Source: a virus. Taken from it: a DNA stretch of 24,665 nucleotides. Every line of letters begins with the position of its first letter. The first letter of the stretch is position 1. The translations under genes were made by a program, and so were the position numbers. Where the stretch lies: positions 1 through 24,665 of the IMG/VR virus record IMGVR_UViG_3300024518_006803; one strand, 5' to 3'. The notes beneath the pieces were generated by a model. That model did not search any database, was not told the origin of the DNA, and saw nothing but the letters and a program-made list of their open reading frames with translations. Shown piece by piece: positions 1-24,665 of this stretch.

Positions 1-101
1 GGACTTGTGATAGTACGTGGGCCAACATAGAGAATTTCGGTGGCTTTGGCATCTCTATGCCCTCCTATAATCCGCTGCTTGAGCAGCCTCCTTCCCCCTA
101 A
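1..101 (+). CDS. 3' end of an upstream phage gene (partial)
   Basis: The frame starting at base 3 is open from the window edge to a TAA at 99-101 and reads about 32 residues ending LLEQPPSP. It lies just upstream of the tail-tip gene, with a 15-base gap that holds that gene's ribosome binding site. The position is where tailed phages often carry a tail-assembly or NlpC/P60-type protein, but the fragment (rich in Gly, Phe, Asn and Pro) is too short to assign. The start lies outside the window. Confidence 0.55.
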   Translation, partial: TCDSTWANIENFGGFGISMPSYNPLLEQPPSP

Positions 102-116
102 CGGAGAGCTATAGCC

Positions 117-3100
117 GTGTTGTTTTTGGCTTGGGCGAATCTCATCATCACCTTGCTCATCACAGCAGCGTCTGTCGCTGCTTCCTACTTTCTAGCCAGA
201 TCTAAAAAAGGGCCCGAGGCGCAGTTCCCGGACGAAAAGCCAACCACAATAAATACTCGAGGGTCGTGGATACCCTATTTCATCGGGACTAGGAAGTTAG
301 CCCCTGTAGTGGGAGCTGCAGGGAAACGAGTCAACTACATCGGCTCTCTGTCCGGAGGGATCGATGTTCCTTTGGCTAAAGAAAATGCCTGGCACATGCT
401 GTGTGTGGGGCCGGCTTTCGCTTTGACAAAAATCTGGAATGACGGGAAAGTGATTTTTGATCAGAGAATCACCAGCACATCCCACCCGTCCGGCACAGAG
501 ATTGACTTGGGGTCGGCCCAGGCTGGAGGAGAAGGCCGTTTTCGCATTTTCTGGGGGGAAGAGAACCAGCCAGTAAACACCGTGCTCGGAGTCAACCTGA
601 TACCCGGGCTCCCCGCAATCAAAGCTTCTCGTTGGCCTTTCCTTTGCTACGTTTTCTGGCTTGGCCATCAGCTGACCGAAGGTTTTGTCTGGCCTTCCAT
701 GGAGTACGAGATTGAAGTCCGACCTCTGAACGATCCTGTTTTATCTGGCTTTCCGGTATGGTTGGACCAAACCACAGCAGGAGGGGCTTCCTTTCCAACG
801 GGAACGGTTCAAGCGGGGAACAACGGCTTCATAACGGTTTCTGGGGATCAGACTTCCATCTTTCAGCCGACGACCCCTTTCATCGTTCGCGACAACCCTA
901 CACTAGGCTTCGACACCCCCCTTACTGTCTACTATTCAACTTTCAACCAATCGTTCTTCGATCCCCAGTTGGTCTCGAAGGACTTGAATAATTGGACGAC
1001 CGTAGGAGGCTCTGTTCAGATTGCTCCGCAGCCTCCACCAGCAGTGGGGACGGCTTATAGGATTGGTTCTATTGGAGCTCCTGTAGCGTTCGAATTCGTG
1101 GCTGGTCTCTATGTAGCTACCGGGCAAGCACAGCGATTCGTGGTTCAGATGAACGCTCTAACTCTAGCCAACCTCTCAGACAATTTCGTTTTGGGATTCA
1201 AAGAGACGGTGGGGGGGCAGCAAAACACCCTTCTGAATTTCACCTTCGTTGCTAACGTGCCCTTCCTAGCAGACACCCCCGGAACGGGAGTCTCTGTCGA
1301 TATCGCTCCCCTTGGAGGCAACTGGCACCAGATTACAATTACGTTCCTGAGCACAGCCGTCGAAGCGGGACAAGCCAGGACTGTGTCAATTGAGACAGCA
1401 GAGACCAACGCTTTTCTGAACGTATTCAATCCGCTCCTTGAGGAAGCAGAAGGCACCACCGTTTTTGCTCAGGAGCCGGTGCCTGTTTTATCTAGCAACA
1501 TAGGCACAATCGAGGTGCAGAATATCGAGTCTTTTGATGGGGCAAATGCAGCATCGATCGTAAACCAAATCTTGTTCCAGGAGTGGCCCTCGGGGATCAA
1601 CTGCGACCAGAGCCTCTTCGACTTGACCTCGTTGGAGACAATTGGAGTAGCCCTAAACTCTGCTGCGGAGCGAATTAATTCTCACCTGCTGCTCGAGAAC
1701 GGGGAAACAGTGGAGGCGGCTCTCGTTCAAATCTTCTCGGACGCCGGCATTCTCTTCATTTGGGACGTGAATGATGGAAAGTACAAATTCCGGCTTTACC
1801 GCGAACCGGGGACTTTTGGTACCGAGGTGTTCACTCTGAGCTCCGATATTGTCATGCACCCGCTGCCCGAGATAGAGACGGTACACGAAGACCAGAAAGC
1901 TTTGTGGAACCGTACCACTTTCACTTTCATAGACAGACAAAGGAACTTCCGAGAGAACACGATCACCGTAGACGACGACGGGAATATGGCTCGTCTTGGT
2001 CACCAGCAGACCAAAAGCACGCACCTGTACGCTACCTTCGACTTTCCGACTGCTGCAAAGATCGCGGAAAGACGCGCGCAGGAAGACTTGGTCTCGCACG
2101 TCCGATTCTCGGTCAAAGTGTCTCGAGCCGCTCGGAAGATTCCTTGCGGCAGCTCCATTCAAATTCCCGACCTTCCTCTGGACTTGTTTCTGAGGGTTGT
2201 CCAGATCGAGATTGATACGGAATCGGAGCAGACGACCCTGCACTGCCTTCTTGACCTCTATGGTGTGGTGGCGTCATCTTTCCAATCTCCCCAAGGGCTT
2301 GGTCTGTTCTCAGGCCAGTCCCAGGTGCAGCCAGATCTGCAGGTAGGGATTCTAGAAGAGCCCAGGTACCTCAGTAACGACTTGATTATGCGTGTAATTG
2401 TGCCCCGCATTCGGTCGTCCGTCTCTATCCAAGGGGCTGGCTTGAACCTGTCGGACGATGGTCTGTTCTTCACGGAAGAGGCCGCAGACTCAGCGATTCA
2501 TGCCGGCGGGATTCTCATAGATGCCATGGAGGCCACTAGAACAGATGGGGCTTTTGGTGACAGCTCCCAAGAGACAGGTCCCACGTTCACCTTCGTTGGC
2601 ATAGACCAGCAAGATATGGAAGACCTTACGACTGTACCTGAATTGTGGAGAAAGGGCCGTCAGTGGGCTCTAATCGGACAGGAAATCTGCTATGTGCGTC
2701 GAATTGAAGCGGTGACGGCTCAGACGTACCGAATGATTGGGTTGCTTCGCGCCCGTCTCGGCACACAGAAAGTCGTCCATGCTCCGGGGGAGGAGGTCTT
2801 CATCTTTCAGAGAGAAGAGCTGCCCCGGGTTTCGAGCAATCTCTTGGCTGCGGGAGCGACCCTGTCAGTCAAGACGTCTCCTTTCGCCGGCAATGTGGTT
2901 GACTTGTCTTTGGTGACAGCAGAAACGCTGGTTCTGACAGGAGAGGCTCTTCGGCCTATGCGTCCAGTGAACCTTCACAGCGCAAGCCAGTCCTATTCCT
3001 GGGTAGACGGAGATGCCTTGGATCTAGTCTGGTCCTATCGGTCTTCTCAGTCGCCTAAAACAGGGGCTGGACTACAAGACGCGGGAGCGGCGACCTCTCC

Positions 3101-3332
3101 CTCAGCGATTCAGGGGACCTTCCGGCTTGACTTTCACAGGGACGCGGGAGGGGGAGCTCCCGGAAGCCTAGGAACGTCCGTCACAGGCTTGGCAGGAACG
3201 TCGTACACTTTCACAGCTGCTGACATATCTACTTTCTTCTTGGGGCTGAATTCGATCGTAGTCGGAATCACCAACGTCGGAGGTGGTCTCTCCTCTGACA
3301 CTTTCTACAAGCAATTCTCGAGGGTCTTCTGA
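117..3332 (+). CDS. phage tail-tip / central fibre protein (tip attachment protein J-like)
   Basis: Large structural protein of 1071 residues, expected at the tip of the tail where it contacts the host surface. It starts at GTG 117, with GGAG about 8 bases upstream (ACGGAGAGC). Residues 1-27 form a hydrophobic segment followed by ARSKKG, as seen in the first residues of many tail-tip proteins of this class. The middle (around residue 504, ETIGVALNSAAERI) has the look of the Phage-tail_3 domain. Around residues 870-885, YRMIGLLRARLGT followed by VVHAPGEEVF matches the recurrent LLRGRRGT...H..GE motif of GTA/siphovirus tail-tip proteins. The C-terminal 100 residues are Gly/Ser-rich and fibronectin-like. 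Its TGA overlaps the ATG of the next gene, so the two are probably co-translated. Family assignment is from motif memory, not a search. Confidence 0.85.
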   Translation: MLFLAWANLIITLLITAASVAASYFLARSKKGPEAQFPDEKPTTINTRGSWIPYFIGTRKLAPVVGAAGKRVNYIGSLSGGIDVPLAKENAWHMLCVGPAFALTKIWNDGKVIFDQRITSTSHPSGTEIDLGSAQAGGEGRFRIFWGEENQPVNTVLGVNLIPGLPAIKASRWPFLCYVFWLGHQLTEGFVWPSMEYEIEVRPLNDPVLSGFPVWLDQTTAGGASFPTGTVQAGNNGFITVSGDQTSIFQPTTPFIVRDNPTLGFDTPLTVYYSTFNQSFFDPQLVSKDLNNWTTVGGSVQIAPQPPPAVGTAYRIGSIGAPVAFEFVAGLYVATGQAQRFVVQMNALTLANLSDNFVLGFKETVGGQQNTLLNFTFVANVPFLADTPGTGVSVDIAPLGGNWHQITITFLSTAVEAGQARTVSIETAETNAFLNVFNPLLEEAEGTTVFAQEPVPVLSSNIGTIEVQNIESFDGANAASIVNQILFQEWPSGINCDQSLFDLTSLETIGVALNSAAERINSHLLLENGETVEAALVQIFSDAGILFIWDVNDGKYKFRLYREPGTFGTEVFTLSSDIVMHPLPEIETVHEDQKALWNRTTFTFIDRQRNFRENTITVDDDGNMARLGHQQTKSTHLYATFDFPTAAKIAERRAQEDLVSHVRFSVKVSRAARKIPCGSSIQIPDLPLDLFLRVVQIEIDTESEQTTLHCLLDLYGVVASSFQSPQGLGLFSGQSQVQPDLQVGILEEPRYLSNDLIMRVIVPRIRSSVSIQGAGLNLSDDGLFFTEEAADSAIHAGGILIDAMEATRTDGAFGDSSQETGPTFTFVGIDQQDMEDLTTVPELWRKGRQWALIGQEICYVRRIEAVTAQTYRMIGLLRARLGTQKVVHAPGEEVFIFQREELPRVSSNLLAAGATLSVKTSPFAGNVVDLSLVTAETLVLTGEALRPMRPVNLHSASQSYSWVDGDALDLVWSYRSSQSPKTGAGLQDAGAATSPSAIQGTFRLDFHRDAGGGAPGSLGTSVTGLAGTSYTFTAADISTFFLGLNSIVVGITNVGGGLSSDTFYKQFSRVF

Positions 3333-3919
3333 TGGCGAAAAAAGTACACAAGAGCATCGTCTCTGGAGTAGAGGGGTGGGATGCCGAGGCGCAGGACAAT
3401 ATCGATCTCTTGAACAACTTTCCTCAGCCAGTGGCAAGTAAAGCAGACTTGGCCACGATTGCCGCGGATTTCACGCTGACAGAGAACCAGGAAGCGGTTG
3501 TCTTAGCTTTGAGTCCCTTCGGGCTCTACTTGATCGACGACCAAGGAACCCCCGCTCTAAAGAGGGTCGGCAGGCCGGACTATGGGACAGCCCAAATAGA
3601 CCAACGAATTTATGACCACAATGGCTCGGGCGGAGGGAAGTTTGTACTCGAGAAGAGCTTTCACGTCGTGGGTTTGGCCAACGTGGCCACTAAGAGCGTA
3701 GCGCACGGAATTTCTGGTCTGAACTTGGCCAAAGGCAATTACATGCATGTTCACGGGACGGCCCAAAGCGGAACGGTGAACAGAGCGCTGCCTCATCCAG
3801 GTATCAGTGGAAGTGACGCTATCGAGGTGACTGTGGACGGCACGAATATCAATTTCATCTGCCAGGCGAACGAGTCGGCCACGGACGCCTTTTTGACTCT
3901 CAGGTACACGTTGACTTAG
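3332..3919 (+). CDS. tail-associated appendage protein, hypothetical
   Basis: 195 residues following the tail-tip gene with a 1-base TGATG overlap. The N-terminal part (WDAEAQDNIDLLNNFPQP) resembles the short linkers of phage tail appendages. The C-terminal half contains ATKSVAHGISGL, followed by alternating small and hydrophobic residues and a final LRYTLT. This beta-rich layout is common in phage receptor-side or decoration domains, where a VAHGI motif recurs. No enzyme motif or membrane segment is visible. Position and composition suggest a virion protein attached to the tail tip. Its TAG stop overlaps the TAA stop of the opposing gene, so this is the last gene of the rightward module. Exact function unknown. 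Confidence 0.75.
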   Translation: MAKKVHKSIVSGVEGWDAEAQDNIDLLNNFPQPVASKADLATIAADFTLTENQEAVVLALSPFGLYLIDDQGTPALKRVGRPDYGTAQIDQRIYDHNGSGGGKFVLEKSFHVVGLANVATKSVAHGISGLNLAKGNYMHVHGTAQSGTVNRALPHPGISGSDAIEVTVDGTNINFICQANESATDAFLTLRYTLT

Positions 3920-4059
3920 ACGGGGTATTCTAGAGCTTCGATTTCGTCCTGGCATTCTATAGAGCACCAACCGTCTTCCTCGCACTCGTCGCACACCCCA
4001 TGCCCACATCCTACGCAATGGATAGTGGACTCATTCGAACACCAGCAACATTCTTTCAC
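3916..4059 (-). CDS. 47-residue cysteine-rich zinc-finger-like protein
   Basis: A short gene that starts at GTG 4059, inside the TGA stop of the gene before it (GTGA overlap), with a G-rich SD-like stretch (GGGGGA) about 9 bases upstream. The product begins (M)KECCWCSNES and contains CVGCGHGVCDECEEDGWC, then IECQDE. The nine cysteines are arranged in several CxxC pairs plus a His, enough for two zinc sites in a rubredoxin-like or zinc-ribbon fold. Nearly the whole protein is the metal-binding motif, so it is probably a small nucleic-acid- or protein-binding factor. Its stop codon overlaps the stop of the opposing tail gene. It is the last gene of the long leftward block. Confidence 0.7.
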   Translation of the reverse strand: MKECCWCSNESTIHCVGCGHGVCDECEEDGWCSIECQDEIEALEYPV

Positions 4060-4301
4060 GACAGGAATCCCCCGTCTATGATCTCCCAGTAGTCCCCCTC
4101 TTTTATGCCGTCTGGCTCATAGTACCATTCACTGGAGACGAACCTTTCCGTTACCTCATGGCACGGGTAGTGCTCCTTCCACGTTCCAAAGCTGTCGTTT
4201 ACTCCGTCCCAGGGGGTCAGTTTCGTATTGAAGTATAGGCAGCCCGGCAATATAGGCCTGCCACAGAAGCTACACTGGTGTATTTTTCTTGCTTTTGGCA
4301 T
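4056..4301 (-). CDS. small zinc-binding phage protein
   Basis: 81 residues starting MPKARKIHQCSFCGRPILPG. I chose the ATG at 4301 because the frame further upstream has only a TTG and would lie deep in the preceding gene, while GGGAAAGGG sits just before this ATG. Visible ligands are Cys10, Cys13, Cys22 and a Cys-His pair (PCHEV, about 48-49), a CxxC...C...CH arrangement similar to small treble-clef phage proteins that read C..CGRPI.PG.LY. The first 32 bases overlap the end of the DUF1937 gene, and its stop overlaps the next gene by GTGA. It may be a DNA-binding or structural zinc module. No catalytic residues are recognised. Confidence 0.7.
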   Translation of the reverse strand: MPKARKIHQCSFCGRPILPGCLYFNTKLTPWDGVNDSFGTWKEHYPCHEVTERFVSSEWYYEPDGIKEGDYWEIIDGGFLS

Positions 4302-4668
4302 GCATCGCCCTTTCCCAGGAAAGACAAAGATCTGGAGAAAGATAGTAAACAGGAATTCCCAGATCAACTGCTTTCCGGATTTCTGCTTGAACCCCTATAG
4401 ATTCTTTCCATCCCGGCAAGCAGAGGACCCAAGCTTCGTCACAGGCTTGCAGGAGTCGGATACTCTGATCCTTCCAAAAAGACCAAGAGCCAGGAGTATT
4501 CGCTCTATCTGCGATGAATTTTCCATGAGCAATAGGACAGAATACCGTCATGCCTTTTCTTAAGAGCTGAGCAGCGAATAAAGCAACTTTCGTAGCCCTA
4601 TCTTCCCTGACTTTTGGATCTTTGTGGGAGTACGGGCTTGCTAGGTAAATAAGGATTTGTTTTCCCAT
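4270..4668 (-). CDS. DUF1937 family protein (nucleoside deoxyribosyltransferase-like fold)
   Basis: 132 residues. Residues 8-15 read YLASPYSH, followed by a conserved block (LRKGMTVFCPIAHG), then SFWKDQSIRLLQACDEAWVL, LPGWKES.GVQAEI and a final GIPVYYL. This is the signature of DUF1937, a family related in fold to nucleoside 2-deoxyribosyltransferases, in which the YLASPY loop and the Glu of QAEI line the active site. In phages such proteins are suspected to act on nucleotides or modified bases, but this has not been shown for this family to my knowledge. The ATG at 4668 has GAAGG about 10 bases upstream and lies 13 bases after the preceding gene. Confidence 0.8.
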   Translation of the reverse strand: MGKQILIYLASPYSHKDPKVREDRATKVALFAAQLLRKGMTVFCPIAHGKFIADRANTPGSWSFWKDQSIRLLQACDEAWVLCLPGWKESIGVQAEIRKAVDLGIPVYYLSPDLCLSWERAMHAKSKKNTPV

Positions 4669-4681
4669 ATCTGAATTGCCT

Positions 4682-4879
4682 TCACTGTACTGACAGAAGA
4701 AAGTCGTGCACGTCTTCGACCTTCCTTCTGAATTTGATGATGACGTCAGCTTGGACTTCGATTAGAGCAGCCAAGGCTTGAATCAAAGAACATTCCCCGG
4801 ACTCTACTTTGTCTAGAGCCGCTTTGACTAGGCCATTACTTCTAGATAGTGCTCGAAGGTTAGGGGGGATTTTCTGCAT
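4682..4879 (-). CDS. hypothetical helical protein, 65 residues
   Basis: Starts at ATG 4879 with GAGGAAG about 9 bases upstream. The product is mainly amphipathic helix (VKAALDKVESGECSLIQALA, then VIIKFRRKVEDVHDFL), without metal-binding or catalytic motifs or a membrane segment. It sits between the DUF4177-like gene and the DUF1937 gene, 16 bases downstream of the former, inside the same leftward operon. I do not recognise the family. The clean SD, spacing and sequence without low complexity support a real gene. Confidence 0.65.
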   Translation of the reverse strand: MQKIPPNLRALSRSNGLVKAALDKVESGECSLIQALAALIEVQADVIIKFRRKVEDVHDFLLSVQ

Positions 4880-4895
4880 TTTGTTTCTTCCTCTT

Positions 4896-5060
4896 CTATA
4901 TTTCAGGTCTCAGTTTGGTCGTCGGTCGTTTGAAATAAGCCTTACCTGAGGAGACGGTTACGAGCTCCCAATCCTTTTCTCCCAAGGCGTCGAGGCCTTC
5001 ATCCGAAGCGAATTTTCCTTCTTTGACATCAACTGTCAAGTATTCCCACTGATCATCCAT
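4896..5060 (-). CDS. DUF4177-like small protein
   Basis: A 54-residue gene starting at ATG 5060 behind a strong SD (AAGGAGCAAAAA before ATG). The product begins MDDQWEYLTVDVKEG, then has LDALGEKDWELVTVSSGKAY and FKRP. The pattern WEY.TV..(..)LG..GWELV.V....YFKR is that of the DUF4177 family of 50-70-residue alpha/beta proteins found in many bacteria and phages, function unknown. The usual Gly of GWEL is Asp here (KDWEL). It lies 10 bases downstream of the methyltransferase gene and is transcribed with it. Confidence 0.75.
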   Translation of the reverse strand: MDDQWEYLTVDVKEGKFASDEGLDALGEKDWELVTVSSGKAYFKRPTTKLRPEI

Positions 5061-5070
5061 TTTTTGCTCC

Positions 5071-5640
5071 TTACCTCAAGGGGCCTGGAAAAACGGTTCC
5101 TAGCTCCCCGAATACTCGGTAGAACCTGGAGAGGGACATATTGAATCCGTAGAGTATGGAGCCTCTTGTATTCCCCTTTTCTGCCTCTCCGGAGAGAGGG
5201 TTGATGAAATGCAGTCTTTTGGAAATATGGAGCATTGCGTCAAGAGAACTATCATCAAATAAAGCCAACTTCGAGTATAGACACTCGCATCCCTTCTGGT
5301 GCCGGCCGAATATATGGCACTGGAAATACTTACACCCAGCTCTGTTAGAGGCACTTAGGAGCAGCAGTATTGGTAGTCCGATCCTAGCTTCTTGACCAAC
5401 TTTCTTACACCATGCCTGCGCTTCATTGAACGGAGGATTGACATAGGCTCCTCGACCTACCCAAGGAACAGAGAGTCCGTCTGTCGTCAAGATGGTTTCT
5501 GCTCCTGTTGGGTTGTGTTTCGTTGTGCAGGGATCTAGAAACCCGTCAGGAAAGACCCAATGCACCAAGTCGATTAGATGCTGGGGTGTTTGCCAATCTT
5601 GTTTGAGGCTCTTATTCGGTGCCGTTCGTTTGTCTTTCAT
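5071..5640 (-). CDS. phage DNA N6-adenine methyltransferase (Dam-type)
   Basis: 189 residues. DWQTP at 15-19 and LDPC at 35-38 form the SAM-binding front seen in phage Dam-type enzymes, TDGLSVPW follows, and the catalytic DPPY-type motif appears as NPPF at 68-71 (YVNPPFNEAQAWCKK). This combination (DWxTP, LDPC, DGL..W, NPPF, W) is characteristic of the phage N-6-adenine methyltransferase family. It should transfer a methyl group from SAM to adenine in a short DNA motif, probably to protect phage DNA from host restriction. Target specificity is not visible, and no partner endonuclease gene is in the window. ATG 5640 overlaps the stop of the preceding gene (ATGA), with AAAAGGAA just upstream. 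Confidence 0.85.
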   Translation of the reverse strand: MKDKRTAPNKSLKQDWQTPQHLIDLVHWVFPDGFLDPCTTKHNPTGAETILTTDGLSVPWVGRGAYVNPPFNEAQAWCKKVGQEARIGLPILLLLSASNRAGCKYFQCHIFGRHQKGCECLYSKLALFDDSSLDAMLHISKRLHFINPLSGEAEKGNTRGSILYGFNMSLSRFYRVFGELGTVFPGPLR

Positions 5641-5915
5641 TTCCTTTTAGCCTTTCCGAAAAGCAGGTCGAATTCCTTACCGCAGTGGACGCATGTTGTG
5701 CTGATAGCCATCATAGGAGGGGCTTCTAACTCTCGCCTATAGAGATCCTTGATCAGCTTCTCTCGGTCATCTGATAGAGTTTTGATGACTCTAGACAAGA
5801 CGCTCTCTAGCGGGACCTTAAAAGGATTCAGCTCCCAAGCAGCCAAAGCGTGAGCTACTACTGCGTTATTTCGTCTCAGCTTAGAGATTTCTGGAGGATA
5901 TGGATACTGGTTCAT
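5637..5915 (-). CDS. hypothetical protein with a C-terminal CxxC
   Basis: 92 residues beginning MNQYPYPPEISKLRRNNAVV. The ATG at 5915 is preferred over the upstream in-frame start because CAGGAGAAGAAC directly precedes it, and because the upstream frame would overlap the Imm5-like gene. The centre is helical (LESVLSRVIKTLSDDREKL) and the tail carries a single knuckle, CVHCGKEF, near residue 78, followed by basic residues KAKRK. A single CxxC suggests zinc binding as a dimer or a partial ribbon. Its first 14 bases are repeated at 6425-6438 (see the short ORF there). Function unknown. Confidence 0.65.
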   Translation of the reverse strand: MNQYPYPPEISKLRRNNAVVAHALAAWELNPFKVPLESVLSRVIKTLSDDREKLIKDLYRRELEAPPMMAISTTCVHCGKEFDLLFGKAKRK

Positions 5916-5937
5916 GTTCTTCTCCTGCCGATTTTGC

Positions 5938-6399
5938 TCATTGCGATGTCTCCCTCTCACAGTATTCTTTCAGCCTGGCGTGCTGCCACTGCCTTTCGGC
6001 CTCGTAGGCGGCGGCGTCGGCGTCGTAGGCGGCGGCGTCGGCGGAGTAGGCGGCGTCGGCGGCGGCGGCGGCGGAGGAGTAGGTGGCTCTCAATGTCACA
6101 TCGTCGACCAACCCCCTCGCATAGCCTCTTGCGTATTGGACGGCACGTCGGGACCTCTCGTCTACCTTATTTGATCGATCAAGAGCCCGACCCACACAAT
6201 CGCACGTAAAGAGCATGGCCAAGTCTGGCCGCACAACAGCCAGAGCCCAGATCGCATCATTGAGATTCGCGATTTTTGCGATGTAGACCCACGACCCCTT
6301 CCTAGCCTTGCGTCCCAGTTGAGCCTCGATACGATCGATCCCATCAGGGCAAGCTTCAGCTTCGACGGCCCTGCAGTAGCTAATCTTCAATCCTGTCAT
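5938..6399 (-). CDS. Imm5-like (putative immunity protein) alanine-repeat protein
   Basis: 153 residues. The centre (LFTCDCVGRALDRSNKVDERS then RRAVQYARGYARGLV) followed by a long Ala-rich helix matches the pattern of phage and bacterial proteins annotated as putative immunity protein / Imm5-like, in which a W.LA...P.....F..DCA.R.L....D.R...A...AR.YA.G segment precedes (A)n(AAxAA) helices. The role in phages is unknown. The tail, about residues 105-140, is encoded by GCC-rich tandem repeats (Ala, Asp, Tyr and Glu). ATG 6399 is preceded by GGGGAGAATCC. The upstream eight-codon ORF ends 12 bases before it and may feed ribosomes into it. Confidence 0.65.
   Translation of the reverse strand: MTGLKISYCRAVEAEACPDGIDRIEAQLGRKARKGSWVYIAKIANLNDAIWALAVVRPDLAMLFTCDCVGRALDRSNKVDERSRRAVQYARGYARGLVDDVTLRATYSSAAAAADAAYSADAAAYDADAAAYEAERQWQHARLKEYCERETSQ
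6002..6043 (+). repeat. 21-bp perfect tandem duplication in the Ala-rich gene
   Basis: The 21-base unit at 6002-6022 is repeated exactly at 6023-6043, in a wider GCC/GGC-rich stretch to about 6080. On the - strand it codes a seven-residue Ala/Asp/Tyr unit within the Imm5-like protein. A unit length divisible by three means gain or loss of copies keeps the frame. The + strand copy also reads as poly-Arg or poly-Gly in other frames, which I regard as shadows. Confidence 0.85.
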
Positions 6400-6411
6400 T
6401 GGATTCTCCCC

Positions 6412-6438
6412 TCACAACTTCGACGGATACTGGTTCAT
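6412..6438 (-). other. eight-codon ORF MNQYPSKL bridging two genes
   Basis: ATG 6438 overlaps the TGA stop of the RuvC-like gene (ATGA) and the reading frame ends with TGA 12 bases before the Imm5-like start. The first five residues, MNQYP, and 14 bases of DNA are identical to the start of the gene at 5915. It is either the remnant of a duplicated gene start or a mini-cistron that passes ribosomes from one gene to the next. Too short to expect a folded product. Confidence 0.35.
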
Positions 6439-6986
6439 ACTCTTTTCCCTACCGATCCGAAGAGGGCCAGACCAAGTGCGTCTCCTACGTGTTTCCAGTC
6501 ACTCTTCGACAGGTGCTCGGAGCCGGCGAGCCAATGCTTCATGTCTTCTACCGGACGAGAGTAACTCTTGAGTTGGTCTACCTCCCACCCGAAGAACTTC
6601 TTCATAAAGCGCGCTTGATGGATCGCTTTGGGGACGTCTCCCTTCCAAGCTGACGTCGTAGCGAGTTGCTGTGGGACGTCCCACAGAGCCCGGCATTGAC
6701 CGAGACAGATGCCCGTCGAACAAGAAAGCCGCATAATGTCGTGGACATCAGCTCCTTTTCTTTGGTGGTACCTCTGCGTCTCCACTACGACCAAATCAGG
6801 TGTCTGGGCCCCTGACTGAATAAGTCGACCAAGAACTCTCTCTACGGCTCCCGGCAGTGCCTCTAGTGCTGAGTCCCCCTTGATTTCCCTCGGAACCCGA
6901 GTCGATCCGACCCATAGTGGAGTAATGCCGTCCACCATACCGAAACCGATTGTGTGTAGGTCAGGGTCGATGCCGAGTACGATCAC
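6435..6986 (-). CDS. RuvC-like Holliday junction resolvase
   Basis: 183 residues of the RNase H-like fold. GIDPDLHTIGFG at 5-16 carries the first catalytic Asp (Asp7), VVVETQ at 66-71 the catalytic Glu (Glu69), and KHVGDALGLALFG at 165-177 the late Asp (Asp169), in the H..DA arrangement of RuvC. The length fits RuvC (about 170-180). It should cut branched recombination or replication intermediates before packaging. The start is GTG 6986, overlapping the TGA of the preceding gene (GTGA), with GGAGGGAGGAG just upstream. It shares the operon with polymerase, helicases and the nuclease. The middle region (residues 70-160) diverges from bacterial RuvC, as usual in phages. Confidence 0.85.
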   Translation of the reverse strand: MIVLGIDPDLHTIGFGMVDGITPLWVGSTRVPREIKGDSALEALPGAVERVLGRLIQSGAQTPDLVVVETQRYHQRKGADVHDIMRLSCSTGICLGQCRALWDVPQQLATTSAWKGDVPKAIHQARFMKKFFGWEVDQLKSYSRPVEDMKHWLAGSEHLSKSDWKHVGDALGLALFGSVGKRV

Positions 6987-7219
6987 AGCTCCTCCCTCCA
7001 GAAAAAAATCTCCCCTTCGGCCCTCTCCATACGGAAAGCCGTGTTAGCTGGGAGGTCCCTCCTTGTCTTCAAGCGATGATTTAGCGCGTTCCAGACTCTG
7101 GCTTGAAAGCGGGCTGAGGTATCTCCTACCGGAATCGCTCGGGTGATACGCTCTCCTGGAGGAGTTGCTTTCAATTCCTCGTAAAGATCAGTCCATTCTG
7201 CTTTTGCTGGCCGTCCCAT
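6983..7219 (-). CDS. hypothetical basic protein, 78 residues
   Basis: ATG 7219 follows the previous stop by 4 bases, with AGGGATG upstream. The product begins MGRPAKAEWTDLYEELKATP and contains RFQARVWNALNHRLKTRRDL, a basic helical stretch. It ends in FFWREEL. Size, charge and position immediately before the resolvase would suit a small DNA-binding accessory protein, but no helix-turn-helix or zinc motif is clear. Its stop overlaps the GTG of the resolvase gene, so the two are probably made together. Family not recognised. Confidence 0.65.
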   Translation of the reverse strand: MGRPAKAEWTDLYEELKATPPGERITRAIPVGDTSARFQARVWNALNHRLKTRRDLPANTAFRMERAEGEIFFWREEL

Positions 7220-7223
7220 TCTT

Positions 7224-7436
7224 TCATCCCTGCTTTATCTGGTGGGAGAGAAACTCTGTTGCGTAGTCTTTACCCATGGCGTAGCCCAGGGTTGTAGAGA
7301 AGAGGATCAAACGAGACAAAAATTCGTTTTTCGGCGCATTGCTCCTGGCTTGGTGGAGGATATTGTTTGCTATCGATCCCCACTCCAAAGGAGTCAAGCC
7401 TGTTTCTGTGAAGAACTTGGCGGGATCGAGGGTCAC
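7224..7436 (-). CDS. hypothetical protein, 70 residues
   Basis: The open frame extends upstream to 7574 inside the Nmad1 gene, but the best start is GTG 7436: it lies 4 bases after the Nmad1 stop, and AAAGGAG (within the last Nmad1 codons) is 9 bases before it. The product begins (M)TLDPAKFFTETGLTPLEWG and continues as helix (SLIANN-type, LSRLILFSTTLGYAMGKDYA). No catalytic or metal-binding motif is visible. The LTPLEWG stretch followed by helices is reminiscent of small phage replication-cluster proteins. Function unknown. Confidence 0.6.
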   Translation of the reverse strand: MTLDPAKFFTETGLTPLEWGSIANNILHQARSNAPKNEFLSRLILFSTTLGYAMGKDYATEFLSHQIKQG

Positions 7437-7440
7437 CGTC

Positions 7441-7920
7441 TTATACTCCTTTGATGCCACGGTAGGTCTCCTTTGCTTTTTTGACAGCTGGTGATTTTTC
7501 CGGCAAGAGTCGGTGACAGTCGCTACACATAGTCCCTGATTGAGTAAAAGAGACACTCTTATGCCGGCATTCAAGAGGTGCTGCTTCCACTAGATCAGAC
7601 AAAGACATCTGGTTGGCTTTGTTTTCGTCTGCCATAGCTTTCAAAATACACAGGTAGACGATAGCGTCGTTAATCCTGCCGGAGACGTCTTCTCTCTGGC
7701 TCTTGTGTCCGTTGATCCAAGAGAGAATTCCGTCTAGGTGCTTCTTCAGGAATATCCACAACACCTTTTCTTTTTCCAGTTGAATATCTTGTCCTGTTTG
7801 CTTGAAATTACGGAAGATAGACGACTCATCGTGGGCGTACTCTTTTTGTCCCGCCTCCCTTAGGGCTTGGCACTCCAAGAAGATCCGTTCCATGATGGTT
7901 TTCATAGTTTTGGCGTTCAT
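7441..7920 (-). CDS. Nmad1 (DUF1599) family protein with C-terminal zinc knuckle
   Basis: 159 residues from ATG 7920, which overlaps the DNA polymerase stop (ATGA) and has AAAAGGAG upstream. Residues 28-40 (EYAHDESSIFRNF), 50-66 (KEKVLWIFLKKHLDGIL) and 80-96 (SGRINDAIVYLCILKAM) match the nucleotide modification associated domain 1 / DUF1599 pattern (N..F...G......L.....KH.D.I.......GR..D..NYL.LL). Such proteins occur in phages beside base-modification or nucleotide genes, and a MazG-like nucleotide-handling role has been suggested for the group. The C-terminal 50 residues add a Cys-His (ECRH) and a CSDCH pair, a likely zinc knuckle that is not part of the core domain. Confidence 0.75.
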   Translation of the reverse strand: MNAKTMKTIMERIFLECQALREAGQKEYAHDESSIFRNFKQTGQDIQLEKEKVLWIFLKKHLDGILSWINGHKSQREDVSGRINDAIVYLCILKAMADENKANQMSLSDLVEAAPLECRHKSVSFTQSGTMCSDCHRLLPEKSPAVKKAKETYRGIKGV

Positions 7921-10157
7921 GCCTGCTCCTTTTCCGACCAAGCTACGAGTTCTTTAGTGATGGGGTCTTCGATGCGTTTGGCTTCTTTCGACCATCGATC
8001 CATAAGCAGGCTCGAGACCTTGATTGGGACGTCAGGACAAACAACTGAAAAGGAGTCAATCATGATTTGTGAAATTCTGTTCACACAAACCGTAGCGACG
8101 TCGCTACGAACCTCTCCTAGCATCTCATCATGAATGAACAGAGATGGCCGGACACGATCTCCTTGGTCATCGGCGGCTAGGGGGGATTCAGGAGTCATTA
8201 TCTCTCGAGTGATCTGAATTACGGCCAGCTGAGCGCCTTCGGTCGAAGGCGTCTGCAACCCCAAGCCGTTGGCTGCTGCGCAGAAACTAGCATTGGTCCG
8301 AATCATTCCTAAAGGAGAGATGTAGGAGTACCTATCTCCTCGGTCGCCATAATGGTTTTTATCAACCAATCTGGAAGAGATATACTTGAAATATGTTCTC
8401 ATCTCCGGGAAGGTTTGAAACCAGATCTCTTTGAGGTGCTCCGCTTCCTCTACTGTGAGAGTGACCCCGTATCCTCGGGCAAAGTTGACCATGGTACGAG
8501 CGCCTAGTCCGCCCGGATATCCCAGTCCTGTGGGCTTTGCTAGTGTGCGATATTTTGCATGGAATGAGTGAAAACGGGGATGGTGCTTGAAGCTCATAAA
8601 AGCCCGGTATTGGCTATCCGGGTCTATGGCACTCACCTTCTTGCAATACTCTCGAAAGCCTGCTTCCAGACTTAGCGAAATTTGACAGCCGAGGTAGGAA
8701 TGCAGATCATATCCGGCTCGGATTTTTTCTGCCATCACACTGTTCCCGAATAGAGAGAGAAGCTGCTGGGCCAGGCTAACGAACTCCATCTGCCCGTAAT
8801 CAAGGGAGAAGAGTTTGTATCCGGGGCGAGGTACGATCATGACACGAGCTCGAGGGTCTACGTTTTGTCCGTTCCAGCTCGGGTAGTTATCCGTTGAGTA
8901 GGAACTGGTGCGTCCCGTTTCTTTCAAAACGTCGTAACAGGCGTGTACCTGATCAGAGACTCTCCCAGAGCCTTTGGGCCACTCCAGCCGAGGGAGTTCT
9001 GTATTGACGATTTTGGCCCACTTCTGTCGGTGCCTGTACTGTTCTAGGATCTTCGATAGGTGCCAATGCTGAGAGACCCAGTCGCTATCGACAGAGATGT
9101 TCCCTTTATCCGTATACTTGATTGGGCATACCTTATCCCCGAGCAGTTTGTTTTTCTCCTGCACATACTGCTGCAGCCTCTTCCTTTTCGTGACGTCCTT
9201 CGTGGCGTCTTTGAACTTGGGAGGACAATCGCACTTCCCACCACATCCCTCGACGTGGTCCCGTTTCCTCTTCATCCCCTCAATCGGCGGGCATTTACAC
9301 TTTCGGTCGCATCCGGAAATATGGTCTTTTCTACCTCCTGCCATAGGCCTCGAGGGTAGTCCTGGTTGTAGAATACCTGCCAAGATTAGATCTTGGCACT
9401 TGTCGTGAGAGAGCTCTTCGAGCAGTTCTGCCTTGATTTTTTTGTAGCGATCTGGGTCGATGCTCAGTCCGTTGGCTGTCCATTGATAGAGGCAGAAGGC
9501 CGATGACACCTTGTATGCCTCGACCGAAAACGGATGCGCTCCCAATTTCTGTTCTATATCCTTGGCTACTTTCTCTTGCTCTGCCCAGATTCTGGCTGGT
9601 GTCTCGGCGTCAACCCTAGCATATTTGAGGGCACTTTCCGGCCATTGTTTAGACGGAAGCTCAGCGAGCTCTCCGTAGTGCATTCTCCATGCATCTTCTT
9701 CTTCTTTCTCTGGGGTCCTATCAATGCCTAGATATTTTGTTTCTAGGTCTGCTAGGTGGAGCCCGACTTTTTTTCTGTTCCCTTGGGGAGTCTCTGTCAT
9801 CTGAGGATTCCCCGAGAGGGCCAAATTCAAGAGCTTCTCCCGGATCAGAGTACAATGAATCCTTTTGTCTTCCAGTGCCTGGAAAATCAAAGGAACCAGA
9901 GGTGAATGGTGCCGTCCTAACACACTGAGATCATAGGACACGTTGTGTCCTACAAGGGGAGAATCACTCTCAAGCAGTTCTCGGAATACTTGGTGGGGAG
10001 GCTCTTCTCCCTCAGCGAAGAAATCTGCCTTCCCATCAGCAATTGCCGATACGAAGGATTCACCCTCCCCCCAGCCAACCGATAGGCAGACCAGAGGAGG
10101 GATGACGTTGTTTGGTCCAATCAGCAGCGTTTCCGTATCAAACCCTATCGGTTGCAT
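7917..10157 (-). CDS. family A DNA polymerase with 3'-5' exonuclease
   Basis: 746 residues, the replicative polymerase. The exonuclease domain has FDTET at 6-10 (Asp7, Glu9), LVGHNVSYDLSVL at 68-80 (Asp76) and YARVDAE at 179-185 (Asp183). The polymerase domain has TGRTSS at 414-419, motif A SLDYGQMEFV at 451-460 (Asp453), motif B RTLAKPTGLGYPGGLG at 537-552 (Arg537, Lys541) and motif C FIHDEM at 674-679 (His676, Asp677). No 5'-3' exonuclease domain is present, as in T7-like phages. Residues 275-313 carry an unusual Cys-rich duplicated insertion between exonuclease and palm. ATG 10157 is preceded by TAGGAGAGAGAAG. Confidence 0.95.
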   Translation of the reverse strand: MQPIGFDTETLLIGPNNVIPPLVCLSVGWGEGESFVSAIADGKADFFAEGEEPPHQVFRELLESDSPLVGHNVSYDLSVLGRHHSPLVPLIFQALEDKRIHCTLIREKLLNLALSGNPQMTETPQGNRKKVGLHLADLETKYLGIDRTPEKEEEDAWRMHYGELAELPSKQWPESALKYARVDAETPARIWAEQEKVAKDIEQKLGAHPFSVEAYKVSSAFCLYQWTANGLSIDPDRYKKIKAELLEELSHDKCQDLILAGILQPGLPSRPMAGGRKDHISGCDRKCKCPPIEGMKRKRDHVEGCGGKCDCPPKFKDATKDVTKRKRLQQYVQEKNKLLGDKVCPIKYTDKGNISVDSDWVSQHWHLSKILEQYRHRQKWAKIVNTELPRLEWPKGSGRVSDQVHACYDVLKETGRTSSYSTDNYPSWNGQNVDPRARVMIVPRPGYKLFSLDYGQMEFVSLAQQLLSLFGNSVMAEKIRAGYDLHSYLGCQISLSLEAGFREYCKKVSAIDPDSQYRAFMSFKHHPRFHSFHAKYRTLAKPTGLGYPGGLGARTMVNFARGYGVTLTVEEAEHLKEIWFQTFPEMRTYFKYISSRLVDKNHYGDRGDRYSYISPLGMIRTNASFCAAANGLGLQTPSTEGAQLAVIQITREIMTPESPLAADDQGDRVRPSLFIHDEMLGEVRSDVATVCVNRISQIMIDSFSVVCPDVPIKVSSLLMDRWSKEAKRIEDPITKELVAWSEKEQA

Positions 10158-10183
10158 CTTCTCTCTCCTAGTCTATGGACGTA

Positions 10184-10768
10184 TTACACCAGCACTTCGT
10201 CGGCTTCTGCTAGATTTGACAGCAGCCCATCGGGGAAGAAGCGTTCCGCTTCTTCTTCCGTCACGCCTCGGAGAACTTCGGACCAAGGCACTATTCGCTT
10301 GTACCGAACGTCTGTGATAGGTCCCTTGGTCTCTCCTGTATTCTTGTCCTTCCAGTACACCTCTTCGTTGTCCACTTCTACGACGACGTATTGCAGGGGT
10401 TGGTCATCTTCCGTCGCCTTCTCTATCTCGTCCAGGGGGACTTCGGTAGGGCGCATCTCTACGCAGCAACCTATGAATTCACACACCAACCGTTCACGGT
10501 TGGTGTTGGTCTGGAGAATGCGGTTGGTTACCTCTTCCCCCACTCCGTGTTTGGTTTTGGCTGCTTCCTGCTCAGAGGTCTTGAAGACCTTGATGATGGT
10601 CTTCGTGATGTTGAGGCAGGAAATCCCTTTCCAGTTGAAGTCAAAAACCGCGGCGTCTACTCGCTGCCAGTAGTGCCCGGAGCCTTCCCAATTGGTGCCA
10701 CGAAAAGCCCTCGACGGATCGAATTTAGTCATAAATGCGTTACGGGCATTTTTGTCTGTTTTGAACAT
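10184..10768 (-). CDS. hypothetical replication-cluster protein
   Basis: 194 residues starting MFKTDKNARNAFMTKFDPSR. The ATG at 10768 is chosen because CAAGGAGTAAGA precedes it and it directly follows the stop of the SNF2 helicase gene. Readable features are NWEGSGHYWQRVDAAVFDFN, a helical stretch from about 60 to 90, and an acidic C-terminus (EEEAERFFPDGLL). Position between helicase and polymerase would suit a single-strand-binding or polymerase-accessory protein, but I see no OB-fold signature and do not recognise the family. Confidence 0.65.
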   Translation of the reverse strand: MFKTDKNARNAFMTKFDPSRAFRGTNWEGSGHYWQRVDAAVFDFNWKGISCLNITKTIIKVFKTSEQEAAKTKHGVGEEVTNRILQTNTNRERLVCEFIGCCVEMRPTEVPLDEIEKATEDDQPLQYVVVEVDNEEVYWKDKNTGETKGPITDVRYKRIVPWSEVLRGVTEEEAERFFPDGLLSNLAEADEVLV

Positions 10769-10770
10769 TC

Positions 10771-12891
10771 TTACTCCTTGGGTGCAAACCGTTCTTTGAG
10801 TTCTTTTTCTTCTACTCGACTCACCTTGAGTCCTCGTTCTCGTAGGGCTGAGGGAGGAAATAATTGTGGCATCGGGGACCAATTGCAGTAGATGATCTTC
10901 TGCCGGGACCCCGTGGTTTGTTGTATGTATAGAGAATCAACTATAGACGCTGCCATGTTCATCTCATCTATGGGAGAGACGTCTTTGTGTCGAAACAAAG
11001 GAATCTCTGCGATTACCTCCTCGGCTTTTTGTCCATTTCGATGGAGTCTTCCCAGCACTTGTTCCGCGAGTTTTGCGGATCTAGGCCACTGCATGAAGAA
11101 CATATTAGACCAAGCCTGCAAATTCTTTCCCGTTCCATGTGCTTTCATGGACGCTATGACGAACCGTCCTTGATTCGTTGGATCTATTATTGCTTCGTTG
11201 CTTTCTTTGCCTGCTGGGCACCATAACGCCTGAGGCAGAAGCTCATGGAGCCACCTTCCGATTTCTTGGTTGTGGTACCAGATAATGCCTCCCTTCTTAC
11301 GGAGCATGGAAGACGATACCCAACTGATAGCTGCGTTAACTTTGAAGGAATCTACCCTGACGCCCTCAGGGATTCTCTGAGGCAATTCCGGATGCTCTAG
11401 AGCCTTCATGCTCCCCCAAAGAGAAAAGAGCTCCTTTCCGACGTTCATGGCTCCGTAGAGAGCCATGTTTTTACCTACGGTCAGGGGGGTGTCTAGTCCG
11501 TAAGCGTGCGGATGGTCGTTGAACCATTTTCGGAGGACCTTATGGTATTCCTGCTGAGCTTCGTGGTGCTCTTTCGCCTGCTCCAAGAGGTCTGGTCGAG
11601 AACATTCGTTCTTGTCTGGCCAGCGTAGGAGATTGTAGAAGCCGGCGGATAGCTCATAGAGGTATCTCCATTTGTGCATGGCATGAGAAATCTCGTCTCC
11701 GCTGGGAGATAACCAACGCAACTCTACATCTGTGATTTTCTCTATCAGCTCTTCCCCGGGGCAGCAGGTACCTACGAAAGGCATGAGAACGAGAGAGCTC
11801 CCGATTTCTTCGTCTCCGGTGGCAACGACCCCGGGTGCACTGCGTAGCCTGACTCTGTAGGCAGCTCTGAAAATATCTACTTTTTCGGTCTGTCCCTTCA
11901 TCTGTTCGGACGCTAGCCTCTCAGCCCACAAAACCAGAGGAGCCAAGAACTGTTTGCCATCTTCCCACCAGGAACCATCTGCGTCTACACAGTCAGCCCA
12001 GAGGGAGACTAGTTTCTTCTTGTGTGGTAGAGGAGAGTTGTCTTTCAAGCACCAATCGATCAGGTGATGATAGTCCTTGATAGACTTGCTGGTGATTGTG
12101 CCGCTCAAGGCAGCTCCATAAGGTTTCTTATCCTTGACATAATGAAGTAGGCGCTTGGTACGCGCTGCCTCTCGTCGAGATACTTTGTCACACTCATCTA
12201 GAATGATGAGCTCCGGCTCAATACGTTCTATGAGTTGGTCTTCGTCCCGAGAAAGCATTGAGTAGCTCATCACATAGAGTCCGGGGTTCTTATTTTTTGC
12301 CAGCCTCTTTCTGCGGGAACGAGGAGCCCCGTGAAGAATATGTACTGGATACTGGGCCGTTACATGGCGGCGAGCGAAGGGAAAGTCTCTCCGCAGTAGC
12401 TGACTGATGACTTGCGCTGGAACGATCAACAGAGCTCTGTCAATCCATTCCTCCTGGAATGCGATAAACGGGAGAACCTGCGTGATGATTGTCTTGCCCC
12501 AACCGACCCCAATAGGAGCGAAGAGTCCTCGATGTTGGCGGAACGCAGAAAGAGCGGCTGCTTGAATCGGCCAGAAAGAGAACCCTGAGCCAGCTATGGC
12601 GTACTGGTTTTGGATACAGTTAAGTCTTTCTTCGGTAACTCCATCTTCTAGAGGCATCCGGAGAATCCTATCCAGCGCTTGGATGTGGTCGCTTCCGAGT
12701 CCTTTTGTTGCCGGCCTAAAAAATGACTGGACAGCAATGGTTCTCTCCCTAGGTACCTGTGCTTTAGCCTGTCGGATTAGTTCTTTACGGGCTTTGGAAG
12801 AAACCTTCATCTTGGAGAGAGCATCTCTCTTTCCGAGACTCGCAGAGAGCGCGGCTTTTTTCACTTGCTGAAGCAGCTCGAGCCTAGTCAT
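10771..12891 (-). CDS. SNF2-type superfamily 2 DNA helicase / translocase
   Basis: 706 residues from ATG 12891. Walker A GVGWGKT at 128-134, LLIVPAQV at 154-161, DEAD-box-type DECD at 232-235, SGT at 263-265, motif V region MKAHGTGKNLQAW at 582-594 and motif VI QVLGRLHRNGQ at 611-621. The Q..GR.HR.GQ form of motif VI is typical of SNF2-like phage helicases. It likely remodels or unwinds DNA during replication or recombination. The start overlaps the stop of the last Arg/Ser-repeat gene (ATGA). The frame stays open for another 61 codons upstream, but these read the repeats in a Val/Ser frame, so I exclude them. The conserved AGGGAAGGGGAAGAA block serves as its SD. Confidence 0.93.
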   Translation of the reverse strand: MTRLELLQQVKKAALSASLGKRDALSKMKVSSKARKELIRQAKAQVPRERTIAVQSFFRPATKGLGSDHIQALDRILRMPLEDGVTEERLNCIQNQYAIAGSGFSFWPIQAAALSAFRQHRGLFAPIGVGWGKTIITQVLPFIAFQEEWIDRALLIVPAQVISQLLRRDFPFARRHVTAQYPVHILHGAPRSRRKRLAKNKNPGLYVMSYSMLSRDEDQLIERIEPELIILDECDKVSRREAARTKRLLHYVKDKKPYGAALSGTITSKSIKDYHHLIDWCLKDNSPLPHKKKLVSLWADCVDADGSWWEDGKQFLAPLVLWAERLASEQMKGQTEKVDIFRAAYRVRLRSAPGVVATGDEEIGSSLVLMPFVGTCCPGEELIEKITDVELRWLSPSGDEISHAMHKWRYLYELSAGFYNLLRWPDKNECSRPDLLEQAKEHHEAQQEYHKVLRKWFNDHPHAYGLDTPLTVGKNMALYGAMNVGKELFSLWGSMKALEHPELPQRIPEGVRVDSFKVNAAISWVSSSMLRKKGGIIWYHNQEIGRWLHELLPQALWCPAGKESNEAIIDPTNQGRFVIASMKAHGTGKNLQAWSNMFFMQWPRSAKLAEQVLGRLHRNGQKAEEVIAEIPLFRHKDVSPIDEMNMAASIVDSLYIQQTTGSRQKIIYCNWSPMPQLFPPSALRERGLKVSRVEEKELKERFAPKE

Positions 12892-13184
12892 TTCTTCCCC
12901 TTCCCTGACCGAGTTCCGGATCGAGTCCTCGACTCCGACCGAGACCAAAACCACGACCCCGACCGATATCGAGACCGAGACCAGGATTGAGCCCCAGACC
13001 GAGACCGAGACCCTGGATGAGACCGAGACCAAGCCCAGCCCCCAGATCGGGACCAAGACCAAGATCGGGGCCATAATCCCTTCCGTGACCGCGACCCACC
13101 CCGAAACCGATACAGAGACCGAGATCTAGACCGAGCTCGAGTCCCGGACCGATACTTTCCCACTCTCAGTATCGCAGCGTTCAT
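12888..13184 (-). CDS. Arg/Ser-repeat protein, array member 10
   Basis: 98 residues; the member next to the SNF2 helicase gene, whose ATG lies in its TGA. It begins MNAAILRVGKYRSGTRARSR and, apart from a Gly/Lys-containing stretch near residues 28-36 (FRGGSRSRKG), is Ser-Arg with Trp. Its last 45 residues (from about SHPGSRSRSGAQSW to SGKGKK) are almost identical to those of member 9, while its N-terminus is different, so the two share only the back half. Highly basic. It overlaps member 9 by ATGA. Confidence 0.6.
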   Translation of the reverse strand: MNAAILRVGKYRSGTRARSRSRSLYRFRGGSRSRKGLWPRSWSWSRSGGWAWSRSHPGSRSRSGAQSWSRSRYRSGSWFWSRSESRTRSGTRSGKGKK

Positions 13185-13444
13185 TTCTTCCCCTTCCCTG
13201 ACCGAGTTCCGGATCGAGTCCTCGACCCCGACCGAGACCAAAACCACGACCCCGACCGATATCGAGACCGAGACCAGGATTGAGCCCCAGACCGAGACCA
13301 AGACCCTGGATGAGACCGAGACCAAGAACGAGTCCAAAATTGAGCCCCGGATCGGGTCCGAGACAAAGATCTAGTCCTAGCTCCGGTTCTGGTCCGAGAC
13401 AGGCCCCTCTGCTCCCGTGCCCCTCTCAGTGTCGCGGGTATCAT
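13181..13444 (-). CDS. Arg/Ser-repeat protein, array member 9
   Basis: 87 residues, of which 19 are Arg, 6 Trp and only one is acidic. It begins MIPATLRGAREQRGLSRTRT, an N-terminus shared almost exactly with member 8, and ends with the SGKGKK tail shared with member 10. The SD block AGGGAAGGGGACGAA precedes ATG 13444, which overlaps the stop of member 8. The alternating Ser-Arg/Ser-Trp composition suggests a disordered nucleic-acid-binding or protamine-like peptide. This is inferred from composition only. Confidence 0.6.
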   Translation of the reverse strand: MIPATLRGAREQRGLSRTRTGARTRSLSRTRSGAQFWTRSWSRSHPGSWSRSGAQSWSRSRYRSGSWFWSRSGSRTRSGTRSGKGKK

Positions 13445-13698
13445 TTCGTCCCCTTCCCTGACCGATATACAGACCGATCCCGCGACCGAGTCCGAGACCG
13501 AGACAAAGACAGGGTCCTCGACCAAGTCCGAGCCCTCGACCAAGATCGAGATAAAGACAGGGTCCTCGACCACTTCCTATACCTCGACCAAGATCGAGTC
13601 CCGGATCGGGTCCGAGACAAAGATCTAGTCCTAGCTCCGGTTCTGGTCCGAGACAGGCCCCTCTGCTCCCGTACCACTCTCAGTGTCGCAGCGTTCAT
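13441..13698 (-). CDS. Arg/Ser-repeat protein, array member 8
   Basis: 85 residues beginning MNAATLRVVREQRGLSRTRT; the next 20 residues match member 9. The second half (WSRARTWSRTLSLSRSRTRS) matches member 7 instead. It therefore looks like a hybrid of its two neighbours. It ends SGKGTK, coded by the SD of the next gene, and both its start and stop are ATGA overlaps. SD AGGGAAGGGGGCGAA. Confidence 0.6.
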   Translation of the reverse strand: MNAATLRVVREQRGLSRTRTGARTRSLSRTRSGTRSWSRYRKWSRTLSLSRSWSRARTWSRTLSLSRSRTRSRDRSVYRSGKGTK

Positions 13699-13913
13699 TT
13701 CGCCCCCTTCCCTGACCAACACCGAGACCGATCCCGCGACCGAGTCCGAGACCGAGACAAAGACAGGGTCCGAGACCAAGTCCGAGCCCTCGACCAAGTC
13801 CGAGATAAAGACAAAGACCAAGTCCTCGACCACTTCCTATACCTCGACCAAGATCGAGTCCGAGTCCGAGATCCAGGTCGAGATAGCCCACCTATCATCG
13901 TCGCAGCTACCAT
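13695..13913 (-). CDS. Arg/Ser-repeat protein, array member 7
   Basis: 72 residues starting MVAATMIGGLSRPGSR, the same 16 residues (apart from position 16 onward) as member 5. The SD is GGGGAGGGGGGTGAG, unlike the GGGAAGGGG type of most members. It overlaps member 6 by 7 bases rather than by ATGA. The repeat part carries Trp and Leu (TWSLSLSRTWSRARTW), and the C-terminus SGKGAK is shared in form with members 2, 3 and 8. Confidence 0.6.
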   Translation of the reverse strand: MVAATMIGGLSRPGSRTRTRSWSRYRKWSRTWSLSLSRTWSRARTWSRTLSLSRSRTRSRDRSRCWSGKGAK

Positions 13914-14230
13914 CTCACCCCCCTCCCCGGCCGAGTTCCGGACCGAGTCTGGTACTGAGACCGAGACTTACAACGAGAACTAGATCTGCACCGAATCACA
14001 ACTTTCGACCAACACCAAGACCGATATCGAGACCAAGATTGAGCCCCTGACCGAGACCACGACTTCGACCGATATCGAGACCAAGAGTGAGCCCCTGACC
14101 GAGACCAAGATTGAGAGCTGAATCGCGGCCAAGGCTCAATCATAGATCTCGACCGCGACCGAGACCATGCTCCGGTCCTGGTCCGCGACAGGCCACTGCC
14201 TCTCCCTGCCCCCATCGTCGTAGCGTTCAT
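13907..14230 (-). CDS. Arg/Ser-repeat protein, array member 6
   Basis: The longest member, 107 residues. It begins MNATTMGAGRGSGLSRTRTG and contains MIEPWPRFSS, then SWSRSGAHSWSRYRSK and a related repeat SWSRSGAQSWSRYRSW, then WCWSKVVIR. The front and the WCWSKVVIR...SQYQTR back are shared with member 4; the middle has an extra duplicated block absent there. It ends RGVRW rather than SGKGxK because its end overlaps a different type of SD. Preceded by the AGGGAAGGGGAAGAA block. Confidence 0.6.
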   Translation of the reverse strand: MNATTMGAGRGSGLSRTRTGAWSRSRSRSMIEPWPRFSSQSWSRSGAHSWSRYRSKSWSRSGAQSWSRYRSWCWSKVVIRCRSSSRCKSRSQYQTRSGTRPGRGVRW

Positions 14231-14406
14231 TTCTTCCCCTTCCCTGACCAAGTCCTATACCGATCCCCTGACACAGATCTGGACCAAGACCCACCCCTAG
14301 ACCGAGACAAGGTCCAAGTCCAAGCCCAAGATCTAGTCCGGGCCCAAGATCTAGTCGGCCGAGATCCAGGTCGAGATAGCCCACCTATCATCGTCGCAGC
14401 TACCAT
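14227..14406 (-). CDS. Arg/Ser-repeat protein, array member 5
   Basis: 59 residues starting at ATG 14406, one base after the stop of member 4 and directly after AGGAGGGGGTGAG, the strongest SD in the array. It begins MVAATMIGGLSRPGSR like member 7 and continues with Trp-rich repeats (WARTRSWAWTWTLSR). It ends SGKGKK with its TGA overlapping the ATG of member 6. Members 4-5 and 6-7 form two copies of the same two-gene unit. Confidence 0.6.
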   Translation of the reverse strand: MVAATMIGGLSRPGSRPTRSWARTRSWAWTWTLSRSRGGSWSRSVSGDRYRTWSGKGKK

Positions 14407-14407
14407 C

Positions 14408-14668
14408 TCACCCCCTCCTGGATCGGGTCCGAGTCTGGTACTGAGACCGAGACTTACAACGAGTCCCAGATCGAGACCGAATCACAACTTTCGACCAACA
14501 CCAAGACCGACACCAAGACCGACACCGAGGCCCGAGCCTAATCCAAGACCGAGAGCTGAATCGCGGCCAGGGCTCAAGCATAGATCTCGACCGCGACCGA
14601 GACCATGCTCCGGTCCTGGTCCGCGACAGGCCACTGCCTCTCCCTGCCCCCATCGTCGCGGGTATCAT
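14408..14668 (-). CDS. Arg/Ser-repeat protein, array member 4
   Basis: 86 residues beginning MIPATMGAGRGSGLSRTRTG, then WSRSRSRSMLEPWPRFSSRS; a close relative of member 6 but without its duplicated central block. It contains three Trp-Cys or Arg-Cys pairs (RCRSWCRSWCWS) and ends TRTRSRRG. The start overlaps the stop of member 3 (ATGA), with SD AGGGAAGGGGACGAA. Confidence 0.6.
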   Translation of the reverse strand: MIPATMGAGRGSGLSRTRTGAWSRSRSRSMLEPWPRFSSRSWIRLGPRCRSWCRSWCWSKVVIRSRSGTRCKSRSQYQTRTRSRRG

Positions 14669-14907
14669 TTCGTCCCCTTCCCTGACCGATCCCGCGACCG
14701 AGTCCTCGACCAAGTCCGAGACTCAGACCTAGACCAAGTCCTAGAACAAGCCCCAGACCGAGACCGAGACCAAGACTTATTCCAAGTCCCAAACCTAGTC
14801 CGAGACAAAGACCGAGACGAAGTACAAGTCCAGGCCCAATATCTAGTCATCGAATGAGATCCAGCCTCAGGCCAGTACTGTCTTGACCCCAGTGTCGCAG
14901 CTATCAT
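14665..14907 (-). CDS. Arg/Ser-repeat protein, array member 3
   Basis: 80 residues with the most divergent N-terminus, MIAATLGSRQYWPEAGSHSM, followed by TRYWAWTCTSS before the repeats become regular. It ends RDRSGKGTK and overlaps members 2 and 4 by ATGA. SD GGAAGGGGGCAAA. The unique first 35 residues may mark an older or differently constrained copy. Confidence 0.55.
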   Translation of the reverse strand: MIAATLGSRQYWPEAGSHSMTRYWAWTCTSSRSLSRTRFGTWNKSWSRSRSGACSRTWSRSESRTWSRTRSRDRSGKGTK

Positions 14908-15062
14908 TTTGCCCCCTTCCGAGATCGAGTCCGAGACATTGCCCTAGACCTCGACCGAGACCAAAACCACGACCCCGACCACCGATATCGAGACCGAGTC
15001 CCAGATCGAGACCGAGACCAAGCTTGGGCCCCAGACCGATACCTTTCCGCTCCGGCTATCAT
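14904..15062 (-). CDS. Arg/Ser-repeat protein, array member 2
   Basis: The shortest member, 52 residues: MIAGAERYRSGAQAWSRSRS, then TRSRYRWSGSWFWSRSRS and a final RKGAK. The RYRSG stretch after the start recalls member 10, and SGSWFWSRS recurs in members 9 and 10. SD GGGAAGGGCAGAA; ATGA overlaps at both ends. The frame stays open upstream but reads Val/Ser repeats without an SD, so the ATG at 15062 is chosen. Confidence 0.55.
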   Translation of the reverse strand: MIAGAERYRSGAQAWSRSRSGTRSRYRWSGSWFWSRSRSRAMSRTRSRKGAK

Positions 15063-15310
15063 TTCTGCCCTTCCCGAGACCGAGCCCTCGACCACGTCCG
15101 AGACTTCGACCACGTCCGAGACTTCGACCGAGACCGAGCCAAAAAATTCGACCGAGCCCAACACCGAGAACGAGACCGAGACCGAGACCGAGCAAAAAAA
15201 TTCGACCTCGACCGAGACCATCCCCCATATAGGGACCAACGCCTAGCTCTGGTCCTGGTCCGCGACAGGCCACTCTGCTCCCGTTCCACTCTCATTGTGG
15301 TAGCTATCAT
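15059..15310 (-). CDS. Arg/Ser-repeat protein, array member 1 (first)
   Basis: 83 residues; the first member in transcription order. ATG 15310 overlaps the stop of the DUF6948-like gene (ATGA) and lacks a strong SD, so it probably depends on translation of that gene. It begins MIATTMRVEREQSGLSRTRT, similar to members 8 and 9, then contains an internal repeat with RSNFFARSRS and RSNFLARSRS. It ends REGQK. Confidence 0.6.
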   Translation of the reverse strand: MIATTMRVEREQSGLSRTRTRARRWSLYGGWSRSRSNFFARSRSRSRSRCWARSNFLARSRSKSRTWSKSRTWSRARSREGQK

Positions 15311-15654
15311 TTCGGCTCTGTAGGGAGCTCAGATAGCCATTCTATCGCATCGACGATAGCCCCTCTCCCGATAACGACATTGCGCTTGACCGGCTCGATC
15401 TCCGAGTCGGAGTCGTTCATCATATCGGTCTGGCAACTCGTGAATCTCCCCGTATCCGCGACCCAGGCCGCAGTTTCTATCGATATCTCTTTGTCCCCAA
15501 CCCAGATGATTCGCCCCGTCCAGGCGTGCGTAACTAGCCTGAATAGGTATGACTTGCCCACCTGCCAAGGAGCAGTTGCTGCGTCGTACTCAGGAGCCTT
15601 TACGGGCTCCTCAATCTTTGACGCCAGTTCAATCAATTCTTCTTTGATTCCCAT
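15307..15654 (-). CDS. DUF6948-like phage protein
   Basis: 115 residues. GKSYLFRLVTHAWTGRIIWV at about 33-52, then TAAWVADTGRF near 62-72, a short acidic linker, and VVIGRGAIVDAIEWLSELP near the end match a phage protein family I know as DUF6948 (the recurrent AAWVADTGRF, then GRGA.IDA.EW). Its function is unknown; the fold is probably a small beta-rich domain. ATG 15654 is preceded by AAAGGGGATAAGTAAG. It is the first gene of the coupled chain that runs through the Arg/Ser-repeat array to the helicase. Confidence 0.75.
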   Translation of the reverse strand: MGIKEELIELASKIEEPVKAPEYDAATAPWQVGKSYLFRLVTHAWTGRIIWVGDKEISIETAAWVADTGRFTSCQTDMMNDSDSEIEPVKRNVVIGRGAIVDAIEWLSELPTEPK

Positions 15655-15689
15655 CTTACTTATCCCCTTTGGTTTTTTTTGTTGCTAGA

Positions 15690-15737
15690 CTACTCCGCAC
15701 GCACGACTGCTAGCATCGTTCCGACCGATTGGATCAT
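15690..15737 (-). other. 15-codon ORF between nuclease and DUF6948-like genes
   Basis: ATG 15737 overlaps the TGA of the nuclease gene (ATGA); the frame reads MIQSVGTMLAVVRAE and stops at TAG 15690-15692, about 35 bases before the next gene. It is the only frame in this 79-base gap that could be translated by re-initiation. Possibly a bridging mini-cistron; possibly chance. Confidence 0.25.
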
Positions 15738-17614
15738 GCTCGGGCCACTATGGTTGAATCAGCCAAAGGCTGAAGAGCGCTTATGACGGCTTTTTCATCG
15801 GGAGTGTTGGTATTCCCCACTACTACTTTGCCCGAGAAATCTTCTCTCTGGATTGCTGCGCACAACATATCCCTCACTTTGAAGGCATCGAGCTCGTAGC
15901 GACTTTCGACGCCCTTGCTCTTAGCTATTTCCTGTCCAATCGCGTGGATGGTGTTGGCTAGCAGCACTACGTCTCCTCCAAGAGAAACGCAGTTGATGAG
16001 TAACGTGAACCCTTCGGTTGGGGCCTTCTTGGTTTTTCGGGGGCGTCCTCTCTTCTTCTTTGGAGCGGCGACGACCTCCTCGGGCGTCTTGATTGTCTCT
16101 ACGACGATCTCTCCCAGACCTTCTGCAAAATCGTCAGCCGAGAATGCCTCTACCTTGTTCTTTGGGGCGGGCTCTTCTGCCCGCTTTTCTGCTACTGTCT
16201 CCTTTTTGAGAGCGAAAGAATATTGGCCAGTACCGTAGTCCGAATGCCAAGAGACCATCCCGGGAGCTGATGCCAGCGTCACATGGAGGAGCTTGGCTTG
16301 GAACTGGGACTTGTTGACACAAATCCTACAGGGGGCCATTCTAGAGTTGAAGCCGGGGTGTTTGCTCTCCGAACATGCGTTGCATCCCTCTACTGTCCAG
16401 GGGGGAGCTCCTGAAGGAGCTTGGTGTTCTTCTTTCTTGGAGGGAGCTGCAGTAGTTCCTCGTGCCCTTGCCTTCATCTGTCGAAGCCTTTCCAGTTTTT
16501 TCTGCATCGGACTGCTCATCGTGTCTCCTTCTTTTTTGATGGTTGTGTGCGAGGGGGATGGTACTCGGAAGTCCTTTTTGACTGCTTCTAGCCTCTTGCG
16601 GTAGACTTCCAGGGGCTCTCTTTGGGAACAGATAGAGGCGAACGGGCACCCCCCAAATTTCTCACATGATCGGGGCTCATTTTCGTCTAGGGAGATGTCT
16701 TCCCAGGCGTCTTGTCGGGTGGAGAGCATTCTCATGCTCTCCTGTTGGATTTTCCGTACTTCTTGGACGCAGGAAAGAGAGGATACTTTAGCTTCTCTCT
16801 CTACTGCGCGGGGCTCTTCTTTCCACTCACCATCTCTGCCCATCTTTCCTTTACAGAAAACGTTGTGTCTGAGCACTACGTCTGGAGCAGAATGGGAAAT
16901 CCTGTTGAGAAGTTCCCATCCGTATAAAAGCATTTGTGTATCTTCCGCCAGCTTCTTTGAGCTGAGGGCCCAGCGCATGGATGACGTGGTTTTGTCATCC
17001 TCAACGATGAGTTTTTCGGGGTACAGGCAGTCGATGTAACCGACTACCGCGATAATCACCCGATCCCGGGCCTCCGTAGTTACGAGGGATCGAAAAAACC
17101 CCTCTTCTACTAAGCGCCTGCCCGGAAGCCTGCGAAGGGTTCCGTTTTCTTGTCCCTCCTCGATTAGAGTCTTAATAATTCCTTGGTCGAAAAGAGACAA
17201 ACTGCCTGCCCACTTTTCCGGATACAGTTCTACTGGTTTTTTTGTCTCTCGGTCCCGACCGGTATCCGTGGCTTTTCGGTACCTTTCGGTGACCGAATGA
17301 AAAACCGTGCCGAATTCCTGAACTTTATTGCCCGGTCTCGGCAATTTTTTTATCTTCTCAAAGAACCACTTGCGATGGCACTGCTTCCATGTCTTGATCT
17401 GAGATGCTGAAACGATCAGCATCTTTTCGTCGTCAGCGGCGGATGCTGTCGGTAAATCGTCAGACAAAGGCCAGTCTACCCACAAAGAGCCGGACGCAAG
17501 AGGCCCCTTGTATCGACACAGTCGGCAGCGAAAAAACAGAGGTCTTCCGTCTTTGCCTAAAAAGGCGTAAGTAGCCCTAGGTCCCTTGCCGCATATACAG
17601 GGATCAATGCTCAT
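15734..17614 (-). CDS. Cas4/AddB-like PD-(D/E)XK nuclease with iron-sulfur motif and DNA-binding extension
   Basis: 626 residues from ATG 17614, chosen because GCGGAGGCAATTG is upstream and the previous short ORF ends there (TGATG). The first 35 residues hold a zinc ribbon (CIC...CRLC). The nuclease core has SASQIKTWKQCHRKWFF at 69-85, GTVFHSVTERY at 102-112, GYIDCLYP with Asp195, VEDDKTTS with Asp206 and Lys208, and Q...YGW with Gln227 and Tyr231. Cys79 plus Cys317, Cys323 and Cys329 (CEKFGGCPFASIC) match the 4Fe-4S arrangement of Cas4/AddB nucleases. It probably resects DNA ends in phage recombination. After residue 365 a separate domain follows, with a CNAC...CRIC zinc site and the AT-hook KKKRGRPRK, preceded by an internal ribosome binding site. 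Confidence 0.85.
   Translation of the reverse strand: MSIDPCICGKGPRATYAFLGKDGRPLFFRCRLCRYKGPLASGSLWVDWPLSDDLPTASAADDEKMLIVSASQIKTWKQCHRKWFFEKIKKLPRPGNKVQEFGTVFHSVTERYRKATDTGRDRETKKPVELYPEKWAGSLSLFDQGIIKTLIEEGQENGTLRRLPGRRLVEEGFFRSLVTTEARDRVIIAVVGYIDCLYPEKLIVEDDKTTSSMRWALSSKKLAEDTQMLLYGWELLNRISHSAPDVVLRHNVFCKGKMGRDGEWKEEPRAVEREAKVSSLSCVQEVRKIQQESMRMLSTRQDAWEDISLDENEPRSCEKFGGCPFASICSQREPLEVYRKRLEAVKKDFRVPSPSHTTIKKEGDTMSSPMQKKLERLRQMKARARGTTAAPSKKEEHQAPSGAPPWTVEGCNACSESKHPGFNSRMAPCRICVNKSQFQAKLLHVTLASAPGMVSWHSDYGTGQYSFALKKETVAEKRAEEPAPKNKVEAFSADDFAEGLGEIVVETIKTPEEVVAAPKKKRGRPRKTKKAPTEGFTLLINCVSLGGDVVLLANTIHAIGQEIAKSKGVESRYELDAFKVRDMLCAAIQREDFSGKVVVGNTNTPDEKAVISALQPLADSTIVARA
16517..16535 (-). 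promoter_or_regulatory. internal SD and ATG within the nuclease gene
   Basis: In frame inside the nuclease gene, AGAAGGAGACACG stands directly before ATG 16519, at a spacing as good as any true start in the window. It begins MSSPMQKKLERLRQMKARA, at the junction between the nuclease core and the zinc/AT-hook domain. Translation from here would give a free 261-residue C-terminal protein ending at 15734. Two ancestral genes may have been fused by loss of a stop codon while the second start was kept. Confidence 0.5.
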
Positions 17615-17655
17615 CAATTGCCTCCGCATTCGAAGCAATCAAACAGGATCGCCAT
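17614..17655 (-). other. 13-codon leader ORF MAILFDCFECGGN before the nuclease gene
   Basis: ATG 17655 is preceded by AGAGGGGCAAACG and a (AAG)7 tract. The frame reads MAILFDCFECGGN and its TGA overlaps the nuclease ATG by one base (TGATG). The SD of the nuclease gene lies inside it. It may couple translation of the nuclease to its own, and the FDCFECGG knuckle recalls a truncated zinc ribbon. Confidence 0.4.
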
Positions 17656-17666
17656 CGTTTGCCCCT

Positions 17667-17687
17667 CTTCTTCTTCTTCTTCTTCTT
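17667..17687 (+). repeat. (CTT)7 / (AAG)7 microsatellite upstream of the nuclease leader ORF
   Basis: Seven perfect trinucleotide units, purine-rich on the coding (-) strand, 11 bases upstream of the leader ORF start. Such tracts can act as ribosome standby or S1-binding sites and change length by slippage. They lie in the only gap (76 bases) between the primase gene and this operon segment, a plausible place for a promoter, although I see no convincing -35/-10 pair. Confidence 0.6.
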
Positions 17688-17731
17688 TTAGGAAATTACA
17701 GGAACTCTTCTTTTTAGTCTACTCTTTTCTA

Positions 17732-20311
17732 TTATTTTTTTCCTGAAAGGGGAGGGTCCTGAGGATTTCTCAACAGACCCTCCGCCTGCATCTCTGTGAG
17801 CCGGCGGAGGGTCTGGGTTTCCGCCAGCTTCGCGATGGCCTTGTTGCCCAATCCGAGCGAGCGGGCAATTGAGTCAACGCGCTCTGTATCCATCTCGATC
17901 CATTTTTGTTTGCCGATACCTTGATCTTCGATGTTCTTGAGCTTCGTGGTCAGGGCCAAATTCGCCAGAGCTCTAGACACTTGTCTCGCGCTGGCGGTTC
18001 GAATTTTGGCCGAGTTCCTTATCCAATCCATGATCGTAGATACCAATAAACTAAGCTTTCCATCGACAACGGAAAAGCCTCGGACTTGTTGCCCAGATGG
18101 TCTGTCTAGTAGCTTGATGATGGCTTCGATCACTACGGGCACGAGAGAATCTGCCATCAGTAGCCGGTCCATCAGCTGACCGCCTATCTTGCCCTCGACG
18201 AGTAGTCGAGAGTCCCGTCCCATCTCTTTCCTTCGAAGCCCCAACCAAAGGAAATGCTTAGCGATTATGTAGTTGGATGTCTCCCCCGAATCACCTGCTA
18301 TCCAGCCTTTAGTGAGCTTACGTCCCCCTCGACCACGAAGAAAACGGGAACCCCTTTCCCCGAGCTCGAGATGTAGTAGGCGTTGCTCTATCGCCCTCCT
18401 GCCTTCGACGGACATCGAACGACCTGCAGCCAGTTGTCCTACAGCATCCAGGTTGTTCGCGGTGATGATAACCCGCATCGCTGCCGTGATTGTAATCGGG
18501 TCTCTAAACTTTGTGTCGACTGCTATTAGAGTACCTGCCACGATATCCCGAAAGGAATCCGATGGATTGTGGTAAGGCGTTCCGGTGGGCCACCCTTCAT
18601 CGACTACTAAAATCGGACTCCGGAGCAAACCAGGACGGAAACGTCCTACCAGATCGGTTGCGGTTGCGGGGGAGATAGCAGTAAAACACTCAAGCAGACC
18701 ACGCACCAAGAGCTTCTTCCCCGACGCTCTAGGAGACACGATGGACAACGCACAGATTGGGCCGTCTTCTGGGTAGACTGCCCACGCCAGCCAACGCAGC
18801 AACTCTTTTTCCTTCACTCCCGCAAAATTCCTCAGCCATGCCTCGACGTCGGTACTGCGCTCGGGCTGGATGTCTCGTTTTCTCCACAGGCCCACCAGGA
18901 GGTGAGGGTCTTGTGAATCCATATCCTTCACAATAGCCCCATCTTGCCCAGGAACCCCCATAATAGTTGACACTATAGTACAATGAGAATTCACTATACT
19001 CTGGATGGATCGCTCCTTGAACCCGCCATTGGCAGTCGGCTGTCTTAGGGGGATGAGTTTGTCCATACCCAGGGCACGAATGCGGGCTATCAGAAGGTCT
19101 TTGGGGACGCCGGACTTGTCGTACTTGCCATCGCGCCTGATGACGTGATAGAGCCTCCCTGTGGCGACGATACAGCGATTCATGAGCCAGGCCAGCCCCG
19201 ACCCGTTTTTTTCTGGAGAAGGTACGCTTTCGCACCACTTCCTCATCCCCGCCAAGATCTGACTAGGTAAGTCATCCGACGTGTCGATGACTTCAATAGT
19301 TTGTGCTCTTTGTGTGGTCTTTCTTCCGTCGTCTTTCTTCCGGTCTTCGTCCGACCAGAAGCGGAAGATCTTATCCCATAACACACTTCGCCAGTCTTGC
19401 GTGCCTCCGTCCGGCTGCAGCTTGTCGGCAGCCGGGCAAAGTAGGGCATACGCTTGCTGTGCCGAGAACCCTCTACCATGCAGCTTCGAGACTATTCTCC
19501 CCGACAGAACCGTGAGTTGTTGGTCCCTCTTCCCTTCCTTCGCGATGAAGTGTTCGTCGTGGAAGCATGCTCGCCAGAGCTGCCCCGTGGTCAAGAGTCT
19601 TTGAGCTCGAGAGATAAAATCCTTATCTGCCAGCCATCTATCAACGTCTTCTTCTTTAGGGAGCGAGGTAGTACCTTCTTGCGGGATGTACTCTTTACTG
19701 ACAGGAATTATCAACCGATTGTTCACTACCTGTTCAGGCCGGACCACAAAAAAACCTGGGTCCTCCCAGGTTGGTGTTCCGTCCCGCATCACGAAAGGTA
19801 GGCGATAAATTCTTGACCATTGAGTACAAGTATCGTCCCACTCTCCTCCGGCTATGGCCGGCAAACCCTTTAGAATCCCTCGAGCAAAACTGCTGAAGTC
19901 TTGGGGAAGTAGGGGAGTCGAGAAAAGGAAGACCGCCCGAGCTCCTTTCCTGGTGGAGAAAACGACACTCCAAGAGAGGTCTGCCCGCTGAAACTCCGCC
20001 AACCAAGCCATAGCCTGGGCTTTATCCCTCCAAGGCACATGGGGCTTTCGGTCCCAGTCCATCTGTGCGCAGACCAAGCGTGCCTCCCTGGGGGGGCTCC
20101 TCGCGTTCAGTCTCTGGCATGATTGGCCCCCCGGAAGCGAGTAGCAAGGAGCATGAGCATCTGTGTTCCACGGCTCTTCCATGGCTTCAAGCAGCTCTAC
20201 TTGCGGGACGGAACTTCCTCCTTTTGCTGCTCCTGGGTGATACCGGTTTGCGAACACCGGTATGCTGATTTGCGCAGTCCCCGCTTGCATGCTACTGTCA
20301 GTCTGTGCCAT
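17732..20311 (-). CDS. primase-helicase (AEP-like primase with D5/SF3-type ATPase)
   Basis: 859 residues from ATG 20311, chosen because TTGGAGGCAGGA precedes it and SIPVFANRY just after is a usual phage primase N-terminus. DWD at 85-87 gives the two catalytic Asp of an archaeo-eukaryotic primase, with STRKGARAVF at 119-128 and DTCTQWSRIYRLPFV at 160-174. The C-terminal ATPase has Walker A SPRASGKKLL at 526-535, Walker B PILVVDEGW at 566-574 and MRVIITANN at 612-620. The layout matches phage primase-helicases that prime and unwind at the fork. Walker A ends in GKK instead of GKS/GKT. It overlaps the preceding gene by 115 bases, which is long. Confidence 0.85.
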   Translation of the reverse strand: MAQTDSSMQAGTAQISIPVFANRYHPGAAKGGSSVPQVELLEAMEEPWNTDAHAPCYSLPGGQSCQRLNARSPPREARLVCAQMDWDRKPHVPWRDKAQAMAWLAEFQRADLSWSVVFSTRKGARAVFLFSTPLLPQDFSSFARGILKGLPAIAGGEWDDTCTQWSRIYRLPFVMRDGTPTWEDPGFFVVRPEQVVNNRLIIPVSKEYIPQEGTTSLPKEEDVDRWLADKDFISRAQRLLTTGQLWRACFHDEHFIAKEGKRDQQLTVLSGRIVSKLHGRGFSAQQAYALLCPAADKLQPDGGTQDWRSVLWDKIFRFWSDEDRKKDDGRKTTQRAQTIEVIDTSDDLPSQILAGMRKWCESVPSPEKNGSGLAWLMNRCIVATGRLYHVIRRDGKYDKSGVPKDLLIARIRALGMDKLIPLRQPTANGGFKERSIQSIVNSHCTIVSTIMGVPGQDGAIVKDMDSQDPHLLVGLWRKRDIQPERSTDVEAWLRNFAGVKEKELLRWLAWAVYPEDGPICALSIVSPRASGKKLLVRGLLECFTAISPATATDLVGRFRPGLLRSPILVVDEGWPTGTPYHNPSDSFRDIVAGTLIAVDTKFRDPITITAAMRVIITANNLDAVGQLAAGRSMSVEGRRAIEQRLLHLELGERGSRFLRGRGGRKLTKGWIAGDSGETSNYIIAKHFLWLGLRRKEMGRDSRLLVEGKIGGQLMDRLLMADSLVPVVIEAIIKLLDRPSGQQVRGFSVVDGKLSLLVSTIMDWIRNSAKIRTASARQVSRALANLALTTKLKNIEDQGIGKQKWIEMDTERVDSIARSLGLGNKAIAKLAETQTLRRLTEMQAEGLLRNPQDPPLSGKK

Positions 20312-20673
20312 TCCTGCCTCCAATCCTCTTCTCTTGAGAGCCTTCCAATTTCCCACGATGGGCGGCTAGAATCAAGCGCTTTCCGCGCCTTGCCCGTGTC
20401 CACCAGCCGCGCTTCGGCTACAACCCGCCAAAGATCCCTTGATGAGAATTTCTCACTCTCTGGCTTCCAGAGCGTTCTTGGTTGCTCTAAGAGGCCAGAA
20501 GCGTTTAGTTTGTACCTAATAACAATCTTGGGCCATTGGAAGACTACCAGCCTTCGGCCTACATAGAGCAGTCTTCCATCGTTCTCTGTCCACGCCGTGC
20601 CGGCACAGGCTTGACGAAAAAGCCCCCGTAGAATTTCAGGGGTTCCTTCCCACCCCCAACCCGGTCGACTCAC
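20197..20673 (-). CDS. hypothetical protein upstream of the primase
   Basis: 158 residues starting at GTG 20673, inside the stop of the small membrane peptide gene (GTGA overlap). The frame also has a GTG at 20703, but that would overlap more of the membrane peptide. The product begins (M)SRPGWGWEGTPEILRGLFRQ and contains LLYVGRRLVVFQWPKIVIRYK near residue 40, then RDLWRVVAEARLVDTGKARKA. The last 40 residues are encoded in the overlap with the primase gene and are basic and less protein-like. No known domain is recognised; the front two thirds look like a genuine folded protein. Confidence 0.6.
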   Translation of the reverse strand: MSRPGWGWEGTPEILRGLFRQACAGTAWTENDGRLLYVGRRLVVFQWPKIVIRYKLNASGLLEQPRTLWKPESEKFSSRDLWRVVAEARLVDTGKARKALDSSRPSWEIGRLSREEDWRQEWHRLTVACKRGLRKSAYRCSQTGITQEQQKEEVPSRK

Positions 20674-20762
20674 TTCAAAGCGGCTAGCGCCGCTGCCAGA
20701 CACAGGCCCGTAACGAATGCCCAGAAAAGGATGTCTTCGGGGAAATCAAAAAAATCTTTCAT
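20670..20762 (-). CDS. 30-residue membrane peptide
   Basis: ATG 20762 with AGAGGAAGGCC just upstream. It begins MKDFFDFPEDI, followed by a single hydrophobic helix (LFWAFVTGLCLAAALAALK). Most of it is a predicted transmembrane segment, giving a small inner-membrane peptide. It overlaps the zinc protein before it by 17 bases and the next gene by GTGA. Nothing shows whether it acts as a pore, holin-like or regulatory peptide, but the SD and coupling argue that it is translated. Confidence 0.55.
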   Translation of the reverse strand: MKDFFDFPEDILFWAFVTGLCLAAALAALK

Positions 20763-20976
20763 GGCCTTCCTCTGGCTGCGGCTCATACGCCAGGGGATGA
20801 ATAGGCACCGGCTCTAGTCCCTTAGATAGTCGGTGAATGTGATTCCATTTGTTGGCGCAAACTTGACACAACGGTTCTCTGTTGCCTTCTATCCTCAAAC
20901 TGGGGACGTGTTCTGGATTGTACATAATCACCCGTTCGCACGCACAACAAGAACTGCACAGAAACATGTATCCCAT
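20746..20976 (-). CDS. small zinc-finger phage protein
   Basis: 76 residues from ATG 20976, after GAGGAAGGAAAGACC. It begins MGYMFLCSSCCACERVIMYN, continues VPSLRIEGNREPLCQVCANK, and ends GLEPVPIHPLAYEPQPEE. The layout C..C/C..C, PS.R..G.REP.C..C and a Pro-rich AYEP tail is a recurrent phage hypothetical family with a four-cysteine zinc site. Its role is unknown; DNA or RNA binding is likely from the fold type. The upstream part of the open frame is excluded because it lies in the next gene and lacks an SD. Confidence 0.75.
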   Translation of the reverse strand: MGYMFLCSSCCACERVIMYNPEHVPSLRIEGNREPLCQVCANKWNHIHRLSKGLEPVPIHPLAYEPQPEEGHERFF

Positions 20977-20979
20977 GGT

Positions 20980-21015
20980 CTTTCCTTCCTCTGCTAGAAA
21001 TAATCTGGATGGTTT
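20980..21015 (-). repeat. gene-end/RBS direct repeat, copy 1
   Basis: 36 bases matching 33 of 36 positions with 21256-21291. On the coding strand it covers the codons for PDYF and a stop, then an SD (AGAGGAAGGAAAG) for the gene starting at 20976. Both copies carry the last codons of one gene plus the ribosome binding site of the next. Confidence 0.8.
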
Positions 21016-21248
21016 CTCAAGTATGCCAGAATTCCCTCTGCGAGCTTTTCCTCCAAGCCCCCCCAATGCCCAGGAATGCTAGGAGCCACGTCTATGGAGC
21101 TTAAATCCTTGATGGCTCCATCTTCGTCTTGGTTAAAAGTAAAATCAAACACAAACGACATAAAGAACTCTTGGTCTTGTTCATCAAACCGAACAAGGTT
21201 AAGTACCCCTTTGTGCTCGTTGATTTCTTGGAATTCGAGGTACATCAT
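20994..21248 (-). CDS. hypothetical protein ending in the NxPDYF tail
   Basis: 84 residues from the first ATG of ATGATG at 21248, with AGGGAGGAAAGAG upstream. The sequence MMYLEFQEINEHKGVLNLVR is beta-strand-like, then FMSFVFDFTFNQDEDG and a helical end (GLEEKLAEGILAYLRNHPDYF). It has acidic character and no metal-binding residues. The C-terminal six residues NHPDYF nearly match the NRPDYF of the next upstream gene because both are coded in a duplicated DNA segment. Function unknown. Confidence 0.7.
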   Translation of the reverse strand: MMYLEFQEINEHKGVLNLVRFDEQDQEFFMSFVFDFTFNQDEDGAIKDLSSIDVAPSIPGHWGGLEEKLAEGILAYLRNHPDYF

Positions 21249-21255
21249 CTCTTCT

Positions 21256-21291
21256 CTTTCCTCCCTCTGCTAAAAATAATCTGGACGGTTT
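21256..21291 (-). repeat. gene-end/RBS direct repeat, copy 2
   Basis: Second copy of the 36-base element at 20980-21015, with three substitutions. It encodes the PDYF end of the preceding zinc protein and supplies the AGAGGGAGGAAAG SD for the gene starting at 21248. Confidence 0.8.
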
Positions 21292-21707
21292 CCTTCCTGG
21301 GTTCTCCCCCGCCAACAAGGACGGCAAACATAGAAGTAGATAGGATGATCTTCCTTCGTCCAAGGTACTCTCCAGACTATCTCCCCATCTGGTAACCACC
21401 TATTACAACATCTACATACTGACCCCCTGGTGTGTGCCCATCGAGCTAACTCCCATCGGGGTGGGGATTTCTGCCTCAAACTCGGAAGAGGAGGTCTAGG
21501 AGTCCACCGGGGCTTGCACCCAGGCTTTGGTCTAAGCTTCATCTGTTTCAGGCGAGACAGACCATAGGGCGGGGGAGGTGCCTCTCTGCGTTCCCTATTG
21601 ATGCGCTTCCTTTCTTCTACCTTCCTTTCTTCTTCCTCCCGTATCCTTTTAAGAAGCTCTTGTATATAAGGTCTTTCTCTCAATTCTTTCTCTGCTTGGT
21701 CCATCAT
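21270..21707 (-). CDS. hypothetical protein with coiled-coil N-terminus and zinc knuckle
   Basis: 145 residues from the double ATG at 21707, preceded by GGAAAGGTAG. Residues 1-40 are a highly charged coiled coil (RIREEEERKVEERKRINRER), followed by a Pro/Arg-rich basic linker (PPPPYGLSRLK and PRWTPRPPLP) and a C-terminal domain with CRCCNRW and CRPCWRG, a CxxC...CxxC zinc site around residues 98-130, then NRPDYF. The mixture suggests a nucleic-acid- or protein-binding adaptor. I do not recognise the family. Confidence 0.65.
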   Translation of the reverse strand: MMDQAEKELRERPYIQELLKRIREEEERKVEERKRINRERREAPPPPYGLSRLKQMKLRPKPGCKPRWTPRPPLPSLRQKSPPRWELARWAHTRGSVCRCCNRWLPDGEIVWRVPWTKEDHPIYFYVCRPCWRGRTQEGNRPDYF

Positions 21708-21723
21708 CTACCTTTCCGTTCTG

Positions 21724-21737
21724 GATAGTTGACTATC
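21724..21737. promoter_or_regulatory. short inverted repeat GATAGT-TG-ACTATC
   Basis: Six-base arms around a two-base centre in the 63-base gap between the genes ending at 21771 and starting at 21707. It might be an operator half-site pair or an RNA hairpin. No clear promoter motif adjoins it, and with such short arms it may be chance. Confidence 0.25.
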
Positions 21738-21770
21738 AAGAACAAGGTTATTAGAAAAAAGAAAGGAACG

Positions 21771-22043
21771 CTATGTACGTTCCCTTTTCAGTAGACTATC
21801 CCTTTGCAGAAACACCACAGGAATATCTCTGTCTCCTAGGATATCCCGGATTTTTCTTTTGGTTTTCCCGTCTTCTACAGGAAAATTTGCCAACCCTCCT
21901 TTCTTGTATGCTCTCGGGTCTACGAAGAACCGAGTTATTTCTTGGATTGTCTCTTCCATTCCTCTTTGGAAGTAGACTCTGGCGGTACGAGTTTTTCCGC
22001 TTCTCGACAGCCAGGCATCTACCAAAATGCATCTTTTTGACAT
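21771..22043 (-). CDS. hypothetical basic protein, 90 residues
   Basis: ATG 22043 is preceded by TAGGAGAGTAGAAGT. The product reads MSKRCILVDAWLSRSGKTRT, then YFQRGMEETIQEITRFFVDP and GDRDIPVVFLQRDSLLKR. It is strongly basic with an alpha/beta pattern and no visible catalytic or metal motif. The stretch LSRSGKTRTA is too far from P-loop form to be called nucleotide binding. It lies 12 bases downstream of the DUF7227/gp88-like gene, in the same transcription direction. Confidence 0.65.
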   Translation of the reverse strand: MSKRCILVDAWLSRSGKTRTARVYFQRGMEETIQEITRFFVDPRAYKKGGLANFPVEDGKTKRKIRDILGDRDIPVVFLQRDSLLKRERT

Positions 22044-22055
22044 ACTTCTACTCTC

Positions 22056-22856
22056 CTAGCATAATTTAACAAACCCGCTTCTGTCGTTCCTTGCGTGCCT
22101 TCCTTTGGGATACAGCAAGACGATTTTCCCGCTTCCATCGTAAAACCTCAAATCGTCGATATCCCCATCGATACAGGGATATCCCAGAACTTCCCCTTCC
22201 GCCACCAATTCGGCAACTACCGCCTTATGGTCAAGTTCTCGGGAACTTCCTCTTCTTCCAACTACCATGGAAGCGTTCCTTCCAGAATCCAACCATCTTC
22301 GAGCTTCTGCCCAACTGCCTGGTTGTTCGCTGATGGAGTACACCAGATGATAATTTGAGGGTATGTTTTTCCTGGTTTTCAGTGAATGCTTGGTGTAATC
22401 ATAAAATTTCATCCGAGGAAATTCTCCTTCCATATCAAGCAGGTTTTCCCACAAAATATCAGATAGAGTATTTGGGCGGCACGCGGCCAACCAGGGATCT
22501 TCTCCTGGTTCTTGTTCCGCATTTAGCAAATCCACATGATATTGATGTTGGTGTAATTCTCCCCGAAGAGCTAAAAGAAAACCCTTTCGATTTTGCCAGA
22601 ACCTTACAGTTCTGGCAATCTGTGCTGCTTTGACTCTTGAAAAACGAAACCCGCCTACTGCTGACTGATTCCCTCCAAAGCAAGCTTTGCGACAACCATC
22701 GGTAGCTTTCGGACATACCGATGGAAACTCGATTCCCGCCATCCGGTCGGGAGCCAGATGGATGGCAAGAGATAACACCTTCTTTTTCTCCCCCTTGATA
22801 AGTTTGGTGTTACTCTTCGAGCAAATAGTTCTTGTGGATTTCCTTTTGGTCTTCAT
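22056..22856 (-). CDS. DUF7227 / gp88-like phage protein
   Basis: 266 residues. LSLAIHLAP at 28-36, then CPKATDGCRKACF at 48-60 (three conserved Cys), ARTVRFWQNRKGFLLAL at 81-97, KFYDYTKHSLKTRKN at 150-164, YHLVYSISEQP at 169-179, CIDGDIDDLRFYD at 228-240 and PKGRHARNDRSGFVKLC at 250-266 make up the signature of a widespread phage family known as gp88 or DUF7227. The function is unknown to me; the Cys cluster suggests bound metal. ATG 22856 is preceded by GGAAAAAGC, a weak SD. The N-terminus is lysine-rich. It follows the stem-loop cassettes and is followed by a 90-residue basic protein. Confidence 0.8.
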   Translation of the reverse strand: MKTKRKSTRTICSKSNTKLIKGEKKKVLSLAIHLAPDRMAGIEFPSVCPKATDGCRKACFGGNQSAVGGFRFSRVKAAQIARTVRFWQNRKGFLLALRGELHQHQYHVDLLNAEQEPGEDPWLAACRPNTLSDILWENLLDMEGEFPRMKFYDYTKHSLKTRKNIPSNYHLVYSISEQPGSWAEARRWLDSGRNASMVVGRRGSSRELDHKAVVAELVAEGEVLGYPCIDGDIDDLRFYDGSGKIVLLYPKGRHARNDRSGFVKLC

Positions 22857-22877
22857 TTTGCTTTTTCCGAGTTGCTA

Positions 22878-22897
22878 GCGCCTGGTTTTTCAGGCGC
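22878..22897. repeat. stem-loop cassette copy d
   Basis: Perfect 7-bp stem GCGCCTG / CAGGCGC with loop GTTTTT (+ strand), in the gap between the gene ending at 22925 and the gene starting at 22856, followed by GGTTTTA on the + strand as in the other copies. The sequence beyond CTAG on the - strand side is more diverged than in copies a-c. Confidence 0.85.
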
Positions 22898-22924
22898 GGT
22901 TTTAGTGGAAAAATTTTGCGCCAT

Positions 22925-23221
22925 TCAACCCGCTATGATGGGTTGGCCGTGACGAATCCTCTCGACCTCGATATACAGTTGTTTTAGTTCTTCATGCGCC
23001 ACAGTTGGCCCACAAGCCTGATGCAGTCGATTTCTAATAGACTCAAGCCTATTTACAGCATCTGCACGAGCAGTCTTCTGGCCAGCTTCGAATGCCGCTT
23101 CTAGGGCGTCCAGCACTACTTCAATTCGGCCATCTGTCCCTATCGCCAGTGCCAGTTGATCGCTACTGACTGATGCGAAGTAAGCCTTAAGCTCTAAGCT
23201 CAATCGTTTGTCATCTCGCAT
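22925..23221 (-). CDS. hypothetical helical protein (MRDxKR family start)
   Basis: 98 residues from ATG 23221, preceded by CCGGAGATTGAA, the SD shared with the next cassette. It begins MRDDKRLSLELKAYFASVSS and is otherwise mainly helical (VLDALEAAFEAGQKTARADA, then NRLESIRNRLHQACG). The first six residues resemble the protein from 23566 (MRDYKR) because the repeated DNA extends into the coding region. No domain is recognised. It is flanked by stem-loop copies a and d. Confidence 0.65.
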   Translation of the reverse strand: MRDDKRLSLELKAYFASVSSDQLALAIGTDGRIEVVLDALEAAFEAGQKTARADAVNRLESIRNRLHQACGPTVAHEELKQLYIEVERIRHGQPIIAG

Positions 23222-23240
23222 TTCAATCTCCGGTCTTCTA

Positions 23241-23260
23241 GCGCCTGAAAAACCAGGCGC
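23241..23260. repeat. stem-loop cassette copy a
   Basis: Stem GCGCCTG / CAGGCGC with loop AAAAAC on the + strand. It lies between the gene ending at 23270 and the gene starting at 23221; the - strand continues CTAGAAGACCGGAGATTGAA and then ATG. The loop is the exact reverse complement of the loop in copy d (GTTTTT), while the flanks keep the same orientation. Confidence 0.9.
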
Positions 23261-23269
23261 GGTTTTAGG

Positions 23270-23566
23270 CTACAAAGCTACCAGCTTCTTCAACGCTCTG
23301 ACGTTCTTCTTCCGCCCACCGACGACAACCGAAAGCGAGTAGTAAACATTTTTGCAGCTACATTCCGTGATTTGGTCGATTTCGTAGGCAACTCCGTTGA
23401 TTGAAAATGTCATATGGGATGACCGCGCAATCTCGTAGTTTCGGCGTCTCAACGCCGACGACGGCGGGCGGAAAAAATACGCTCCCCGCATTTTCTTGTG
23501 CGTATTAATTATCTCCTGCAGTTTCTTTTGTGCCTTGGTGTTGCGGAAACGTTTGTAATCTCGCAT
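23270..23566 (-). CDS. hypothetical basic protein, 98 residues
   Basis: ATG 23566 with SD CCGGAGATTGAA. It begins MRDYKRFRNTKAQKKLQEII and is rich in Lys/Arg, with a central beta-like part (THMTFSINGVAYEIDQI-type) containing a CSC pair (ECSCKNVYYSLSVVVGGRKK). It may bind nucleic acid, judging by charge only. It sits between the Csx16-like gene and the MRDDKR gene, flanked by stem-loop copies b and a. No family recognised. Confidence 0.65.
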   Translation of the reverse strand: MRDYKRFRNTKAQKKLQEIINTHKKMRGAYFFRPPSSALRRRNYEIARSSHMTFSINGVAYEIDQITECSCKNVYYSLSVVVGGRKKNVRALKKLVAL

Positions 23567-23585
23567 TTCAATCTCCGGTCTTCTA

Positions 23586-23603
23586 GCGCCTGGTTTTAGG
23601 CGC
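23586..23603. repeat. stem-loop cassette copy b
   Basis: Shorter variant: stem GCGCCT / AGGCGC with loop GGTTTT. Two bases are missing relative to copy d. On the - strand it continues CTAGAAGACCGGAGATTGAA and then ATG 23566. Just downstream on the + strand, GGTTTTA includes the complement of the TAA stop of the Csx16-like gene. Confidence 0.85.
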
Positions 23604-23607
23604 GGTT

Positions 23608-24009
23608 TTAGGAAAAAAACAGAGTGTTCACGTCACTCCGTACCGACCCGCACTCGAAACAGTCGAAACCTTGTCTTCGATTCGCCTGGTCTTCAGTACC
23701 GTTATCGGCACCGCAGTATGAACAGATATCGTGTATGTGACGTACGATTTCGTACGTCACGGGTTTGCTGCAGTATCGCTCCACCTGCTCACAGGTGAGT
23801 TCTTTCCCTCGAAGATCCTGAGGGAGATCTAAGGGGACCTCCGTGAATCTCCCGCATTCAGCAGCCAGGTGTAGGGGCAGTACGCCCCACACGTCCCTCC
23901 CCTTGACCTTATCGGCCGTGGCATGCGCCACGACTTCATGTCCGCTTCCGATGTAGCGGGCCAGGAACTCAACTAGTCCATGATGCCTGGTCACTATCAG
24001 GATCTGCAT
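23608..24009 (-). CDS. csx16: Csx16-like (VVA1548 family) protein with C-terminal zinc ribbon
   Basis: 133 residues from ATG 24009, preceded by CCGGAGAAGTAAG. Residues 5-12 (IVTRHHGL), 25-41 (EVVAHATADKVKGRDVW), GVLPLHLAAE at 42-51 and EVPLDLPQDLRGKELT at 57-72 match the Csx16 / Cas_VVA1548 family (TRH.G.VE...., H......V....V.G.LP.HLAA......V.LDLP.ELRG.EL). Csx16 is an accessory protein of type III CRISPR loci, and small proteins of this kind are reported to degrade cyclic oligoadenylate messengers (ring nucleases). In a phage this would switch off host type III defence, an inference here. The last 40 residues add a zinc ribbon (CSYC...CFEC), absent from the minimal family. Flanked by stem-loops b and c. 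Confidence 0.75.
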   Translation of the reverse strand: MQILIVTRHHGLVEFLARYIGSGHEVVAHATADKVKGRDVWGVLPLHLAAECGRFTEVPLDLPQDLRGKELTCEQVERYCSKPVTYEIVRHIHDICSYCGADNGTEDQANRRQGFDCFECGSVRSDVNTLFFS

Positions 24010-24029
24010 CTTACTTCTCCGGTCTTCTA

Positions 24030-24049
24030 GCGCCTGAAAAATCAGGCGC
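24030..24049. repeat. stem-loop cassette copy c
   Basis: Stem GCGCCTG / CAGGCGC with loop AAAAAT, between the DUF6011-like gene and the Csx16-like gene. The - strand continues CTAGAAGACCGGAGAAGTAAG and then ATG, so it differs from copies a and b only after the GGAGA core. The last copy in the window. Confidence 0.85.
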
Positions 24050-24066
24050 GGGTTTAAGAAAAAGGA

Positions 24067-24665
24067 TTAGCTCCATTTTTCAGCACATGAAGGTCCCATC
24101 CCTCTGTGTATGCTAGCGGGCACTGTTAGTAGCTTCCGGCATATGCAGCAGTTACTTGACCGCAATGCATAGCCTAGCCCTGCTGCTTCAGGGTCTCCTG
24201 CGAGCACTCGCAAAGCGTCCATCAAAGAGCTACCGTGCTTTGTGTGTGCTTTGCGCCATACGTTGATGGTCGCGTCATCAACTTGTCCAATACTGCGATA
24301 ATTGGTCCAATTGTCCGGCCCCGTCAATAGGTCCACAAGTATTCGACCAGGCTTGAAATTCGCTTGTTCGCTTTGTAGCGTCAAGCGAAAAGTCCTATGT
24401 TCCCCGTTGACCAGAGCCACCGAGTAATGGATACGGTTATTAGGTGTTCTAGAGAGCTGCTCTTTTCCGGGAAGATTGGTTGCTTTCACTTGCCAACTAG
24501 CAAGCGCCTGTTTTGTTTCCTCCTGTGGTTTTGCTTGATAGACTTCAAGCTCAATTCCGCCCACCGACGAAATTTGTTCTGGTTTGCTGGCAGCACTGAT
24601 AGCGCTAATGTGCCAGTCCTTCTTTTTTTGGAGCAATTCGGCGATGCGCCTATCTAGAGCACAAT
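24067..24665 (-). CDS. DUF6011-like zinc-binding phage protein (5' end beyond the window)
   Basis: The frame is open from TAA 24067-24069 to the right edge; the TTG at 24636 is not the true start because nine more codons (reading CALDRRIAE) precede it in the window. The N-terminal part is charged and helical; the centre includes NRIHYSVALVNGEHRTFRLT and GRILVDLLTGPDNWTNYRSI. The C-terminus, SNCCICRKLLTVPASIHRG then MGPSCAEKW, has the C..C.R.LT...S...G.GP.C pattern of DUF6011, a small zinc-binding domain often found at the end of phage proteins. Function unknown. Confidence 0.75.
   Translation of the reverse strand, partial: CALDRRIAELLQKKKDWHISAISAASKPEQISSVGGIELEVYQAKPQEETKQALASWQVKATNLPGKEQLSRTPNNRIHYSVALVNGEHRTFRLTLQSEQANFKPGRILVDLLTGPDNWTNYRSIGQVDDATINVWRKAHTKHGSSLMDALRVLAGDPEAAGLGYALRSSNCCICRKLLTVPASIHRGMGPSCAEKWS

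Follow-up and report, generated by a model that had tools for sequence, protein, structure and literature searches.

A two-gene module of tailed phages pairing a predicted Sm-fold protein with serine-alternating low-complexity microproteins

Does a run of ten short, highly repetitive reading frames in an uncultivated phage represent genes, and if so, what might their products do? The frames lie in a 24,665-base stretch of an IMG/VR record, analysed here as a whole and called the window, which also encodes a tail protein, PolA, a DEAD/SNF2 helicase, a PD-(D/E)XK exonuclease and a DUF5906-like protein. A first-pass annotation had described ten consecutive minus-strand ORFs of 52-107 residues, each with its own ATG, and ORF analysis confirmed this, the array running from 15310 to 12888. 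The products, here termed Ser-X microproteins, begin with a conserved head of some ten residues, after which comes (Ser-X)n, with Gly, Arg and Trp about equally frequent as X. In order of translation on the minus strand, the members are 1 (15059..15310, 83 aa), 2 (14904..15062, 52 aa), 3 (14665..14907, 80 aa), 4 (14408..14668, 86 aa), 5 (14227..14406, 59 aa), 6 (13907..14230, 107 aa), 7 (13695..13913, 72 aa), 8 (13441..13698, 85 aa), 9 (13181..13444, 87 aa) and 10 (12888..13184, 98 aa). Together their 809 residues comprise 22.5% Ser, 22.4% Arg, 9.3% Gly, 8.2% Thr and 7.5% Trp, and the composition given earlier for member 9 (19 Arg, 6 Trp and one acidic residue in 87) was exact. When the flanking genes are counted, nine of the 11 junctions are 4-nt ATGA overlaps (upstream gene/1, 1/2, 2/3, 3/4, 5/6, 7/8, 8/9, 9/10 and 10/helicase), while members 6 and 7 overlap by 7 nt and members 4 and 5 are separated by a 1-nt gap. 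The claims that eight of the nine internal junctions are stop-start overlaps (seven ATGA plus 6/7), and that the chain joins the upstream gene to the helicase without a gap, thus both held. An SD had been assigned to nearly all members, and an SD-like purine-rich stretch (GGGAAGGGG, GGAGGGGG) does precede members 2-10, that of member 1 being less clear.

This orderly set of starts and stops had been taken to mean that the repeats are coding and not merely structural DNA. The conclusion stood, on the cross-phage comparison described below, but the argument from order did not, because duplication of one unit in tandem accounts for the neat overlaps and because other frames are open as well. The array carries a tandem repeat with a period of 254 bp (TRF, 90% match). 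On its plus strand there are ORFs of 248 and 256 aa, and the GL and VS frames are likewise open; since such a repeat leaves several frames open on both strands, open frames are weak evidence for coding here. Copies within the window differ by 0.30, 0.15 and 0.21 at codon positions 1-3, and their indels are multiples of three, but both observations were set aside as coding evidence because slippage of a hexamer yields the same pattern.

A phase-blind pattern scan, requiring an SD-ATG with (TCTNGG)3 12-42 nt further on, compared IMG/VR with bacterial genomes. In the 60 viral stretches retrieved, 81 of 83 starts fell in the Ser-X frame and one in each of the other two. In bacterial genomes the starts were spread 23:28:30 over the three frames (23/81 in the Ser-X frame). 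Clear long Ser-X tracts were confined there to a Halanaerobiales MAG contig (L153), which has two copies and, upstream of them, a gene of the family described below. With an AGC-type pattern the phase excess was weaker, at 31:10:3 among tracts of at least six, since this pattern also picks up Glu/Gln-rich stretches in other proteins; that same upstream family was present at 17/23 real Ser-X loci, as against 2/57 others.

Codon usage pointed the same way. The same (S-[G/R/W])n protein is written with TCT, TCG, TCA, AGC or AGT serine codons in different phages (TCT 1471, TCG 1133, AGC 471, TCA 284, TCC 38 and AGT 21 overall), while inside one phage the serine codon is nearly fixed and X varies freely in its first base. 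The frame that has the first base of X as its wobble base would read as GL, GR, GA or GV repeats depending on the phage, and therefore, judged from the codons, is not the conserved frame. Across phages the X residues comprised Gly 1061, Arg 1030 and Trp 913. The choice between AGG and CGG for Arg tracks phage GC (rho -0.39; AGG share 0.72 and 0.33 in the low-GC and high-GC thirds). By contrast, the shares of Gly and Arg are independent of GC, and that of Trp rises with GC, opposite to mutation pressure. The order of X is near random and the spread in Trp share amounts to sampling error, which suggests that selection acts on composition. This comparison of sequences across phages argues firmly that the Ser-X ORFs are real protein-coding genes and not structural DNA. 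Neither the Ser-X proteins nor the upstream protein matched a PADLOC model of a known anti-phage defence system. Matches of Ser-X proteins to SdrC/ClfA-like or FEA1 models in other libraries lay far under the cut-offs and were rejected as chance matches between serine-rich sequences, and blastn of the array against phages returned a single low-complexity match, to an unrelated large virion protein of Synechococcus phage S-SCSM1.

Clustering of the genes around Ser-X loci revealed one dominant family, present at 36 loci in one copy each and including the window gene at 15307..15654 on the minus strand (115 aa), whose stop overlaps the start of member 1; more such loci were found by HMM beyond the 36. 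This partner, which is well conserved among relatives and spans 85-115 aa, falls into subfamily A, with WIADTGRF and about 110 aa, and subfamily B, with VYETG and about 86 aa, which are homologous by hhalign (97%, E 5e-11), in agreement with a profile search; the window protein, with WVADTGRF, belongs to A. Partner searches found 164 and 361 relatives overall, and 159 loci were fetched using the partner as sole bait. A Ser-X ORF was present in 134/159, on the same strand in all 134, as against 0/215 3-kb background tiles, and in 105 loci it began -10 to +30 nt from the partner stop (44 with ATGA, 27 at -1). Many of the 25 loci lacking a Ser-X call are cut by a contig end or hold a short Ser-X ORF slightly under threshold, although a few partner genes have 3 kb of downstream sequence and no recognisable Ser-X ORF. 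In many unrelated tailed phages, then, the two genes are linked and share their orientation. A single Ser-X gene was found in 107/134 loci, arrays of up to about ten copies being the exception, and the window is an amplified case of a usually single-copy module. The first-pass annotation had overlooked that its array was the multi-copy form of a widespread two-gene module, of which the gene it labelled DUF6948-like is the constant member.

By its distribution the partner is mostly a phage gene. Among 50,697 GenBank phage records it was found only in MW202825 and MW202573, from Manatee Spring metagenomes, with Ser-X ORFs directly downstream in both. In bacterial genomes it was found in 1/369 of one class, on a phage-like contig adjoining a terminase (L485), and in 2/299 of one phylum, namely the Halanaerobiales contig L153 and one weak match. 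The surroundings of the module are variable: 140 neighbours matched 223 PHROGs, each of these in no more than 4, with functions that include terminases, SSB, RecT, RecE, exonucleases, methyltransferases and replication proteins. The pair thus moves between tailed phages that are unrelated, and frequently lies in regions of DNA metabolism. Adjacency to an SNF2 helicase did not extend beyond the window as a general feature, and the helicase adjoining the array is incidental; used as bait for relatives, it gave 0 matches in viral contigs and one distant match in GenBank phages.

Hmmscan against Pfam gave no significant match, to LSM, DUF6948 or any other family, for the members of subfamilies A and B tested, and no fitting family was found for the partner in PHROGs, NCBIfam or PADLOC, nor an LSM match in a PDB profile search. 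AF2 models of the window partner (70 relatives, pLDDT 84.6) and of a B partner (58 relatives, pLDDT 93.8), both monomer predictions, showed an N-terminal helix and a bent five-strand Sm barrel. Among the matches listed by Foldseek against the PDB, almost all were Sm/LSm chains (E about 2e-3 for A and 6e-4 for B), as were almost all of those listed by VIA-align (Z of 9.5 for A and 10.5 for B). In subfamily A, residues 97-98 are [RK]G in 37/53 rows, between strands 4 and 5, which we take to be the place of the Sm2 signature (the window protein has an Sm2-like GRG at residues 96-98). This pair is absent from B rows, and canonical uridine binding need thus not be retained in B partners. The models predict an Sm/LSm fold for the partner, and we call it Sm-fold or Sm-like and not a member of a named LSM family because curated LSM sequence models are unmatched. 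The earlier DUF6948-like label found no support in sequence, but DUF6948-annotated phage proteins are among the BFVD structural neighbours of the partner. We regard it as close to certain that the Ser-X ORFs are genuine genes and that an Sm-fold protein regularly accompanies them.

The heads of the Ser-X proteins differ according to the partner that they accompany. Those found with A partners are near-neutral (MNxAILRxG), whereas those with B partners are strongly basic (MxTKRxKxRS), the net charge of residues 2-9 being 0.8 and 3.2, respectively (p 3e-17, uncorrected for shared ancestry). Window heads such as MNAAILRVG (member 10), MNAATLRVV and MIPATLRGA are of type A. This shift of head type with partner subfamily suggests that the head may contact the partner.

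How might such a pair work? We consider the chances about even that it constitutes a nucleic-acid-binding RNP made of an Sm-like core and separately encoded tails. Gene 1 would supply the small Sm/LSm-fold protein and gene 2, directly downstream and translationally coupled, the Ser-X protein, whose head would dock on the Sm-like protein, be it a single subunit or a ring. The Ser/Arg/Trp/Gly chain would then form a disordered, cationic and aromatic tail making many weak contacts with nucleic acid, most likely RNA. Such a split RNP, with tails given in trans to the Sm core, may act in early infection by holding, protecting or clustering the transcripts or replicating DNA of the phage, and the copy number of Ser-X genes would set the dose or valence of tails. 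Were composition favoured over order, the tract would be renewable by hexamer expansion, and the serine codon would consequently be uniform within a phage and differ between phages. Somewhat more tentatively, at a little under even, we propose that this is a new kind of phage RNP, in which low-complexity RS/RG/W tails on an Sm-like core are separate microproteins of tunable copy number, and the counterpart, in prokaryotic viruses, of Sm plus SR/RG proteins, selected for composition and not order. The earlier suggestion of peptides that bind nucleic acid or form condensates would be consistent with these findings.

Counting against the RNP reading are the missing Sm2 RG of B partners and the few partner genes that have no recognisable Ser-X ORF behind them; short peptides rich in Arg and Trp also suit a membrane-active or toxic role. 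Cationic R/W-rich peptides resemble antimicrobial peptides, and the pair could be envisaged as toxin and antidote or effector and chaperone, in which an inhibitory Ser-X protein (membrane-active or translation-blocking) is neutralised, stored or delivered by the Sm-like protein, with the head as the specificity element. Gene order, tight coupling and partner-specific heads do resemble those of cognate pairs, and one paper deals with antimicrobial peptides acting on nucleic-acid phase transitions (PMC10630377). However, up to ten coupled effector copies would then face a single antidote, PADLOC gave no match and lysis cassettes are not the usual neighbours. We also know of no Sm fold that serves as an antitoxin, and we consider this explanation unlikely. 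Slightly less probable again is a host-takeover or decoy role, in which multivalent tails would sequester a host RNA or DNA factor (e.g. RNase E or a defence nuclease) and the Sm-like protein would mimic Hfq or another LSm ring for specificity. The Sm fold, the composition-only constraint and the early-type neighbours would suit such a role, and inhibition of the host RNA degradosome by a phage protein that binds it is known (PMC4980113), but the partner is well conserved, without the surface diversification that an arms race would lead one to expect.

We think it very improbable that the tracts are selfish or neutral repeats that expanded and became fused behind a partner gene which is itself useful: although they are homogenised, grow or shrink within one phage, and form arrays repeatedly, they are near-universal behind the partner, carry subfamily-specific heads and keep their X composition against GC pressure. 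A DNA-level element, with hexamer repeats acting as DNA or RNA structure (recombination, origin or G-quadruplex) and the ORFs as by-products, would fit short-period repeats with G-runs and several frames open on both strands, but is scarcely tenable and was contradicted by the frame (81:1:1) and codon tests, the repeat DNA varying by phage (TCTNGG, TCGNGG, AGCNGG, TCANGG) while the protein stays constant, with up to 32 changes of Ser codon class on a poorly resolved partner tree, an overestimate if unresolved forks are wrong.

The literature searched on DUF6948, phage SR repeats, phage condensates and Sm-like phage proteins yielded no description of this module, and the view of the array as an undescribed phage system agreed with the libraries and papers searched, which held nothing similar. 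The partner resembles Sm/LSm proteins (archaeal SmAP and eukaryotic Sm/Lsm, with bacterial Hfq as counterpart) in its predicted N-helix and five-strand barrel. Most A partners carry an Sm2-like RG, which B partners lack. The partner differs from those proteins in its short length of 85-115 aa, in the lack of a significant match to Pfam LSM models and in being paired with a repeat microprotein. Sticker-and-spacer compositions of Ser/Arg and Gly/Arg are typical of RS and RG/RGG domains, as in SR proteins, Sm-protein tails and FUS-like proteins. The Ser-X proteins are alike in such a composition and nearly random order, yet they are separate phage microproteins with about 27% Trp at X, strict Ser alternation, a fixed head and tandem copies, and the likeness would be one of convergence. 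With Arg/Trp-rich antimicrobial peptides they share being short, cationic and Trp-rich, but they are encoded in a phage operon with an Sm-fold gene, are 40-110 aa long and have Ser at every second position.

The module, found in many uncultivated tailed phages and missing from nearly all GenBank phage records, is an abundant unannotated one (hundreds of contigs), combining a structured, predicted Sm-fold protein with a protein of extreme low complexity. It offers a natural experiment on disordered proteins, in which composition is kept while order and codon family drift, making sticker-and-spacer ideas testable by comparative genomics. It also shows that conserved phage genes can take the form of short repeat ORFs, a class that low-complexity filters and gene callers tend to throw out.

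On the minus strand of the window, the ORF at 5938-6399 encodes an Ala/Asp/Tyr repeat tract (AAAADAAYSADAAAYDADAAAYEAE), and the underlying DNA (5996-6087) is a tandem repeat of 21/33 bp. Another conserved serine-rich ORF, with the sequence MIRSVDFASSGSWSGNWDTSEW..., was found in four large phage contigs (L059, L063, L092 and L106), and is present together with a Ser-X ORF in L059 and L106.

At contig L332, no recognisable Ser-X ORF was seen after the first gene for the Sm/LSm-fold partner A (3001-3255), and a second partner-A gene occurs in tandem about 370 nt past its stop. At 1477-1896 in L485, a phage-like contig from a bacterial genome, the partner B gene adjoins a terminase. The ORF behind the partner starts with TTG and has (RG)5 where Ser-X would be expected; its tail may be frame-shifted or a variant.

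The MRYLFEGS Ser-X array (contigs L003, L086 and L095, representing one phage or several) is adjoined by QueE-like genes, past which lies one more Ser-X ORF lacking the usual head. QueD-like and FolE-like genes were also recognised by eye in L003, and this gene content suggests 7-deazaguanine DNA modification in the phage or phages concerned.

Follow-up and report, generated by a model that had tools for sequence, protein, structure and literature searches.

The window, which is the whole stretch of DNA analysed here, is a linear IMG/VR virus record of 24,665 bases and represents a phage fragment. It encodes a tail protein (phrog_1101, E = 6e-32), a family-A DNA polymerase, a helicase, a PD-(D/E)XK exonuclease, a RuvC-like resolvase, a Dam-type methyltransferase, and a GP88 protein, and the presence of the tail protein, polymerase, helicase, and exonuclease on one contig bears out the phage setting proposed in the first-pass annotation. 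Among cultured phages, the polymerase has distant matches only (27% identity at best) and the tail protein has no match. Searching the window against Rfam and for tRNA genes gave no matches. A csx16-type gene, which has a DUF6011 protein gene as a neighbour, lies in a run of small minus-strand genes and carries the following features:

23608 to 24009, minus strand: Csx16-type (PF09652) gene encoding 133 aa with a C-terminal CxxC-x17-CxxC tail (open reading frame; PF09652, E = 5.5e-18; PADLOC Csx16, E = 1.7e-17)
23749 to 23997, minus strand: core domain of the Csx16 type, residues 5-87 (PF09652 match mapped onto the DNA; alpha/beta core predicted with confidence by AlphaFold2)
23983 to 23991, minus strand: T7-R8-H9 motif, a candidate part of the ligand-binding or active site, proposed from conservation
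23638 to 23730, minus strand: putative zinc ribbon, residues 94-124, with C96, C99, C117, and C120 (motif; Pfam Zn_ribbon_10, E = 0.0025, below cut-off; low model confidence)
24017 to 24020, minus strand: GGAG, a Shine-Dalgarno-like sequence of the csx16-type gene, read from the sequence
24027 to 24049, minus strand: hairpin leader of the csx16-type gene, common to three neighbouring genes

The frame opens with an ATG codon, with the GGAG lying 7 nt upstream, and its coordinates are exactly those given in the first-pass annotation. The residues that it had named as hallmarks of Csx16 (TRHHG, GVLPLHLAAE, and LDLP..LRGKEL) are likewise all present, at positions 7-11, at positions 42-51, and, as LDLPQDLRGKEL, at positions 60-71, respectively. 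When back-translated to a DNA pattern, GxLPxxLA has a single match in the window, and 0 of 100 shuffles contain it. The GC-rich hairpin (GCGCCTG..CAGGCGC) stands before four consecutive minus-strand genes (22875-22897, 23238-23260, 23574-23613, and 24027-24049), in four successive intergenic gaps, just upstream of the ribosome-binding region. It is not accompanied by a T-run, and its position suggests a leader tied to gene starts, not a terminator. Other repeats occur elsewhere in the window. About 2.4 kb of degenerate hexamer arrays (GACCGA/GACCAA) fill positions 12900-15300, which separate the helicase gene from the one that follows, and include a 254-bp unit repeated near 13334-13861; these arrays have no homology in the relative loci that were fetched. 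GGC-rich trinucleotide and 21-bp repeats at 5996-6087, inside the minus-strand ORF 5938-6399, encode an Ala/Asp-rich stretch, and a 38-bp direct repeat (20979-21016 and 21255-21292, 92% identical) lies near the ends of two adjacent small genes.

Profile searches place the window protein in the Csx16 family in the Pfam sense, as had been supposed from its residues. The PF09652 (Cas_VVA1548/Csx16) match scores 65.4 bits, where the curated Pfam cut-off is 25 bits, and covers residues 5-87 and profile positions 2-89 of 91. The score with NCBI TIGR02620, the narrower CRISPR-locus Csx16 equivalog family, is 29 bits, which falls under the curated cut-off of 46.35 and therefore keeps the protein out of that family. 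All CRISPR-associated models matched by the window protein in Pfam, NCBIfam, and PADLOC are Csx16 models or Csx16 fusions, and the AcrIII-1/Crn2 family is absent among its matches in Pfam, NCBIfam, PHROGs, and PADLOC. PHROGs yielded nothing beyond a weak similarity to anaerobic ribonucleotide reductase (E = 0.0034), which reaches into the zinc tail and was put down to chance. In a 7-sequence alignment, H9, H29, G42, L44, P45, L48, R67, G68, and L71 are invariant, and all of them are present in the window protein. The pattern used for the last scan of viral contigs partly builds in the conservation of R8 and H9, but both residues are also kept in archaeal-virus, archaeal-plasmid, Deinococcus, and Allochromatium sequences, all of which were found without that pattern; R8 is replaced by Q in two plasmid-type relatives.

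The AlphaFold2 model of the window protein has an alternating beta/alpha core predicted with high confidence (pLDDT about 96) and a low-confidence C-terminal tail (pLDDT about 55). Foldseek searches of the PDB and BFVD with this model gave no significant match. With VIA-align, the best CARF match was cA4-bound Cam1 (Z 4.3, rmsd 2.9, 81 aligned), which tied with unrelated folds, namely NAD kinase and CheY-like proteins. The predicted structure therefore agrees with a CARF-like fold but falls short of demonstrating one. In one published study, a Csx16 model matched a viral Crn2 at Z 4.8 (PMC12409355).

According to the same study (Hoikkala et al. 2025, PMC12409355), one Csx16 cleaves cyclic tetra-adenylate (cA4) specifically, and not cA3 or cA6, and it degraded cA4 fully at a 100-fold substrate excess. 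The earlier statement that proteins of this type break down cyclic oligoadenylates accordingly has a biochemical footing in one Csx16, and it narrows to cA4. Anti-CRISPR action of viral ring nucleases is also published. The protein AcrIII-1 (viral Crn2) is described in that study and its references as a small viral protein that destroys cA4 and blocks type III immunity, the mode proposed here for the window protein, although the two belong to different sequence families. Csx15 and Csx20 are likewise small members of the CARF superfamily that act on cA4 (PMC12409355, PMC13148439), in families separate from Csx16.

Judged from its profile match, its conserved residues, the phage setting in which no type III effector gene was detected, and its many relatives on other phage contigs, the product of 23608-24009 is likely to be a phage-encoded ring nuclease belonging to the Csx16 (PF09652) superfamily, and its role is most likely that of a viral cA4 ring nuclease and candidate anti-CRISPR. 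Since the family is known for destroying the molecule with which type III CRISPR immunity raises the alarm, the window protein probably helps this virus of bacteria or archaea to escape. We propose that this could occur through the following steps: (i) a type III CRISPR system of the host would detect phage transcripts, and its Cas10 would make cA4; (ii) the window protein, probably dimeric, would use its CARF-like core to bind cA4; (iii) it would cut cA4 to linear products; and (iv) once cA4 was cut, the cA4-activated effectors would stay off and infection would proceed. The C-terminal zinc ribbon would be an accessory module, which most likely stabilises the small enzyme or tethers it to a partner.

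The same core could instead act as a sponge or a very slow nuclease that binds and sequesters cA4 or another immune cyclic nucleotide, in the manner of Csx15 or phage sponge proteins. The related Csx15 is a good cA4 binder and a slow enzyme (PMC13148439), and the catalytic residues of the window protein are putative, both of which favour this explanation. The full degradation of cA4 by the tested Csx16 at large substrate excess speaks against it, and the conserved R8 and H9 fit catalysis and binding equally. We regard sequestration as unlikely and retain cleavage of cA4 as the preferred reading.

To place this candidate ring nuclease among its relatives, viral collections and bacterial genomes were searched. 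Among annotated phages, the window protein matches only the Methanobacterium viruses Drs3 and PhiF3, whose proteins are already annotated as Cas_VVA1548/Csx16. Scanning viral contigs with a single protein as query, whether the Csx16-type protein or the neighbouring DUF6011 protein, gave no matches, and a mixed archaeal and bacterial alignment was too diverse to serve as a query. With small alignments, IMG/VR scans returned 6, then 20, then 75 confirmed loci; the 75 contigs came from one scan, and all scans together gave 80 distinct contigs, a few of them near-duplicates. Every record of the first check (21 of 21, the window included) carries PF09652 above cut-off. Across the first 20 loci, the phage csx16-type genes had no recurrent neighbour. 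Of 111 Deinococcota genomes searched, only 2 had the family, too few for a comparison. Some relatives have unusual arrangements. In Thermaceae, a plasmid-type Csx16 fused to a 671-aa protein lies on pMESIL02 of Allomeiothermus silvanus (L004, 2501-4516), outside annotated cas neighbourhoods, and another is present as a tandem duplicate in Meiothermus luteus (L014, 5992-6780). In one phage record (L074, 2575-3285), the Csx16 has a weakly MarR-like N-terminal domain and a repeat-rich stretch precedes the gene; in another (L047, 2650-3270), an HNH-like frame continues without a stop into the Csx16 domain, as either a fusion or two overlapping starts.

In a maximum-likelihood tree, 72 phage rows fall on one side and four CRISPR-linked Csx16 proteins (two from Allochromatium and one each from Aeromonas and Photobacterium, all gammaproteobacterial) on the other, separated by a branch of 0.84 changes per column with support of 100/98; the tree rests on about 100 alignment columns and on phage sequences found with patterns from their own branch. 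Three Deinococcota plasmid-type relatives (pDEIPR02, pMESIL02, and a Meiothermus luteus contig) stand on the phage side, and the archaeal-virus forms on the CRISPR side. The best tree has three plasmid-type rows among the phage rows, although a single clade of the 72 phage rows is not rejected (p-AU 0.23). The window protein is, on sequence grounds, a member of a divergent phage/plasmid branch. The curated NCBI model reflects the same division: the four CRISPR-linked proteins score 87-114 bits with TIGR02620, whereas the phage-branch IMG/VR proteins tested score 17-36, all below 46.35, and would consequently go unnamed with the standard Csx16 model.

Compared with the cA4-specific Csx16 of CRISPR operons (PF09652, TIGR02620), the window protein has the same domain from end to end, with TRH/SRH, H29, GxLP, and RG-EL kept, but it is encoded outside a cas operon, lies on the phage/plasmid side of the supported branch, scores below the TIGR02620 cut-off, and has an extra zinc-ribbon-like tail. 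The Drs3 and PhiF3 proteins are also of the PF09652 type and virus-encoded without annotated cas neighbours, and they are apparently the two phage Csx16 cases of the published survey. They differ from the window protein in belonging to archaeal viruses, in being only 32 and 29% identical to it, respectively, in having no zinc tail, and in falling on the CRISPR-operon side of the tree, on long branches.

A long, supported branch of this kind, the low TIGR02620 scores of its phage rows, and the fusion of some members to MarR-like or other domains would all suit a phage branch that has diverged from cA4, with the window protein acting on a different nucleotide signal or regulating the metabolism of the phage itself. 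Because the conserved positions are common to both branches and the known functions of the family all lie in type III signalling, we give this explanation rather little weight. An even less probable explanation, which we hold to be very unlikely, is that the protein belongs to a CRISPR-Cas module of the phage and resets that system instead of blocking the one of the host. Type III loci are where the family was defined, and members do occur inside Cmr or other cas operons, on Aeromonas and Allochromatium plasmids. However, no type III RAMP protein was found by profile search in the window, itself a fragment, or in 70 other phage Csx16 records, many of them fragments (0 of 71 in total), and there is no CRISPR array among the repeats listed for the window, in line with the first-pass observation that cas genes and repeat arrays are missing there. 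The same RAMP profile matched in 4 of 14 control genomes. A large-terminase match (E of 0.001 or better) was present in 33 of the 71 records, and, together with the 75 relative contigs and the lack of RAMP proteins, this suggests that the gene is kept by phages outside CRISPR loci. Finally, the resemblance of GVLPLHLAAE to ankyrin repeats (phmmer matches to designed ankyrin proteins in the PDB over residues 28-60; Pfam Ank_5, E = 0.023) was rejected, and an ankyrin or chance likeness around PLHLAA can be set aside as having a negligible probability, since the PDB scores are inflated by adding up numerous weak repeat copies, not one of which reaches significance by itself in the displayed alignments, while PF09652 spans the whole domain at 65 bits and the model core is alternating alpha/beta rather than a helical repeat.

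The C-terminal tail of the window protein contains C96-x2-C99-x17-C117-x2-C120, and two CxxC motifs in its 45 aa would arise by chance with a probability of ~2e-4 at the Cys frequency of the phage itself. Of the C-terminal zinc ribbon proposed in the first-pass annotation, the two CxxC motifs stand; the ribbon fold is a sequence-based prediction, in a tail modelled at low confidence. Similar modules occur in other phage Csx16 proteins, namely, a C-terminal three-CxxC tail (L035/L015), N-terminal two-CxxC modules (L039, L090 with its near-copy L033, and L060), and an N-terminal CxxC/His module (L080/L010); the N-terminal starts of these fused relatives were placed from open frames, start codons, and, where present, Shine-Dalgarno-like sequences. 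Terminase matches were obtained on two of these zinc-fused records (L039, E = 2.8e-54; L060, E = 1.4e-13). On the first tree, the zinc-module label needs 6 changes, and the starred branches force at least 5; one of the forced changes drops out because L033 has the same ribbon as L090, and after this correction the label is still found in well separated places of the tree. A close relative of L060 (L066) is without the module, so the gain or loss there is recent. Several phage Csx16 sequences that are not related to one another thus have fused modules of a predicted zinc-binding type, at the N-terminus in some and at the C-terminus in others. No paper joining a CRISPR ring nuclease to a fused zinc ribbon was found in a literature search whose scope excluded preprints and most subscription papers, and the two papers with both ring-nuclease and zinc-ribbon wording concern, by title and abstract, type IV restriction systems.

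Since Csx16 had already been reported in two phage genomes, its occurrence in a phage is of a kind known before. The new findings are how broad the divergent phage branch is, which goes undetected by the curated NCBI model, and how repeatedly its members have zinc-type fusions. The published survey regarded AcrIII-1 as the most frequent viral ring nuclease by a wide margin and recorded Csx16 in only two cultured phage genomes (2 of 28,114; Hoikkala et al. 2025, PMC12409355), as against 75 IMG/VR contigs from a single pattern scan. As a speculative extension that we consider possible but doubtful, the large and mostly unannotated phage Csx16 branch may be a main type III anti-CRISPR class in uncultivated phages, with repeatedly acquired zinc modules adding something that the CRISPR-borne enzymes lack, for example recruitment of the ring nuclease to the Cas10 complex or a different cellular partner, such that cA4 would be degraded at its site of synthesis. 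If the phage branch is active, type III counter-defence would be commoner and more varied than has been recognised, and the zinc-fused forms would offer a way to test whether viral ring nucleases are directed to a target or act simply by diffusion.
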